From Bryobacterales bacterium (lineage in GTDB: Bacteria; Acidobacteriota; Terriglobia; Bryobacterales; Bryobacteraceae), in contig PMTR01000185.1 of the NCBI GenBank assembly GCA_003167255.1, positions 4,400 to 63,901 of the forward strand: a stretch of DNA of 59,502 nt, given 5' to 3'. The notes under the pieces are model-generated. The model was not told where the DNA came from and ran no database searches. It worked only from the letters and a program-made list of their open reading frames with translations. Shown in pieces: positions 1-59,502 of the stretch (position 1 is the first letter of the stretch; every line of letters begins with the position of its first letter). Both the position numbers and the translations under genes were made by a program.

Positions 1-35
1 GCCTGGATGTCGCCGGGCGGGCTAGGCAGCAGCGG

Positions 36-78
36 AAGCCGGCTAAAGCCGGCTGCGGCCAGAATTGGCCGCCCCACT
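36..78 (+). repeat. REP-like repeat, family A, copy 1
   Basis: A 43-bp unit made of two adjacent palindromes: GCCGGCTAAAGCCGGC, then GCGGCCAGAATTGGCCGC, ending in CCCACT. The same 43 bases recur at 4887-4929, and variants occur at 49628-49668 and 51194-51234. It sits just upstream of the lipoprotein start at 115. A RAYT transposase gene lies next to the copy at 4887, so this family is its likely substrate (inference). Confidence 0.85.
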
Positions 79-114
79 CGGCCGGCCGGGACGGAGGTTG
101 TACACTCGAAGGGA

Positions 115-3100
115 ATGAAGAGATCGGGGATACTGGCCGCCGCGGTGTTGTCTCTGGCTCTGCTGGTTTCGTGTACGCGAGTGAGGCCCAACGCGACCGT
201 GCCTGCGCCTCCGCGGGCGGCGGAGGCCGGCGAGCACGACGACAATCCGTTCGAGGCGGCCGAGTATTTCCGCGAGCAGCGCGTTTTGGGCGAGGGGCTG
301 CTGCCGGTGGAACGCTACACCGATGCCATGCGGCATGTGGGGACCATGCGAAGGTACTCACTGGCCGAAGGGCGCTTTGTGGATGGCACGCCGCCCACCC
401 CCGCGACGTTCGGCGCGTGGCAATCGCTGGGGCCGGGGAACGTGGGCGGACGCACGCGCGGGCTGGTGATTCATCCGCAGAATTCCCAGATCATGTGGGC
501 GGGCGGCGCTACGGGCGGCATCTGGAGGACCACCGACGGCGCGCAGACCTGGTTTCCGGTGAGCGATTTCGCGCCGGTGCTGGCGATCAATTGCCTGGTG
601 ATGGACCCGAGCGACCCCAATACGCTCTACGCCTGCACCGGCGAGCAGACACAGAACTGGCGCGGCGCGGGAATCTACAAAACCACCGACGGCGGAACGA
701 CGTGGAACCAACTGGGCTCGACCGCGACGCCGGATTTTTATTTCGTCAACAATATCGCCATCAGCCAGGCGGCGCCCGCGCACCTCTACGCCGCCACGAA
801 CACGGGCCTGTGGGTGAGCCTGGATGGCGGAGCGACGTGGAACCTAAAGCTGGCGTCGCCCGATGGGGGTCCGGCGGCCACGCTCACGGGTGGCACCACC
901 AACGGCTGCTTCGACGTGGTGACGCAACCGGGGCAAAGCGCGGACACGGTGCTGGCGGTGTGCCACCAGCCGGGCAACGTCACCTACTCGGTGTTCCGCA
1001 ACGCGGACGCGGCGGGCGCGGGAACGTGGCTGGTGGTGTTGAGCGACCCCAACATGTGGTACGTGGTGCTGGCGGTGGCGCCCTCGCAGCCCAGCACCAT
1101 TTACGCCATCGCGGTTACCATCTCGACCAGCAGCGCGTACGCGCACGGGCTGCTGGCGGTGTACCGTTCGACGAACGGCGGCGCCTCGGGAAGCTGGACA
1201 ACGCAAACGTCCAACACGAGTTCGAACCGGCTGGATTCGGCGATTCTGAGCATCGATAGCGCGTACAATTTCACCGGCTCTTTTTGCACGGCCAGCGCCG
1301 GGAGCGTGAATTTCAACGGGCAGGCGGGTTACAACCTGGCGGCCTTGGTGGACCCGCTCGATCCCAGCCGCTTGTGGGCGGCGGGAGTGGGACTGTTCCG
1401 CTCCGACGACGGCGGCGCCAATTGGGGCTACGCGTTCACGGGGAACCACCCCGACCAGCATGCGCTGGCCTTCGACCCCGGCTACAACGGCAGCACCAAC
1501 CAGATTCTGTACAACGGCAACGATGGCGGCATCTACTTGACCACGCAGGCGCGCGGCGCGGCGGGCACTTGCGCGGCCAAGACGACCACGGTGAATTGGA
1601 CGTCGCTCAACAATAGTTATTCCACCACGCAGTTCTACCACGGAGTCCCTTACCCCGGCGGCAGCGCGTATTTCGGCGGCACGCAGGATAACGGCACGGT
1701 GCGCGGCGCCGATTCGGGCGGACCGAACCAGTGGGGCTCGATCTATGGCGGCGATGGCGGGGTGTCGCGCCTGGACCCGCTGGACGCCAACACGGTTTAC
1801 GTGGAGTACACGCACGGGGCCTTCGCCAAATCGACCGATGGCGGGTTCACCTACACCAGCGTGGTAAGCGGCATTGCGGAATCGTCGAGCAACTTCCCGT
1901 TCATCGCGTGGTACCTCTTCGATCCCAACGATTCGTTGCGGCTCTATACCGGCGGGCGGCAATTGTGGCGCAGCGAAAATGGCGCGGGCGCGTGGACGGC
2001 GGCGAGCGCGCCCATCGACCCGGTGGGCGGCAATCTGGACAACATCCGCGCCATTGCGGTGTCGCAGGCCGATTCCAACCTGGTGCTGTTCGGCACGCAC
2101 TATGGCAAGATTTTCCGCAACGCGGCGACGTTGGCCGCGACCGGCAGCACGATCTGGAGCTTCACCACGCCGCGCGCCGGCAACGTGGCGCATATCGAAT
2201 TCGACCCACATCAGCCAAATACCATTTACGCCACGTACACCACGTTCAACGTAGCGGCGGGTGACAATCACGTGTACCGGTCGACCGACGGCGGACTGAC
2301 GTGGAATGGCATCGACGGCTCGGGAGCCAATGGCCTGCCGGATGTGCCGGTGGAGACGATTCTGGTGGACCCGGCCGATTCGGGCAAGCTCTACCTGGGA
2401 ACGGACATCGGCATGTTCGCGAGCTTCGACGGCGGCAACACGTGGGTGCGCGACGATAATCCGTTCGCCAACGCGATCGTGACGACCCTGGCGATTGACA
2501 GTGGCAACCTGTACGCCTTCACCTACGGGCGCGGCGTGTGGCGCGTGGCGCTGGCGGGAACCAGTGTGGGCCCGTGCACGTACCTGGTTTCTCCGTCCAG
2601 CATTGCGGCCGATTCGACCGGCGGCGTGTACGCCATCAAGGTGTCGACGCAGGCGAACTGCGGATGGTCGGCGCGGCCGGCCGCGGCGCTTCAGGCCGGG
2701 TCGCTTCCAGCGACGATCCAGCCTCCGGCCAGCGGCGTGGGGAACGGCTCGGTGTTCCTGACGGTGGGGCCGAGCGATTCTTCAGCGGCCCGAACGGGAA
2801 CCTTCCTGGTGCAAAATCAGGCCATCACGGTGACCCAGAGCGGGGCGGTGAGTGCGGCGCCGGGGAACGAAATAGGCAGTGCTTTTTCCATCCCATCCTT
2901 GCCTTACGAGGGTTACGGCAGCACTTCGTCGCACACCGAAAACGCGGCGGACCCGAAGCACTCCTGCACCGGGTCGGCGGACTTCCAGACCTCGTGGATG
3001 GAATTCAACGCTCCCAAGAGCGGCAACGTGCAGGTGACGCTGCAAGGGATCCACAACAACGCCGGCAGCGCATCCATCGTGCTGACGGCATACCCGCCGC

Positions 3101-4257
3101 TGAACGGCACAATCCTGGGCGGTGAACTGGCCTGCACCACGCTGGCGCTGGACACGGGCTCGCCGGCGCATCTCTCGACAGCGACATTTCCGGTGACCGG
3201 CGGCGCGACCTACGCACTGGAGGTGAGCACGCTCTCGAAGCCGGTAACCGACGCCTGGTATTTCGGAGTGTCGATGGCGCCAGCCGCGTCCACCTTCGAC
3301 GTCAGCCCGCCGGAGGCCAGCATGCAGCCGGGCCAGACGCAGCGTTTTCAGGCCGTCACTTCCAACTTGGGGAACACGGCGGTGCGCTGGCTGCTCTCGC
3401 CGCAGTTCGGAGTGATCGCGCCGGATGGGACATACACGGCGCCCTCGCAGTTGAGCGCGCCTTCGCAAGTCACGGTGACGGCGCAAAGTCTGGGCAACGC
3501 GGTGTTGCAATCGAGTGCCACGATTGCGATCGGGACGGCGCCGCCGGTGGTGCTGGGAGCGACGGCAGTTACCAACGCCGCGAGTTTCCAAATCGGGGCG
3601 GTGGCGCCGGGAGAGATTGTGACGGCGTTCGGCGCGGCGATCGGCCCGGCAGCGTTGGTGACCGCGCAGTTGAACGCGCAAGGGCGGGTGGCATCGAACC
3701 TGAATGGCACCGAAGTGCTGTTCGACGACATACCCGTGCCGCTGGTCTACGTGACCGCCAACCAGGTGAGCGCCATTGTGCCGTACGAAGTGGCCGGCCA
3801 GCAGACCACTCGGGTGGTAGTGATCCGGAACGGCCAGGCGACGCAGGCTCTGACGGTGGCGGTGGGCGCGGTTGCGCCGGCGCTGTTCACTTCGATTTCA
3901 AGTGGATCGGGACCAGCGGCGGCAATCAATCAGGACACTTCGTTGAACGGTCCGGGGTCGGGCGCGCCGGTGGGATCGATAGTGGCGCTCTACGGCACTG
4001 GCGAGGGCCAGACTGCTCCGGGTGGCATCAACGGACGGGTAGCAAATAGCGTATTGCCGGCACCGCTCGCCGGGGTGAGCGTGAAGATCGGCGGCCAGGA
4101 CGCGCCGGTAGTTTATGCCGGCGCCGCGCCGCAGGCTGTCGCTGGCCTGCTGCAAGTGAACGTGCAAGTGCCGGAGCTAGCGCCGGGGACGTACCCGGTG
4201 GTGCTGATGGTGGGCGGAGTGAGCAGCAGGGCGGGTGTGACGCTGACGGTAAGGTAA
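115..4257 (+). CDS. Secreted BNR/Asp-box repeat lipoprotein with Solibacter-type C-terminal domain
   Basis: A 1380-residue exported protein. The open frame starts upstream at 7, but I chose ATG 115 because it begins a clean lipoprotein signal (basic MKR, hydrophobic core, lipobox LVSC with Cys20); the upstream part is translated REP sequence. The N-terminal two thirds carry many Asp-box motifs of the form S/T-x-D-G-G-x-T-W (for example KTTDGGTTWN, RSTDGGLTWN), as in sialidase or sortilin-like beta-propellers. Next comes a BACON-like segment (a CGW motif, ending ITVTQSG), a beta-rich region, an Ig-like segment, and about 230 residues resembling TIGR03437, a C-terminal domain known from Solibacter. 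It is probably anchored in the outer membrane or at the surface. No catalytic function can be assigned; ligand binding or sugar recognition is a guess. Confidence 0.85.
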   Translation: MKRSGILAAAVLSLALLVSCTRVRPNATVPAPPRAAEAGEHDDNPFEAAEYFREQRVLGEGLLPVERYTDAMRHVGTMRRYSLAEGRFVDGTPPTPATFGAWQSLGPGNVGGRTRGLVIHPQNSQIMWAGGATGGIWRTTDGAQTWFPVSDFAPVLAINCLVMDPSDPNTLYACTGEQTQNWRGAGIYKTTDGGTTWNQLGSTATPDFYFVNNIAISQAAPAHLYAATNTGLWVSLDGGATWNLKLASPDGGPAATLTGGTTNGCFDVVTQPGQSADTVLAVCHQPGNVTYSVFRNADAAGAGTWLVVLSDPNMWYVVLAVAPSQPSTIYAIAVTISTSSAYAHGLLAVYRSTNGGASGSWTTQTSNTSSNRLDSAILSIDSAYNFTGSFCTASAGSVNFNGQAGYNLAALVDPLDPSRLWAAGVGLFRSDDGGANWGYAFTGNHPDQHALAFDPGYNGSTNQILYNGNDGGIYLTTQARGAAGTCAAKTTTVNWTSLNNSYSTTQFYHGVPYPGGSAYFGGTQDNGTVRGADSGGPNQWGSIYGGDGGVSRLDPLDANTVYVEYTHGAFAKSTDGGFTYTSVVSGIAESSSNFPFIAWYLFDPNDSLRLYTGGRQLWRSENGAGAWTAASAPIDPVGGNLDNIRAIAVSQADSNLVLFGTHYGKIFRNAATLAATGSTIWSFTTPRAGNVAHIEFDPHQPNTIYATYTTFNVAAGDNHVYRSTDGGLTWNGIDGSGANGLPDVPVETILVDPADSGKLYLGTDIGMFASFDGGNTWVRDDNPFANAIVTTLAIDSGNLYAFTYGRGVWRVALAGTSVGPCTYLVSPSSIAADSTGGVYAIKVSTQANCGWSARPAAALQAGSLPATIQPPASGVGNGSVFLTVGPSDSSAARTGTFLVQNQAITVTQSGAVSAAPGNEIGSAFSIPSLPYEGYGSTSSHTENAADPKHSCTGSADFQTSWMEFNAPKSGNVQVTLQGIHNNAGSASIVLTAYPPLNGTILGGELACTTLALDTGSPAHLSTATFPVTGGATYALEVSTLSKPVTDAWYFGVSMAPAASTFDVSPPEASMQPGQTQRFQAVTSNLGNTAVRWLLSPQFGVIAPDGTYTAPSQLSAPSQVTVTAQSLGNAVLQSSATIAIGTAPPVVLGATAVTNAASFQIGAVAPGEIVTAFGAAIGPAALVTAQLNAQGRVASNLNGTEVLFDDIPVPLVYVTANQVSAIVPYEVAGQQTTRVVVIRNGQATQALTVAVGAVAPALFTSISSGSGPAAAINQDTSLNGPGSGAPVGSIVALYGTGEGQTAPGGINGRVANSVLPAPLAGVSVKIGGQDAPVVYAGAAPQAVAGLLQVNVQVPELAPGTYPVVLMVGGVSSRAGVTLTVR

Positions 4258-4835
4258 GGCGGCCCTTTTGCCGGCCGGCCAAGTGGGGCGGCGCTGGTTG
4301 TGTAGGCGCTCGACCAAGGGAACTGTTCGGCGGCGGTGACCAGGCCCGCCGAAACGGGGTTCTGTTCGATATAACTTCGAATGCGGGCCATCTCGACGGG
4401 CGATCTCACCAGGTGGTCATAGCTTTCCTCTTGCCAGAAGGGCTGGCCGGTTCGCCCCAGAGAGCGGTTTGCGTGATATGCGGTGACACCCTTCAGGGGT
4501 CCGAGCCAGCGCGTGGCGACCACGTGCGGAGTTATCAGAATATGTACATGATTGGGCATGATGACGAACGAATGCAGTTCATAGCGCTTGAACTGGTATT
4601 CGCCGGAGCACAAGGCGTCGGCCACTATCTGGGCGATTTCGGGCTGCTGCAGGAATCGAGGGCCGGCGGCGGCCTGGTCCAACAGGCGGTCCATTGTCAC
4701 GAATGATTTGCCTGAGGTCACTTGCTGAGGCGGGAAGATTCGGTTGCCGGGAAGACTGCCGTGCAAGCGGAATGTCACGAACAAGGGCTGCTCGACTACG
4801 TCGAAGTGGGGGAGGCGTCGCTCGTAATGCACCAT
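4113..4835 (-). CDS. REP-associated tyrosine transposase (RAYT, Y1/HUH family)
   Basis: A 240-residue HUH single-strand transposase of the Y1_Tnp (IS200-like) superfamily. The metal-binding HUH motif is PNHVHIL (His96 and His98), and the likely catalytic tyrosine is Tyr155 in RSYIEQNPVSAGLV, the usual RAYT motif. RAYTs are known to bind and cut REP hairpins. ATG 4835 starts the conserved MVHYERRLPHF; the frame stays open upstream to 4928 but that part is translated REP. The conserved domain ends near residue 180. The last ~60 residues are encoded by a degenerate REP half (4258-4292) and then antisense to the last 145 bases of the lipoprotein gene, so the C-terminus may be accidental. Family A REPs lie on both sides. 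The motifs look intact and the gene may be active. Confidence 0.88.
   Translation of the reverse strand: MVHYERRLPHFDVVEQPLFVTFRLHGSLPGNRIFPPQQVTSGKSFVTMDRLLDQAAAGPRFLQQPEIAQIVADALCSGEYQFKRYELHSFVIMPNHVHILITPHVVATRWLGPLKGVTAYHANRSLGRTGQPFWQEESYDHLVRSPVEMARIRSYIEQNPVSAGLVTAAEQFPWSSAYTTSAAPLGRPAKGPPYLTVSVTPALLLTPPTISTTGYVPGASSGTCTFTCSRPATACGAAPA
4258..4292 (-). repeat. Degenerate REP half, family A, inside the RAYT 3' end
   Basis: Read on the minus strand this begins GCCGCCCCACTTGGCCGGCC, matching the GCCGCCCCACT end of the family A units at 36-78 and 4887-4929. The first hairpin is missing or diverged. With 4887-4929 it brackets the RAYT gene. Confidence 0.55.
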
Positions 4836-4886
4836 CACCCAGAGTGGTGCGTTGGAAGGGAGGAAGTTCTCATAAAACTGGGCGGC

Positions 4887-4929
4887 AAGCCGGCTAAAGC
4901 CGGCTGCGGCCAGAATTGGCCGCCCCACT
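4887..4929 (+). repeat. REP-like repeat, family A, copy 2, upstream of RAYT
   Basis: Identical over 43 bases to 36-78. It lies 51 bases upstream of the RAYT start codon and 13 bases downstream of the kbl-like stop (both genes are on the minus strand). A REP at the 5' side of a RAYT gene is the arrangement known for these elements. Confidence 0.88.
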
Positions 4930-4942
4930 TGGGCGAGCCAGC

Positions 4943-6127
4943 TTACACCAGAATTCCCATCTTTTTGCCGACTTTTTGGAACACTTCTAATGCCTGGTCC
5001 AGCTCGGGCTTGGTGTGCGTGGCGGTCACGATGGTCCGCACGCGCGCCTTGCCCTTCGCTACCGTCGGGAAGCCGATGCCGGTGGCCAGCACGCCTGCGG
5101 CGAAAAGCTCGCGCGATAGTCCATGCGCCACTTTAGCTTCGCCGACAATCACCGGGGTGATGGGCGTTTCGCTGATTCCGGTATTGAATCCGGCGGACGT
5201 CAAGCCTTGCTTGAAGTATTTGGTGTTTTCCCAGAGATTTTCCATGCGTTGTGGTTCCTGTTCGAGCACATCAAAGGCGGCCAGGCAGGCGGCGGCCACG
5301 GCTGGGGGGTGCGAGGTGGAAAACAGGAACGGGCGGGCGCGATGGTAGAGAAAATCGATGAGGTCGCGGCTGCCGCAGACGTAGCCGCCCAGCACGCCGA
5401 TGGCTTTGGAGAGCGTGCCTACCTGCACCTGGACGCGGCCGTGGAGGCCGAAGTGGTCGATGGTGCCGCGGCCCTGGCGGCCCAGCACGCCGGAGGAATG
5501 GGCGTCATCCACCATCATGATGGCGCCGTGTTTTTCGGCGGCTTCCACCAGGCCAGGGAGCGCGCCGATATCGCCGTCCATGGAAAAGACGCCGTCGCTG
5601 ACGAGCAGCTTGTGGCCGGGAACGTTGTCGAGCTCGGCGAGGATCTTCTCGGCGGCGGCCACATCTTTGTGCGGGAAGACGTGGATTTTGGCGCGCGAAA
5701 GGCGGCAGCCATCGATGATGCTGGCGTGGTTGAGCTCGTCGGAGACGATGTGGTCGTCGGGTCCGAGTATAGCGGAAACGGTGCCGGCGTTGGCGGCGAA
5801 GCCGGATTGGAAAACCACGCAAGCTTCGACATTCTTGAAAGCGGCGATGCGCTCTTCGAGTTGCATGTGGATGCGCATGGTGCCGGAGATGGTGCGGACG
5901 GCGCCGGAACCGACGCCGAAATCCTTCACCGCCTGGATGGCGGCTTCGCGCAGCTTGGGATGGGTGGTCAACCCCAGGTAATTATTGGAGGCGAGGTTGA
6001 TGACCTGTTTGCCGTCGAAGCGCGATTCCGCCGCGCTCGCCGATTCCAGGATGCGCAAGCGCTGGTAGGCGCCTTCCGCGCGCCACTGTTCGAGCTGATC
6101 GTGAAGGTAAGAGAGAGGATGACTCAT
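4943..6127 (-). CDS. kbl: PLP-dependent alpha-oxoamine synthase, probably glycine C-acetyltransferase
   Basis: A 394-residue fold-type I PLP enzyme. Visible features are the ASNNYLGL N-terminal motif, the DDAHSSGVLG motif with the cofactor-binding Asp, and Lys241 in GTLSKAIG as the Schiff-base lysine. The family condenses an acyl-CoA with an amino acid; the closest named activity is 2-amino-3-ketobutyrate CoA ligase (glycine + acetyl-CoA), in cytosolic threonine/glycine metabolism. 8-amino-7-oxononanoate synthase (bioF) and serine palmitoyltransferase are close paralogues and cannot be excluded. No threonine dehydrogenase or biotin gene is nearby. It lies 28 bases downstream of the GH8 gene on the same strand and may be cotranscribed. 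No clear Shine-Dalgarno is visible. Confidence 0.82.
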   Translation of the reverse strand: MSHPLSYLHDQLEQWRAEGAYQRLRILESASAAESRFDGKQVINLASNNYLGLTTHPKLREAAIQAVKDFGVGSGAVRTISGTMRIHMQLEERIAAFKNVEACVVFQSGFAANAGTVSAILGPDDHIVSDELNHASIIDGCRLSRAKIHVFPHKDVAAAEKILAELDNVPGHKLLVSDGVFSMDGDIGALPGLVEAAEKHGAIMMVDDAHSSGVLGRQGRGTIDHFGLHGRVQVQVGTLSKAIGVLGGYVCGSRDLIDFLYHRARPFLFSTSHPPAVAAACLAAFDVLEQEPQRMENLWENTKYFKQGLTSAGFNTGISETPITPVIVGEAKVAHGLSRELFAAGVLATGIGFPTVAKGKARVRTIVTATHTKPELDQALEVFQKVGKKMGILV

Positions 6128-6155
6128 ACGAACACAGTCTAACAGCGGGCGTGAA

Positions 6156-7436
6156 CTACCACCTCGGGGGCCAGGCGCGGAACTGGCCGCTCGAGTGCAG
6201 CAGGGACATCATGTAGAGCGTGCCGTCGTAATACCGTTGCTGGCCGGAGGGCGTCGGAGTCTCCCACAGCGCTTTCACAAAGTCCGTGGCGCGCGGATCG
6301 GTGGCGGCCAGGCTGGCGACGGCGTTGGTCGCGATCAAGCCGGGCGCATGGGTGGCGTTGGTCTGGTGGCCGTCGAGCGTGAAAAGGCTGCCATAAGTTG
6401 CCATCCCTTTCGAGGCAAAGAAGGCCTGGATGCGGTCGCTCAGTTGCCGCTCGCGGGGATCCTTGGCCCACCAGGACCAGTCGACGGACCAGTTCATTTC
6501 GGTGCGCCAGGCATCGTAGCGGAAATTGGCGGCCCCGGAGTTAAACCGGCCGGCGTAGGGGGTGCCGTCGAAGTTGGCGTAATCGGGCGCGAGGCCGGTC
6601 TGGGGATTGGTGGCCTTCTGGAAGAAGTCGCGGCTGGCTTGGGCGGCCTGCTCCCAGAACTCACGGTCGGCGGGCGGTCCCCACAGAGCCCATAGCTCGT
6701 AGAAAGCCGGAAGGTGGTAGGAGGGATCGGTGAAGCCGTTGCGGTCCACGCCGGGCACGAAGCGCACCATCTTGTACTTCTCTTCGAACATGTTGCCGGC
6801 CGAGTACGGGCCGCGTTTGGTCTGCCCGGCGACCACCTCGCGGTGCAGCATCTGGTTCAGCAGGCGGTCGGCTTCAGCGCGGTAGTTGTAGATTCCGGGG
6901 CCGTTGCCCCACCGGTTGGCGGCGAAGTAGAGGGCCATGGTGTAGTACTCCTCGCCGTCGGGCGCGGGCGTTTCGTCATTGACGGCGCCGTCGGTCCGCA
7001 TCGACCAGGAGAAATAGCCGCGGGCGGGATGGCCGGGCTCGTCGCGGTACATGTAGGTCTTGGACCAGTTCCAGATGGCGTCGAATTCCCCCTTCTTGTC
7101 CAGTTGGACGGCGATCATCATGCCGTAGGACATGCCCTCGCTGCGTACATCGTGATGGGCGACGTCGGTTACATAGGCGAGCTTGCCGTTGGCGTTCTTG
7201 CCGGACTCATAGTAGATGGCTTCGGTGTCGGGATTGCCGTGGAACAACTGCTGGAAGGCCGCGTCGACCTTCTGTTTCACGTCTTTCTCGGAGATGCCGG
7301 CTTCGACGAAGAGATTCCGATAGCGCCCGGTGTTCACCGCTCCGGAAACCGGGCCGCCGGTCCGGGGTTGCTGTCCCTGTACGACGAGAGGAAGGCAACC
7401 GAGGAGGATGAGGAGGTGTCTGGCAGGGGATGACAT
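6156..7436 (-). CDS. Secreted GH8 glycoside hydrolase, reducing-end exo-oligoxylanase type
   Basis: 426 residues with a signal peptide (SSPARHLLILLGCLPLVV, cleaved near the following QGQQ), so periplasmic or secreted. The GH8 signature SEGMSYGMMIAV contains Glu100, the probable general acid; downstream acidic residues in the YFSWSMRTDGAVNDETP region fit the family's base and nucleophile region. Size and motifs match Rex enzymes (EC 3.2.1.156), which remove xylose from the reducing end of xylo-oligosaccharides, rather than endo-cellulases or chitosanases. It lies 29 bases downstream of an MFS sugar-acid-type transporter, which suggests a small hemicellulose-oligomer utilisation operon. Substrate is inferred from similarity only. 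Confidence 0.87.
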   Translation of the reverse strand: MSSPARHLLILLGCLPLVVQGQQPRTGGPVSGAVNTGRYRNLFVEAGISEKDVKQKVDAAFQQLFHGNPDTEAIYYESGKNANGKLAYVTDVAHHDVRSEGMSYGMMIAVQLDKKGEFDAIWNWSKTYMYRDEPGHPARGYFSWSMRTDGAVNDETPAPDGEEYYTMALYFAANRWGNGPGIYNYRAEADRLLNQMLHREVVAGQTKRGPYSAGNMFEEKYKMVRFVPGVDRNGFTDPSYHLPAFYELWALWGPPADREFWEQAAQASRDFFQKATNPQTGLAPDYANFDGTPYAGRFNSGAANFRYDAWRTEMNWSVDWSWWAKDPRERQLSDRIQAFFASKGMATYGSLFTLDGHQTNATHAPGLIATNAVASLAATDPRATDFVKALWETPTPSGQQRYYDGTLYMMSLLHSSGQFRAWPPRW

Positions 7437-7465
7437 TGAATAGTTTGAGCCTCAAACTTACGATA

Positions 7466-8734
7466 TCACCGGGACGGGCGGAGTTCGCTGCGCCATATCA
7501 CCTGCTCTATTCTGCCGACGAGAAAAATCCAGGAAGCCGAGCCTGCCAACGCAACGGCTGTCAGGATGACGAAGGCCCAGTAAAACTCTCCCGTGCGCTC
7601 CAGGACAAATCCGGTGACTGCGGGGGCCACAACACCTGCGAGATTACCAAGCATGTTCTGGAAACCTGTCCAGCGTCCCGCGGCTTGGGGTCCCGCGAGC
7701 GTCTGCGTGATGGCCCACCCGTTGGAAGAAAACACGCCGAAGGATACTACGCCCAATATGAGCGCGGCAACGCAATAGCGCGGCCCGCTGACCACAGCCA
7801 ACCCGGTGAATACCCCGGCGCACGCGAGCCCCCCGCCCGTGAAAGTCTTGCGGACACGCGTGGGAGTCGCACCCGACATGATCCAGCGATCGGAAAGCCA
7901 ACCGGACAGGGTGGAGAAACAGGCCCCCAGCAGGTAAGCGCTGCCTCCGATCCTAGCCATGTTGTCCATGGAGAAGTGCCGTTCGCGCACCAGATAAAAA
8001 GGAAGCCAGGTAATGAGGAAATAGTTGACATAGTTGCTGCAGAAGAGCCCGATGCTGGTGCCCCAGGCCGATCGCAACCGCAGAAACTCGAGTAGACCTG
8101 GCGCGCCGGTAGTGCCGGTGGGAATGGCGTCCGGTATTTTCGGCATTGGCTTCGGCATCCATTTGAACCAAGGGACGAGCCAAAGCAGGCTGACCAGGCC
8201 GAGCACGAGGAAGAACGGGCGCCAGCCGAATCTGGCCATCAGCAGGCCACCGAACAGCATGCCAAATCCAGGTCCCAGCACGAATCCCGCGGAGACCACC
8301 GAATTGGCAAGCCCCCGGTGCTCTTCCGCGAAGTTCAGCGCAATGATCTTTGAGTAGGAGGGAAAGGCGACCGATTCGCCGATACCGAGGAGCAATCGCA
8401 ATATGAACAGCACCGCGAACGTGTGCACGAGGCCCGTGGTGGCTGTCGCGGCCGACCAGAGAAAGAAGCCGCCGGCGAATACCCAGTTGACGTTCCAGCG
8501 GTCCACCAACCAGCCGGCGAAGGGTTGCAGACACGCGTAGGTCCAGAAAAACGCGGAGAGCAGAATGCCCAGTTGCGATGCGGAAATGCGAAGCTCGTCT
8601 TTCAGCATGGGAGCGGCGATGGAGAGATTCCCGCGATCCACATAGTTGATAAAGACAGAAAGCCCGAGCAGGATGAGAACCAGCAAGAGAGGGCCCGGAA
8701 TGGCCTTACGCCGCGGCGCCGTGGAGGTTGGCAT
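7466..8734 (-). CDS. MFS transporter, anion:cation symporter (hexuronate/glucarate-like) family
   Basis: A 422-residue, 12-helix inner-membrane carrier. The start region NYVDRGNLSIAAP and the loop DRWNVNWVF are typical of the ACS subfamily of MFS, which imports sugar acids such as hexuronates, glucarate or galactonate. A charged cytoplasmic loop after helix 6 (PKPMPKIPDAIP) is visible. It starts the minus-strand run that continues into the GH8 hydrolase and the oxoamine synthase, so a sugar acid released from glucuronoxylan is a reasonable substrate guess. Confidence 0.85.
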   Translation of the reverse strand: MPTSTAPRRKAIPGPLLLVLILLGLSVFINYVDRGNLSIAAPMLKDELRISASQLGILLSAFFWTYACLQPFAGWLVDRWNVNWVFAGGFFLWSAATATTGLVHTFAVLFILRLLLGIGESVAFPSYSKIIALNFAEEHRGLANSVVSAGFVLGPGFGMLFGGLLMARFGWRPFFLVLGLVSLLWLVPWFKWMPKPMPKIPDAIPTGTTGAPGLLEFLRLRSAWGTSIGLFCSNYVNYFLITWLPFYLVRERHFSMDNMARIGGSAYLLGACFSTLSGWLSDRWIMSGATPTRVRKTFTGGGLACAGVFTGLAVVSGPRYCVAALILGVVSFGVFSSNGWAITQTLAGPQAAGRWTGFQNMLGNLAGVVAPAVTGFVLERTGEFYWAFVILTAVALAGSASWIFLVGRIEQVIWRSELRPSR

Positions 8735-8853
8735 GAAGAGGTCGCATCATCTTAGCCGCCCAGGCGCGACATTTGCAAGTCTTCACTCGGGGCTGTTCTC
8801 GTGGCCTGGCATCAGACTAGGAGGGTAGCTTGTTCAGGTACAATGGGACTGCC

Positions 8854-9144
8854 GTGAAGATTGAGGTGGACATCCCGATCCCCGAAGGAGCCCTTGACGA
8901 AAGCGCCAAGGACCGCCTTCGCCGCGATGCTCTTGAGGCTGCTATTCTACGGCTCTTTGATGAGCGCCGCATTTCCTCAGCCGAAGCCGCCCAGGATCTG
9001 GGTCTTACCCGCATTCAGTTTATGGAGTTGACCCGCACACGGAACATTCCGCAACACGACTACACCTCCGGCGATCTGGCCGAGGATCTCTCCGATCTGG
9101 AAAAGGTCGAGCAACATCTGCCGCGGGCCGGTTCGCCGCGGTGA
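8854..9144 (+). CDS. UPF0175-family antitoxin-like protein
   Basis: A 96-residue protein starting MKIEVDIPIPEGAL (GTG start at 8854; a TTG at 8830 is also open but adds a non-conserved tail). The central segment SSAEAAQDLGLTRIQFMEL is the helix-turn-helix-like core of UPF0175 (PF03683), usually the antitoxin partner of a DUF3368 PIN-like toxin. A DUF3368-like start follows immediately but breaks off, so this is probably an orphan antitoxin. Confidence 0.72.
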   Translation: MKIEVDIPIPEGALDESAKDRLRRDALEAAILRLFDERRISSAEAAQDLGLTRIQFMELTRTRNIPQHDYTSGDLAEDLSDLEKVEQHLPRAGSPR

Positions 9145-9148
9145 TGGA

Positions 9149-9292
9149 GTGGTTGTTGTCTCCAACAGCAGTCCGCTGATCTACCTGGCAGCGCTTGGGG
9201 ATTTTGAGCTGCTGCCCCACGCGCCGCCAGATTCCGGCTCGCGGAACGGGATTACCGGGCAATCTTGGCATTGGCGGGCGAGCTTTAGTTTT
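9149..9292 (+). pseudogene. Truncated DUF3368 PIN-like toxin
   Basis: Starting at GTG 9149, the first ~21 residues read VVVSNSSPLIYLAALGDFEL, which matches the N-terminus of DUF3368 toxins, including the first PIN acidic-site region. After about 9215 the frame continues into unrelated sequence with a tandem duplication, instead of the ~150 residues expected. The overlap and spacing with the UPF0175 gene (stop at 9144) fit a former toxin-antitoxin operon whose toxin has been deleted. Confidence 0.65.
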
Positions 9293-9344
9293 AGAAATGC
9301 GTCCGTCACCTTTTCGCCAGAAATGCGTCCGTCACCTTTTCGCC
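9293..9344 (+). repeat. 26-bp perfect tandem duplication
   Basis: The unit AGAAATGCGTCCGTCACCTT plus TTCGCC occurs twice in a row (9293-9318 and 9319-9344). It lies in the scar between the broken DUF3368 toxin and the 3' end of the propeller gene. It probably marks a past deletion or slippage event. Confidence 0.9.
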
Positions 9345-9407
9345 CGCAAGCGCCCACCTTGGACTCCGAAGTTCAGATGGAAATCGGCTTGGAACAGACC
9401 GCAGCCG

Positions 9408-11144
9408 TCAAAAAGGCGGAACTGAAGTGAACGTACCAAACGGACTGAACCGCAATCCCAGACCTGCAATCCCACCCGTAGCCTGGAATCTCACGATGCC
9501 CCGCTTCCCTGCCGTCAGCGGAAGTTGATTCGGCAGAACGAACGAAGTGTGACCGCTTCCCGCAATCGTGAAGATCGCTGGTTGAAGCTGATTGCCACTT
9601 TCGTCCCACACGTCAGCCCTGATATTGGCAGATGACGTTGACAGGTTCGCCAGAGCCACGCCCATCACAAAACCAGCCGTGTTGTCGTAAGCAAGCGTGA
9701 TCGTGGATGGGTATTGGCTCTGAAGTGGAACCGTGCCTTCGGACACTGGACTGTTCGGGCTGCTCGTGCGAAAGATCGCATAGCCACCGAGCGATCCTGA
9801 ACTGAGTACATCGGCCCATCCGACAACAGTCGATGCGACCTGATCTCCCGTAGAGATAAGCAACGTCGCATTCGGGCTTATCGTCGCATTCACGGATGAA
9901 GTAGTGGTAGTTTGCGAGACGCCTTGCTGTGTCGTGGTGACTGGCAGAGTCAAGGCGCTGCCATCGTCATTGTGAAGTGCCACTGTTACCGGGACTGCGA
10001 CTAATGAAGTGTTGATGAGCGTAATCACGGTAGTCCAGCCGCCGCCAGCAGCGATGTGGGAAAGAACGCCAGTTCGTCCGAGAACCTGTATGCGCCCGAT
10101 CTTGTTCGAATTGATCTCAGTAAACCACAACGCACCACCCAAACCGCCCGTAATCGAATTGGGACTGGCATTGTCAATTGGAAGGGGATACTCGGTGATC
10201 ACACCTAAAGTCGTGATCCGCCCGACCTTACTCGCTGTTCCACCTTGACCACTCTCAGTAAACCAAAGTGCGCCATCTGACGAAGCTGTAATGCCGGAAA
10301 TAGCGTTCTGCGGCGTTGGGAGAGGATACTGCGTGAGAACCCCAGTCGTAGTGATGCGCCCGATACTGCTGCCCATGCCAAACCATAACGCACCATCCGG
10401 TCCAGCGGCGAGGCACGCAGTTTGATTACACAACTGCGGGACTGGGTACTCGTAGATCACCCCGGCAGTGGTGATTGTGCCGATCTTGTATATTGTAGGT
10501 TCAACTTCGGTAAACCACATTGCACCATCCGGCCCAGCGGTAATGGCGATAGGTGAGGCGCAGAAAGATGGCAGGGTGTACAGCGTGATCACTCCAGCAG
10601 TGGTGATCCGACCAATCTTGCTGGAGGTGCTGCCATTGGCATCGGAGCCACATCCCGTTGCGGAGAACCACAGCGCGCCGTCTGAGCCTGTGGCTATGCC
10701 AGTGGGTTCAGCAGAGGGGCTTGGGACGGAGTACTCGGTGATCGTTCCCGAAGGGCTGATTCGGCCAATCTTGTTCACGTTTGCCTCAGTAAACCACAGT
10801 GCGCCATCCGGCGCTGAGGTGATGCCTTCAGGTTTGGCAAAGGGTGTTGGAACGCTAAACTCAGTGATCACGCCAGAAGCCGTAATCCGGCCAATCTTGT
10901 TTGCCTGTAGCTCCGTAAACCATAGGGCGCCATCCGAACCAGACGTGATAACCAGAGGTACAGCATTCCCAGTCGGTATCGGGTATTCCGTGATGTTGAC
11001 GTTGAGGGACTGAGCGGCCACGGCCACGCACATCAGTGTGAGCATCGCCGCCAGCCAAACAACTCGTTTGACGACTTTGAACGGATTCACGGCAGCGACA
11101 GCCGTGTTCGAAAACGTTCCAAATCCAGCACGAGCAACGAACAT
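9408..11144 (-). CDS. Secreted virginiamycin B lyase-like beta-propeller protein
   Basis: 578 residues. ATG 11144 is chosen because GGAGG sits 5 bases upstream; the frame is open further but without conserved sequence. An unusually long basic N-region (about 28 residues) precedes a hydrophobic stretch ending VAVAAQS, a likely signal peptide. The body has at least seven repeats of the pattern DGALWFTE...NKIGRIT..GVITEY.P, the blade repeat of streptogramin lyase (Vgb) and NHL-like propellers. About 230 C-terminal residues form a beta-rich domain (start GVLSHIAAGGGWTTVITLIN) that I recognise only as common in secreted proteins of this phylum. True antibiotic lyase activity is unlikely; such repeats are often annotated Vgb without function. 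Confidence 0.82.
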   Translation of the reverse strand: MFVARAGFGTFSNTAVAAVNPFKVVKRVVWLAAMLTLMCVAVAAQSLNVNITEYPIPTGNAVPLVITSGSDGALWFTELQANKIGRITASGVITEFSVPTPFAKPEGITSAPDGALWFTEANVNKIGRISPSGTITEYSVPSPSAEPTGIATGSDGALWFSATGCGSDANGSTSSKIGRITTAGVITLYTLPSFCASPIAITAGPDGAMWFTEVEPTIYKIGTITTAGVIYEYPVPQLCNQTACLAAGPDGALWFGMGSSIGRITTTGVLTQYPLPTPQNAISGITASSDGALWFTESGQGGTASKVGRITTLGVITEYPLPIDNASPNSITGGLGGALWFTEINSNKIGRIQVLGRTGVLSHIAAGGGWTTVITLINTSLVAVPVTVALHNDDGSALTLPVTTTQQGVSQTTTTSSVNATISPNATLLISTGDQVASTVVGWADVLSSGSLGGYAIFRTSSPNSPVSEGTVPLQSQYPSTITLAYDNTAGFVMGVALANLSTSSANIRADVWDESGNQLQPAIFTIAGSGHTSFVLPNQLPLTAGKRGIVRFQATGGIAGLGLRFSPFGTFTSVPPF

Positions 11145-11299
11145 GATGCCTCCGTATCTTCGTGCGAAATATAGCACAAGGCGTTGCGATGTGCACCGCA
11201 CCGTGAAACCGATTCCGCTTGGTAGCGCCACGGCGTCCGCTCTGAAAGAAATGAACAAAGAGGGACAGCCTGAGCGCGGGTGATTTCCGTTTCTTCCGC

Positions 11300-11494
11300 T
11301 CAGCTCGCCTTCTTCTTCGACCCAGCCCGGCTCCCTGTTTCTTCGTCGAGAGCCTTCCCGAGTAGCGTCTTGACGCGGCGGACCGGTCCGACCACCGTGA
11401 ACTGGTTTGTGAAGTAAGCGCAAACATCTTCGCCCCGCGAAGCCCTCTCCGCGATTTCGTCGGCAGTAGGCGTCTTCCTAAGCGTTTTCGGCAT
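11300..11494 (-). pseudogene. CopG-family antitoxin-like gene with internal deletion
   Basis: 64 residues from ATG 11494. The N-terminus MPKTLRKTPTADEIAERASR and the following GEDVCAYFTNQFTVV match a common CopG-type antitoxin family, which from memory continues with a ribbon-helix-helix core before a KTLL..ALDE ending. Here VRRV is joined directly to KTLLGKALDEET, so roughly 25-30 residues of the DNA-binding core appear to be missing in frame. No partner toxin is adjacent. The deletion is inferred from remembered family sequence. A short, intact, different protein is the alternative. Confidence 0.5.
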
Positions 11495-11529
11495 AGCTTT
11501 GTTCTTCCTGAGTCGAGGCCGGTCGGCGC

Positions 11530-13419
11530 TCACCGCCGCACTGTGCACGTAGCCATAGTCACTTGCGTCGGGTCGCTCTCCGATTGCGCCTGCAACGTGA
11601 CGGTCCGCGGCGCGCCGGTCACATATAAGGGAATGAGCTGCGTCTGTCCAGCCCTCACGGCCGCCAGCGCGTTAGCCAGTTGCGCCGCTGCCCCCGTAGG
11701 GCCTTGCTCGGTGACCGAGAGTCGATAGATGTCGGTGGAATCGGGCGCGCCGGTGTTCGCAAGCGTGAAGGCGCAGTTGGCGGCGGGGGTCAGCGAGACG
11801 CCGCGGGTTTGCGGGCCGGCGCCATCGAGCGAACGGACTCCGACGGTGTAAGAGAGCACGCCGGCGGCGTCCTTATGTAAGTCGACGATGTAGAAGTGCA
11901 GGCGGTTGGGAATATCTTCCCATTCGAACTGGCTGCCGGAATTCAGGCCGGCGTGGAACAGGGCGTCGTTCAACTGGCGGTAGTCGGCCACGGTGCGCAT
12001 GACGGGCTCGCCGCGCGGGCGCTTGAAATCGACCATCTGGATGTCTTCGGGATGCGCGTCGATCACGTAAGTGAAGGGATGGAAGCCACGGCCGCGCTGT
12101 TCCTGGTCGAGGTTTTTCGAGATGAGGACGCCGCTATCGGGCGTGAAGGAATCGTAACCGATGCGCTGGATCACTTCGATGGAATAGAAATTGTAGAGCG
12201 TGTCGCCGGAGGAAACGGGATTGGAGCCATAGTTCTGCGGCGGAGTATGGTCGCCGGGAGCGGGGCCATCCAGATGGATGGTGATGCCGGAGAGTTGGCC
12301 GGGCGGGGGATCGGCGGCGCGGGCGACTACGGTGCCGATGGCCAAGCCGTTCGCGGCGAGGCCGTTGCGGGTGAGCGCGAGAACCGCGTCATCGCGCAGG
12401 AACTTGAAGCGGATCTTGCTGCGGAGCATGAGGCCGGCGGGCATGGAAGCGCCTTCGGCGGCGGGGACCACCCAGCGGCGGTGCGGGCCCCCGGGACCGT
12501 TGAAAGAACCGCGGTCCATGATGTCCCAGGGGCCGGAGCCGGCGCGCGGGTAGGGCGGCTCGTAGGGGTTGTTGTTGTTATCGCCGACCGAGAAAGCGAA
12601 GTGTACGATCTCGTGGGTGATGGTGCCGGAGCTTTCGCCCTGGCGAACGGAAGACAGGCCCCACTGCTGCGCGCCCGCTCTCCAACTGGTCCAGGGCTCA
12701 TAGCGGGTGGTGACCCAGCGCGGGCCGGCCGGATCGGGGCTGCCCCATTCGGCGGGGATGTCCTCTTTGGTTTGAAACTTCATCTCGCCGAATTCCTGCC
12801 AGACGCTGGTTTCGTCGTAGCCCGCGTAGATGCGGATGACGATGTCGTACTTGGATTTGATTCCGGCGCCGGCATCGGCTGCCCAGAGGGCGTCGGCATC
12901 GGGCTCGATACGGCCGTTGGCGGGGAAGCCGGCAGGCGCGGCGCTGTTCTGGTTGTATTCGTTGAGGCCGTATTGGTAGAGGTTCTTGGGCATGCGGTAG
13001 GGGCCGAAGGCGTCGAGTTTGGCGATGCCGATCTGGCCGCGGGACTGCTCCATCCAATAGCCGTTGATGGTGTGTCCGTGATTGACGGCGGAGGGCGTGT
13101 TATAGAAATCGGCGTAGAACTGGGCGACCTTTTCGCGCGCGACGGGGTCAATTTGAGGGTTGCCGAAGAGGTCGGAGTGTTTGGGGAGGGTGATGACGAA
13201 GGGCTGGTCGGGGAAGTCGACAGCGACCAACGCGACCTTGAACTGCTTGCGGGTGGGGGCGAGTTTGGGGTCGGCCCAATCGACGCCGGGGATGGGGTGA
13301 TAGTCGGCCCAGGTCATGGTGTCCTGGTCCTGGACTTTTTGGGGATCGATGGGCGGCGGGGCGGTTTGAGCCAGGGCGGCGCCGGCGGAGAGAGTAAGAA
13401 GGACGATGAGGGTACGCAT
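11530..13419 (-). CDS. Secreted M6-like zinc metalloprotease
   Basis: 629 residues with a signal peptide (MRTLIVLLTLSAGAALAQ); ATG 13419 is used because the open frame upstream to 13605 is not signal-like. The zinc site is HEIVH at residues 269-273, followed by FAFSVGD, giving HExxH plus a downstream Asp. GPWDIMDRG about 20 residues later resembles the conserved LGPWDVM segment of M6 peptidases (immune inhibitor A family). The N-terminal part KVALVAVDFPDQPF is also typical of M6. The C-terminal ~150 residues look like a beta domain. It probably degrades extracellular protein; substrate unknown. The gene stands alone. Confidence 0.8.
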   Translation of the reverse strand: MRTLIVLLTLSAGAALAQTAPPPIDPQKVQDQDTMTWADYHPIPGVDWADPKLAPTRKQFKVALVAVDFPDQPFVITLPKHSDLFGNPQIDPVAREKVAQFYADFYNTPSAVNHGHTINGYWMEQSRGQIGIAKLDAFGPYRMPKNLYQYGLNEYNQNSAAPAGFPANGRIEPDADALWAADAGAGIKSKYDIVIRIYAGYDETSVWQEFGEMKFQTKEDIPAEWGSPDPAGPRWVTTRYEPWTSWRAGAQQWGLSSVRQGESSGTITHEIVHFAFSVGDNNNNPYEPPYPRAGSGPWDIMDRGSFNGPGGPHRRWVVPAAEGASMPAGLMLRSKIRFKFLRDDAVLALTRNGLAANGLAIGTVVARAADPPPGQLSGITIHLDGPAPGDHTPPQNYGSNPVSSGDTLYNFYSIEVIQRIGYDSFTPDSGVLISKNLDQEQRGRGFHPFTYVIDAHPEDIQMVDFKRPRGEPVMRTVADYRQLNDALFHAGLNSGSQFEWEDIPNRLHFYIVDLHKDAAGVLSYTVGVRSLDGAGPQTRGVSLTPAANCAFTLANTGAPDSTDIYRLSVTEQGPTGAAAQLANALAAVRAGQTQLIPLYVTGAPRTVTLQAQSESDPTQVTMATCTVRR

Positions 13420-13522
13420 AATACAACGCCATGATAGCGGATGGTGCGGAGCGCCGGCCCGCCAGGCCGTCGCGCTCTCGGGTGGAAGCTGAGGTAGCGT
13501 CCGTGAGAGGATATGAAGAGGA

Positions 13523-13810
13523 TTGATTTCGGAGCGATTCGAGGTAATCGCGCTCGACACACCAGTCCTGAGGTCGGCGGCAGATATACAGGCCGAGTCT
13601 GGCATGTCAGGTCAAGATGCCATTGTGCCGGCATCCGTGCTTGCGCACCTGGACCTTCACAATCCACCTGAGAGTTGCTTCCTCAATCGCAATTCGAACG
13701 ACCTCGACGATCCCGCCGTTCGCGAGAGACTCGAAACGCACGGGTGCAAATTCTTTGCGAAGTTCGAGGACGGGCTGCGTTACGTTGTGGCTCGAATCGA
13801 GACCAGTTAA
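13523..13810 (+). pseudogene. PIN-domain toxin fragment (C-terminal half)
   Basis: Readable from TTG 13523 as a 95-residue frame. The segment SGMSGQDAIVPASVLAHL, then CFLNRNSNDLDDPAVRERL, then GCKFFAKFEDGLRYV, looks like the C-terminal half of a PIN ribonuclease domain, including the D and N-D-D region of the active site. The N-terminal strand with the first catalytic Asp is missing and no ribosome binding site is seen. The nearest ATG (13513) is in another frame. Confidence 0.55.
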
Positions 13811-13897
13811 GTCAGCTTCGATCTGCCAATACTGGTGTCGAAGAGGCAGCCCCACGCCTCTAAGAGGCTGCTGAAAAAGTCAGAGAAAGGCATTTTG

Positions 13898-14009
13898 AGC
13901 CGCCGATTAACGCCGATGAACACGGATAAACCAATTCTTTTCAATCTGCGTTTATCGGCGTTCATCGGCGGCTAGTGTTGATTTGGCTTTTTTCACCACC
14001 CTGCTAACG
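13898..14009 (+). repeat. Dispersed hairpin repeat, family D, copy 1
   Basis: The left arm AGCCGCCGATTAACGCCGAT pairs with the right arm ATCGGCGTTCATCGGCGGCT across a ~35-base centre. It continues into ATTTGGCTTTTTTCA...CCTGCTAACG. A second copy with the same arms and the same 3' tail lies at 22488-22594. It separates the PIN remnant from the VWA gene. Confidence 0.8.
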
Positions 14010-14060
14010 CGTAAATGTAGAACTCTGGAGTGGGGCGATATCGTGCATACTGGGTAGAAC

Positions 14061-14966
14061 ATGAAGCGGGCTGGATGGCTGGCGCTGGGGCTGGCCGTGG
14101 CGCTCTGGGCGCAGGAGACGGTGTTCCGGACGGGAGTGTCCCTGGTGCGCGTGGACGCCCAGGTGACGGACGGAACCAAGGGCATCGACCAGCTCGAAAA
14201 AGAGGATTTCCTGGTGAAGGACAACGGGGTGGAGCAGCCGATTCTGTACTGCTCGCAGGAAGACCAGGCGATGGACATTCTGCTGCTGTTCGACAGCAGC
14301 GGCAGTATGGCGCCGGCCATCCGGCGAGTGGCGGCGTCGGCGCACACGGCGCTGCAGGAACTGCACCAGGACGACCGCGTGGCGGTGGCGAACTTCAATA
14401 CGGATGGGTGGCTGATCGGCGGGTTCGACAGCGACCTGAGCGAAGTGGAGACCACGGTGGGGCGGGTGGTGGATTTGCGGTACGGCGGGGGGACGCACAT
14501 TCTGTCGTCGGTGTACGATGCGGCGACTTACTTTGTGAAGAGCGCCGACCCGCACCGGCGGCACGCCATCCTGATCTTCACGGACGACGACGGGCAGCCT
14601 TCGATGAGCGAGCGGCGCGTGGTGAATCACCTGTGGGAGAGCGACATCATGCTGTGCGGGCTGATCATCGAGACGCCGGATTCGCAGCGGCACCGACTGG
14701 CGGGATCGCCGATGGGAACCGAGGCCATGCTGGGAGTGGCGGCCAAGACGGGCGGCGAGACGGTGAATGCGGACGACCCGGGCCACGCGTTCCGCGAGAT
14801 GCTGCACCGCATGCGGATGCGGTACAGCATCTACTACCAGATGCCGGCGGGGCGGGTGGGGACGTCGCGGGAAGTGCTGGTGCAGTTGAGTGCGCGGGCG
14901 AAGGCCAGGTACCCGACGGGGCAGGTGCTGGCGCGCAAGGGGTATCTGATTCCGAAAGTAAAGTAG
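14061..14966 (+). CDS. Secreted VWA-domain protein, acidobacterial VWFA-related family
   Basis: 301 residues with a signal peptide (KRAGWLALGLAVALWAQ). An N-terminal beta region (SLVRVDAQVTDGTKGIDQL, then DFLVKDNG) is followed by a von Willebrand A domain with a complete first MIDAS motif DSSGSM at residues 78-83 and FTDDDGQPS later. The layout matches TIGR03436, a family expanded in Acidobacteria. It is exported, with a likely metal-dependent adhesion or protein-binding role. No partner gene (MoxR ATPase, for example) is adjacent. The next gene is co-directional but a family B repeat lies between them. Confidence 0.85.
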   Translation: MKRAGWLALGLAVALWAQETVFRTGVSLVRVDAQVTDGTKGIDQLEKEDFLVKDNGVEQPILYCSQEDQAMDILLLFDSSGSMAPAIRRVAASAHTALQELHQDDRVAVANFNTDGWLIGGFDSDLSEVETTVGRVVDLRYGGGTHILSSVYDAATYFVKSADPHRRHAILIFTDDDGQPSMSERRVVNHLWESDIMLCGLIIETPDSQRHRLAGSPMGTEAMLGVAAKTGGETVNADDPGHAFREMLHRMRMRYSIYYQMPAGRVGTSREVLVQLSARAKARYPTGQVLARKGYLIPKVK

Positions 14967-15052
14967 GACAGACGATCGCCTTTTGTCGTCTGTCAGCCCG
15001 CCATAGCTCAGCGAGGCCCGACAGACCACGAAAACCGATGGTCTGTCCCACC
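14966..15052 (+). repeat. Twin-hairpin repeat, family B, copy 1
   Basis: Two hairpins in a row: GACAGACGATCGCC with a TTTT loop and its GTCGTCTGTC partner, then GACAGACCACG with an AAAA loop and its GATGGTCTGTC partner, ending CCCACC. Related copies are at 28520-28606 (opposite order, so inverted) and 46196-46284. It begins at the VWA stop codon and fills the gap to the PfkB gene. Confidence 0.88.
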
Positions 15053-15078
15053 ACTGCTGCATGCCACAATATGGGTTG

Positions 15079-16038
15079 ATGACGAATTTCGATGTGGTGG
15101 GTGTGGGGCTGAATGCCACCGACACGGTTTTGATTGTGCCGCACTTCCCGGCTTATGCGGGAAAAGCGCCGTACGAACGCGAGTTTGTGAGCACGGGAGG
15201 ACAGATAGCCAGCGCCATGGTGGCGTGCGCGCGGCTGGGGCTGCGGACGCGGTACATCGGGGTGATCGGGGACGATGAACGCGGGCGCATTCAGTGGGAG
15301 AGCTTACAGGGCACGGGGGTCGATCTGGAGTATGTGGAGGTGCGCCAAGGCTGCCCGAATCAATCGGCCTACATCATTATCGACCGGTCGACCGGGGAGC
15401 GGACGATTCTGTGGAAGCACGACGAGTGCCTGCGGATCGATCCGGCAAGCATCGATGAGGAGCGGATTGCGGGCGCGCGCTTGCTGTTGATCGACGGGCA
15501 CGACACGGATGCGGTGGCGCGGGCGGCGGAGATTGCGCGGGCGCGCGGGATTCCGGTGATAGTGGACGTAGACACCATCTATCACGGATTCGAGCGAGTG
15601 CTGCCGAACGTGGACTACCTGGTGGCGAGTGCGGAATTTCCGAAGGGCTGGACGGGACTGGCGGACCCCTTCGACGCGTTGGAGGCGCTGCAGAAGGAAT
15701 ATGGAATGAAGGTGGCGGCCATGACACTGGGGGCGCACGGCGCACTGGCGCGGGCGGATGGGCGGTTTTATTACGCGCCGGCCTACGTGGTGAATTGCGT
15801 GGACACGACGGGCGCGGGGGACGTGTTTCACGGGGCGTTTTGCTATGCTGTTTTGCAGGGTATGCCGATGCTGGAAGCACTGGAATTTTCCAACGCCATG
15901 GCGGCGCTCAACTGCACGGCGTATGGAGCCCGCGGGGGAATCAGCGGACTGGAGGCCATCCGTGGGCTGATGGAACGCGCCGAAAGGCGGTGTCACCCCG
16001 ACATCGCACCGCGCGCCGCCGGATACGACGTCACGTAA
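15079..16038 (+). CDS. PfkB-family carbohydrate/nucleoside kinase
   Basis: A 319-residue cytosolic sugar kinase (325 from ATG 15061). I prefer ATG 15079, which begins MTNFDVVGVGLNATDTVL as in the family. The N-terminal motif STGGQIASAMVACARLG and the C-terminal signature DTTGAGDVFHGAF carry the anion hole and the catalytic Asp of ribokinase-type enzymes. Substrate cannot be told from sequence; ribose, fructose, adenosine and sugar-acid kinases share these motifs. Its stop codon abuts the start of the rhomboid gene (TAAATG), the first link of a four-gene operon ending in bshB1. Confidence 0.85.
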   Translation: MTNFDVVGVGLNATDTVLIVPHFPAYAGKAPYEREFVSTGGQIASAMVACARLGLRTRYIGVIGDDERGRIQWESLQGTGVDLEYVEVRQGCPNQSAYIIIDRSTGERTILWKHDECLRIDPASIDEERIAGARLLLIDGHDTDAVARAAEIARARGIPVIVDVDTIYHGFERVLPNVDYLVASAEFPKGWTGLADPFDALEALQKEYGMKVAAMTLGAHGALARADGRFYYAPAYVVNCVDTTGAGDVFHGAFCYAVLQGMPMLEALEFSNAMAALNCTAYGARGGISGLEAIRGLMERAERRCHPDIAPRAAGYDVT

Positions 16039-16713
16039 ATGTTTCCTATTCCCATCAAAGTCACGCAGCCGAGCTACTCGCGGCCGGTGGTCACGGTGTT
16101 GCTGATTGTGGCCAACATCCTGATCTTTCTGTACGAGTTCTGGCTGCAGATTTCGGAGCCGTATTCGTTCCACCATTTCATGGCGCTGTACAGCCTGCGG
16201 CCGGCATATTTCCATTGGGAGAACGTTCTGACCTCGATGTTCCTGCACGCGGGGTGGATCCACGTGCTGGGGAACATGCTGTTCCTGTGGGTATTCGGCG
16301 ATAACGTGGAAGACATTCTGGGGCATGGCAAGTTTCTGCTGTTCTACCTGCTTTGCGGGACGGTGGCGGCGATCTCGCAGGTGATGATCGACCCGTCGAC
16401 AGCGGTGCCGATTGTGGGGGCGAGCGGAGCGATCGCCGGGGTGATGGGCGCGTACCTGGTGAAGTTTCCCAGATCCAACGTGAAGATGGTGGCCTGGCTC
16501 CTGTGGATCTTCACCTTTGATCTGCCGGCGTGGTTGCTGCTGATCTACTGGTTCGGGGTTCAGTTGTTGGGCGGGTGGGAGAGCGCGCCGAACGCAGGGC
16601 AGGGCGGCACGGCATTTTTTGCGCACGTTGGCGGCTTCATCGCGGGGATCGTGCTGGTGAAGACCATGGGCACGCGCGAGCGCTACTGGCGGCGGCGCGA
16701 TCTGTCCTGGTAA
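16039..16713 (+). CDS. Rhomboid-family intramembrane serine protease
   Basis: A 224-residue multi-pass inner-membrane protease. The catalytic pair is visible: Ser129 in VGASGAIAG and His196 in FFAHVGGFIAG. HVLGNMLFLW carries the conserved His75 and Asn79 that help form the oxyanion site. It cuts transmembrane substrates; no substrate is obvious nearby. It starts directly after the kinase stop and ends directly before the glutaredoxin-like gene (again TAAATG), so translation is probably coupled. Confidence 0.9.
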   Translation: MFPIPIKVTQPSYSRPVVTVLLIVANILIFLYEFWLQISEPYSFHHFMALYSLRPAYFHWENVLTSMFLHAGWIHVLGNMLFLWVFGDNVEDILGHGKFLLFYLLCGTVAAISQVMIDPSTAVPIVGASGAIAGVMGAYLVKFPRSNVKMVAWLLWIFTFDLPAWLLLIYWFGVQLLGGWESAPNAGQGGTAFFAHVGGFIAGIVLVKTMGTRERYWRRRDLSW

Positions 16714-16962
16714 ATGAAACCACGGGTCACCCTGTACACGCGGGCGGGCTGCCACCTCTGCGAGGAGGCCAAGCGGGTGGTCGAGGCGGCGCGCGGGCGC
16801 GCGGATTTCGACTACGAAGAAGTGGACATCGATGGCGATGAGGCGTTGCGGCGCCGGTACAACGACGAGGTGCCGGTGATCGCGATTAACGGGGTGAAGG
16901 CCTTCAAATACCGCGTGGAGGCGAAAGAGTTGCTGAAGAAACTGGAGGCGCGAGATCGATAG
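16714..16962 (+). CDS. Glutaredoxin-like small thiol-disulfide protein
   Basis: An 82-residue thioredoxin-fold protein with the redox motif CHLC (Cys13, Cys16) and the cis-Pro region DEVPVIAING, as in the glutaredoxin-like DUF836 group. It is followed two bases later by bshB1. Because bshB1 implies bacillithiol, it could act as a bacillithiol-linked redoxin; this is inference from position. The family is otherwise of uncertain function. Confidence 0.82.
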   Translation: MKPRVTLYTRAGCHLCEEAKRVVEAARGRADFDYEEVDIDGDEALRRRYNDEVPVIAINGVKAFKYRVEAKELLKKLEARDR

Positions 16963-16964
16963 CC

Positions 16965-17681
16965 ATGATGACGAGCGTGGACGTGTTGGCCATTGCGGCG
17001 CATCCCGATGACGTGGAGCAGACATGCGGAGGAACGCTGATTCGCGCGGCGGAGGCGGGATACCGCGCGGGAGTGCTGGACCTGACGGCGGGCGATATGG
17101 GGACGCGCGGGACGCCCGAGCTGCGCATCGAGGAATCGGAGACGGCGGCGAAGCACATGCTGCTGGCATGGCGCGGCAACGTGCGGTTTCCGGACGCGCG
17201 CCTCGAAAACACGCTGACGGCCCGCATGACGCTGGCGGTGAAGATCCGCGAGCTGAAACCGCGGGTGGTGATTCTGCCGTACTGGACGGGGCGGCATCCG
17301 GACCACTACCGTTGCGCGGAGATGGGGTACGAAGCCTGTTTCCTGGCGGGGCTGAAAAAACTGGATGAATATTCGGAGCCGCACCGGCCGCAGAAGATTC
17401 TGTATGCCAGTTTGTACGCCGATGTGAAACCGTCGTTCATTGTGGACATCAGCGCGCAGTTCGAGCGGCGCATGACAGCTCTACTGAGCTACGTATCGCA
17501 GTACGGAAACACGGCTGAGGGTGGAGACCTTTTCCCGCAGGAAGGGGAAATCCGCGAGCGTCTGGCGGCCATCGCGCGGTTTTACGGGAGCCAGATCGGG
17601 GTGAAGTATGGCGAGCCGTTCGTGGTGAAAGAGGCCATCGAGATTGAGGACGTGGTGGCGATGAAGGGGCGGTCGATCTAA
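16965..17681 (+). CDS. bshB1: N-acetylglucosaminyl-malate deacetylase (bacillithiol synthesis)
   Basis: A 238-residue LmbE/PIG-L zinc deacetylase. The N-terminal AHPDDVE (His13, Asp15, Asp16) and the later HPDH (His111, His114) supply the zinc ligands and base. The segment TAGDMGTRGTPELR is characteristic of BshB1, which converts GlcNAc-malate to GlcN-malate in bacillithiol synthesis. bshA and bshC are not in the window. The reading frame could start one codon later (two adjacent ATGs). It closes the kinase-rhomboid-redoxin operon. Confidence 0.87.
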   Translation: MMTSVDVLAIAAHPDDVEQTCGGTLIRAAEAGYRAGVLDLTAGDMGTRGTPELRIEESETAAKHMLLAWRGNVRFPDARLENTLTARMTLAVKIRELKPRVVILPYWTGRHPDHYRCAEMGYEACFLAGLKKLDEYSEPHRPQKILYASLYADVKPSFIVDISAQFERRMTALLSYVSQYGNTAEGGDLFPQEGEIRERLAAIARFYGSQIGVKYGEPFVVKEAIEIEDVVAMKGRSI

Positions 17682-17697
17682 GGAGGCAATGCCCAGG

Positions 17698-17757
17698 CAA
17701 GGGCTTCGCCCTTGAAATCCCCGCGGGATTTGGAAGTCAGGAGTCAGAAGTCAGAAG
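17698..17757 (+). repeat. Two short hairpins and an AGTCAG microrepeat
   Basis: CAAGGGCTTCGCCCTTG (17698-17714) and AAATCCCCGCGGGATTT (17715-17731) are adjacent perfect hairpins. They are followed by repeats of GAAGTCAG/GAGTCAG up to 17757. This follows the bshB1 stop. No T-run follows the second stem, so a REP-like nature is more likely than an intrinsic terminator. Confidence 0.6.
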
Positions 17758-17820
17758 TGCAACGGCGACGGAGTCTGCACATGGCGGACCAGGGAATGGT
17801 TGAAGTAGTCTTGTTTAGGA

Positions 17821-18516
17821 ATGGCCGGCAAAGAATCTATGAGCGTTAAAGTCTGGCTCACTCTTGCGGCGGAGGCTCTGACCTTTGCGGCCCTGCTGTT
17901 CGGCGCTGCGGGAACCATCCTCTGGCCCGCCGCATGGGCGTACCTTATCCTGTTCTTCGCCGGAGCCATTTGGATCACCGTTCGGCTGGCTCGGCGCGAT
18001 CCCGCGCTTCTCGCCGAGCGAATGAAATTGCCGGTGCAGAAAAACCAGCCGGTTTGGGACCGGGTCTTTCTGCTAGTTATGATCGTTGTCTGGTGCGGCT
18101 GGCTGGCTCTGATGGGCCTCGATGCAGGGCGGTTTCGCTGGTCCGTTATGCCGGTCTGGCTGCAATGCGCCGGCGGGGCGCTGATGGTGTTGTCGTTCCG
18201 GATGATCGGCCGCGTGTACCGGGAGAACCCGTTTCTGGCGGCGGTCGTGAAAATCCAAACGGAGCGCGGGCATCGAGTGATTTCCACCGGACCATACGCC
18301 GTGGTCCGCCATCCGTTGTACGCCGCCGTGCTGATCTTTCTGCCGGCGAGTGCGTTGCTGCTCGGCTCCTGGTTCGGTCTGGAAGCCTCGTTTGTTCTTT
18401 CAGGCGGCGTCGCGTTTCGGACGGCGATGGAGGATCGGGAACTGCGGGGCGGTCTGGAAGGGTACACAGAGTACGCTGCCCGAGTGCGATACCGGCTGAT
18501 CCCGTTTGTGTGGTAA
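17821..18516 (+). CDS. Isoprenylcysteine carboxyl methyltransferase-like membrane protein
   Basis: A 231-residue protein with about five membrane segments. The C-terminal signature STGPYAVVRHPLYAA followed by GYTEYAARVRYRLIP is the SAM-binding region of the ICMT/PEMT fold. Bacterial members methylate small molecules or lipids and are mostly uncharacterised; no prenylated protein substrate is expected. It stands alone between the bshB1 operon and the VOC gene. Confidence 0.8.
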   Translation: MAGKESMSVKVWLTLAAEALTFAALLFGAAGTILWPAAWAYLILFFAGAIWITVRLARRDPALLAERMKLPVQKNQPVWDRVFLLVMIVVWCGWLALMGLDAGRFRWSVMPVWLQCAGGALMVLSFRMIGRVYRENPFLAAVVKIQTERGHRVISTGPYAVVRHPLYAAVLIFLPASALLLGSWFGLEASFVLSGGVAFRTAMEDRELRGGLEGYTEYAARVRYRLIPFVW

Positions 18517-18551
18517 GGCGCTCCGGGCGGTCACTTTGTTATACTGCCGCC

Positions 18552-19337
18552 ATGGCAAACATCGATCACTACTCACCGGGATCTTTCTGCTGGTTCGAGC
18601 TGGGCACCACGGACCAGAACGCGGCCAAGAGTTTCTATAAGTCCCTGTTCGGCTGGGACGCGGATGACATGCCGATGGGGCCGGAAGGCGTCTACAGCAT
18701 GTTCAAGCTGGAAGGGCGCAATACGGGCGCCGCATACACGTTGATGGCGGAAATGCGGGCGCACGGAGTTCCGCCGCATTGGGGAATCTACATCGCGGTG
18801 GAAAGCGCCGACGATGCCGCCGCTATGGCAGTGAAGGCCGGCGGCACGCTGATCAAAGAGCCCTTCGATGTGTTTGACGTGGGGCGCATGGCGGTGGTGA
18901 AGGACCCGACCGGAGCGGTTTTTAACGCCTGGCAGGAGAAGCGGCCCCACAGCAATGGCATTTCGGGAGTGCCGGGGACCTTCTGCTGGGCCGATTTATG
19001 CACACGCGATGTGGACGCGGCCTCCAAGTTCTACAGCGAAGTATTGGGCTGGCAGATCACGAAGGGCGAGAGCGACAACTCCGGATACCTGCACATCAAG
19101 AACGGCGAGGCATTCATCGGCGGCATCCCTCCGGCGCAGTTTCTGCCGCCCAATGTGCCCCCGCACTGGATGCTCTATTTCTATGTCATCGACGTGGACG
19201 CTTCGACGAAGCAGGTGCAGGAACTCGGCGGCACGGTGCACATGGGACCGATGACCATGGAGAAGGTCGGACGGATGTCGGTGGTGGCCGATCCGCAGGG
19301 CGCGAGTTTCTCGCTATTCACGCCTGCGCCGCACTAA
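18552..19337 (+). CDS. Two-domain VOC (glyoxalase/bleomycin-resistance fold) protein
   Basis: 261 residues built from two similar VOC modules, each opening with a GxFCW(F/A)(E/D)L motif (SFCWFELGTTDQ and TFCWADLCTRD), then FY..(L/V)(F/L)GW. The ATG at 18552 fits the first module; upstream readable sequence is antisense or out of frame to the methyltransferase gene. TATACT lies just 8 bases upstream, too close for a promoter with a normal leader. Substrate is unknown; relatives are annotated as lyases or dioxygenase-like resistance proteins. Confidence 0.83.
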   Translation: MANIDHYSPGSFCWFELGTTDQNAAKSFYKSLFGWDADDMPMGPEGVYSMFKLEGRNTGAAYTLMAEMRAHGVPPHWGIYIAVESADDAAAMAVKAGGTLIKEPFDVFDVGRMAVVKDPTGAVFNAWQEKRPHSNGISGVPGTFCWADLCTRDVDAASKFYSEVLGWQITKGESDNSGYLHIKNGEAFIGGIPPAQFLPPNVPPHWMLYFYVIDVDASTKQVQELGGTVHMGPMTMEKVGRMSVVADPQGASFSLFTPAPH

Positions 19338-19540
19338 TGGCCGGCTTCGGCGATGCGCCGGTCGCGGCGACAGAGGCAGTAAATCACCGCGCCGACGATG
19401 TGCGCGAAGACGATGATGATGATCCAGACCACCTTGTTATTGCCGGTGTCGGGCTCATTCGTGGCGCAGTCGATGAGCGTCCAGATCCAGAAGCCGAAGC
19501 AGGCGATCGCCAGGGGAAGTAAGATGGCGAGGATGATCAT
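19334..19540 (-). CDS. Small membrane protein with PLDc_N-like domain
   Basis: 68 residues from ATG 19540, preceded by a GGAGA ribosome site. Two hydrophobic helices flank IWTLIDCATNEPDTGNNKVV, then a cysteine-containing basic end. This pattern matches the N-terminal domain found alone or before phospholipase D nucleases (PF13396). Function is unknown. Its last four bases overlap the VOC gene in convergent orientation. Confidence 0.75.
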   Translation of the reverse strand: MIILAILLPLAIACFGFWIWTLIDCATNEPDTGNNKVVWIIIIVFAHIVGAVIYCLCRRDRRIAEAGH

Positions 19541-19623
19541 AGGTTCTCCGATTCTGGTATAGACGATTTCACGGCGCGAAGCAATGGGCGGGTGCACCGG
19601 CGGCGCAGTTATGATGAAGAGGA

Positions 19624-20544
19624 ATGGCGCAAATCCTGGATGGGAATCGCGTTCGCGATGAGATCAAGAGCGAGTTGAAGCCGCGGGTGGAGGCGCTGGC
19701 GGCCGCAGGCCGGCCGCCGGGTCTGGCGGTAGTGCTGGTGGGAAACAACCCGGCGTCGGAGATTTACGTTCGCAATAAGATCAAAGCCTGCCACGACTTG
19801 GGAATCTATTCGGAAAGCATCACGCCGCCCGATACGGTGTCGACGGAGGAAATGCTGGAGGTGGTGCGCGGATTGAATGGGCGCGCCGATATCGACGGCA
19901 TCCTGGTGCAGCTTCCACTGCTGCGGCAGGTGGATACCAAGCGGATTCTGCTGGCGGTTGAACCGGCCAAAGACGTGGATGGGTTTCACCCGTGCAACGT
20001 GGGGAGGCTGGTGGCGGGGTTGCCGGGGCCGCGGGCGTGCACGCCGGCGGGGATTCTGGAGCTACTGAAGCGGTACGGTATCTCGATTGCGGGGAAGCGG
20101 GCGGTGGTGGTGGGGCGCAGCGACATTGTGGGGAAGCCGGTGGCATTTCTGCTGTTGCACGAGCATGCCACGGTGACGATCTGCCATTCGAAGACGGCGG
20201 ACCTGGCGGCGGTGTGCCGGGAAGGCGATATTCTGGTGGCGGCGATGGGGCGGGCGGCGTTGATTACGGGGGAATACATCAAGCCAGGAGCGACCGTAAT
20301 CGATGTGGGGACCAACCGCATCGAAAACCGCGACGAAGCGGCGCGGATTTTCCGCCATTCCGCCGATAGAATGAGCGTGTTCGACAAACGCGGCAGTGTA
20401 CTGGTGGGCGACGTCGATCCGCTGGACGTGGCCGAGATAGCAGGGGCGTACACGCCGGTTCCGGGCGGGGTGGGGCCGCTGACCATCGCCATGCTGATGG
20501 CGAACACGGTGGCCGCGGCGGAACGGCGGCCGGGTATATGTTGA
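19624..20544 (+). CDS. folD: Bifunctional methylene-THF dehydrogenase/cyclohydrolase
   Basis: A 306-residue cytosolic one-carbon enzyme interconverting 5,10-methylene-THF and 10-formyl-THF. Catalytic Lys52 lies in YVRNKIKAC; DGILVQLPL and KDVDGFHPCN are classic FolD motifs; GRSDIVGKPVAFLL is the NADP site and PVPGGVGPLTIAML the C-terminal signature. Length is normal. Its last 7 bases overlap coaE, so the two are likely translationally coupled. Confidence 0.95.
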   Translation: MAQILDGNRVRDEIKSELKPRVEALAAAGRPPGLAVVLVGNNPASEIYVRNKIKACHDLGIYSESITPPDTVSTEEMLEVVRGLNGRADIDGILVQLPLLRQVDTKRILLAVEPAKDVDGFHPCNVGRLVAGLPGPRACTPAGILELLKRYGISIAGKRAVVVGRSDIVGKPVAFLLLHEHATVTICHSKTADLAAVCREGDILVAAMGRAALITGEYIKPGATVIDVGTNRIENRDEAARIFRHSADRMSVFDKRGSVLVGDVDPLDVAEIAGAYTPVPGGVGPLTIAMLMANTVAAAERRPGIC

Positions 20545-21143
20545 AAGTGGGCCTGACGGGGGGACTGGCGTGCGGCAAGACCTTCGTGGGCGAGACGCTG
20601 GCGGGGTGCGGTTGCCTGCTGATCCAGGCGGATGAGCTGGGACACGCGGCGCTTGAGCCGGGCGGAGAGGCATACGCGGAGGTAGTGCGGGAATTCGGGC
20701 GCGAGATCCTGGATGGAGACGGGAAAATCGAGCGGCGCGCGCTGGCGTCGCTGGTGTTCGGAGCGCCGGAGCGGCTGGAGTGGCTGAACAGCCTGGTGCA
20801 TCCGGTGGTGATTCGCCGCGAAGACGAATTGATGGCGGAGTTCCGTGCGCGCGAGCCGCGAGGAATCGCAGTCGTAGAGGCGGCCATCCTGATCGAGACG
20901 GGAAGCTACAAGCGTTATGATCGAATCATACTGGTGGCTTGCCCGGAGGAGCAGCAGGTGGAGCGGGCGATGCGGCGGGAAGGCGCCCGGGAGGCCGACG
21001 TGAGGGCGCGGCTGAGCCGGCAGATGCCGCTCGAAGAGAAACGAAAGTATGCCGATTTCGTCATAGATACGTCGGGAGAAAAAGAGGACACCGTGCGGCA
21101 GACCCGGGCCGCGTATGAAGCTCTACGGAGAATGGAACGATGA
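20538..21143 (+). CDS. coaE: Dephospho-CoA kinase
   Basis: 201 residues, catalysing the last step of coenzyme A synthesis. The P-loop GGLACGKT occupies residues 8-15; the family motifs QADELGHAAL, HPVV and PLEEKRKYADFVIDTSG are all present. It overlaps folD at its start and the HtrA gene at its end (ATGA). Confidence 0.94.
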   Translation: MLKVGLTGGLACGKTFVGETLAGCGCLLIQADELGHAALEPGGEAYAEVVREFGREILDGDGKIERRALASLVFGAPERLEWLNSLVHPVVIRREDELMAEFRAREPRGIAVVEAAILIETGSYKRYDRIILVACPEEQQVERAMRREGAREADVRARLSRQMPLEEKRKYADFVIDTSGEKEDTVRQTRAAYEALRRMER

Positions 21144-22276
21144 GAATTTTGCGACCTACTGTCTGGGCCACCGTGATGGTGGCGGCGTTCGTGTACATCA
21201 CTTCGGTGACGCACTGGGATTTCGCGGGAGTGCGTTCGGCAGGGCGTTTGTGGAGCGAGCCGGCGTCGGCGGCTTCGGGGTATGCGCCGGATGAGCAGAA
21301 CAACATCGATATCTATAAGAATTGCCGCGACGCGACGGTGAACATCACGTCGCGGGTGTATCGGGAAGACTGGTTCTTCCAGCTTTACCCGCAGGACGGT
21401 ACGGGCTCGGGTTTCATCATCAACCCGGATGGGGAGATCCTGACGAACAACCACGTTGTGCAGGGAGCCAGCCAACTGACGGTGAAGCTCGCGGACCACA
21501 AGGAATACAAGGCCAAGGTGCTGGGGCGCGATCCGGGGAGCGACCTGGCGCTGATCAAGATCGACGCAGGGAAGAAACTGCCGGCGTTGCGGTTGGGAGA
21601 TTCGGACAGCGTGGTGGTGGGGCAGAAGGTGCTGGCCATCGGGAACCCGTTCGGGTTTGAAGGGACGCTGACGACGGGGATCGTGAGCTCGCTCGACCGG
21701 AGCATCCGGACGGAGGACAGCCGGGTACCGCTCGAAGGGATGATCCAGACGGATGCGGCCATCAACCCGGGCAATAGCGGCGGGCCGCTGCTGGATTCGC
21801 ACGGGAACGTGATCGGGATCAACACGGCGATCGTGGGTAATCAGGGGAACGTGGGGATCGGGTTCGCGATGCCGATCAGCCGGGCGAAGGCGATGCTGGA
21901 CCAATTCCAGAAGAACGGGCACATTTCGCAAGCGACGCTGGGGATACGGACGGTGTTTATCGCCGGAGATCTGGCGGAGGAATTGCACTTGCCGGCGACG
22001 GGTGGGTTATTGATTCAAAGCGTGGAAGACGGATCGCCGGCGCGCGAAGCGGGTTTGCGCGGACCACAGAGCGTGGTGATTGCGGGGAATTACCGGCTGG
22101 GCGTGGGCGGCGATTTCATCACGGCGGTGGAAGGCCAAAAAGTGGACGGCAATGAGACGCTGCAGCGAGTGATGAACCGCAAGCGCGGCGGAGACATGCT
22201 GGAGCTGACGGTGTATCGCAACGGCAAAAATGAATCGCTGAAAGTGCATTTGGGCGAAGCGCCGACGGTACTGTAG
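21140..22276 (+). CDS. HtrA/DegP-type periplasmic serine protease with one PDZ domain
   Basis: 378 residues. An N-terminal hydrophobic segment (about residues 8-22) anchors or exports the protein. The S1C protease triad is His105 (TNNHVV), Asp135 (GSDLALIKI) and Ser213 (GNSGGPL). A single C-terminal PDZ domain (about 270-372) is visible, as in DegS or short HtrA forms. It probably handles misfolded envelope proteins. It overlaps coaE by four bases. After it come two repeat elements and no further gene on this strand. Confidence 0.92.
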   Translation: MRILRPTVWATVMVAAFVYITSVTHWDFAGVRSAGRLWSEPASAASGYAPDEQNNIDIYKNCRDATVNITSRVYREDWFFQLYPQDGTGSGFIINPDGEILTNNHVVQGASQLTVKLADHKEYKAKVLGRDPGSDLALIKIDAGKKLPALRLGDSDSVVVGQKVLAIGNPFGFEGTLTTGIVSSLDRSIRTEDSRVPLEGMIQTDAAINPGNSGGPLLDSHGNVIGINTAIVGNQGNVGIGFAMPISRAKAMLDQFQKNGHISQATLGIRTVFIAGDLAEELHLPATGGLLIQSVEDGSPAREAGLRGPQSVVIAGNYRLGVGGDFITAVEGQKVDGNETLQRVMNRKRGGDMLELTVYRNGKNESLKVHLGEAPTVL

Positions 22277-22331
22277 GAGGTTGATGAAGAGGCCTAGCCG
22301 GCATTTCTACCAGACGTTCGGCGGTGATGGA

Positions 22332-22456
22332 GTGGCGCACGCACTCGTGCGTGCCGCGTCGGCACTCATGCCGACGCTCGGCGACGACAGAGTGTCCGTA
22401 TGCCACCAGGGTGTCGAGACGAGTCTCGACACGGCACGCACGAGTGCGTGCGCCAC
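22332..22456 (+). repeat. 125-bp triple-hairpin repeat, family C, copy 1
   Basis: Perfect 24-bp terminal inverted repeats (starting GTGGCGCACGCACTCGTGCG) enclose two further hairpins: CGTCGGCACTCATGCCGACG and GTGTCGAGACGAGTCTCGAC. The arms themselves are near-palindromic. Copies 2 and 3 (36772-36896, 42533-42657) carry the inner hairpins in the opposite order, so copy 1 is inverted relative to them. The 368-base gap 22277-22644 holds this element and family D copy 2 and nothing else I can recognise. Confidence 0.9.
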
Positions 22457-22487
22457 TTGATTGAGCCATCTGTGAGAAAAGCAGGCT

Positions 22488-22594
22488 AGCCGCCGATGAA
22501 CGCAGATGAACGCAGATTGGAACCAAAACCTTATCTGCGTTGATCGGCGTTCATCAGCGGCTGAAATTGGGTTTTTCAGTTTCCTGCTAAACGG
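22488..22594 (+). repeat. Dispersed hairpin repeat, family D, copy 2
   Basis: The left arm AGCCGCCGATGAACGCAGAT and right arm GATCGGCGTTCATCAGCGGCT-like sequence match 13898-13973, and the 3' tail (TTGGGTTTTTCA...CCTGCTAAACG) matches 13980-14009. It sits 31 bases from family C copy 1. Confidence 0.8.
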
Positions 22595-22644
22595 AGAGCG
22601 CTTACATCGGAAGCGGAAATTCAGAGGCGGTGGAGCCGAAACGG

Positions 22645-22872
22645 TCAGGCGACTGCGACGCCTTTAGGGGAGGCCTCTTGAGCGGTTGGTTTGTTCTTGC
22701 TCCCGGGAGGTCTGCCTCGCCGTTTGGGAGATGCTTCGGACGACATCCAGGCGGGAGGCCTGCCACGGCGTGGACCGCGGCCGGCTGCCAGGCGTTCGAG
22801 AGTAAGAATGGCCTGCTCGAGTTGTTCCTTTTCGTCTCTTAAGTCTGCCAGGATTTTAGCGACATCGATCAT
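22645..22872 (-). CDS. Small basic protein with coiled coil and two AT-hook-like motifs
   Basis: 75 residues from ATG 22872, with a strong GGAGG 6 bases upstream. Residues 1-27 (MIDVAKILADLRDEKEQLEQ onward) form a short heptad helix; two GRP cores follow, RRGRPP near residue 36 and KRRGRPPGSKNK near 52. AT-hooks bind the minor groove of AT-rich DNA, so a DNA-associated role is plausible but unproven. The upstream 22940-23040 is markedly AT-rich for this genome and may hold its promoter. Confidence 0.68.
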   Translation of the reverse strand: MIDVAKILADLRDEKEQLEQAILTLERLAAGRGPRRGRPPAWMSSEASPKRRGRPPGSKNKPTAQEASPKGVAVA

Positions 22873-23053
22873 GGGATCCTCCCCGGGCCGGCCGGATTCA
22901 AGCGGCAGGTGGCCGACATCCAATGGAATCCAACATTAAACACTGAATATGTTCCCAGTATACAACTATATTTTCCTCCCGAACGAGTAAGATTTCAAGA
23001 CAACAATGTGAAATCAAGCATGTGAAACCAGGGAATTGTACTGGCTGTAATAG

Positions 23054-24442
23054 CTAGTACTTGTGAAGCTTCGCGTTATTTGAGCGGCGTTTCTTCCAAT
23101 AGAAATAGAATGGCACGCCCAGTAGAATAAGGCCGATTCCCATCAGGGACTCGCGCGGGGAATCGATCAGTGTGGAGACAATTAAAGTAAAGGCCACCAA
23201 TACAAAAATGATGGGCACCCAGGGATAGCCAAGGGTGCGATAGGGGCGCGGGAGGCCGGGCTGCTTTCTGCGGAGGACGAGGACAGCGGCGGCGGTCATG
23301 GCGTAGAGAATCCAGCTCGAAAAAATTACATAAGTGAATAATTGTTCGAAGCGGCCGGAGAGGACCAGCAGAGCGGCCCATATACTGAGGGCCCAAATAG
23401 AAACGCCGGGGGTGCGGTATTTCGCGTTGACGCGGGCGATGGGGGCGAAGAAATATCCCTGGCGCGCGGCGGCGTAAGGGACGCGGGCGCCGGTGAGAAT
23501 AGAGCCGTTGAGGGCGGCGAAAATGCTGATCATGGCGGCGATGGAAACGGCGGCGGCGCCGGGCGAGCCCATGACGCGGCGCATCATTTCAGCGGCCACG
23601 CGGGTGCTGGAGCCTACTTCGGTGGCCGACAGCACGTGGAAATAGGCGGCGTTGGTTAATAAATAGATCACAATGACGGCGGCGGTGCCGCCGATGAGGG
23701 CCAGGGGCAGGTTGCGCTGGGGGTCGCGCACTTCGGAAGAGACCATGCTGACGTTGTTCCAGCCGTCGTAAGCCCACAGGGCGGCCACCAGGGCGGCGAA
23801 AAAGCCGGCGATGGTGAGGGGGGCGGCTGGTTGGGTTTGAGGCGCGTGATGCACGGCGCCGCCGAAAACCAGCCCAGCGAAAACTACAAAGGCGATGAGT
23901 GCGACTTTGGTGATGGTGACGGCCACCTGCACGTTGCCGCCGAGTTTGACGCCGTAATAGTTGAGCCAGGCCAGCGCGAGAATCAGGGCCATGGCAAACA
24001 ATTGACCGGAGCGAATTTCCAGCGGGCCGCCGTGCGGGCCGATGGGGAGGGGAATGGAATAGATGACGCGGTCGAGCGCGGGGAAGAAAGTGGTGAGGTA
24101 ATAAAAAAAGCCGGTGGCTAATGTGGCGATGGAGCCGCTCTTGGCGACCCACATTTGGGTCCAGCTATAAAGAAAGCCCCACATGGGGCCATAGGCTTCG
24201 CGCAGGTAGGCGTATTCGCCGCCGGCCTCGGGGATGGCGGCGGCGAGCTCGGCATAGCTGAGGGCGCCGGCGAGCGAGAGAAGGCCGCCGAAGATCCAGA
24301 TGAAGAAAACCATGGAGGGCGTGCCGACGCGCAGGATCATGGCGCGGGGGACGAGGAAGATGCCGCTCCCGATGACGGTGCCGACCACGATCGACATGGC
24401 GGACCAGGCGCCGAGGTCGCGCTTGAGTTCGATCGGTTTCAT
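23054..24442 (-). CDS. APC-superfamily amino acid permease
   Basis: 462 residues, 12 predicted helices. The helix 1 substrate motif GTVIGSGIFLVPRA and PEAGGEYAYLREAYGP in helix 3 are typical of LAT/YfnA-like permeases. ATG 24442 overlaps the symporter stop (ATGA); the frame reads further upstream only as antisense-like noise within the symporter. Substrate unknown. The stop region lies in an imperfect hairpin (23038-23060). Confidence 0.88.
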   Translation of the reverse strand: MKPIELKRDLGAWSAMSIVVGTVIGSGIFLVPRAMILRVGTPSMVFFIWIFGGLLSLAGALSYAELAAAIPEAGGEYAYLREAYGPMWGFLYSWTQMWVAKSGSIATLATGFFYYLTTFFPALDRVIYSIPLPIGPHGGPLEIRSGQLFAMALILALAWLNYYGVKLGGNVQVAVTITKVALIAFVVFAGLVFGGAVHHAPQTQPAAPLTIAGFFAALVAALWAYDGWNNVSMVSSEVRDPQRNLPLALIGGTAAVIVIYLLTNAAYFHVLSATEVGSSTRVAAEMMRRVMGSPGAAAVSIAAMISIFAALNGSILTGARVPYAAARQGYFFAPIARVNAKYRTPGVSIWALSIWAALLVLSGRFEQLFTYVIFSSWILYAMTAAAVLVLRRKQPGLPRPYRTLGYPWVPIIFVLVAFTLIVSTLIDSPRESLMGIGLILLGVPFYFYWKKRRSNNAKLHKY

Positions 24443-25893
24443 TCGGATGGAATCACCTTCCCGCGCGGCTCGAATAAAGAGGCCAGCAGTGCTGCGGCGA
24501 ATGTTACCACGGTTCCGATGAGAACGTACCAGGTAAATGCGATGGGAGTGCGGAGCACGACGTAGAGGATGGCGGAGACGCCGGCGACGACTCCGATCAT
24601 GGCGGAATACTCGCCGGGCTGACGGGTGAGCACACCGAGTAGAAAGACGCCGAGGAGGGCGCCGGCGGGGATGGATCCGATGGTAAGGCCGGCTTCCAGG
24701 ACGGAATGGGAATGGCGCGCGCCGATGGCGATGGCAAGCAGGATCAGGCCCCAGACGATGGTCGAGAAGCGGGCCAGGCGCAGCGAAGCGGCTTCGGGGG
24801 TGCCGGGGCGGCGGGCGTGAAAGAAATCCACCACGGTAGTGGAGGCGAGCGAATTGAGCGCGGCGCTCAGGTTGGCCATGGCGGCGGCCAGGATGGCGGC
24901 GATGAGCAAACCGGCGAGGCCGGGCGGGAGAGAGCTCCAGATGAAGGCGGGATAAATGCGATCGGGCTGAACCGGCGGGGGGATGTGAAGATCGCCGTAA
25001 TAGACGTAGAGGAGCACGCCGATCAGCAGGAACAGGGTGAACTGCACGCAGATGACGGCCCAACTGGCCAGCAGGGCGGCGCGGCTCTGGCGCTCATTGC
25101 GGGCGCTGAGGAGGCGTTGCACCATGAGCTGGTCGGTGCCGTGGCTGGCGGTGGTGAGGAAACACCCGCCGGCCAGGCCGGCCCAGAAAGTGTAGGTGCG
25201 GGAGAAGAACCCGATGGTGGGAGAGAAGCGGAAATCGAAGATGGCGAATTTGTGGGCGGGCGACGCGACGGCCACGACGTGAGCCCATCCGCCGGGGATT
25301 TTTCCGAGAATGACGAAGAAGCTGAGAAGCGCGCCGACCACGTAGAGGGACATCTGCACGACGTCGGTCCAGATGACGGCGGTCATGCCGCCTTCGAAGG
25401 TATAGAAGAGGGTGAGGACCACGATTACCACAATGGAAGCGATCTCGCCGGTGCCGAGCACGATGGAGACGACGATGGAGATGGCGAAGACTCGGACGCC
25501 TTCGGCGAGGGCGCGGGTGACCAGGAAGATGGAGGCGGTGAGCTTGCGGATGCGTTCGCCGAAGCGGCGGCGCATGAGCTCGTAGGCGGTGAACATTTCG
25601 CCGCGGAAATACTGAGGAAGGAACAGGACCGAAATCACGATGCGGGCCAGCAGGTAGCCGAGGACGACCTGCAGGAAGCCGAGGTTGCCGTTGAAGGCGA
25701 GGGCGGGGGTGCCGACGATGGTGAGGGTGCTGGTTTCGGCGGAGACGATGGATAGGCTGATGGCCCACCACGGGGCGGTACGCCCGCCCAGGAAATAGTC
25801 GCGGAGGCTCTTCTGGCCGGTGCGAAAACGGGCGCCGAACCAGGTGATGGCGGCCAGGTAGACGAGAATGACGGCCAGGTCGAGACGGTGCAT
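24439..25893 (-). CDS. Sodium:solute symporter
   Basis: 484 residues with about 13 membrane helices. FGARFRTGQKSLRDYFLGG after helix 1 and WWAISLSIVSAETSTLTIVG in helix 2 are hallmarks of the SSS family, with Na+-site residues in that region. The substrate could be a sugar, an amino acid or sialic acid; eukaryotic SMCT/SGLT-like forms share these motifs. ATG 25893 is chosen because it starts the first helix. It is coupled by a 4-base overlap to the APC permease, so both are expressed together. Confidence 0.86.
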   Translation of the reverse strand: MHRLDLAVILVYLAAITWFGARFRTGQKSLRDYFLGGRTAPWWAISLSIVSAETSTLTIVGTPALAFNGNLGFLQVVLGYLLARIVISVLFLPQYFRGEMFTAYELMRRRFGERIRKLTASIFLVTRALAEGVRVFAISIVVSIVLGTGEIASIVVIVVLTLFYTFEGGMTAVIWTDVVQMSLYVVGALLSFFVILGKIPGGWAHVVAVASPAHKFAIFDFRFSPTIGFFSRTYTFWAGLAGGCFLTTASHGTDQLMVQRLLSARNERQSRAALLASWAVICVQFTLFLLIGVLLYVYYGDLHIPPPVQPDRIYPAFIWSSLPPGLAGLLIAAILAAAMANLSAALNSLASTTVVDFFHARRPGTPEAASLRLARFSTIVWGLILLAIAIGARHSHSVLEAGLTIGSIPAGALLGVFLLGVLTRQPGEYSAMIGVVAGVSAILYVVLRTPIAFTWYVLIGTVVTFAAALLASLFEPRGKVIPSE

Positions 25894-26052
25894 GCGAAAG
25901 GAAGCCTCCAGGATAGCGTGATCTGCTATGATTTGTGATTCAGGAGTGCTTGGCCAGGCGCCGGCGCGCGCCGGGCGCGACAGGTCCGTTCCACTGGCGA
26001 AGGAAATGGTTCGAGCCATGGCACCAGCGAGATCGAAACGGAGTCTAATGAG

Positions 26053-26081
26053 TTGCGCCTGGATGGCGGTTCGGCTATACT
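26053..26081 (+). promoter_or_regulatory. Candidate sigma-70 promoter for the 26194 gene
   Basis: TTGCGC (26053-26058) and TATACT (26076-26081) are separated by 17 bases. This would give a ~105-base leader. The rest of the 300-base gap 25894-26193 shows a short CCCCTTGTTTTTGGGG stem near 26150 and no gene. Confidence 0.45.
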
Positions 26082-26193
26082 CCGCAAGTGTCCACCGGGC
26101 GCAAGTGTGCTGGGGGAACGGCGGGAATTCGGGCAAACAGATCGGCGACCCCTTGTTTTTGGGGACTTAATAGGGAATAGGTAGGAGGCTCAC

Positions 26194-27726
26194 GTGCAGA
26201 AATACTTGAGGACCTGGAGCAGGATGGCGGCGGTGGCGGTACTGGGCGCGGCAGTCATGCTGGTGAACGCGCATTACGCTGTTGCGGCGCCCCAGGACCC
26301 GACCGCGAAACAGGACGCGACCGCGAAAAAGCAGAAAGCGGTCAAGGATAACGGCGAATACGACATCTATAACGATGTCATCAAGGACGCTGATGTCAAC
26401 GCCCCGAACTACAAGAAGCTCGTGACGGATCTGGACACCTGGGCGCAGAAATACCCGGCTACGGATTACAAAGACGAGCGCGATGCTTACTACGTCCAGG
26501 GCTACGCTGGATCTGGGCAACCGGGGAAGGCTTTGGATGCCGTCAAGGCCTTGATTGCGGGCGACGTGCCCGGCATCAAAGCGAAGTTGAGCAGCGGTGC
26601 GCTGATCCTGCCGACGCTGGTGCTGGCGGTAGTCAGCGCGACTCAGATTTGCAGCACGGGAAAACCGACACCGGACCAACTCGATACCGGTGAGAAGGCG
26701 GCGCATCTGCTGCTGGATTACGCCAAGGAGTGGTTCGCACCGGACAATAAATCGGTGACGATGACGGACGGGCAGCGGACACAGGGACTCAAACAGATGC
26801 AGGATACGGCCAATGGGGCGCTGTTGCAGATTGCGCTCTATCCGGCACTTTCGATCCTCGGCAATCCGCCCTCCAGGGACGCGGCAACGTGCGCCAAGGC
26901 CGAACCGGCGTTTATCAAAGCGTTGCAGGATCGCCCGGATAGCGGGCAGATCGCGCTGCAATTAGCCAATACATTCTTCTGCCAGCGGGCGGTTTCGTCC
27001 GACAAGTTGCAGCAAGCGGTTTTCGAATATGCGCGCGCGGTAGTGGAGCCGCTGGGACCTCCCTTCGGACTGGACGCCGCCAACCAGAAGACTTTTGACG
27101 ATTTCTTGAAGAGGACGTACACGAGCTTGCATGGCACCGAACAGGGGCTGGCCGAGTTGAAGGACATGGCGAAGAACTCGCCGCTGCCTCCGGCGGGCTT
27201 CAAGATCAAGACGGCCGGGGAAATTGCGGTAGAGGAGCAGGCGAAATTCCAGAAGGATAATCCGCAACTGGCGATGTGGATGGGGATCGAGGGCCAACTG
27301 TTGGGCGATGGCGGTCCAGCCTATTTCGAAGGCAGTCTGAAAGACGCGGACGTGCACGGGGAGAACGGCGCGAAGGCGCTGAAGGGCAAGGTAGTGGGCA
27401 TGCTCTTGAAGCCGGCTGACAAGCCAGCCAAGTCGGCTGCGTGCAACCCGAACGAACTGCTGGTCGCCATAAACCTGCCGAACCAGACGGGCGACACTGC
27501 CAAGGTCAAGTTGCACCTGGAAAACTGGGCGCTCAAAGGTAAGGTGGAGAACGGCGCCGACGTTCAGTGGGATGGCGTTCCTTCGGGATTCACGAAAGAT
27601 CCGTTCCTGCTGACGATGGATGTCGCCGACAAGACCAAGCTGGACGTTGCGATTACGGCGTGTCCGCCGCCGCCGCCGCCCAAGAAGAGCGCGGTTCCTC
27701 CCGCGAAGAAGAAGGGCGTGGAGTAA
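26194..27726 (+). CDS. Secreted helical-repeat protein of unknown function
   Basis: 510 residues from GTG 26194, preceded by GTAGGAGGCTCAC. A signal peptide (basic start, hydrophobic WSRMAAVAVLGAAVMLVNA, cleavage near AVAAP) is followed by a helix-rich body that looks TPR-like: repeated tens-of-residue blocks about numbers of calls such as YDIYNDVIKDADVNAPNYKK and DTWAQKYPATDYKDERDAYY. The last ~80 residues form a beta-like region and a PPPPPPKKSA tail. I recognise the general style from Acidobacteria but no named family. A periplasmic scaffold role is a guess. Confidence 0.75.
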   Translation: MQKYLRTWSRMAAVAVLGAAVMLVNAHYAVAAPQDPTAKQDATAKKQKAVKDNGEYDIYNDVIKDADVNAPNYKKLVTDLDTWAQKYPATDYKDERDAYYVQGYAGSGQPGKALDAVKALIAGDVPGIKAKLSSGALILPTLVLAVVSATQICSTGKPTPDQLDTGEKAAHLLLDYAKEWFAPDNKSVTMTDGQRTQGLKQMQDTANGALLQIALYPALSILGNPPSRDAATCAKAEPAFIKALQDRPDSGQIALQLANTFFCQRAVSSDKLQQAVFEYARAVVEPLGPPFGLDAANQKTFDDFLKRTYTSLHGTEQGLAELKDMAKNSPLPPAGFKIKTAGEIAVEEQAKFQKDNPQLAMWMGIEGQLLGDGGPAYFEGSLKDADVHGENGAKALKGKVVGMLLKPADKPAKSAACNPNELLVAINLPNQTGDTAKVKLHLENWALKGKVENGADVQWDGVPSGFTKDPFLLTMDVADKTKLDVAITACPPPPPPKKSAVPPAKKKGVE

Positions 27727-27741
27727 AGAAATAGGGTACCA

Positions 27742-27767
27742 GGGCAGGCGGCACCGCCTGCCCCACC
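27742..27767 (+). repeat. GGGCAGGCGGC palindromic repeat, family E, copy 1
   Basis: GGGCAGGCGGCACCGCCTGC followed by CCCACC, a hairpin with a tight loop. The same 26 bases occur at 51058-51083. It lies between two convergent genes and has no T-run. Confidence 0.85.
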
Positions 27768-27782
27768 TTTGGTGCGGTCCTG

Positions 27783-28001
27783 TTACCGCTGGGTGGGAGT
27801 GGTTTTGGAGTTGGCCAGCATCAGGCTGACCATCAAGCGCTCCACCGGATTGGCGGTGGCATTGGAGCCCTTGAGAGCGCGGAAGCACTGCTCGAAGTTC
27901 TGGGCGGAAGAGACCAGCCTGCCATAGAACGGAACACCATGCACGGCTGTGAGCGCGAGGCCCACCGCCAGGATTCCGATTGTGCAGGCTTTCCGTATCA
28001 T
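27783..28001 (-). CDS. Small exported protein of unknown function
   Basis: 72 residues, starting with a signal-like segment MIRKACTIGILAVGLALTAV and continuing as a short soluble region with VERLMVSLMLANSKTTPTQ. AGTAGG lies directly before the ATG. No family recognised. Convergent with the preceding secreted protein. Its upstream sequence (28002-28145) is shared with the divergent FmdB gene. Confidence 0.6.
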   Translation of the reverse strand: MIRKACTIGILAVGLALTAVHGVPFYGRLVSSAQNFEQCFRALKGSNATANPVERLMVSLMLANSKTTPTQR

Positions 28002-28120
28002 CCTACTGAAAAGACGATGGATGGAAGAGGAAGGTTAGCGGCCACCCCAATTTGTTTTTTCGCCCTGCCGCTTCAAGCACTTACAGGGATGGCCGACCGC
28101 CATCTGATACAATCAGGTAA

Positions 28121-28137
28121 GGGAGGGCGAACCTCCC
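28121..28137 (+). promoter_or_regulatory. Small hairpin in the FmdB leader
   Basis: GGGAGG, a GCGAA loop and CCTCCC form a 6-bp stem 8 bases upstream of the FmdB start codon. The left arm is purine-rich like a ribosome site but is 19 bases from the ATG. It could affect translation, or be chance. Confidence 0.3.
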
Positions 28138-28145
28138 GGTGTGAT

Positions 28146-28508
28146 ATGCCGCTTTACGAATATAATTGCAAAGGCTGCGGGAAGAAGTTCGAGGTCCGGC
28201 AGAAGTTTGCCGATGAGCCCCTGACGGTACATGAAAGCTGCGGCGGCGAAGTGGAACGACTGATTTCCGCGCCGACGCTGCACTTCAAGGGCACGGGCTT
28301 TTACGTGACGGACTACGGCAAAAACGGGCAGTTGCCCTCGACCAGCAACTCAAACGGGCACTCGGAATCGACGAACGGAAGCAAGGCCGATTCGAAATCC
28401 GAGACGAAGTCTGAGAGTAAGAGCGAGGCCAAGACCGAGAGCAAGAGCGAGTCCAAGAGCAAGAGCGAGTCCAAGAGCGAAAGCAAACCGGCGCCGGTCA
28501 ACCCGTAA
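28146..28508 (+). CDS. FmdB-family zinc-ribbon protein with Lys/Ser/Glu tail
   Basis: 120 residues. MPLYEYNCKGCGKKFEV is the FmdB zinc-ribbon start. The second knuckle reads HESCGG where CxxCGG is usual, so a Cys has become His; CCHC zinc binding would still be possible. After residue ~65 the protein becomes a low-complexity tail of repeated K-S-E/D units (SKSESKSEAKTES), encoded by imperfect codon repeats. FmdB-type proteins are thought to be regulators, but function is poorly known. ATG 28146 is chosen by the conserved start. Confidence 0.82.
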   Translation: MPLYEYNCKGCGKKFEVRQKFADEPLTVHESCGGEVERLISAPTLHFKGTGFYVTDYGKNGQLPSTSNSNGHSESTNGSKADSKSETKSESKSEAKTESKSESKSKSESKSESKPAPVNP

Positions 28509-28519
28509 GGCGACACGTC

Positions 28520-28606
28520 GGACAGACCATCGGTTTTCGTGGTCTGTCATTGCCACCCTAAGGCACGCGGGCCGACAGACGACAAACCCCGATCGTCTGT
28601 CCCACT
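28520..28606 (-). repeat. Twin-hairpin repeat, family B, copy 2 (inverted)
   Basis: It contains the GACAGACCATCGGTTTTCGT hairpin first and the GACAGACGAC...GATCGTCTGTC hairpin second, the reverse complement order of 14966-15052. It lies between the convergent FmdB and manC genes. Confidence 0.87.
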
Positions 28607-28618
28607 AAGTGCAAAGAC

Positions 28619-29695
28619 TTACAGCAGGTCGTGGCGGTTGGCTTTTTCCAGGGCTTTGACGATATCGCCGACTTCCTGGGCGCGGTCCCTACGGGCTACC
28701 AGCAGGGCATCGGAAGTATCCACCACAATCAGGTCGTCGACGCCCAGCAGCGCGATGGCTTTGCCGCGGGCGTCGACGAAATTGTTGTGAGCGTCGAGCA
28801 CGAATGAATCGCGCGGCAGGACGTTGCCGCTGGAGTCGCGGCCGAGCAGTTCGTAGACGGCATTCCAGCTTCCCACGTCGTTCCACCCGAAATCGCCGGC
28901 GGCAATGCCGCGGACGATGGAGGCTTTCTCCAGCACGGCGTAATCGATCGAGATGTTGTCGCACAGGGGGAAGGAGTGTGCCAATTGCGAAGCGAACCGG
29001 GTTGAGGCGACCGGCGGCAGCGCGGCCAGGATGGTGGCGGTTTTGGGAAGGTGGAGGCGAAGCTGATCAAGCAGGACGCCGGCGCGCCAGAAAAACATGC
29101 CGGAATTCCAATAGTAATTGCCGGCGGCCAGGTAGCGGCGGGCCTTGGCTAGCACGGGCTTTTCGTGGAAGCGCTTGACGACCAGCGGCGCAATTCCGCC
29201 CGGCGCCGTGCCGCGGGGGAATTCGATGTATCCGTAGCCGGTCTCAGGCCAGCGGGGCTGAATTCCGACAACCATCAGGTGGCCGGCGGCGGCGCCCTTC
29301 AATCCGGCGCGCAGCACGGCGCGGTAAACCGAGGGTTTGGAGATCACATGATCGGCGGGGAAGACGCCCATGACGGCATCCGGGTCGGCCGCATGGAGGA
29401 TGTGGGCGGCCAGGCCGATGGCGGGCGCGGTATTGCGCTGGGCCGGTTCGGCGAGCACCTGGCTGGGCGGGATCTCGGGAAGCTGGCGGACGATTTCGTC
29501 ACGCAGATGGTGGTTGGTGAGGATCCATAGGCGTTCGGGCGGAATGACGGGCGCGAGACGTTCGACGGTGGCCTGGATCAGCGAGCGCTCCCCGACGACG
29601 TTGAGGACCTGTTTGGCGGAGCGCTTGCGGCTGCGCGGCCAGAAGCGCGTGCCGCGACCGCCGGCGAGGATCAGACCGTAGTGATGGCGATTCAT
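28619..29695 (-). CDS. manC: Mannose-1-phosphate guanylyltransferase
   Basis: 358 residues, making GDP-mannose from mannose-1-phosphate and GTP for glycans. The nucleotide-binding start LILAGGRGTRFWPRSR is complete; PAQRNTAPAIGLAA, FPADHVI, FHEKP and SGMFFW follow in the family's order. It lacks the C-terminal isomerase domain of the long form, so it is the single-function type. Its ATG directly follows the lepB stop (TAAATG), giving a coupled lepB-manC pair. Confidence 0.9.
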   Translation of the reverse strand: MNRHHYGLILAGGRGTRFWPRSRKRSAKQVLNVVGERSLIQATVERLAPVIPPERLWILTNHHLRDEIVRQLPEIPPSQVLAEPAQRNTAPAIGLAAHILHAADPDAVMGVFPADHVISKPSVYRAVLRAGLKGAAAGHLMVVGIQPRWPETGYGYIEFPRGTAPGGIAPLVVKRFHEKPVLAKARRYLAAGNYYWNSGMFFWRAGVLLDQLRLHLPKTATILAALPPVASTRFASQLAHSFPLCDNISIDYAVLEKASIVRGIAAGDFGWNDVGSWNAVYELLGRDSSGNVLPRDSFVLDAHNNFVDARGKAIALLGVDDLIVVDTSDALLVARRDRAQEVGDIVKALEKANRHDLL

Positions 29696-30511
29696 TTATT
29701 TGAGTGGATACGGGTGAATCAACTGCAGGGTGCGGCGCCAGCGCGTTTTGGTGGGAAAGTGCAACAGGAGGTCGAGAACATGCCTGGGGCTGATCGACGA
29801 GTTGGTGAGATCTTCCGTGGAGGCGTCGTAGGACCAATAGATGATGAGCGGTTTGCCGATGATGTTGGCGCGCGGCACGAAGCCCCAGTAACGGCTGTCG
29901 AGCGAGGAATCGCGGTTATCGCCCATGGCGAAATAGGAGCCGGGTGGCACGACGACCTCAGCGTTCTCGATGTGGTGCTCCATCATGTCGCGGGCGTCGC
30001 TGTAAGAGTGGATGTCGGGCAGGGGAAAATCGTCGCGATAGGGATCGAAATAATCAGTCTTGTGGTAGACGTACGGTTCGGGGACGAACCTGCCATTCAG
30101 GTAGAGCTGCTTGTTGATGAGGCGGATGTGGTCCCCTGGAATGCCGATGCACCGCTTCACGAAAGTCTGGCGGATGTCGACGGGGAAGCGGAAGACGATG
30201 ATATCGCCGCGATGCAGGCCGGTGTAGGGCAGCAGGCGACTGGAAATGGAGCCGCCGGGAGGAGCGTAGGCCAGCTTGTCGACCAGGAGGTGGTCGCCCA
30301 CCAGCAGGGTGTCCTCCATGGAGCCGGTCGGGATGACATAGGCCTGAATCAGGGAAGTGGTGCCGAAGAGGAGGAGGATGATGGTCACGGTCCACTCGGC
30401 GATGAAGCCGCGTTGATGGTGATGGTAGTGTTCGGGAACTTCCGGCTGGGCGACGGGTTCGGGCTGCTGGCCGGGATCGCCCTGGGTCACAATGAGGTTG
30501 TCTTGATCCAC
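29696..30511 (-). CDS. lepB: Signal peptidase I
   Basis: A 271-residue membrane-anchored leader peptidase. One membrane helix (TVTIILLLFGTTSLIQAYVI) precedes the catalytic Ser64 in PTGSM; the general base is Lys119 in FVKRCIG; GDNRDSSLDSRYWG is the C-terminal signature. It is preceded by a ~35-residue Pro/His-rich cytosolic tail. Divergent from the SMR pair across 77 bases. Confidence 0.94.
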   Translation of the reverse strand: MDQDNLIVTQGDPGQQPEPVAQPEVPEHYHHHQRGFIAEWTVTIILLLFGTTSLIQAYVIPTGSMEDTLLVGDHLLVDKLAYAPPGGSISSRLLPYTGLHRGDIIVFRFPVDIRQTFVKRCIGIPGDHIRLINKQLYLNGRFVPEPYVYHKTDYFDPYRDDFPLPDIHSYSDARDMMEHHIENAEVVVPPGSYFAMGDNRDSSLDSRYWGFVPRANIIGKPLIIYWSYDASTEDLTNSSISPRHVLDLLLHFPTKTRWRRTLQLIHPYPLK

Positions 30512-30588
30512 AGATTCTCATTTTATCGTGAATCCCTGGTATTCTGTTTTGTGGCCGGCGGGCGCACCGCGCTCCGGCGGACTTCAGG

Positions 30589-30996
30589 GTGTCTGTGACA
30601 AGTTCGAAATCCAACATTTCATCGGATGTGGCGGCGGCGCGGCGCAAAGCAGCGGTGATGGTGGCCGCGTGCACGGTGTTCGGCGCGGCGGCGCAGATCC
30701 TGATCAAGATCGGCATGAGCCCCGGCCATTTCGTGCCCAGCCTGGTAGGTCTGGCGACGGACGTGCCGCTGATCGCGGGGTATGCCCTGTATGGAGTCTT
30801 CACGTTGGCGATGGTGCTGGCGCTGCGCGAGGGCGAGTTGTCGATGCTGTATCCGATCATCGCGCTGACCTACGTGTGGGTGACGCTGGCCTCCTACTGG
30901 CTGCTGCACGATACTCCGAACCTGTACAAGAACCTGGGGATCATCACGATTGTGGTGGGCGTGGCGGTGCTGGGCGGCGGAGGGCGCAAGAAGTGA
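30589..30996 (+). CDS. SMR/EamA-type half-transporter, subunit 1
   Basis: 135 residues with four membrane helices and an N-terminal hydrophilic extension. GELSMLYPIIALTYVWVTLAS is a typical EamA/SMR repeat motif. GTG 30589 is used, with GTG 30595 possible. Its stop overlaps the GTG of the next gene (GTGA), and the second product has the matching motif, so the two probably form a heterodimer as ArnE/ArnF or paired SMR proteins do. Substrate unknown; lipid-linked sugars and small cations are both handled by relatives. Confidence 0.8.
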   Translation: MSVTSSKSNISSDVAAARRKAAVMVAACTVFGAAAQILIKIGMSPGHFVPSLVGLATDVPLIAGYALYGVFTLAMVLALREGELSMLYPIIALTYVWVTLASYWLLHDTPNLYKNLGIITIVVGVAVLGGGGRKK

Positions 30997-31352
30997 ACCC
31001 GGTGCTGCTGAAATCGATCCTGCTGGTGTTTGCGGCCGGCGTGGTGGGCTCGTTCGGCGCGGTGTTTCTGAAGATGGGCGCGGGACGGCTCGACGGCGGC
31101 CTGCTCAGTTTCCTGAACGGGCGGCTGGTGTTTGGCGTGGCGCTGTATCTGGGATCGTCGGTAATTTACGCGGCGGGGATACGCGGGGGACAGCTCTCGG
31201 TGCTGTACCCGATGGTCTCGCTGGGATACATCTGGACGATCGTGTGGGCGCGGCTGTTTTTCAAAGAAGCCTTCACCGGACGCAAGATGGCGGGGCTGGG
31301 GCTGATTCTGCTGGGCGTGGCGCTGGTAGGGCTGGGAGAAGCGGCGCGGTAG
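30993..31352 (+). CDS. SMR/EamA-type half-transporter, subunit 2
   Basis: 119 residues from GTG 30993, four membrane helices, with the motif GGQLSVLYPMVSLGYIWTIV matching subunit 1. No N-terminal extension. The 4-base overlap with subunit 1 implies coupled, equimolar synthesis. Convergent with the Pls-like synthetase across a repeat (31379-31477). Confidence 0.8.
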   Translation: MNPVLLKSILLVFAAGVVGSFGAVFLKMGAGRLDGGLLSFLNGRLVFGVALYLGSSVIYAAGIRGGQLSVLYPMVSLGYIWTIVWARLFFKEAFTGRKMAGLGLILLGVALVGLGEAAR

Positions 31353-31378
31353 TATTTTCAATCTCCGCTGACCAACTG

Positions 31379-31477
31379 GTAGCGCCTGCGGTCTTGCCGC
31401 CGGTGTCTTGTGCGCGCGTGATCATCGCCACTCTTCGCTGGTCGCTGAAAGCCGGCGGCAAAGACCGCCGGCGCTAC
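31379..31477 (+). repeat. REP-like inverted repeat, family F
   Basis: The left end GTAGCGCCTGCGGTCTTGCC pairs with the right end GGCAAAGACCGCCGGCGCTAC, with one mismatch and one indel, around a ~48-base centre. GTAG at the outer edge is the tetranucleotide often found at the foot of RAYT-recognised REPs. It lies between two convergent genes. Confidence 0.75.
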
Positions 31478-31480
31478 AAG

Positions 31481-34400
31481 TCAAGATTCCAGCCGCGTCG
31501 GCGCTCCCTCGTAGCGCAGGTTCGGCAGCAGATGCTCGTGCTTCATGATCACGCTGTGCGGGGCTACGTGCGTGCCGGCCCCGATATCGGCGCCGTAGAG
31601 CGGGACGGTGTTGGTGCCGAGCGTGGCGCGGCGGCGGATCACCACGCGGTCGATTTTCAGCACGCGGTCCTCGAAGGTGTGGGACTGGAGCGTGCTACTG
31701 ACGGTGGCGCCGTCTTCGATAGTGAGCATATCGGGATCGACCACCTGGGAGAAGCCGCCGCCCAGCACGACGCGCTTGCCGAGTTTGACGCCCATGGCGC
31801 GCAGATACCAGGAAAGCAGCAGGGTGCCTTCCAGGGCGGCCAGAGCGCCGCGGGAATACAAGGCCCAGGCAACGTAGAGGAAATCCCAGCGGCTGCACCA
31901 GCAGGACCACAGGGGATGCCGGCCGGGATGGACGCGTCCGAGGAGCCCCCACTTGAGGATCAGCACCAGAAGGCTGAGCGCGGCGCCGGCGGCGAAGGTG
32001 ACCAGCGGAACGCGCCAGAACAACAGCTCCGGCCACGGAGTGAAGGGTTCCGCCACGGCGATGGCCTGCAGCCAGAGCATGGCCACGATGGTGGGGGCAG
32101 CGGGCAGCGCGAAGCGCAGCAGCTCCCAAAAGACGCGGTTCCAGTAACGGATGAAGGATGGGTCGTAGGTGAAGCTTCGGTCAACAGTGATGATTTCCCG
32201 CACGGGTAGTTCGAAGGGCGGGTGGCCGAACCAGGAAGTGCCGGTGCGGACGAGCGTGTCGTCGGCGACTGTGCAGACCCCCAGCAGAATATTTTCGGGG
32301 AGCGATTGGCCGGAGGGGACCACGGCGTGGTTGCCGAGGAAGGTGTTCGTGGAGATGTGAGTGCGGGTGAGCGTGACGGTGCCGCGGTAGATGCGCGGGC
32401 CGGCCAGATAGATGCCGTCGGCGAAGAAACACTCGGGGCCGATGTCGACCAGCTCGGGGACGACGTCGAGGATGGTCGAAATCTCGCAGCCGGGCCCGAT
32501 GTTCATGCCGGCGAGGCGCAGCCACAGGGGCCAGAAGAGCGTGCCGCTGAGCCATTCACTGGCGGCGACGAGGATGCCGGGCTTGAGCCAGACGCGGATA
32601 TACGATGGGCTCCAGCGGCTGATGACGCCTTCCGGCACGCGCCCGAGCATGCGCATAATCAGGGCTTCGACCAGGAGCGAGAGGGGCACGGAGAGCGACG
32701 CCATGACGATGACCAGCAGGAACGGCGTGAACTCGGCGGAGGGTTGTCTCAGCCAGCGGTTGAGGCGGTCGGCGTCGACTTCGAGCGAGACCACCGCGAG
32801 GAGCGCGAGCAATTCCAGATTGAGGACGGGCAAGGTGCCGATGGCATAGCGGGACAGGACCATCCACAGGCCGTGCCAGAGCGGGGAAAGCGTACGCTCG
32901 TTCTCGGTGACGGCAGGAACGGGCGGGGCGTGGCCGGCGGGGCGGGCGGGGATGCCGTCCCAGCGTTCGCCCGAGGGGACCGTCGAGCCGGGCGGCAGCC
33001 AGGAGAGCGCGGTGAGCCAGGCGCCGGCGCCCAGACGCGCGCCCCCGGCGACACCGGCGCGGATATCGACGGTTGAGCCATGGCCCAAGGAGATGGGGGC
33101 GACCACGATGTGGCCGGCGTCAAGTTCCACCAGACCGAGCGAAGCGTCCTGGGCGATGGTGACGTCGTCGCCGATTTCGAGCAGATCCCAGCCTCCTTGG
33201 CTCATGTGGACGCCGCGATGGATGTGGACCCGCCGGCCGATGCGGGCGCCGAGCGAGCGCAGGGCGGCAAGCTGAAATTCGGTGCCCTCGATGAGCCACC
33301 AGGGAATGGCGCGCGTGAGATGCTGGACCATCCAATTGCGAACGTAGAAGCTTCCCCAAACGGGCTCCTGCCGAGGCCGGTAGGCGCCCACCAGGACACG
33401 CTTGGCCAAAACTGCGGCGGCCACCGCCAGCAAACCATAGACCACCAGGCCGGCGAAGAATACCGCGGGCGCGAGCAGGAGCAGCGGGAAGATACCCAGG
33501 CCGCGGGTGAGGCGCGGCGCGACTTCGAAGACGATGTAATAGGCGGCTGCGGCGGCTACGGCAAAGGTCAGCAGCAGCCAGGCGGCTTGGACGACGGTCG
33601 AGAAAAAGGGGCGGCCGCCGCGCGGAAGGATGGCCGGGTTTTTTTCGGCCGGCGCGGGTGGAGCGGCGCGCAGGCGCTCAGCCAGCGCGGCCACGGTGCG
33701 GGTTTCGTAGACGTCGCGGACGGCCACCGGAGTCGAGGGCGTGAGGTGGCGGAGCCGCGTGACGAGCTGCGCGGCGCGAAGGGAATCGCCACCCAGAGAG
33801 GCGAAGAAATCTTCGTGGATGGAAACGGTTTGCGGCAGGCCGAGGATTTCGCCAAAGGCGCCGGCCAGCAGGCTTTCCATGGAGTCGCGGGGTGGGGAGG
33901 CGGCGGATTCGGCGGCAGCGGCGGGTGGATCGAGGTGGGGAAGCGCGGCGCGGTTGAGCTTTCCTCCCACGGTGACCGGCAGTTTGGCGAGGAGGCCGAA
34001 ACGCGCCGGCACCATATAAGAGGGGACGATCTCCCGCAGAATCGCTTTGAGCGAGTCGGGCGATGGGGGTGTCGCGGCATCCGAGGGGATCAGAAACGCA
34101 ACCAGGGTGGGCTGGCCGCCATCGTCCTGGATTCTGCAAACTGCGGCGTGCACACCGGGACAAGCGGCCAGGTGCGCTTCGATCTCCTCCAGCTCCACGC
34201 GGTAGCCGCGGATTTTGACTTGGGAATCGATGCGGCCGTGGCAATGCAGGTTGCCGTCGGAATCGCGGTGGGCCAGGTCGCCGGAGCGATAGATGCGTCC
34301 CAGCCGGGGATGCACGGGAAATTTCTCGGCGGTGAGTTCGGGGCGTTTCCAGTAGCCGCGCGCCAGGGCGACGCCGCCAACTGCCAGCTCACCCCACTGG

Positions 34401-35449
34401 CCATCGGGCACTTCTTCCAGGCGGTCGTTGAGAATCCAGGTCTCGACGCCGCGGATGGGCTTGCCGATGTGCACCGGCGAGCCCACGCGCATGGCGGCGC
34501 GCGTGGTGCTGACGGTGCATTCGGTGGGTCCCCAATCGTTGACCATCAGTTTGCCGGCGGCCCAGAGGTCGGAGATGTCCTGGGGCAATGCCTCGCCGCC
34601 CATATAGACCAAGTCGAGTTCAGGCAGCTCGGCTTGAGGATTCTCGCAGCCGATGGCGCGCAGCAGCGTGGGTGGAGGGCAGAAGACCGTGATGCGTTCG
34701 CGGCGCAGCCAGCCGACCAGGTCGGGGCCGAGGCGGGCGGTCCCCTCATCCATCATGACCAGGGTGGCGCCCGCCGAGAAGGCCAGCCAGATTTCTTCGA
34801 CGGAGGAATCGTAGGAGGAGGAGGAGTTTTGAGAAACGCGGGCGTCCGGCGTGAGGCGGAATTCGACCAGGTCGGAGGCCACCAGGTTCGAGACGCTGCG
34901 GTGCTCGATCATGACGGCTTTGGGACGGCCGGTTGTGCCGGAGGTGTAGATGGTGTAGGCGAGGCTCTCGGGCGTAAGCCAGGCGGGCGCGGGCGGTGCG
35001 CCGGCATGCGGGAGCGCGGCGGTGACGTCGAACTGGGGGGCCGCGCCGAAATGGCCGGTGCGGGCGCGATCCAGGCCGGCGGCGTCGGTGAGCAAGGCGA
35101 CCGCGGCGGAGTCTTCGAGGATCTCGCGAATGCGGGCGTCGGGAAAAGCCGGGTCGATACAGGTATAGGCGGCGCCGGCGTGGAGGACGCCGAGTTGCGC
35201 TGCGTACAGGTGGTGGGACTGGCGCGGCAACAGGATAGCGACGACGCACTCGCCGGTAACGATGGCGCCTAGCAGCGCGGCGATCTGGTGGGATTCGTGA
35301 GCGAGTTTCGCATAGGTGACGAAGCCGCGGACGGGGCGGCCGCTATCGGGCGGAACCTCGACGGCGATTCTCGCAGGCCAGCGCCGGGCGGCGTTGTCGA
35401 AGAAGTGGTGCAGCAGCAGAGGGCTGTCGTGGAGTGGTGCGTCAGTCAT
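31481..35449 (-). CDS. Pls-type membrane nonribosomal peptide synthetase (putative poly-amino acid synthase)
   Basis: 1322 residues from ATG 35449 (a TTG at 35470 is also open). Order: adenylation domain (about 10-510) with YTSGTTGRPKAVM, the A4 block YDSSVEE, NDWGPTE, YRSGDL, and A10 GGKLNRAAL; carrier domain with phosphopantetheine Ser near 554 in LGGDSLRAAQ; then about six membrane helices in pairs, interleaved with three left-handed beta-helix (hexapeptide-repeat) domains. This A-T-TM-C1-C2-C3 layout is that of epsilon-poly-L-lysine synthetase (Pls; TIGR02353-type terminal region). There is no condensation or thioesterase domain, so it is not an ordinary NRPS module. By-eye alignment to GrsA gives pocket residues D-S-E-C-V-M-D-V-S-K; Glu and Asp in the pocket suggest a basic amino acid. 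The product is unproven. Confidence 0.85.
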   Translation of the reverse strand: MTDAPLHDSPLLLHHFFDNAARRWPARIAVEVPPDSGRPVRGFVTYAKLAHESHQIAALLGAIVTGECVVAILLPRQSHHLYAAQLGVLHAGAAYTCIDPAFPDARIREILEDSAAVALLTDAAGLDRARTGHFGAAPQFDVTAALPHAGAPPAPAWLTPESLAYTIYTSGTTGRPKAVMIEHRSVSNLVASDLVEFRLTPDARVSQNSSSSYDSSVEEIWLAFSAGATLVMMDEGTARLGPDLVGWLRRERITVFCPPPTLLRAIGCENPQAELPELDLVYMGGEALPQDISDLWAAGKLMVNDWGPTECTVSTTRAAMRVGSPVHIGKPIRGVETWILNDRLEEVPDGQWGELAVGGVALARGYWKRPELTAEKFPVHPRLGRIYRSGDLAHRDSDGNLHCHGRIDSQVKIRGYRVELEEIEAHLAACPGVHAAVCRIQDDGGQPTLVAFLIPSDAATPPSPDSLKAILREIVPSYMVPARFGLLAKLPVTVGGKLNRAALPHLDPPAAAAESAASPPRDSMESLLAGAFGEILGLPQTVSIHEDFFASLGGDSLRAAQLVTRLRHLTPSTPVAVRDVYETRTVAALAERLRAAPPAPAEKNPAILPRGGRPFFSTVVQAAWLLLTFAVAAAAAYYIVFEVAPRLTRGLGIFPLLLLAPAVFFAGLVVYGLLAVAAAVLAKRVLVGAYRPRQEPVWGSFYVRNWMVQHLTRAIPWWLIEGTEFQLAALRSLGARIGRRVHIHRGVHMSQGGWDLLEIGDDVTIAQDASLGLVELDAGHIVVAPISLGHGSTVDIRAGVAGGARLGAGAWLTALSWLPPGSTVPSGERWDGIPARPAGHAPPVPAVTENERTLSPLWHGLWMVLSRYAIGTLPVLNLELLALLAVVSLEVDADRLNRWLRQPSAEFTPFLLVIVMASLSVPLSLLVEALIMRMLGRVPEGVISRWSPSYIRVWLKPGILVAASEWLSGTLFWPLWLRLAGMNIGPGCEISTILDVVPELVDIGPECFFADGIYLAGPRIYRGTVTLTRTHISTNTFLGNHAVVPSGQSLPENILLGVCTVADDTLVRTGTSWFGHPPFELPVREIITVDRSFTYDPSFIRYWNRVFWELLRFALPAAPTIVAMLWLQAIAVAEPFTPWPELLFWRVPLVTFAAGAALSLLVLILKWGLLGRVHPGRHPLWSCWCSRWDFLYVAWALYSRGALAALEGTLLLSWYLRAMGVKLGKRVVLGGGFSQVVDPDMLTIEDGATVSSTLQSHTFEDRVLKIDRVVIRRRATLGTNTVPLYGADIGAGTHVAPHSVIMKHEHLLPNLRYEGAPTRLES

Positions 35450-35557
35450 CGCTGGACAGTCTGCCGGCAAGGTGGCGAAGAAAGTGAATCGGGGATCCGG
35501 ATGGCGCGCACAAGTCGTATTGTAATCGGGTATTGGGTCAGTGTGAGCTTCCCGATT

Positions 35558-36694
35558 TCACTCTCTGCCGCGCCGGACTATGAACGGGTCTGGAACCCGC
35601 TTCGGCTCTGTAAAGCGAGAGCGGAGATCCTTCAGGACTTCAGAAGCTTCGTATGATCGCCACTTCTTTTCCCCCGAGGAGACCAGGAGTCCGCGATCCA
35701 CCAGCAGCTTCAAGTCTTTGGTAGCCACCTGAACGGATATGCCGGCAACGCTTCGATATGCCGCATTTCGAACCCGCAGACCGGACGCCGCATCCGAAAG
35801 CGCAAGAATAGTTCGCTCGGGCAACTTGCGTTTCTTGACTTCCACCTCAAGCGCATCCCACGTTTGCTGTACCTCGCGGGACCTTCGTAATATTGTAGTG
35901 GCTTGCCGGAAATGCGCCGTCAGACAAAACCTGACCCAAGGACGGGCGTCACGGCGCGGGCTCCAGTTGCCGGCTCCCACATTGAGTAGAACAACGTAGT
36001 ATTCGCGGGTATTACGACCCAGGTATTCCTCAATGCTGGAGAATTCGGGCGCCAAAGTGCCAGCCCGTGCCAGAATTAGAGATTGCAGGCAGCGCGCCAT
36101 TCTTCCGTTGCCGTCCGAAAAAGGGTGAATCATCACAAAGTTCAGATGTCCCATGGCTGCGCGGACCATGCTCGCGGTTGAATTGTCGGGCTGATTCAGG
36201 GCCGCCGCCAACTGGACCATTAGACCGGGAACGAGTTGTGCATCCGGCGCTTTGTATACAACCTCCTTTTTGGCCTCGTCAACGACTTGAATAGGCCCCG
36301 GCCGCCACCGCCCGGGGTTTTTGCTCAGATCGTATTCCATCATCATGAAATGAAGACTTCGTAGAAAGTCGGTGGAGTGCTTGAAATGTGGGTCCGCTGC
36401 AAGCTGCAACACGTACGTCATGGCGGAGCGGTATCCGCGCACCGCTTTCCAGTCCACGTCAGCCGCTTCAAGGGGCTCGTCGCCTTCAACTGCGGCGATT
36501 GCATCTTCGACCGTGACATTGAATCCCTCAATGGAGTTCGATGCCCTGATGGCACGAGCGAATAGCGCTCTACGCAGCAGCCCAGGCCATCTCTTGGGAG
36601 TCTGTATTGAATATCTCAAAGTTTGCTTGAGTTCGTCGATGCGAGCGATCACGTCGATCTCTAGTCCGTCGAGCTTTGGAGTCTCAAAAAGCAT
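35558..36694 (-). CDS. Fic-domain adenylyltransferase with N-terminal autoinhibition and winged-helix tail
   Basis: 378 residues. The catalytic motif HPFSDGNGRMAR is complete at residues 190-201 (HxFx(D/E)GNGRxxR). SNSIEG at 52-57 is the inhibitory [S/T]xxxE[G/N] motif, so it is a class II, self-inhibited Fic protein. The C-terminal ~90 residues read as a winged helix (AGISVQVATKDLKLLVDRGL). Fic proteins of this kind AMPylate target proteins; the target is unknown. Palindromes overlap its start codon (36693-36763), suggesting autoregulation through the winged helix. It is not part of the Pls gene's operon as far as I can tell (gap 108 bases). Confidence 0.9.
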   Translation of the reverse strand: MLFETPKLDGLEIDVIARIDELKQTLRYSIQTPKRWPGLLRRALFARAIRASNSIEGFNVTVEDAIAAVEGDEPLEAADVDWKAVRGYRSAMTYVLQLAADPHFKHSTDFLRSLHFMMMEYDLSKNPGRWRPGPIQVVDEAKKEVVYKAPDAQLVPGLMVQLAAALNQPDNSTASMVRAAMGHLNFVMIHPFSDGNGRMARCLQSLILARAGTLAPEFSSIEEYLGRNTREYYVVLLNVGAGNWSPRRDARPWVRFCLTAHFRQATTILRRSREVQQTWDALEVEVKKRKLPERTILALSDAASGLRVRNAAYRSVAGISVQVATKDLKLLVDRGLLVSSGEKKWRSYEASEVLKDLRSRFTEPKRVPDPFIVRRGRE

Positions 36695-36763
36695 AGCGTT
36701 ATACCGCTTACAACGCTATTATATACTGTTTCTATTAGTATACAATATCGTTTATAACAGTAT
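36693..36763 (-). promoter_or_regulatory. Palindrome-rich operator/promoter region of the Fic gene
   Basis: An AT-rich patch with three inverted repeats: ATAGCGTT (36693-36700) with AACGCTAT (36712-36719), the first arm overlapping the ATG; TATACT (36722-36727) with AGTATA (36737-36742); ATACTGTT (36723-36730) with AACAGTAT (36756-36763). Such stacked palindromes suggest binding of a dimeric regulator. Confidence 0.55.
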
Positions 36764-36771
36764 CTCGGAAC

Positions 36772-36896
36772 GTGGCGCACGCACTCGTGCGTGCCGTGTC
36801 GAGACTCTTCTCGACACCCTGGTGGGGGACGGACAGACTGTCGGGACCGGGCGTCGGCATGAGTGCCGACGCGGCACGCACGAGTGCGTGCGCCAC
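36772..36896 (-). repeat. 125-bp triple-hairpin repeat, family C, copy 2
   Basis: The same perfect 24-bp ends as copy 1. The inner hairpins run GTGTCGAGACTCTTCTCGAC first and GCGTCGGCATGAGTGCCGAC second, opposite to copy 1 and the same as copy 3. It sits between the Fic promoter patch and the RelE 3' end; no gene is seen in 36764-36990. Confidence 0.9.
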
Positions 36897-36990
36897 CTTA
36901 TCGCCACCGAAAGTCTGGGAGAACTTCAGGTTAGGCTGATTGAGATGACCGAGCCCGAATCGAAAGCGGCTGGTTCCGCTGACAGCAGTT

Positions 36991-37266
36991 TCACTTCAGC
37001 CGGCGGTAGACATCCTTCCGGTCTCCGACCTTCACCACGAGGACCAGGAGGACCTCGTCCCGAATCTGATAAATGACGCGATAGTTCTTGCCCGGCCCCA
37101 CGTAGGCGCGGTAGAGCTTCTCCTTCGTCTCCAGCTTCTCCACTCCGTGAGGCCGGGGATTCTCTTCCAGGCGGAGAATGTCCCGGTTCACCTGCCTTCG
37201 GACGTGAGGATCGAGCTTGCGGAGGTCCCGCTCAGCGGCGGGAGTGACTTCAACGCGGTAGGCCAG
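36991..37266 (-). CDS. RelE/ParE-superfamily toxin with non-canonical start
   Basis: The core reads LAYRVEVTPAAERDLRKLDP, RLEENPRPHGVEKLE, YRAYVGPGKNYRVIYQI and VVKVGDRKDVYR, all typical of RelE mRNA interferases, ~91 residues. The frame is immediately preceded by the antitoxin's TGA (37272-37270, in the same frame). The first possible starts are GTC 37269 and CTG 37266; the first standard start (GTG 37191) would remove the conserved first beta strand and helix. I therefore place the start at CTG 37266 tentatively. Translation is probably coupled to the antitoxin. If the GTG is used, a 66-residue truncated toxin results. Confidence 0.72.
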   Translation of the reverse strand: MAYRVEVTPAAERDLRKLDPHVRRQVNRDILRLEENPRPHGVEKLETKEKLYRAYVGPGKNYRVIYQIRDEVLLVLVVKVGDRKDVYRRLK

Positions 37267-37269
37267 GAC

Positions 37270-37536
37270 TCAGTCTCCCAATTTCCGCATGAGGCCCCGG
37301 AGAGGAATGGTACCCTTCTTTTTCGCCTCTTTCAGAGCGGCGCGGGCGTCTTTGAGATCCTCGCGGTCCATCTCCTCCTGGGCCAGGCGCTCCAGGAGGT
37401 GGAGGTCATCTATGGGAATGACGGCGGCCAGGTCCTTCCCACGGCGGGAGACAATAGTCCGCTCCTTCCCGTAGGCGGCGCGGTTTACGACTTCGGGAAA
37501 CTCTTCCCGCGCTTTCGAGACATTGAGGCGTGTCAT
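37270..37536 (-). CDS. Phd/YefM-family antitoxin
   Basis: 88 residues from ATG 37536. MTRLNVSKAREEFPEVVNRA and ERTIVSRRGKDLAAVIPIDD are the Phd/YefM fold that binds DNA as a dimer; the acidic-basic tail (AQEEMDREDLKDARAALKEA) would wrap the toxin. Its stop directly precedes the toxin coding sequence. Conditional cooperativity at the upstream repeats (37540-37566) is likely by analogy. Confidence 0.85.
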   Translation of the reverse strand: MTRLNVSKAREEFPEVVNRAAYGKERTIVSRRGKDLAAVIPIDDLHLLERLAQEEMDREDLKDARAALKEAKKKGTIPLRGLMRKLGD

Positions 37537-37539
37537 TAG

Positions 37540-37566
37540 GTGTACCTTTCGTACAATTCGTACGAG
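37540..37566 (-). promoter_or_regulatory. Candidate antitoxin operator
   Basis: TTCGTAC occurs at 37548-37554 and 37557-37563 (9-base period), the second forming CGTACG palindrome, with a related GTGTAC at 37541-37545. It lies immediately upstream of the antitoxin start and resembles the half-site arrangement at Phd/YefM promoters. Confidence 0.5.
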
Positions 37567-37747
37567 AACACTGCCAGTATCGAACAATTTGGCTTCGCTC
37601 CGCAAGCCGCCAATGGCCCTGCCGATGGCCCGAAAGGGCTAGCCGGACCTGCTCCGGCGGCGTCTCCCGGCATTTCGAGCGTTCGATTATCATAAAGAGA
37701 TAAGCGTCTGAATCAGCGCCAAGTAGCCCAAGCCGGTTTAAACCTTC

Positions 37748-40700
37748 ATGTGGATAGTCCGATTAGCCTTACGGCGCCCCTATACCTTCGTCGTGGTGGC
37801 GATGCTCATCGCCATTCTGGGCGTCGCTGCGATTATCAGCATGCCGGTGGACATCTTCCCGTACATCGATATTCCGGTGGTCAGCGTAGTGTGGACTTAC
37901 GGCGGGCTCTCGCCGGAAGAAATGGAAAAACGCATGGTGACCATCTTCGAGCGGGCCATGACCACTACGGTGAACGACATTGAGCACATCGAATCGCAAT
38001 CCTATACCGGAGTGTCGGTGACGCGCGTCTACTTCCAACCGAATGCCAAAGTGGAGGTGGCGCTTTCGCAGGTGACGGCGATCGCCCAGACGCTGCTGCG
38101 TATTTTCCCGCCCGGCACCACCCCGCCGAGCATTATCAAGTACGACGCTTCGGCCGTCCCCATCCTGCAACTGGGCCTGCAGAGCGACACGATGAGCGAG
38201 CAGGAGCTCTACGACGTGGGGCAGAACTTCATCCGCACTCCGCTGGCGACCATCCAGGGCTGCGCGGCCCCGCCCCCGTTTGGCGGCAAGAGCCGGATGG
38301 TGATGGTGGATCTGAATCCGGATGCGCTTTACTCGCGGGGGCTGTCGCCCACCGACGTCTCAAACGCGCTCAACAACCAGAATCTGATTCTTCCGGCCGG
38401 CACCGCCAAGATCGGCGACCGGGACTACCAGATCAAGGTCAATAGCAGCCCGCGGATTCTGAGCGAGATCAACGCGATGCCGATGAAGGTGGTGAACGGC
38501 GCGACGGTTTATCTGGGAGACGTGGCGCAGGTCCGCGACGGCTATGCCGTGCAAACCAGCATCGTACGGACCAACGGAACCCGCGGGGCGCTGCTGGTAG
38601 TGCTGCGGAACGGCAAGGCGTCCACGCTGGCAGTGGTAAACAACGTTAAGGCGGCGCTGCCGCGGATTCTGGCGGGGCTCCCGCCGGAGCTTCACGTGCG
38701 GCAACTGTTCGACCAATCGGTTTTCGTGCGGGCCGCCATCAACGGGGTGGTGCGGGAGGCGGTGATCGCCGCCTGCCTCACCGGCCTCATGATACTGATC
38801 TTCCTGGGAAGCTGGCGGAGCACCATCATCGTCTGCATCTCCATTCCTCTTTCGATCCTGGTCTCGCTGATCGTGCTAAGCCTGGCGGGGCAGACCATCA
38901 ACGTGATGACCCTGGGGGGAATGGCGCTGGCGGTGGGCATCCTGGTGGACGACGCCACGGTGGAGATCGAGAACACCCATCGCAACATGGCGATGAAGAA
39001 GCCACTGGTGCGGGCGGTGCTGGATGGCGCGCAACAGATTGCGGTGCCGGCCTTCGTCTCGACGCTTTCCATCTGCATCGTATTTGTGCCGGTGCTGCTG
39101 CTGACCGGCGCGGCCAAATATCTGTTCACGCCGCTGGCGATGGCGGTGGTGTTCGCCATGATGGCCTCTTATTTCCTGTCGCGCACCCTGATTCCCACCA
39201 TGGTGCACTACATGTTGCGGCCGGAAGTGAAGTTGTACGCGCAGGGCAAGCACGGGGAAACGGCCGGCGGCAAGGGCCCCATTTGGAAGGCGCACTATAT
39301 CTTCAACCGCCGGTTCGAGCAGATGCGGGCAGCCTACGTCGGGTTGCTGGAGTGGTCGCTGGTGCACCGCCCCCGGGTACTGGCGGGGTTCGGCATTTTT
39401 GTAATCGGTTCGATGGGCCTGGCGTATTTTATCGGAAGGGACTTTTTCCCGACGGTGGACTCCGGCCAGATGCGTCTGCATGCCCGTGCGCCTTCGGGCA
39501 CACGTATCGAACAGACCGAGCAAGTTTTTGCCAGTATCGAGCACGAGATCCGGGAGGTGATTCCGGCGAGGGAGCTCAAGGACATCATCGACAACATCGG
39601 AATTCCGAACGGCGGATTCAACCTGGCGTTCGGCGACAGCCCGACCCTTGGCGTGGGCGACGGCGACATCCTGATTGCCCTGGACCCGGAAAACCACGGC
39701 TCGACGGCCGAATATACCGACCGGTTGCGCAGGCGCCTGCACGAGAAGTTTCCCGACGAGACGATTTTCTTTGAAGCCGCCAACATCACCAACCAGATCC
39801 TGAACTTTGGGCTGCCGGCGCCGATTGACGTGCAGGTGGTGGGGCGGAACATCGCGGCGAACTACGAGATCGCGCAGCGCCTCGAAGCTCAGATTGCGCG
39901 GATTCCGGGAGCGGCCGACGTGCACATTCACCAGGTAGTGGACTATCCCGAAATCCGGCTGAATGTGGACCGCACCAAGGCTGGCCTGGTGGGGCTGACG
40001 CAGAAAGACGTCACCAATAGCATGCTGATTTCGCTCTCGTCGAGCGGGCAGGTGGCGCCCACGCAGTGGCTGGATTGGAATAGCGGCGTCAGTTATTTTG
40101 TGTCGGTGCAGACGCCGCAATATAAGATGGACTCGCTTTCGGCGATTCTGCGGACGCCGATTGCGGCGGCGGGCAACTTCACTTCCACCACGGCTACGTC
40201 GACGGCGGGAACCTCGGGACCGGCTGGGATGGGCGCGGCTCCCAACCAGTCGTCGCTGGCCTATGGCAACCCCGGCGCGGCGTCAGGTGGGCCGGAGTTG
40301 CTCTCCAACCTGGCGAGCGTCTCGCGCGGCATCGCGCCGGAAATCGTGAATCACTACAATGTGCAACCGGTGTACGACGTGTACGCCAACGTGGACCGCC
40401 GGGACCTGGGCGCGGTGGGGTCGGCGGTGGAGAAACTGGTGAAGCAGGCCTCAGTCAAGCTTCCGAGGGGCAGCTCGATCGATCTGCGCGGCCAGATCAC
40501 CACCATGGAAACCTCCTTTTTCCGGCTGGCGCTGGGGATGATCTTTGCGGTGGTACTGGTTTACCTGCTGATGGCGGTCAACTTTCAATCGTGGCTGGAC
40601 CCGTTCATTATTCTGATGGCGCTGCCGGGAGCGATGGCGGGCATCGTGTGGATTCTCTTCCTGACGCAGACCACTTTCAGCGTGCCGTCGCTGATGGGTT

Positions 40701-41086
40701 CGATCATGTGCATCGGCGTGGCCACGGCCAATAGTATTCTGATGGTGGTGTTCGCCAACGACCAGCGTGAAGAAGGCCTGGACGCCCGCGCGGCGGCGCT
40801 CGAGGCCGGGCACACGCGCATCCGCCCGGTCATCATGACGGCCAGCGCCATGATCATCGGCATGCTCCCCATGGCTTTGGGTATGGGCGAAGGCGGCGAG
40901 CAGAACGCGCCCCTGGGCCGCGCGGTGATTGGCGGGCTGATTCTGGCGACGATTACCACGCTGTTTGTGGTTCCGCTGGTGTATAGCTTATTGCGAACGA
41001 AACCCCCGGTGGATTACGAGCGGAGGATTGTGGAAGAAGAACACGAGCACCTGCAAGAAGAGATGATGGGCGAGGATATGGCATGA
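37748..41086 (+). CDS. RND-family efflux transporter, inner-membrane pump
   Basis: 1112 residues of the AcrB/HAE1-like type. Proton-relay Asp401-Asp402 lie in GILVDDATVEIEN of helix 4; two large periplasmic loops and 12 helices are readable. An unusual low-complexity stretch rich in Thr, Ala, Gly and Ser (TSTTATSTAGTSGPAGMGAA, around residue 820) interrupts the second periplasmic domain and explains the extra length over AcrB (~1050). Exports a substrate together with the adaptor (4-base overlap) and outer-membrane channel downstream. Substrate unknown. It may be an organic compound or lipid rather than a metal, as no metal-binding motif is obvious. Confidence 0.9.
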   Translation: MWIVRLALRRPYTFVVVAMLIAILGVAAIISMPVDIFPYIDIPVVSVVWTYGGLSPEEMEKRMVTIFERAMTTTVNDIEHIESQSYTGVSVTRVYFQPNAKVEVALSQVTAIAQTLLRIFPPGTTPPSIIKYDASAVPILQLGLQSDTMSEQELYDVGQNFIRTPLATIQGCAAPPPFGGKSRMVMVDLNPDALYSRGLSPTDVSNALNNQNLILPAGTAKIGDRDYQIKVNSSPRILSEINAMPMKVVNGATVYLGDVAQVRDGYAVQTSIVRTNGTRGALLVVLRNGKASTLAVVNNVKAALPRILAGLPPELHVRQLFDQSVFVRAAINGVVREAVIAACLTGLMILIFLGSWRSTIIVCISIPLSILVSLIVLSLAGQTINVMTLGGMALAVGILVDDATVEIENTHRNMAMKKPLVRAVLDGAQQIAVPAFVSTLSICIVFVPVLLLTGAAKYLFTPLAMAVVFAMMASYFLSRTLIPTMVHYMLRPEVKLYAQGKHGETAGGKGPIWKAHYIFNRRFEQMRAAYVGLLEWSLVHRPRVLAGFGIFVIGSMGLAYFIGRDFFPTVDSGQMRLHARAPSGTRIEQTEQVFASIEHEIREVIPARELKDIIDNIGIPNGGFNLAFGDSPTLGVGDGDILIALDPENHGSTAEYTDRLRRRLHEKFPDETIFFEAANITNQILNFGLPAPIDVQVVGRNIAANYEIAQRLEAQIARIPGAADVHIHQVVDYPEIRLNVDRTKAGLVGLTQKDVTNSMLISLSSSGQVAPTQWLDWNSGVSYFVSVQTPQYKMDSLSAILRTPIAAAGNFTSTTATSTAGTSGPAGMGAAPNQSSLAYGNPGAASGGPELLSNLASVSRGIAPEIVNHYNVQPVYDVYANVDRRDLGAVGSAVEKLVKQASVKLPRGSSIDLRGQITTMETSFFRLALGMIFAVVLVYLLMAVNFQSWLDPFIILMALPGAMAGIVWILFLTQTTFSVPSLMGSIMCIGVATANSILMVVFANDQREEGLDARAAALEAGHTRIRPVIMTASAMIIGMLPMALGMGEGGEQNAPLGRAVIGGLILATITTLFVVPLVYSLLRTKPPVDYERRIVEEEHEHLQEEMMGEDMA

Positions 41087-42420
41087 ACGAGATCCAGACC
41101 AACGAAGAAAGGCTGCGCTCCGAGATTGAAGATCTCAAGCGGCGTTTGGCCGCGAGCCAATCCCACGGGCCGGCCGTTGTGCATAAGGGCCCGACGTTTC
41201 GCACATTCGCGGTGTTGATTTCGCTGGTGCTTGCGCTGGTGGTGGCGGGCTACTTCTTAGGGTACCTTCCGCGGCAACAGAGGGAAATGGCATTGGCTCA
41301 GGAGTCGAAGGCCGGTGGGGAAGCGCTGCCGGTGGTGAACGTGGCGCTGGTTGAGCGGTCGCTGGCAAAGGGCAACCTGGTGCTGGCGGGCAACATAGAG
41401 GCGGTGACGGAAGCGCCGGTGCTGGCGCGCGCCAGCGGGTATATTCTGAAACGCTACGTGGATATCGGCGACCGCGTGCAGGAGGGCCAGGTGCTGGCGG
41501 AGATCGAGGCGCCGGAGTTGGATCAACAGATCGCGCAGGCGAAGGCCACGGTGGACCAGGCGCACAGCAACACGGAGCAGACCCAGGCGGCGCTCGAACA
41601 GGGACGCAGCAATGCAGGGCTGGCCAAGGTGACCGCCGACCGCCAGCAGCAGCTTTTCGTTAAGGATGTGATCTCGCGGCAGGACAACGACACGGCGCAA
41701 ATGCAGTATGCTGCCCAGCAGGCCAACGTACAGGCGCTGGAGAAAGCGGTGAACGCGGCGCGCGGCAGCGCGTCGGCGGTGGAAGCCAACCTGGCGCGGA
41801 TCAACGATCTGAAGAATTACCTGACGGTGCGGGCGCCGTTTGCGGGCGTGATCACGGTGCGCAACATCGACGTGGGAGCGCTGGTGAACGAAGGCAGCAC
41901 GCTGCTCTATCGCATCGCGCAGACCGGCCGGCTACGCACTTATCTCAACGTTCCGCAGGCCGATGCCGGCAACGTGCGGGTGGGGCAGCACGCCACGCTG
42001 GAGATTGTGGGGCGCACGGGCATCAAGATCCCGGGCGAAGTGACGCGCACGGCAAACTCGCTCGATCCGGCCACGCGCACGCTATTAGTGGAAGTGCAGG
42101 TCGCGAATGCAACTGGCGCGCTGATGCCGGGCATGTACGCGCAGGTGGACCTGGCGGTGCCGCGGCAGGATCCGCCTCTGTTGATTCCCGGCTCGACCCT
42201 GGTGGTGCGCAGCGACGGGCCGCAGGCGGCGGTGGTGGGGCCCGACGGCGTGGTGCATTTCACGCGGATTCGACTGGGCCGCGATTTCGGCGACCACCTG
42301 GAGGTGCTGGAAGGCTTGCAACTCGGGCAGCAACTGGTAGCCAACCCCAGCGATGTGGTGCGCGAGGGCGTCAAGGTCAAGCCGGTTCAGGCTCCCCAAC
42401 CGGCAGCGGTGAAGCGCTAG
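41083..42420 (+). CDS. RND efflux periplasmic adaptor (HlyD/MFP family)
   Basis: 445 residues. A cytosolic coil, then one membrane helix (FAVLISLVLALVVAGYFLG), then a lipoyl/barrel-sandwich region (ARASGYILKRYVDIGDRVQEG), a long coiled-coil hairpin rich in Gln/Ala (about 145-235) and the LTVRAPFAGVI lipoyl return strand. It links the pump to the outer-membrane channel. Membrane anchoring by a helix rather than lipid is slightly unusual. Overlaps the pump stop (ATGA). Confidence 0.9.
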   Translation: MNEIQTNEERLRSEIEDLKRRLAASQSHGPAVVHKGPTFRTFAVLISLVLALVVAGYFLGYLPRQQREMALAQESKAGGEALPVVNVALVERSLAKGNLVLAGNIEAVTEAPVLARASGYILKRYVDIGDRVQEGQVLAEIEAPELDQQIAQAKATVDQAHSNTEQTQAALEQGRSNAGLAKVTADRQQQLFVKDVISRQDNDTAQMQYAAQQANVQALEKAVNAARGSASAVEANLARINDLKNYLTVRAPFAGVITVRNIDVGALVNEGSTLLYRIAQTGRLRTYLNVPQADAGNVRVGQHATLEIVGRTGIKIPGEVTRTANSLDPATRTLLVEVQVANATGALMPGMYAQVDLAVPRQDPPLLIPGSTLVVRSDGPQAAVVGPDGVVHFTRIRLGRDFGDHLEVLEGLQLGQQLVANPSDVVREGVKVKPVQAPQPAAVKR

Positions 42421-42532
42421 CGTCGTGTCCCGCTAGATCTTGTTCCGCGCCGGTCTTCAGCCTCGGTACAAAATGGAATATTCACCAAGCTCCAAATACC
42501 TACCCGACTTTCCCCACTTGGGGCCTCATGAA

Positions 42533-42657
42533 GTGGCGCACGCACTCGTGCGTGCCGTGCCGAGACTCGTCTCGACACCCCTGTGTGGTACGGACAATCC
42601 GCCGGGGCCAGGCGTCGGCATGAGTGCCGACGCGGCACGCACGAGTGCGTGCGCCAC
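42533..42657 (-). repeat. 125-bp triple-hairpin repeat, family C, copy 3
   Basis: Perfect 24-bp ends as in copies 1 and 2; inner hairpins GCCGAGACTCGTCTCGACAC-like and GCGTCGGCATGAGTGCCGAC, same orientation as copy 2. It occupies most of the 268-base gap between the adaptor and the TolC-like gene, so it may have inserted into the operon. The ORF reads through it in frame with the TolC-like gene. Confidence 0.9.
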
Positions 42658-42688
42658 TTCGTCACAAATCTTCATCAGGAAATTAGCC

Positions 42689-44515
42689 ATGTGCAAATCA
42701 ATCCTTAGCGTTTTGCTTGCCTGTTGGCTTGTGGCGGGGCCGGGCGTGGCCGCGCCTCAGGTCAGTTTCCAGAACTCGCCGCGGGTTCACGAGTTGATGC
42801 GCGCGGGCAATCTGTACCTATCGTTGCAGGACGCGCTGGCGCTGGCGATCGAGAACAACCTGGATATCGAGCTCGAACGTTATCTGATGCCGCAGGGCGA
42901 TGCCGAACTGCTGCGGGCGCAAGGAGGCGGCACGGTGCGCGGGCTCAACTTCACGATTGCGGAAGTGCCGGTGGGCGTGGGCGGGCCGTTGAGCCCGGTG
43001 GTGACCAGCGCGGCGTCGGCGGGGCGCGCTACGGCCGGAACGTCGGTGGTCACCAACGCGCTGGAGCTGGGCGTGCTGGGGGAGCCGCAGGATAATTACT
43101 CGCTGCAAGGCACCATCGGGCAGTCGAGTGGCACCGCCGTTCCGGTCTACGATCCGGTGGCGAGCGGCATCTTGAACTTTACCCACCAAACCACTCCGCA
43201 GACCAGTTTCCAATCCTATGGGACCAACGCGCTGGTGACCAATACCACGACGGCCAACGCGGGAATCGGGCAAGGGTTTGTGAGCGGCGCGGTAGCGTCG
43301 GCGAGTTTCGCCAACTACCATACCAACTGGAACTCCCTCACCAGCGGCCTCCAGCCGTTTTCCGGCTCGAGCCTGGGAGTGACGGTCACGCAGCCGCTGC
43401 TGCGAGGTTTCGGGGCCAGCCTGAACCGGCGTTTCATCCGCATCGCCGCCAACGAACGCAAGATCACCAGCCTGCTGTTTCAGCAGCAGCTCATCGCGAC
43501 GGTTTACGGCGTTATCCGCCTCTATACGGATTTCGTGGCGCTGACCGAAGACGAAAAGGTGAAACAGGAGACCGTGACGCTGGCCGAGAAGCTGCAGCGC
43601 GACACCCAGGCGCAGGTGGACGTGGGGACGCTGGCCCGCGTGGAGCTGGCGCGCGCCAGCGCTCAGGTCTTTTCGGCGCGCCAGGACGTGATTAACGCGC
43701 ATGGCCTGGTGGAGGAGCAGGAGGCCATCCTCAAGACCGTGCTGACGCGGCGTGGCAACGACGATGCCGAAATCCGCGCGGCCCATATTATTCCCACCGA
43801 CACCCTGACCATACCGGAGCAGGACGAACTCATCCCGATGCAGGATCTGATTGCCGGCGCGCTACAGAACCGGCCGGACGTGGGGCAGGCGCGATTGCAG
43901 ATTGAGAATTCGTTAACTGGTCTCGCAGGCGCGCGTAACGCGACGCTTCCCGAAGTGGATTTGGTGGGTATGATGCAGAACAACGGGCTGGGCGGAACGC
44001 TGAATCCATTGGCAGGCAATGCCTACCCCGGTTATAACGGCGGTTATGGCAGCGCGCTCGAGCAGGTGCTGGCCCGCAACTACCCCACTTATGGAATCGG
44101 CGTGCAAGTGACGCTGCCGATCCACAATCGCATCGCGGAAGCAGACCTGGCGCGCGACGAACTGCAAGTGAAGCAATCGCAAGTGCGGCTGAGGCAATTG
44201 CAGAACCAGGCCCGTCTGGAAGTGGAAGACGCGCTGATTGCCATGCGCCGCTCGCGGGCGTCCTACCAGGCCGCGACGGAAGCGAGCCGCCTGCAGCAGG
44301 AATCGCTCGAGGCCGAGCAGGCGAAATTCGAAGTGGGCTCTTCCACCAGCTTCTTCGTCATCCAGTACGCCAGCCTGCTGGCGCAGGCGAAATCCACCGA
44401 AGTGGCGGCGCGCAGTTCCTATGTGAAGGCCAAGGCCGCGCTGGCGCGGGCCACGGGCTCGATCCTGGAAGACAACCGGATTTCATTCGACGCGGCGGTT
44501 CGAGGCAAGATGTAA
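42689..44515 (+). CDS. TolC-like outer-membrane efflux protein
   Basis: 608 residues from ATG 42689, preceded by AGGAAAT and a signal peptide (CKSILSVLLACWLVAGPGVA, cleaved before APQ). Two OEP repeats are readable as long helices (YTDFVALTEDEKVKQETVTL and LQLQIENSLTGL-like), with ALALAIENNLDIELERY at the start. A Cys at residue 13 in LLAC could alternatively be a lipidation site, as in NodT-type OMFs. It completes the tripartite pump with the two upstream genes; frame-open sequence upstream is repeat C and not used. Confidence 0.86.
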   Translation: MCKSILSVLLACWLVAGPGVAAPQVSFQNSPRVHELMRAGNLYLSLQDALALAIENNLDIELERYLMPQGDAELLRAQGGGTVRGLNFTIAEVPVGVGGPLSPVVTSAASAGRATAGTSVVTNALELGVLGEPQDNYSLQGTIGQSSGTAVPVYDPVASGILNFTHQTTPQTSFQSYGTNALVTNTTTANAGIGQGFVSGAVASASFANYHTNWNSLTSGLQPFSGSSLGVTVTQPLLRGFGASLNRRFIRIAANERKITSLLFQQQLIATVYGVIRLYTDFVALTEDEKVKQETVTLAEKLQRDTQAQVDVGTLARVELARASAQVFSARQDVINAHGLVEEQEAILKTVLTRRGNDDAEIRAAHIIPTDTLTIPEQDELIPMQDLIAGALQNRPDVGQARLQIENSLTGLAGARNATLPEVDLVGMMQNNGLGGTLNPLAGNAYPGYNGGYGSALEQVLARNYPTYGIGVQVTLPIHNRIAEADLARDELQVKQSQVRLRQLQNQARLEVEDALIAMRRSRASYQAATEASRLQQESLEAEQAKFEVGSSTSFFVIQYASLLAQAKSTEVAARSSYVKAKAALARATGSILEDNRISFDAAVRGKM

Positions 44516-44517
44516 GT

Positions 44518-45171
44518 GTGCCTCCGCTACGGTCCGGGCTTGAACGGCTCTCGCGGCGCTTCCGCCGCCGGCGCATGCAGCGCTTTGTGCGGGAGTTCTC
44601 GGTCGGCCGGGAGACGCGTGTGCTGGATGTGGGCGGCACGCCGGACGATTGGCAAATGGTTCCCGTGCAGCCGCGCCTGGTCCTGCTGAACATGCCGCGG
44701 GCCCGCGCCGACATGGCGGGCGCGGCCCAATGGGTGGCGGGAGACGGGCGCGCGCTGCCGTTTGGCGACCAGTCATTCGATGTAGTCTTCAGCAATTCGG
44801 TGATCGAGCACGTCGGCGATGCCGCCAGCCAGCAGCGCTTCGCGCGTGAGGTAGCGCGGGTGGGGCGCGGATTCTGGGTGCAGACGCCCAATCGCTGGTT
44901 TCCCGTGGAGCAGCATCTATTGACGCCGTTCCTTCACTGGCTGCCGAAACCGTGGCAGCGCGCGGTAGCGCGGCGCGGCACGGTGTGGAGCGCTGTGGCA
45001 CGGCCGGCGCCGGACCGGCGCGAGTTCTATACCGAACATTTTTTGCGGGACATCCGGCTACTGGGGCCGCGCGAACTGCGGGCGCTGTTTCCGGCGGCGC
45101 GCATCCTGCGCGAGCGGTTTCTGGGAGTTACTAAGTCGCTGATCGCGATTGGGAAGAGACAGGATGACTAA
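44518..45171 (+). CDS. SAM-dependent class I methyltransferase
   Basis: 217 residues from GTG 44518, two bases after the TolC-like stop. Rossmann motif I is LDVGGTPDDW, the acidic motif region follows, then GDGRALPFGDQSFDVVFSNSV, typical of the Methyltransf_11 family (PF08241). Substrate unknown. Position in the efflux operon suggests it modifies the exported compound or an envelope component (inference). Its last 8 bases overlap the next gene. Confidence 0.82.
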   Translation: MPPLRSGLERLSRRFRRRRMQRFVREFSVGRETRVLDVGGTPDDWQMVPVQPRLVLLNMPRARADMAGAAQWVAGDGRALPFGDQSFDVVFSNSVIEHVGDAASQQRFAREVARVGRGFWVQTPNRWFPVEQHLLTPFLHWLPKPWQRAVARRGTVWSAVARPAPDRREFYTEHFLRDIRLLGPRELRALFPAARILRERFLGVTKSLIAIGKRQDD

Positions 45172-46195
45172 CCCTAGACTTGCCAATGACGGGCCAGGAG
45201 GCCTGTCCCACTGTGGGACAGGCCTCCTGGCCTGTCTTCTTCTTCAAGCCTCGCTCGGCGCGCAGACCTCGGAGTTCGTCGCGGAGCGCATGCCCACGCC
45301 CTCGTGCCACGCTTCCACCATCGTCGAGCTGCGCCCCGGCGAGTTGATGGCGGCCTGGTTCGGCGGTACGGCGGAGGGCCGGCCGGACGTGGCCATCTGG
45401 GGCGCGCGCCGGCAAAACGGATATTGGAGCGCGCCCGCCGAGCTGGTGCGCGAGCCGAATATCGCCACCTGGAATCCGGTGCTGTTCCGCTCCGGCGATG
45501 GCGTGCTGTGGCTCTACTATAAGTTCGGCCCGGGACCGCAACAGTGGACGGCCGGCCGGATGTCGAGCCGCGACGACGGCAAAACCTGGTCGGAGGCGGA
45601 GCACCTTCCGGCCGGCATCTACGGGCCCATTCGCGCCAAGCCACTGGTGCTGCCGGATGGAACCATCGTGAGCGGAACCTCAGTGGAGAGCTACCAATCG
45701 TGGTCGGCGTGGATCGAGCGCAGCACCGACCAGGGAAAGACCTGGACGCGCCACGGTCCCATTCGCGCGGAAGGCGGCGGCATCATCCAACCAGTGGTGG
45801 TCTGGATGGGCGGCAAGCACGTGCGGTTTTACGCGCGGTCGCAGTTCGGGCGGATTGTGGTGGCCGATTCGCCGGACGGCGGCGTGACGTGGACCGGCGC
45901 TCACCCCATCGATCTTCCCAATCCCAATGCCGGCATTGACGTGGTGCGTTTGAAGGACGGCCGTTTCGTGATGGTGTACAACCACAGCGCCACGGCACGC
46001 AGCCCTTTGAACCTGGCGGTGAGCGCGGATGGCGACCACTGGACGGAGTTTCACGCGCTGGAGACCGAACCGGGCGAGTACTCCTACCCGGCGATGATCC
46101 AGGCGAGCGACGGCACTCTGCACATCACTTACACCTGGCGGCGGGAGCGCATCAAGTATGTGAGATGGCCCCTGGTGGCGATCCCGAAACCGTAA
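45164..46195 (+). CDS. Exported sialidase-like BNR-propeller protein
   Basis: 343 residues from ATG 45164 (ATG 45149 is also in frame). The signal sequence (hydrophobic GTGLLACLLLQASLGA) is partly encoded by a 41-bp perfect palindrome. The body matches the BNR-repeat-like family (PF13088): S-x-D-x-G-x-T-W boxes SSRDDGKTWS, STDQGKTWTR and DSPDGGVTWTG, plus RPDVAIWGARR and WNPVLFR near the start. True exo-alpha-sialidases have an Arg triad and Asp/Tyr that I could not confirm; plant and bacterial homologues of this group often have other or unknown substrates. Confidence 0.8.
   Translation: MTNPRLANDGPGGLSHCGTGLLACLLLQASLGAQTSEFVAERMPTPSCHASTIVELRPGELMAAWFGGTAEGRPDVAIWGARRQNGYWSAPAELVREPNIATWNPVLFRSGDGVLWLYYKFGPGPQQWTAGRMSSRDDGKTWSEAEHLPAGIYGPIRAKPLVLPDGTIVSGTSVESYQSWSAWIERSTDQGKTWTRHGPIRAEGGGIIQPVVVWMGGKHVRFYARSQFGRIVVADSPDGGVTWTGAHPIDLPNPNAGIDVVRLKDGRFVMVYNHSATARSPLNLAVSADGDHWTEFHALETEPGEYSYPAMIQASDGTLHITYTWRRERIKYVRWPLVAIPKP
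45192..45232 (+). repeat. 41-bp perfect palindrome inside the sialidase-like signal peptide
   Basis: The arms GGCCAGGAGGCCTGTCCCAC and GTGGGACAGGCCTCCTGGCC (20 bases each) flank a single T. The element covers codons ~10-23 of the gene. GTGGGACAGGCC is also the start of the family B copy at 46196, so it is probably a related REP. Confidence 0.9.
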
Positions 46196-46284
46196 GTGGG
46201 ACAGGCCATCGCCTTTTGTGGCCTGTCCGGCCTCGGCAAAGCGCAGCACACCGACAGACGACAAAAACCGATCGTCTGTCCCAC
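46196..46284 (+). repeat. Twin-hairpin repeat, family B, copy 3
   Basis: The first hairpin is GGACAGGCCATCGCC with a TTTT loop and its GGCCTGTCC partner (changed from CAGACG to CAGGCC). The second is GACAGACGACAAAAACCGAT with GTCTGTC, ending CCCAC. It begins right at the sialidase-like stop and lies between convergent genes. Confidence 0.85.
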
Positions 46285-46299
46285 TTTCATGACAGGCTC

Positions 46300-47472
46300 T
46301 TACTTCGCCGCCTTGTCGGCCAGCATCTGCTCCACGATGTCCTTCACTTCTTTCTTTACGCGCGTCAGTTCTTCGCCACTGCCGATGCTCGGGAAGCCGG
46401 TGTGGACGGCCTTGATGCGGCCATCTCTCCCGATGTAAATCGAAGTGGGATAGGCCCCGATATGTTCGACCTGAGGCACGGCGTCACCGAGTTTGCCGGG
46501 CGGGCCCGCCAGCAGCATCGGATAGGCGATCGCGTACTTGCGGACGAAGGCCTTAAGCGGAGCGTAAGTGGGGTCATCGTTGTATTCGAAGCAGAATCCG
46601 ACGATGTCCAGGCCCTGCAAGTGATAACTCTTGTATAACTCCCCCAGGAAGGGCGCTTCGTCGCGGCAGTTCGGACACCAGCTTCCCGTCACCGTCACGA
46701 TATATGGCTTACCGGCGAAGTCATCTTCCGTCACGGTTTTGCCGTTAACGTCCGGAAGGCTGAAATGGAACTTAGCGGCGGGATCCTTGGCCCTCGCGTA
46801 CATCGCTGGATCTTCGGGGGGCAGGAGGTTGCGCGCGCGTGCCGCGGCCGGACGGAGCGCAGTCAATTTGGAGTTGCCCTGCGTGAGGTCAATGCTTCCG
46901 TCGGCCAGTAAAGTGCCTTCGAGCGAGACCGCGCGGTCGCCCGAGAAATGACTGATCAGAAAATGGCTGCCGTCCACGCGGCCCACCAGCGTGCCGACGT
47001 CGCCGTCCACCCTCAGGATGGTGCCCTTCAGATCGGCGCCGGACTGTTGCAGCAGCAACTGATTCCCGACCGTGGCCGCTTTCGTGTGGACCTCCCATTC
47101 GCCGTCGAATTTCGCGGGTGGCTGCGTGGGAGCAGGCGGCGGCTGATAATGCTTACCGTCAATCGCGCTCGGCCGCGGGGTTCGGAGATTCCGATAGCTT
47201 CCGGTCAACGTGCCGTCTTTCGCGGTCAGTTGCAATTCCGTGTTGATGTAGTCCCAGCGGGCCGTCAGGGCTCCGTCTTTGAGGTCGGCCGAGGTGGAGC
47301 AGGCCGGCTGGGTGTCTTCAAAGAAACAGACGCGAACGGGCGATTCGGTAACTTCCATACGGAAAGGAACGTGGGCTCCGCCGGACGTAATGAATGCATC
47401 CCACCGTCCGTCAAAGTCGCCGGCCAGGGCCACGGTGGCGGGCACGAGTAACCAGAGGGCAAATCTTCGCAT
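46300..47472 (-). CDS. Exported TlpA/ResA-like thioredoxin-fold protein
   Basis: 390 residues with a signal peptide (RRFALWLLVPATVALA). Residues ~20-215 form a beta-rich unknown region with two similar halves, each opening F-D-G-x-W (DFDGRWDAF and FDGEWEVHT); then a thioredoxin domain with redox site WCPNC (Cys266, Cys269) and the cis-Pro region GAYPTSIYIG. It probably acts in periplasmic disulfide reduction, such as cytochrome c maturation, though no ccm gene is near. Divergent from the OCD gene across 49 bases. Confidence 0.85.
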   Translation of the reverse strand: MRRFALWLLVPATVALAGDFDGRWDAFITSGGAHVPFRMEVTESPVRVCFFEDTQPACSTSADLKDGALTARWDYINTELQLTAKDGTLTGSYRNLRTPRPSAIDGKHYQPPPAPTQPPAKFDGEWEVHTKAATVGNQLLLQQSGADLKGTILRVDGDVGTLVGRVDGSHFLISHFSGDRAVSLEGTLLADGSIDLTQGNSKLTALRPAAARARNLLPPEDPAMYARAKDPAAKFHFSLPDVNGKTVTEDDFAGKPYIVTVTGSWCPNCRDEAPFLGELYKSYHLQGLDIVGFCFEYNDDPTYAPLKAFVRKYAIAYPMLLAGPPGKLGDAVPQVEHIGAYPTSIYIGRDGRIKAVHTGFPSIGSGEELTRVKKEVKDIVEQMLADKAAK

Positions 47473-47521
47473 ACGCGAATTCTATCGCGTTCGGGGTTCT
47501 CCGTGCGTCCAGCGCGCTAAA

Positions 47522-48463
47522 ATGGACAACGGTTTGCGAATCATCGAACTGTCCGAAATCCGGCGCGCGCTGGCTTACCCCGATCTCATCAATTGCATGC
47601 GCGACGCTTTAATCGCCCAGTCCCGCGGCGAATGCGACACTCCCATGCCGATGCACCTGGACATTGCGGCGGAGCGGGCCGAAGTCCACATGAAGTCCAG
47701 TTACCGGCGCGGCGGCCGGTATTTCGCGCTGAAAGTGGCGTCCACTTTTCCGGGCAACGTGGCGCGCGATATGCCCACCGGGAACGGCATGGTGCTGCTG
47801 GCGTCGGCCGAAACCGGCGAGCCCGTAGCGATGCTGGCCGATGAGGGCCACCTCACGGATTTGCGCACGGCCGCCGTGGCTGCCATGGTGACGCGCGAGC
47901 TCGGGCGGCGCGACGAAAGCATCGGCATCCTCGGTACCGGCGTGCAGGCTCGCCTGCAAGCGCGGATGCACGCTGAAGTACTCAACCTGAAACAAATCTG
48001 GATTTGGGGCCGCTCAGTGGAGCGGACGCTCGAATGCTCGCGCGATCTCGCCGTCATTGCGCCGGGCGCGGCGGTTCACATCGCCGGGTCGCCGCGCGAG
48101 TTGGCCCAGTGCACGCGCCTCATCGTCACTACCACGTCGTCGCGCCAGGCGCTGCTGGCCGCGGCCGATGTGCAGGCCGGCGCGCACATTTGCGCGGTCG
48201 GCGCGGATTCCACGGGGAAACAGGAGCTCGACCCTGAAATCCTCACAAAAGCAGCGCTGTTGCTGGTGGATTCGCGCCGCCAGTGTGAGAAGCTGGGAGA
48301 ATTGCAGCACGCGCCGGGCGCGCGGGAACGGGCGATGGAGATCGGCGCGTTCTGCGAAACTCCGCCTGCGTGGGACGGCGCCGGGGTCAGCGTCTGCGAC
48401 CTCACCGGGCTCGGCGTCGAGGACCTGTACATCGCCGAATACTGTTTCGGGAGGCTCAATTGA
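47522..48463 (+). CDS. Ornithine cyclodeaminase/mu-crystallin family protein
   Basis: 313 residues from ATG 47522. The family motif MPMHLDIAAERAEVHMKSSYRRG and the NAD-binding IGILGTGVQARLQARMH are clear; LTDLRTAAVAA is the conserved substrate-Arg region. Activities include ornithine to proline, alanine dehydrogenase and ketimine reduction, so the exact reaction is open. Overlaps the next gene by 4 bases (TTGA), suggesting they act together on one amino acid. Confidence 0.84.
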   Translation: MDNGLRIIELSEIRRALAYPDLINCMRDALIAQSRGECDTPMPMHLDIAAERAEVHMKSSYRRGGRYFALKVASTFPGNVARDMPTGNGMVLLASAETGEPVAMLADEGHLTDLRTAAVAAMVTRELGRRDESIGILGTGVQARLQARMHAEVLNLKQIWIWGRSVERTLECSRDLAVIAPGAAVHIAGSPRELAQCTRLIVTTTSSRQALLAAADVQAGAHICAVGADSTGKQELDPEILTKAALLLVDSRRQCEKLGELQHAPGARERAMEIGAFCETPPAWDGAGVSVCDLTGLGVEDLYIAEYCFGRLN

Positions 48464-49584
48464 AGATCGAACCGTTTGAGATGGAGCGCATGCAGTCGAC
48501 GTGGGAAAACCTCGTCGAAATGGATATGAGTGAGAGCGGCGTGCGGCCCGTGACGCTGCTGGAGCTCGGGGAAATGGGGCTCGACCTGAACGGCATTCTG
48601 AGTATGCCGCTGGGCTACAGCCAGTCGAACGGCACCATTCCGCTGCGCGAAGCCCTGTCCGCGCTCTATCCCGGCTCGACGCCGGAGCACATCGAGGTTA
48701 CCAACGGCACCTCGGAGGCCAACTACCTGCTGGCGCTCTCGCTGCTACGCGACGGCGATGAGGTGGCCATGGAAGTCCCCAATTACATGCAGTACGGCGG
48801 GCTGCCGAAGAGCTGTGGCGCGCGGCTGCTCCCCTTCCGCCTGCTGCTCGACGGCGATTGGGAGCCGGATTGGGACGAATTCGACCAGGCCGTCAACGAA
48901 AAGACGCGGCTGGTGTATCTCTCGAATCCCAACAATCCCACGGGCTCGGTGCTCAGCGAAGAAGCCATGCGCCGTATGGTGGCGCGCTGCGAGCAAGTGG
49001 GTGCTTATTTACTGGCCGACGAAGTCTATCTCGGCGCGGAGATTCATTGCGAGCGCACGCGCAGCTTCTGGGGCATGAGCGACCGCGTCATCGTCACCAG
49101 CGGGCTTTCGAAAGCCTACGGAATTCCGGGAGTGCGCATCGGTTGGATCGCCGGTCCGAAGGAAGTGGTGGCGCAGTGCTGGAGCCAGCACGATTACATC
49201 ACTATCGGGCCGAATAAGATCTCCGATGCGGTGGCGCGCGTGGCGGTACAGGCCGAAAACCGCGAGAGGCTGTACGCGCGCACGCGGGCCATTCTGCAGC
49301 AAAATTTGCCGATCATGCGGAAGTGGGTGGAGGCCTTCGGCGGCAAACTGGAGTTTCGCGAGCCGCGCGCGGGCGCTCTCTGCCTGGTGCGGTACAACTC
49401 GCCGACGCCGAGCTACACGCTGTGCGAGCGCGTCCGCGTGAACCAGAGCGTGCTGATTGTGCCGGGCGTGCATCTGGGCCTGGAAGGATTTGTGCGGCTG
49501 TGGTTGGGCGGGAGGCCGGAGTTTCTCAGCGAGGGATTGCGAAGGATCGGGATCGAATTCGGAAAGGAATTCGGGACAAGCTAG
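48460..49584 (+). CDS. Class I/II PLP-dependent aminotransferase
   Basis: 374 residues from TTG 48460 (LKIEPFEMERMQSTWEN fits the family start; ATG 48481 would be shorter). Schiff-base Lys218 lies in SGLSKAYG, with ADEVY earlier holding the cofactor Asp and SNPNNPTGS the canonical Asn. It closes a two-gene operon with the OCD-family protein. Its group is seen in amino-acid modification clusters, for example capreomycidine-synthase-like enzymes, but the substrate here is not known. Confidence 0.84.
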   Translation: MKIEPFEMERMQSTWENLVEMDMSESGVRPVTLLELGEMGLDLNGILSMPLGYSQSNGTIPLREALSALYPGSTPEHIEVTNGTSEANYLLALSLLRDGDEVAMEVPNYMQYGGLPKSCGARLLPFRLLLDGDWEPDWDEFDQAVNEKTRLVYLSNPNNPTGSVLSEEAMRRMVARCEQVGAYLLADEVYLGAEIHCERTRSFWGMSDRVIVTSGLSKAYGIPGVRIGWIAGPKEVVAQCWSQHDYITIGPNKISDAVARVAVQAENRERLYARTRAILQQNLPIMRKWVEAFGGKLEFREPRAGALCLVRYNSPTPSYTLCERVRVNQSVLIVPGVHLGLEGFVRLWLGGRPEFLSEGLRRIGIEFGKEFGTS

Positions 49585-49627
49585 CCAGCGTCCAGGAAAT
49601 AGATGGGCAGTCATACAGAAGGGCGAG

Positions 49628-49668
49628 AGCCGCCTGAAGGCGGCTGCGGCCAGGATTGGCCGCCCCAC
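49628..49668 (+). repeat. REP-like repeat, family A variant, copy 3
   Basis: AGCCGCCTGAAGGCGGCT followed by GCGGCCAGGATTGGCCGC and CCCAC. The second palindrome differs from 36-78 by one base (AGAATT to AGGATT); the first hairpin has a changed stem that still pairs, a compensatory pattern. Confidence 0.8.
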
Positions 49669-49686
49669 GGTCAAGTGCATACACTG

Positions 49687-50079
49687 CTAGGTGTCGATTG
49701 CTTGGAAGAGGCCTTGCACGTTGTCGCCGATCGATCCTAAGTCGCCCGTTACAATTGAGCCGACTAGCGCAACGGCAGCATCCACGATGGTGATCGCCTT
49801 GACCACGTTGTTCAAGTGGGCGAGCGCATCTTGCGCGCTCTGGGTGGCCTGCTTGATATTTTGCAGGTGGGGCTGAATGCCCTGCAAGATTGCACCCAAG
49901 GCATCGGCCGTATATTGCTGGCCGCGAGTGTCCAGCGCTTGCGCCTGGTCTTTGAGCCGCTGCTGCTCGGTGGGCGAGAGCGCGTTGAAGTTGCCCAAGC
50001 GGAAGTCGTCCACTGCGTTGGAAAGATTGAAGAAGATTTGCGCCAGCTCTTCCGCCTGTTTTACGGGATCGATCGGCAT
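49687..50079 (-). CDS. Small helical protein of unknown function, module partner B
   Basis: 130 residues, mostly alpha-helical by eye: polar helix EELAQIFFNLSNAVDDFR, a Gln/Ala-rich helix, and a C-terminal hydrophobic stretch KAITIVDAAVALVGSIVTGD. No signal peptide. It lies 11 bases after the lipoprotein gene, and its AGGAG overlaps that gene's stop codon (TAGGAG), so the two are coupled. No family recognised. Confidence 0.72.
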   Translation of the reverse strand: MPIDPVKQAEELAQIFFNLSNAVDDFRLGNFNALSPTEQQRLKDQAQALDTRGQQYTADALGAILQGIQPHLQNIKQATQSAQDALAHLNNVVKAITIVDAAVALVGSIVTGDLGSIGDNVQGLFQAIDT

Positions 50080-50090
50080 CGCTCAGTCTC

Positions 50091-50960
50091 CTAAAAGAAC
50101 GCCTTCTGAATTGCCGGGACCAAACTCTCCAATTGCGCGGCATAGGGGCTGAGCAGGCCCGGCAGTTCTTTCGCCTTCAGGCCGTGGGCATGGGCCGCCA
50201 GATCGTCATTGCCCCTGGCCAGGGTATCGAGGGCCGCCTTGTAATTCAGGGCCGCGGTCTGTTTGGCGGCGAAGCTGGCGCGATCGCTTTGCCAGCGGGA
50301 GTCCAGTACGAGAATCATTTCGGCCGCCCCCTGGTGCTGCAGCAGAAATTCCGAATAGCGAGTGGCGGTCTTCTTCTCCTCGTCCTGCAACTGATGGAGG
50401 TAGACTACGCCGACGGCATCGCCGAGGCCATCGAGCGAAACTCTGATATCCTCGTGAACTTTCACGATGTCGTCCGCCAGTTGCTTCTGCTGGTAAGCGG
50501 ATGTCGCCACCCGAGTGAGGAAGCCGGCAACGGAAGCAAGCGCCGCCTGCGGCGCGGCGCTCAGCTTGGCTTGAGTAGATACCTTGGCGAGGAGGTCCTT
50601 GGCGTCGTCGCCAGCTTTGCTGGTTCCGAAGGAAGCGAGGTCATTCAAAGCGCTGAAATAGTTCGAAATGACTTTGGATGCCGCCTTGAGGCCAGCAGCC
50701 TGATTGCCGATATCGCTGCACGCGGCAGGATTTGGATCCGAGACCGTGAAGGCGCCGAAGGACTCGCGTGTCCGCGCTTCCCGGATGCACGAGGCCTTCA
50801 TGTCATCGAAGAAAGCGTCACCGGTTCTCAGAGTGATCGCCGCGGAGGAGCAGAACCTGGCGATGCTGTCGGGCGTATTACAGGAGAGCAGCAAGGCGAG
50901 TATGAGAACAATGGCCGATGTAGCTTGCTTACTCGTTCGGTTCTGCGGGATGAATCGCAT
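50091..50960 (-). CDS. Helical lipoprotein of unknown function, module partner A
   Basis: 289 residues from ATG 50960 (a GTG at 50978 is also in frame). A basic start then IVLILALLLSC gives a lipobox at the Cys, so membrane-anchored. The mature protein is almost entirely helical with Ala/Lys/Gln-rich coil segments (AKVSTQAKLSAAPQAALASV, EEKKTATRYSEFLLQHQGAA). No catalytic motif is visible. A two-gene module with the 130-residue protein, otherwise unlike its neighbours. Confidence 0.72.
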   Translation of the reverse strand: MRFIPQNRTSKQATSAIVLILALLLSCNTPDSIARFCSSAAITLRTGDAFFDDMKASCIREARTRESFGAFTVSDPNPAACSDIGNQAAGLKAASKVISNYFSALNDLASFGTSKAGDDAKDLLAKVSTQAKLSAAPQAALASVAGFLTRVATSAYQQKQLADDIVKVHEDIRVSLDGLGDAVGVVYLHQLQDEEKKTATRYSEFLLQHQGAAEMILVLDSRWQSDRASFAAKQTAALNYKAALDTLARGNDDLAAHAHGLKAKELPGLLSPYAAQLESLVPAIQKAFF

Positions 50961-51057
50961 ATTAGCCTGGATCTCCACGCTGCGTTCCCATGGTACGAGA
51001 CAGTGTACACCGAAATCTCCTGAACGGCGCGCCTAGGGACCGGGCAGGCTAGAGGCC

Positions 51058-51083
51058 GGGCAGGCGGCACCGCCTGCCCCACC
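51058..51083 (+). repeat. GGGCAGGCGGC palindromic repeat, family E, copy 2
   Basis: The same 26 bases as 27742-27767 (GGGCAGGCGGCACCGCCTGC then CCCACC). The 295-base gap 50961-51255 holds only this and the next repeats. Confidence 0.85.
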
Positions 51084-51138
51084 TAGTGTAGTGCGGCCGA
51101 GGTTCTGCCAGTTTTGCGGGGCAGGCAATCTTGCCTGC

Positions 51139-51234
51139 AGCCGCCTTTCAGGCGGCTTTTTCGGACATGCACGGGTCTTCGATCCCCGCAGGCGCCGGCT
51201 GAAAGCCGGCGGCAGCCAGGATTGGCTGCCCCAC
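51139..51234 (+). repeat. REP-like repeats, family A variants, copy 4
   Basis: GCCGCCTTTCAGGCGGC (51139-51155) followed by TTTTT, then ~35 bases later GCCGGCTGAAAGCCGGC with GGCAGCCAGGATTGGCTGCC and CCAC (51194-51234). The second unit has the full family A layout with paired changes. The T-run is on the strand opposite to the flanking minus-strand genes, so I read it as REP, not terminator. Confidence 0.75.
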
Positions 51235-51255
51235 AGTCAAGTGCACACTCGCTAT

Positions 51256-52038
51256 TCAGCGGGCCACCAGTGCCAGGACGCGGCAGGGGCTACCGGAGCC
51301 ATTCACAATCTTGAGCGGCGGCGTCACGAGGAGGGCTCCCTTGGGCGGTAACCGATCCAGATTCGTCAGGCTGGCCAGACCGAACTTGTTGCTGCCGTGC
51401 ATGATGCTGTGGCACGGGAACGGCGGGTCGAATCGATAGGCCTGACCGGCGTCCGTGCCGACGCCTTCCGAGCCCCATCCGATGACATCGCGTTCCTTCG
51501 CCAGGAAGGGCACCAACTCCGGGTGCGGCCCCGGCACATGCGAGCCGTCTTCCTTCATATTGAGGAAGGCTGCGGCGTCGTGGCGCTTCGACCAGTCCGT
51601 CCGCATCAGCACCCAGGAGCCTGCTTCCACGCGGCCGTGGCGCTCTTCCCAGGCTTCCACGTGACGCGGCGTGAGCAGGAAATCCGGGTCTTGAGCAACC
51701 TCCCGTGACGCGTCGATCACGCAAGCCGGGGCAATGAATTTCTCCACCGGAATGCTGTCGGTCGTGTTGTTCGGATAGTCCTTGCCGGAAACCCAATGCA
51801 CCGGCGCATCGAAATGCGTCCCGGTATGTTCGCCGCAAGAAAAATTGTTCCAGTACCAGGCCGGCCCACGGCCGTCATAGTGCGAGATCTCCTCCAGACG
51901 GAACGGCCAGGTCTTGCCGAAGTCCGGCGGTAACTGGATAACCGGCGTTCCGGCTTCAAGCGGTTGGGTCAAATCAATGACGCGGATCGCGCCTGCGGAT
52001 AGCGCCTGGGCGAACTGCAGCAGGATGTTGTCTTCCAT
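51256..52038 (-). CDS. Cyclase/kynurenine-formamidase family metal-dependent hydrolase
   Basis: 260 residues. HTGTHFDAPVH at residues 71-81 is the metal-binding HxGTHxDxPxH signature of PF04199 (KynB-like formamidase and related cyclases). RVIDLTQPLEAGTPVIQ at the start and GWGSEGVGTDAG later also fit. AGGAG overlapping the upstream stop (TAGGAG) couples it to the permease. Given the class V PLP enzyme and permease in the same operon, kynurenine or an N-formyl amino acid is a candidate substrate. Not proven. Confidence 0.86.
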   Translation of the reverse strand: MEDNILLQFAQALSAGAIRVIDLTQPLEAGTPVIQLPPDFGKTWPFRLEEISHYDGRGPAWYWNNFSCGEHTGTHFDAPVHWVSGKDYPNNTTDSIPVEKFIAPACVIDASREVAQDPDFLLTPRHVEAWEERHGRVEAGSWVLMRTDWSKRHDAAAFLNMKEDGSHVPGPHPELVPFLAKERDVIGWGSEGVGTDAGQAYRFDPPFPCHSIMHGSNKFGLASLTNLDRLPPKGALLVTPPLKIVNGSGSPCRVLALVAR

Positions 52039-52050
52039 TTCGATATGCTC

Positions 52051-53433
52051 CTAAACCGGGGCGGCCCGTTTTCGCATTACCCCGAAATAGGCCACCGTCA
52101 GCACAGCCAGCCACGGGAGCCCGGCGATCAACGTCACGCGCATGCCTTCCACCCACCAGGTGGTCGCCATGATCGCCGCGATGGCGGCCGTGCCGGCCAG
52201 CGACCCGAACGGGTGGCCGTACATCCGTACCGGCAGCGGCGGGTGGCCGGCGGCGTCCCACTTCGGCCGGAAACGCAAGTGCGTCACGAAGATGATCAGC
52301 CAGGCGTAAAGGCCGCCGAAAAGCGAGATGCCAAATAGATACACGAAGGCGCTGTCAGGGAAGAGAAGCGCCACCAGGATGGCCAGCGCCAGGCCGGCAG
52401 CAGAGACCATGAGGGCCGGCACCGGCGTTCCGCGCGCGGAAACTCGCCCGAAGGCCGCCGGCGCATAACCGCCGCGCGCCAGAGAAAACATCATGCGGCT
52501 CACCAGGTAGAGATTGCAGTTCATGCTGGAGGCCGCGGCTGTGATGACCACAAAGTTCACCAGGTGCGCTGCCGCGGGCACGCCGATCAATTGGAATACC
52601 TTGACGAAGGGACTGGCGGTGACGTCCGATCCCGGTTGGATCTGGTTCCACGGCACGATGCACATCAGCACCACAATTGCGCCCAGGTAGAAGAGAATCA
52701 GCCGTCCCACCATGGTGCGCATGGCGCGCGGCACGGCGGTGGCGGGGTCTTTGGCTTCGCCGGCCGTGACTGCCACCACCTCGGTCCCCAGGTAGCTGAA
52801 GATCACAAACACCATGGCCATCCACACGCCGCGCCATCCGGTTGGCAGAAAGCCTCCGTGCGCCGTGATGTTCGAAAAGCCCACTGCCTGGCTGCGCCCG
52901 ATTCCCGCCAGCAGCGCCGCCCCGAACACGATGAACAGAACGATGGCCACCACTTTGATCATGGCGAACCAGTATTCAAAGCTGCCGAAGCTGCCCACGC
53001 TGCGCGCATTGATGTACAACAGCGCGCAGGCGAAGCCCAGAATCCAGAGCCATTTTGGGGTATTGGGAAACCACCACTGGCAGTAGATGGCGATGGCCGT
53101 GGCTTCTCCGCCGATGGCGATGCACTGCGCCGCCCAGTAGGTGTAACGGACGGTGAACCCGGCCCAGGGGTGCAGGTAGATCTCCGCATACACGCCGAAC
53201 GACCCGGCGGTAGGATGCGCCACCGCCATCTCCGAAAGGGCGCCCATCAACAGGAGCGTGATCACGGCGCCGATGAAGTAGCTGACGATCACAGCCGGAC
53301 CGGCCGTGTGGACCGCGAGCGAACTGCCCAGAAACAGGCCCGTCCCGATGGCGCCGCCGATGGCGATCATGGCGAGTTGCTTCGAGCTGAGCTGGCGGGC
53401 CAGTTGCTCGCGTTGCTCGATGCGGCCGCTCAT
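52051..53433 (-). CDS. APC-family amino acid permease (GABA/aromatic permease-like)
   Basis: 460 residues, 12 helices. QLAMIAIGGAIGTGLFLGSS is the helix 1 signature of the AAT subfamily (GabP/AroP-like), and SEMAVAHPTAGSFGVYAEIY the helix 3 motif. ATG 53433 overlaps the PLP enzyme's stop (ATGA); longer readings are out of that gene's frame. It probably imports the amino acid used by the flanking enzymes. Confidence 0.9.
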   Translation of the reverse strand: MSGRIEQREQLARQLSSKQLAMIAIGGAIGTGLFLGSSLAVHTAGPAVIVSYFIGAVITLLLMGALSEMAVAHPTAGSFGVYAEIYLHPWAGFTVRYTYWAAQCIAIGGEATAIAIYCQWWFPNTPKWLWILGFACALLYINARSVGSFGSFEYWFAMIKVVAIVLFIVFGAALLAGIGRSQAVGFSNITAHGGFLPTGWRGVWMAMVFVIFSYLGTEVVAVTAGEAKDPATAVPRAMRTMVGRLILFYLGAIVVLMCIVPWNQIQPGSDVTASPFVKVFQLIGVPAAAHLVNFVVITAAASSMNCNLYLVSRMMFSLARGGYAPAAFGRVSARGTPVPALMVSAAGLALAILVALLFPDSAFVYLFGISLFGGLYAWLIIFVTHLRFRPKWDAAGHPPLPVRMYGHPFGSLAGTAAIAAIMATTWWVEGMRVTLIAGLPWLAVLTVAYFGVMRKRAAPV

Positions 53434-54575
53434 TCCAGCACCATCAGATCCAGATTTTCTCCGAGCGCCTGGAGCGCCGTCTCCACATCCTCCATGGTGT
53501 TGTAGACGTGGAAGGCGAAACGGACTCCGTCGCGCCGCGCCGAGAGCGCGATGCCGCGGGCCGCGAGGCGGGCGACCATAGCGCCGGCGTCGCGCGAGCG
53601 CAGCACTACCAGCGGGCCCACGGTATCGGCGGGGGTCTTGCTCGAAACTCCCAGCTTCTTCGCGCCCGCTACAAAGGCATGCGTCAGACGCTCCACCTGT
53701 GAGGCCACGTTTTCCATGCCAATTTGCTGGAGGAATTCGAGCGCGGCCAGCGCCATGTAGATGTTGGGAATCGACGGCGTGCCGCTCTCGAAGCGCCGGG
53801 CCGCGGGAGCCGGGTCGAGATGCTGGGTGTCGAACGCAAAGACGTCGCGCTGGGCCATCCAACTGGTCAACGTGGGCGTGAGCGTTTCCACCAGGCTGCG
53901 CCGCACATACAGGAATCCCACACCAGACGGCCCCAGCAGATACTTCAGCGCGCCGGTCACGAAGAAGTCGACGTCCAGCGCCTTCACGTCCATGGGGCGC
54001 GTTCCGCAATCCTGGTAGCCGTCGAGAAAGACCAGGGCGCCGCGTTCATGCGCAATTCGCGTGATGCCGGCGACGTCCGCGCGAAATCCGTTGACGAAGG
54101 AAACTTGCGTCAGCGGCACCACGCAAGTGCGCTCGTCGATGGAGCGCTCATACAGATCCAGGGGCAGGGAGTCGCCCACCCCTTTCAGAAAGTGAATCTC
54201 CGCTCCGCGCGGCCGTTGCGCCAGCCAGATGTGGCCCATGGTGGGGAATTCGTATTCGCCCAGCACCACGCGGTTGCGCCGGCTGAAGTCCATGGCATTG
54301 GCGATCGGGTTAATGCCGGCCGACGCGCTGGTCACGACGGCAATTTCATCCGGCTCCGCGCCAATGAAGCGGGCGAACCCGGCGCGCAGGGCTTCGTAGG
54401 CGCCGACCCAATCGCGCCACGGATCCAGCGACGTGCGCCAGCTTTGCGCGTAGTCCATCAGCGCGCCTTCGACCGCGTCCGACAAGGCCCCCTGCGAGCA
54501 GTTGTATAGCCAGGTCTTTTCGCGCAGAAGGGGAAAGTGCGAGCGTACTTCAAGAATCTGTCGATCGGTAAGCAT
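53430..54575 (-). CDS. Class V PLP-dependent enzyme (kynureninase/cysteine desulfurase-like)
   Basis: 381 residues. Schiff-base Lys211 in GALKYLLGPSGVGFLYV, with Asp185 in FLDGYQDCG for the pyridine ring. ATSASAGIN-type loop VVTSASAGINPIANAM binds phosphate. It is the first gene of the operon with the permease and cyclase-family gene. Class V includes kynureninase, isopenicillin epimerase-like proteins and desulfurases; no cysteine in the desulfurase loop is obvious, so a catabolic lyase or aminotransferase is more likely. Confidence 0.84.
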   Translation of the reverse strand: MLTDRQILEVRSHFPLLREKTWLYNCSQGALSDAVEGALMDYAQSWRTSLDPWRDWVGAYEALRAGFARFIGAEPDEIAVVTSASAGINPIANAMDFSRRNRVVLGEYEFPTMGHIWLAQRPRGAEIHFLKGVGDSLPLDLYERSIDERTCVVPLTQVSFVNGFRADVAGITRIAHERGALVFLDGYQDCGTRPMDVKALDVDFFVTGALKYLLGPSGVGFLYVRRSLVETLTPTLTSWMAQRDVFAFDTQHLDPAPAARRFESGTPSIPNIYMALAALEFLQQIGMENVASQVERLTHAFVAGAKKLGVSSKTPADTVGPLVVLRSRDAGAMVARLAARGIALSARRDGVRFAFHVYNTMEDVETALQALGENLDLMVLE

Positions 54576-54731
54576 CAGGGGTCCGGTTCATTCAGTGTGC
54601 CACAGCGCGCCGGGGAGAATCGATGGTGAGGGCAAAGCGGGGCCAGTGTGCGCCGTTATGAAGAAGACCACATCCGCCAGGATGAGAATGGGCGGCGGTG
54701 CGTGCGATCGGGCTGTTTTCGAGAGAGCTAT

Positions 54732-54754
54732 CCAATTCCAAAGCTTGGAATTGG
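54732..54754 (+). other. Perfect 10-bp hairpin in the 54576-54861 gap
   Basis: CCAATTCCAA, an AGC loop and TTGGAATTGG. No T-run follows on either strand. It lies ~110 bases upstream of the promoter at 54862, between the divergent PLP enzyme and the secreted protein. Nothing else is recognised in 54576-54861; a frame for ~100 residues at 54588-54893 looks accidental. Confidence 0.7.
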
Positions 54755-54861
54755 GTAATTGGTCCCCTGGTTTTGTTGCTTGATTTTCGGACCTGGTTCT
54801 CCGCCTTTCTCCCAGCCACGTATCGGGTGTGATGTTTTTCACCGAGCCAAGATTAAGTTCC

Positions 54862-54889
54862 TTGACAGTACGTTCCAAAATCATATAAT
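54862..54889 (+). promoter_or_regulatory. Near-consensus sigma-70 promoter
   Basis: TTGACA (54862-54867) and TATAAT (54884-54889), both perfect consensus boxes, spaced 16 bases. Transcription would start near 54896, giving a ~36-base leader to ATG 54932. It is by far the strongest promoter match I see in the window, in an AT-rich patch. Confidence 0.85.
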
Positions 54890-54931
54890 ACATTCTTAAG
54901 ATATGAATCTCCTAGTAAGGCTGGAGGTACC

Positions 54932-55381
54932 ATGAGCCAACGTCTTTTCTGGGGGTTGCTGGTGCTGGCGTCCGTCGCGTCCGCGCAGCGCCGTGTCGAC
55001 CCTAAAAACATTTACCATCGCGTGATCTTCGTGGCCCCCTATGTGGGCCAGGGGACCCAGGCGGACCCGAAGCGGCCTCTGTATGCGCCGGTGCCGGCGA
55101 CCGCTAGCGGTGCCCAGGCGGGGACTGCAATGACACCCTCCGGCGCAGCGAGTCCGACTCCACCCACCATCATCGGGTATATGCACGTGGCCAGCGACGA
55201 CGGGAAATACGCAATCGTGGAACTCGTTTCGCGGGATATGGCTGCGTTCAATGCCGTCCTGAGCGACAAATCGCTCACGGTCTTTGTGAAGGGTAAGGAT
55301 TCGAAGGACGCCATCGAGACTGCGCTGAGAAAATACAAGAAAGACTTCAGCCTCGACAAGTTCGGGGTGGTGATTCCATGA
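54932..55381 (+). CDS. Small secreted protein upstream of RHS gene
   Basis: 149 residues with a signal peptide (SQRLFWGLLVLASVASA, cleaved before QRR) and GGAGG 6 bases upstream of the ATG. The body has NIYHRVIFVAPYVGQGTQAD, a Pro/Ala-rich loop, then IVELVSRDMAAFNAVLSDKS and a conserved-looking end KKDFSLDKFGVVIP. I know similar proteins only as acidobacterial hypotheticals. Its TGA (55379-55381) is in the same frame as the RHS protein that follows. It may help secretion or fold of the RHS protein (inference from position). Confidence 0.78.
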   Translation: MSQRLFWGLLVLASVASAQRRVDPKNIYHRVIFVAPYVGQGTQADPKRPLYAPVPATASGAQAGTAMTPSGAASPTPPTIIGYMHVASDDGKYAIVELVSRDMAAFNAVLSDKSLTVFVKGKDSKDAIETALRKYKKDFSLDKFGVVIP

Positions 55382-55414
55382 GGGCCTCATGGTTGGGATT
55401 GGCGAATCGATCAC

Positions 55415-58400
55415 GTGCCGCCGCCGCCGATCAGTCAGTCATCGATCCAGTCGGTGGCGTCTCTGCGCCAGGTGGATTTGCAGTGGCCCGCTGGATCGGA
55501 CGATCCCAATGGGATGGGGCTGGCGGGTTACCAGATCAGCCTGGATGGCGTGCTGCTGGGAACGACGCCCGCGCCGCAGTGGTCGGACGAGACGGTCGCA
55601 CCGGGCAGTAGCCACACGTACTCGTTGCAGGCCTACGACCTGCAGTGGAACTATTCCACGGCTACGACCTATTCGGTGACCGTTCCGACCTCGCCAGGGG
55701 ACGAGAGCCGGGTGGGAGTGCGCCCGGATGGGGCGTACTGGGGAGCGGCGGGAGAGCAGATCGACATGCAATCGGGCAATCTGAACTTCTCGATTCCGCT
55801 GCTGAAGGCGCTGGGGCGCGGCGGGTGGGGAGTGACGTTCGCGCTGAGCTACAATTCGCAGATGTGGCGGACGGGGAACGGCGCGACCTGGTTTACGGGG
55901 CTAGACTTGGGCGAAGGCCTGGGATGGAAGCTGCAAGCAGGGTCGATCCGGCCGGTGTGGCTCAACGGATCGATCGACCACTATGTATATTCGGACTCGA
56001 CCGGGGCGGAGTACCGGCTGGACCAGAACAACGGCGGCGTGTGGACGTCGCTCGACTCGACGCACGCGGCGTTCAACGCTAACAACGACTACCTGTGTTT
56101 CCCGGATGGCAGCTTCTGGCTGATGAATGTGACCTCGGTGTCGTCGGAACAGGACGCGGGAACGATGTATCCCTCGACCATGGAGGACACGAATGGGAAC
56201 TCCATTCTACTGAACTATGCCCCTGCCGCGGGCTACGGCTGGGGCAATACTAACACGAGTTCGCGGATCTACCAGATCTTCGACGCGCGATGCCTCGGGT
56301 ATCAGCAAGGCGGCTGTTATGGCGGCGCCGGGAACTACCAATTTACCTACAACAACTACGACTACCCTCCACATCTGACCGGGATCACCAACACCTTGGG
56401 GACCACCGAGAACTACTCGTTCTCTACAGCTTATCAGCAGCTCCTGGAGCCGTTTGGGCTGACGTCGCGCGGCTACGTGACGATGCTTACGGCGGCGACG
56501 GTGACCGGGCTGAATATCGCGAACCAGTTCCAGTACGACAACTCGGGCGAGATGACGCAGATGACCACACCGCTGGGCGGGATTCTGCAATGGGCCTACC
56601 GGACCTATACCTACAGCACCAGCGGACGCAGCTACCGCGAGATACAAACGCGTTACCTGCAGCTTTCGAGCGGTGGGACGCAGTATCGGTGGAACGTAGG
56701 GATGGACAACGGGGCGGTCTGGCATGGCTCGACCACGCTGACGGATGTGGGCGCCAATAACCCGCAGAAAGTCTGGACGTTCAGCACGAATGGCAATTCC
56801 TTCCCTGGGCTGGCGACGGCCTATGAGGAGCACGACGTAAGCTTTGGCGCGGTGCTGCTGCACAAGGACTATACGTGGACGACCGACAATTCGGGGCAGG
56901 GCACCGGCCGGCCTTACGTGGGCACGGTAGTGACCAAGCTGAGCCCCAACACCAGTTCCGAGGCCGACACCAAGACGGTGCAGACGCTGGACACGCACGG
57001 CAACCTCACGCAGTCGCAAGTCTACGATTATGGGAGCAGCACGCCGACGCGCACCTACACCTACTCGTACCTCACGGGCAGTAATTATGCGTCGCACTAC
57101 ATATACAATCGGCTGACTTCGGCGTTCGTGACGCCGAACACGACGACCCTGGTGACCAACAGCTACGACGGCAGCCCGGCGCCCACGTGCACGGGCATCG
57201 GCGGGCTGCAACTGAGCCAGGCGCAGTCGATGCACGATAACACGAACTACGGAACCGGCTTCACCTACCGCGGCAACCTGACGCAGACCACCGGACTGAT
57301 CAGCGGCAACACGCGGTGCTATGCCTACGACACGGCCGGGGTGTTGTACCAGACCGTGGACGGGACCGGGAACTCGGTGGGGGTATCGACCGATTCCACG
57401 ACCAGCTATTCACTGCCGGCTACGGTGACACCCAACGGGAACACCGGCCTGAATACCACCATGACCTATGCCAGCTCCTTCGCGGCGACCTCAGTGACGG
57501 CGCCGGGGACGAATTCGGCCACCACCACGTACGATGCTTATGGGCGGCCTTCGCAATCGCAGATTCCGGACGGGGCGGTGACCACCTACACGTACGCCTA
57601 CAGTCCGCCCACGCAGACGGCCACGGTGAACAACAAGTGGAAGAAGACCACGCTGGACGGGTTCGGACGAATGATCCAGGTGGATAGCGGCCACGATGCC
57701 GTTTCGGACGCCAACACGGTCTCGCGGGTCCTGACGCAGTACGCGCCGTGCGCCTGCTCGCCGCTGCTGAAGGTGTCGCGGGTGTCGCAACCCTTCAACC
57801 CGGTGACCGACAGCCCGGTGTGGACCACGTATACCTACGACGGGTCGGGGCGGACGCTGACGGTGACGGCGCCGGACGGGGCCAGCACCACCAGGACCAG
57901 CTATGCGGGCAACAGCATCACGGTGACGGACGCAGCGCTTAAGTGGAAGACCTCGACGGTGGACGCGTTCGGCAACCTTACCCTGGTGACGGAACCGAAT
58001 CCGGCAGGCGGAGCCAACTGGACGACGAGCTACGCATACAATGACCTGAGTCAACTCACGCAGGTATCGATGACGCGGCCGCAGGGCACGCAGACGCGCA
58101 CGTTCGCCTACATGGGCGCGGACATGACCAGCGCCACCAATCCGGAAAACGGCACGGTGACCTATACCTACGACAACGCGCACCACGTGGCCACGCGCAC
58201 CGACGCGCTGGGACACCAGACGCAGTACACCTACGATGCCTATGGCCGGGTGTGGTCGGTGGTTTACGGCACGATGTCGGGCGGCACCTTCGTCGCGGAC
58301 CCGAACCAATGGGCGAGCTACTGGTACAACGGCATGGGGCGGCTGGCGCAGGTAGGGTTTGGCCGCCAGGACAACCAGGGCTACAGCCTGCCGTTCCTTT

Positions 58401-59502
58401 ACCAATACGGGTACAACAGCGCGGGGCGGGTGACGACGCAAACGATGACTCTGCAGATGTACAACCCGAACAACCCCGGCACGCCGTATTCGTCGAGCAT
58501 GGTGGCCAACTATCAGTGGGACAATGAAGGGAAGATGGCGTCGATGACGTATCCAGGGTCGCCGGGGCCGACGTACACCTATCAGTACGACAACGTGGCG
58601 CGGCTGAACGGGATGGCGGTGGATTATAACAATGGCTACGGGCCGTTAAACGTAGCGACGGCGGGGTACGGGCCGGCGGGGCAATTGCTGAACTTGTATT
58701 ATGGAGAACCGGTCTATGAGAACTACATTTATGAGACGCTGACTTACAACAGCCTGCTGCAGGTGACGAACATGAACCTGGGGAGCCTGATGAACATGCA
58801 GTACAACTACTCGGCCACGCAGAACAACGGGCGGATCACCAGCTCGAACGATTATGTGACGGTTGAAGACACAAACGTTTCCTACACCTACGATGCGCTG
58901 AACCGGCTGACGGGGGCGTCGGCGGGGTCGAAGTGGGGAGAGACATACAGCTACGACGGGTTCGGGAACCTGACGGACAAGTCCGTGACACAGGTGCCGG
59001 CGCCGTCATTGGGAGTATCGTACGACGCTAACAATCACCAGGTCGGGATGACGTATGATGCCAATGGGAACCAGTTGTGGGATAGCGGGCAGCACGCCAC
59101 GGCGTACGGGTGGAACATGGAGAACAAGCTGGTGACGCAGACGTCGCAAGGGTGGCCGGGGGCGGAGACGTGGTATTCCTACGACGCGTTTGGGCGGCGG
59201 GTGATGAAGGACGTGAATCCGAACCCGAACGGGTATCCGGGATTCACGGGCGGGACGTGGGAGTTTTACTTTTACGGGATCACGGGACAGAAGCTGGTGA
59301 CGAGGATGTGCGGTTACAGCACGGACGGGAACCAGACTCCGGGGTGCTCGCCGTCGAATGACCAGCACAACGTGTACTTTGGGAGCAAGTTGATTGAAGC
59401 GAACTGGGCGCTGGTGGTGACGGACCGGTTGGGGAACGTGCGGGCGAGGAGTGGAGGGAACGGGTACACGCTGATGTCGTACTTCCCGTATGGGGAAGAG
59501 CG
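55415..59502 (+). CDS. RHS/YD-repeat protein, 3' end outside the window
   Basis: Open from directly after the TGA at 55379-55381 to the window edge without a stop, at least 1362 residues from GTG 55415. An FN3-like domain comes first (SLRQVDLQWPAGSDD, then GLAGYQISLDG, then SLQAYDLQWN), then an RHS N-terminal region (GEQIDMQSGNLNFSIPL), then many YD repeats (YTYDNAHHVATRTDALG, YTYDAYGRVWSV, YTYDALNRLTG, YSYDGFGNLTD), and the core end DRLGNVRARSG...YFPYGEE at the right edge, where the variable toxin-like tip would follow. RHS proteins form a hollow beta-shell around a C-terminal payload. Start is uncertain: no ATG in frame before 55514, and no signal peptide of its own. It probably shares the 54862 promoter. 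Confidence 0.82.
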   Translation, partial: MPPPPISQSSIQSVASLRQVDLQWPAGSDDPNGMGLAGYQISLDGVLLGTTPAPQWSDETVAPGSSHTYSLQAYDLQWNYSTATTYSVTVPTSPGDESRVGVRPDGAYWGAAGEQIDMQSGNLNFSIPLLKALGRGGWGVTFALSYNSQMWRTGNGATWFTGLDLGEGLGWKLQAGSIRPVWLNGSIDHYVYSDSTGAEYRLDQNNGGVWTSLDSTHAAFNANNDYLCFPDGSFWLMNVTSVSSEQDAGTMYPSTMEDTNGNSILLNYAPAAGYGWGNTNTSSRIYQIFDARCLGYQQGGCYGGAGNYQFTYNNYDYPPHLTGITNTLGTTENYSFSTAYQQLLEPFGLTSRGYVTMLTAATVTGLNIANQFQYDNSGEMTQMTTPLGGILQWAYRTYTYSTSGRSYREIQTRYLQLSSGGTQYRWNVGMDNGAVWHGSTTLTDVGANNPQKVWTFSTNGNSFPGLATAYEEHDVSFGAVLLHKDYTWTTDNSGQGTGRPYVGTVVTKLSPNTSSEADTKTVQTLDTHGNLTQSQVYDYGSSTPTRTYTYSYLTGSNYASHYIYNRLTSAFVTPNTTTLVTNSYDGSPAPTCTGIGGLQLSQAQSMHDNTNYGTGFTYRGNLTQTTGLISGNTRCYAYDTAGVLYQTVDGTGNSVGVSTDSTTSYSLPATVTPNGNTGLNTTMTYASSFAATSVTAPGTNSATTTYDAYGRPSQSQIPDGAVTTYTYAYSPPTQTATVNNKWKKTTLDGFGRMIQVDSGHDAVSDANTVSRVLTQYAPCACSPLLKVSRVSQPFNPVTDSPVWTTYTYDGSGRTLTVTAPDGASTTRTSYAGNSITVTDAALKWKTSTVDAFGNLTLVTEPNPAGGANWTTSYAYNDLSQLTQVSMTRPQGTQTRTFAYMGADMTSATNPENGTVTYTYDNAHHVATRTDALGHQTQYTYDAYGRVWSVVYGTMSGGTFVADPNQWASYWYNGMGRLAQVGFGRQDNQGYSLPFLYQYGYNSAGRVTTQTMTLQMYNPNNPGTPYSSSMVANYQWDNEGKMASMTYPGSPGPTYTYQYDNVARLNGMAVDYNNGYGPLNVATAGYGPAGQLLNLYYGEPVYENYIYETLTYNSLLQVTNMNLGSLMNMQYNYSATQNNGRITSSNDYVTVEDTNVSYTYDALNRLTGASAGSKWGETYSYDGFGNLTDKSVTQVPAPSLGVSYDANNHQVGMTYDANGNQLWDSGQHATAYGWNMENKLVTQTSQGWPGAETWYSYDAFGRRVMKDVNPNPNGYPGFTGGTWEFYFYGITGQKLVTRMCGYSTDGNQTPGCSPSNDQHNVYFGSKLIEANWALVVTDRLGNVRARSGGNGYTLMSYFPYGEE

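Follow-up and report, generated by a model that had tools for sequence, protein, structure and literature searches.

Our analysis of a 59,502-nucleotide stretch of Bryobacterales DNA (hereafter, the window) revealed that the gene at positions 31481..35449 of the minus strand codes for a Pls/PosA-superfamily synthetase, which is membrane-bound and consists of a single module, and that this enzyme belongs to a divergent clade, which we have named "DSE" after its pocket code. We see an even chance that the synthetase uses a cationic substrate, arginine or arginine-like (i.e., not Lys, Orn, Dab, or Dap), loads it on its carrier, and transfers it repeatedly to build a short homopolymer, cationic and located at the membrane.

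The open reading frame has an ATG start and codes for 1322 aa, an alternative in-frame TTG start at 35470 yielding a protein of 1329 aa. The adenylation (A) domain (residues 17-503; 33941..35401, minus strand) was recognized by Pfam AMP-binding (residues 17-367, 1.4e-65), AMP-binding_C (residues 422-497, 1.1e-6), and TIGR01733 (8.2e-108). It is followed by a carrier (PCP) domain (residues 528-593; 33671..33868, minus strand; Pfam PP-binding, 1.1e-10), in which the phosphopantetheine serine, Ser556, is present; the source genome has two Pfam matches to ACPS-family phosphopantetheinyl transferases. The remainder is a terminal polymerization-type domain (residues 620-1317; 31499..33592, minus strand), and a Pfam scan (E ≤ 0.001) detected neither condensation nor thioesterase families in the protein; Hexapep at residues 1269-1301 was a sub-threshold match. 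Thus, the domain order proposed in the initial annotation (A domain, carrier, membrane part with three units, and no condensation or thioesterase domain) is borne out by Pfam, TIGR02353, hydropathy, and the structural model. The gene is under purifying selection, given its dN/dS of 0.22 relative to L023, a relative of 90% identity.

The terminal domain aligned to TIGR02353, the Pls/PosA terminal domain, over profile positions 2-694 of 695, i.e., as a full-length homologue (E 2.7e-107). The initial annotation had placed the Pls-like part at residues ~560-1322; the match to Pls is significant, but it spans residues 620-1317, since the terminal part begins near 614-620 and residues 528-593 form the carrier. 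Moreover, the score (359.9 bits, or 362.5 bits for the domain alone) lies below the curated NCBI cut-off of 423.1 bits for this equivalog_domain model, and we have therefore filed the protein in a divergent sister clade rather than as an equivalog, which weakens the proposal of a Pls equivalent. In contrast, among the 9 actinobacterial genomes in which matches occur, 8 exceed this cut-off. At E ≤ 0.001, 13 of 14 control genomes matched the model (one of them above the cut-off), and at E ≤ 1e-60 only one of the 14 did so. Because the DSE clade falls below the Pls/PosA cut-off, it is easily missed in annotation.

Hydropathy analysis identified three pairs of hydrophobic stretches (residues 614-1173), and an AlphaFold2 model of residues 600-1322 (mean pLDDT, 90.5; pTM, 0.90) predicts that pairs of membrane helices, three in all, alternate with three left-handed beta-helix units, in agreement with the earlier suggestion of three tandem beta-helix-like units. 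Structural matches of the model are hexapeptide (left-handed beta-helix) acyltransferases (Z up to 12.4), and none of the best 50 fold matches is a solved structure covering an entire Pls-type terminal domain. Since the units have acyltransferases that act by a single transfer as their best structural neighbors, and the NCBI WcaF-type acetyltransferase model is matched by 27 of 47 clade members at E ≤ 1e-10, the terminal domain might take a single aminoacyl group off the carrier and pass it to an acceptor in the membrane, such as a lipid or glycan, without forming any polymer. We consider this unlikely, because the published model of PosA, the delta-poly-L-ornithine synthetase of Acinetobacter baumannii, has the same three helix pairs and three beta-helices, yet PosA polymerizes (PMC10522769), and because the window protein retains the residues conserved across the superfamily. 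More specifically, DSE synthetases (at least 95% of 58 rows) and the other synthetases (at least 90% of 25 rows) share 46 conserved positions in the terminal domain, and all 46, including E989, D1011, N1040, K1166, D1240, Q1255, H1257, and D1261, are retained. Among them lies the Q1255-x-H1257-x-F1259-x-D1261 motif of unit 3 (31667..31687, minus strand), whose Q, H, F, and D are conserved in the DSE clade and in Lys/Orn/Dab-type synthetases, and which is a candidate catalytic motif on grounds of conservation.

We read the substrate code of the A domain (positions 235-331; D214, S215, E218, C257, Y282, G284, D305, V313, and S314; 34508..34810, minus strand) from alignment columns, which we take to be anchored to GrsA position numbers. 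The ten-letter code is DSECYGDVSK, in which Glu239 corresponds to E218 and Asp322 to D305; both residues had been assigned by eye in the initial annotation and are confirmed. When read from the same columns, L011 has the PosA code DMEHNGTVSK and most clade members have the Bdellovibrionales code, each as printed in PMC10522769. The usual clade code is DSECYGGVTK, and the window code matches the pocket code of no known diamino-acid enzyme. Each of the 57 clade rows whose code could be read has Glu239, and the corresponding residue is essential in PosA, whose E221A variant is inactive (PMC10522769). Asp322 is different: the 90%-identical sister L023 has Gly at this position, the residue is absent from both nearest relatives (L023 and L109), and among the rows it recurs only in four planctomycetes (L025, L029, L030, and L031). 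We have therefore rejected Asp322 as a general key of the pocket; it is lineage-specific.

In a terminal-domain tree (quick search), all 57 DSE-code rows fell within one 58-row clade (SH-aLRT 100; stem of 1.48 changes per column), the 58th row being L059, whose code is truncated; the deepest rooting of this tree is unsure owing to the long-branch row L122. From this tree and the conservation count we left out 27 ids, comprising truncated proteins, duplicates, the mis-hits L078, L079, and L108, plus L019 and L020, which are long, yet only 27% identical and carry another code (DGSFVATTDK). The clade spans six phyla (Acidobacteriota, Planctomycetota, Verrucomicrobiota, Actinomycetota, Armatimonadota, and Pseudomonadota). 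The window synthetase groups apart from Lys/Orn/Dab-type synthetases, as rows with Lys (DAESIGTV[VI]K), Orn (DMEHNGTV[ST]K), Dab/Dap-type (DFE...), and beta-Lys-type (DGES...) codes all lie outside the DSE clade, across a long branch. Such an enzyme had been thought unusual for an acidobacterium, which holds in part: a Pls/PosA-like terminal domain (E ≤ 1e-20) occurs in 17 of 396 Acidobacteriota genomes, and 7 of the 19 Acidobacteriota copies have a lysine-type code. The accompanying statement that no acidobacterial cationic homopolymer has been reported agrees with the open-licence PMC papers among the matches listed.

PosA shares the A-PCP-terminal domain order of the window protein, together with Asp235 and Glu239, but its pocket code differs. 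Pls, the epsilon-poly-L-lysine synthetase of Streptomyces, has the same architecture and an A domain structure (7wew) related to that of the window (6.6e-55), but a lysine-type code unlike the window's. These shared features, the acidic pocket, and the occurrence of Glu239 in Lys-, Orn-, and Dab-type codes alike would fit a Pls-type synthetase polymerizing Lys, Orn, or Dab via isopeptide bonds. That proposal is nevertheless improbable: besides the long branch separating the enzymes with those codes, the Bdellovibrionales A domain Bdello_A (OFZ39577.1), which we place with the DSE clade by its printed code alone, displayed modest activity with L-Arg and none with the diamino acids of known members (PMC10522769). 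Its code, DSECYGGVTK, equals the clade consensus and differs from that of the window at two positions (Gly322Asp and Thr331Ser). Because Bdello_A, the one A domain with this printed code to have been assayed, used L-Arg and not diamino acids, Lys, Orn, and diaminobutyrate are disfavored as window substrates; the authors of that study suspect another, larger substrate for Bdello_A (PMC10522769). The acidic pocket initially proposed to suit Lys, Orn, Dab, or Arg thus probably takes a cationic substrate, for which an Arg-like one fits best; its second acid is not typical of the clade. By analogy with this single published assay, the window A domain would share the substrate class of Bdello_A. Known cationic polymers of the isopeptide type are few, and the DSE clade, being well defined, with one main pocket that the known diamino-acid monomers apparently do not serve, is a concrete place to seek a new one.

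Under our preferred explanation, an arginine or arginine-like cationic amino acid would be adenylated by the A domain, its cation held by Glu239 and, in the window lineage, also by Asp322, and then loaded onto the carrier at Ser556. The beta-helix units, three fused in one chain, may pack on the six membrane helices in the manner of a hexapeptide acyltransferase trimer and, with Pls and PosA as models, would pass the amino acid repeatedly to the growing chain, H1257 of unit 3 being the likeliest catalytic base; the short cationic homopolymer would thus arise at the membrane and might be exported. Arg has no free omega-amine and, therefore, could not form the usual isopeptide polymer made by Pls and PosA, which counts against this explanation, as does the fact that the open-licence PMC literature yielded no polymer from the DSE clade among the matches listed. 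In addition, just one A domain with the clade code has been assayed, and its activity with Arg was modest.

Another clue comes from a small SET-domain gene, which lies directly upstream of the synthetase gene on the same strand in 22 of 55 judgeable DSE clade loci from several phyla (22 of 56 when the window, which has none, is included), at an estimated distance of -24 to +150 nt in 21 loci. The 55 loci, which contain near-duplicates (L130/L131, L061/L105, and the Kutzneria set), were drawn from 59 that omit those with unreadable codes except L059; L023, L044, L046, and L056 were left out, as their upstream flanks were shorter than 700 bases. Pfam SET was confirmed in 12 of 12 scanned upstream proteins. 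The best solved relative of the SET protein is BurB (9l4t/9l4v), a SET-domain Met S-methyltransferase (PMC12542666), as judged by profile (65.7 bits versus 52.5 for the next), Foldseek (3.2e-10 versus 1.3e-7), and VIA-align (Z 13.4 and 13.2 versus 11.5). However, identity to BurB is ~24%, which does not fix the substrate, and by each of the three measures histone-lysine methyltransferases rank close behind.

The SET neighbor is a hint that the monomer or the product may be methylated or a sulfonium compound. DSE enzymes might use S-methylmethionine or another methylated cation, or have their product methylated, with the upstream SET protein making the monomer from Met or modifying the polymer, so that a polysulfonium or methylated polymer results; S-methylmethionine is cationic and goes unmentioned in the main text of the PosA paper (PMC10522769). 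We regard this as doubtful, because the pocket is independent of the SET gene: the unchanged code DSECYGGVTK is kept in 25 of 33 judged SET-less loci, and, of the 30 clade genomes that lack an adjacent SET gene, 17 gave no SET-model match anywhere. Pocket variants were in excess among SET-less loci (8/33 versus 0/22 SET loci; Fisher p 0.016), but we rejected a correlation between SET and pocket, as it disappeared once relatedness was allowed for (sign test, median p 0.5). Furthermore, the window genome (98.85% complete) gave no match to the SET alignment at E ≤ 1 and none to PF00856 at E ≤ 0.001, so that no BurB-like gene was found there, although the same searches do detect matches in other clade genomes; hence, the hint does not carry over directly to the window.

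Across genomes, SET matches at E ≤ 1e-25 were found in 1 of 288 genomes of the phylum of G423 and in 2 of 396 Acidobacteriota genomes (8-11 candidates scored per genome). Two of these three genomes, G423 and G158, also have a DSE synthetase, and no close SET homologue was found in the DSE genome G413 or in 5 of 6 Acidobacteriota DSE genomes. Since G423 was itself the chosen center, this co-occurrence is weak evidence; the real evidence is the operon adjacency, which provides a direct, testable lead to the monomer that the published Bdello_A assay did not settle. It is conceivable, though hardly probable, that the clade's ribosome-independent synthetases polymerize a methylated or sulfonium amino acid (S-methylmethionine via the operon-coupled SET protein, or methylated Arg or Lys) and that the window member, SET-less and with a second pocket acid, has shifted to plain guanidinium and a poly-arginine-like product. 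If so, the methylated or sulfonium polymer would be a class undescribed in the open-licence PMC literature among the matches listed.

The paired SMR exporter and Fic genes beside the synthetase had initially been noted as an unusual setting, but we obtained no support for its being meaningful. The SMR genes and the synthetase gene converge, and tblastn (E ≤ 1e-5) with both SMR proteins, Fic, Phd, LepB, ManC, and the RND protein detected neither SMR nor Fic in the surroundings of the relatives (64 loci with flanks of variable length, some of them short; the L137 gene lies near one end). Both were therefore rejected as partners, and their presence looks incidental. Phd matched only L023, where no Fic gene lies between the Phd-like gene and the synthetase and where the next genes downstream resemble, by eye, those for a response regulator and a histidine kinase; the RND protein matched only L029 and L040. 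An all-against-all comparison of flanking open reading frames disclosed no clear conserved neighbor in at least five loci besides SET, the other large clusters being, by eye, shadow reading frames or common families (e.g., two-component, ABC, and MFS). In three loci, a gene for an HGSNAT-type acyltransferase lies directly 3' of the synthetase gene.

The Pls/PosA-like synthetase gene (31481-35449, minus strand; 1322 aa) encodes AMP-binding, AMP-binding_C and a single carrier domain, and no Pfam domain beside these three scored above its cut-off. Residues 620-1317 are spanned by TIGR02353, the NCBIfam model of the Pls/PosA terminal domain (E 2.7e-107; 359.9 bits, curated cut-off 423.1), and hydropathy revealed three pairs of hydrophobic stretches. 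AlphaFold2, given a 47-row alignment (A2), predicted a model of the terminal domain (pLDDT 90.5, pTM 0.90) for which fold searches rank hexapeptide acyltransferases highest (Z up to 12.4, with 145 residues aligned at 3.0 A), and its predicted arrangement is the same as that of the published PosA model (PMC10522769). The Pls-like layout observed in the initial annotation thus stands.

Pocket-code columns were anchored on the GrsA motif positions, giving DSECYGDVSK for the window protein; Glu239 (E218) and Asp322 (D305), both pointed out from the sequence earlier, are present in these columns. Under the same anchoring, L011 yielded exactly DMEHNGTVSK, the published code of PosA, and most relatives yielded DSECYGGVTK, the code after which we name the DSE clade. 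PMC10522769 prints the former for PosA and the latter for a Bdellovibrionales homologue; the anchoring is thus checked by the return of two published codes. Relative to the clade consensus, the window code carries Gly322Asp and Thr331Ser, neither of which occurs in the sister locus L023. Asp322 is also present in four planctomycete rows, and it may make a second contact to a guanidinium group. The Bdellovibrionales A domain with the clade code used L-Arg modestly and did not use the diamino acids of known members, and the authors proposed a larger analogue as its substrate (PMC10522769). Because of these same-code findings, Lys, Orn and Dab are unlikely substrates of the DSE clade, which disfavors the lysine, ornithine or diaminobutyrate substrate suggested initially. 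Most likely, the putative role of the window enzyme is to make or transfer an arginine-like cationic amino acid. Among the matches listed in the open-licence PMC literature, none concerned a cationic homopolymer from an acidobacterium, a DSE-clade product or a Pls-like enzyme linked to SET.

Our species-genome scan yielded 57 loci, two of which (L078 and L079) are not of the window gene's type. L023, from a Bryobacterales MAG, is 89-90% identical to the window synthetase, and L074, a C-terminal fragment, is 67% identical; the remaining relatives share 45-60% identity with it across the aligned region. Relatives occur in Acidobacteriota, Planctomycetota, Verrucomicrobiota, Actinomycetota, Armatimonadota and Pseudomonadota, and their distribution is sporadic: a Pls/PosA-like terminal domain was found in 17/396 Acidobacteriota genomes (E <= 1e-20; 19 copies), and a match was obtained in 4/120 genomes of the order to which the window belongs, two of them DSE-type, window included. 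Seven of the 19 acidobacterial copies, in six genomes, are DSE-type; the other 12 carry DLESIGTVIK, DGESVSAVNK or DMEHNGTVSK (one each), DGSFVATTDK (two) or the lysine-type code DAESIGTVIK (seven; L010, L012, L013, L015, L016, L017 and L022). These last seven are better epsilon-poly-lysine candidates in Acidobacteriota than the window gene. Four Streptomyces plasmid genes of the DSE kind (codes read for two) are annotated "amino acid adenylation domain-containing protein", whereas one Orn-type and one Dab/Dap-type plasmid gene are annotated Pls/PosA. The genome of Kutzneria viridogrisea (G422, locus L036) has six TIGR02353 matches, whose codes include the lysine type, the Dab/Dap type and DSE.

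In a quick-search tree of the terminal domain only (83 rows, code columns excluded), every one of the 57 rows with a DSE code groups in a single clade that also takes in L059, a row with a truncated code (SH-aLRT 100; stem 1.48 changes per column), and Lys-, Orn-, Dab/Dap- and beta-Lys-type rows fall outside it. The deepest rooting is unsure because L122, a long-branch Dab/Dap-type row, stands alone at the midpoint root. TIGR02353 matched 47/47 clade terminal domains scanned; judging by the score of the window's terminal domain on its own (362.5 bits, E 4.3e-108), we infer that even the best clade member (E 9.9e-122) lies below the cut-off. The Kutzneria copy L129 scored 362.6 bits. Between the window gene and L023, dN/dS was 0.22 overall (A domain 0.19, carrier 0.26, terminal domain 0.24), and the window protein keeps each of the 46 positions that are conserved in both groups separated by the deep split, those of Q1255-x-H1257-x-F1259-x-D1261 among them. 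By analogy with hexapeptide acyltransferases, H1257 is the likeliest candidate for the catalytic residue. Two ACPS-family phosphopantetheinyl transferase matches were found in the window genome. The window gene is real and probably functional, a variant of the Pls/PosA kind.

A gene for a small SET-domain protein (188-position model) lies directly upstream of the synthetase, on the same strand, in 22 of the 55 clade loci whose upstream flank was long enough to judge. Its end is an estimated -24 to +150 nt from the synthetase start, as placed by the aligned start, in 21 loci (L059, whose best aligned piece starts at residue 240, gave no estimate). Pfam SET matched 12/12 of the proteins scanned, and NCBIfam models matched 0/12. 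By three measures, i.e., profile search (65.7 versus 52.5 bits), Foldseek and VIA-align (Z 13.4 and 13.2 versus 11.5), the closest solved relative is BurB, which converts Met to S-methylmethionine (PMC12542666). We searched 35 entire clade genomes for SET, and all five positive controls gave a match. Among the other 30, 17 had no match at E 0.001, 10 had weak matches only (best 24 to 88 bits), and three (G158, G407 and G408) had a close homologue (>220 bits) on a contig other than that of the synthetase, with other genes as neighbors in G158 and G408. These 17 genomes, together with the DSECYGGVTK code kept in 25/33 SET-less loci, weaken a tight SET-synthetase link. Neither the SET alignment (E <= 1) nor PF00856 (E <= 0.001) gave a hit in the window genome (98.85% complete); thus, the SET lead applies to the DSE clade and only indirectly to the window synthetase. 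Two more SET genes (L142 and L143; each scoring about 124 bits against the SET model built from the operons) occur in the acidobacterial genome G010, which has no DSE synthetase match.

Convergent with the window synthetase are two adjoining small membrane proteins (30589-30996 and 31005-31352, plus strand; 135 and 115 aa; EamA sub-threshold only) that look like a paired SMR transporter, and a clear Fic gene lies at 35558-36694 (minus strand). The initial annotation had drawn on this context, an argument left unsupported, as neither was found in 64 loci around relatives (flanks of varying length); in L023, a Phd-like antitoxin gene directly adjoins the synthetase, with no Fic gene in between. 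GC content is 0.558 in the Fic gene versus 0.675 in the synthetase, and the difference between the two loci marks a recent insertion or loss of Fic. We read nothing about the synthetase from these surroundings. A membrane acyltransferase gene of the HGSNAT/DUF418 type comes immediately 3' of the synthetase at L028:13795-15258 (by blast cluster) and at L075:9130-10230 and L076:13995-15128 (by Pfam), which together represent three phyla, and its protein may acylate the product. On Rhodococcus pLRE138, a heparan-alpha-glucosaminide N-acetyltransferase gene is annotated two genes past the Pls/PosA gene. The planctomycete loci L026, L029, L030 and L031 share two conserved ORFs upstream of the synthetase that, by eye, resemble a pair of ECF-type sigma factor and cognate anti-sigma factor.
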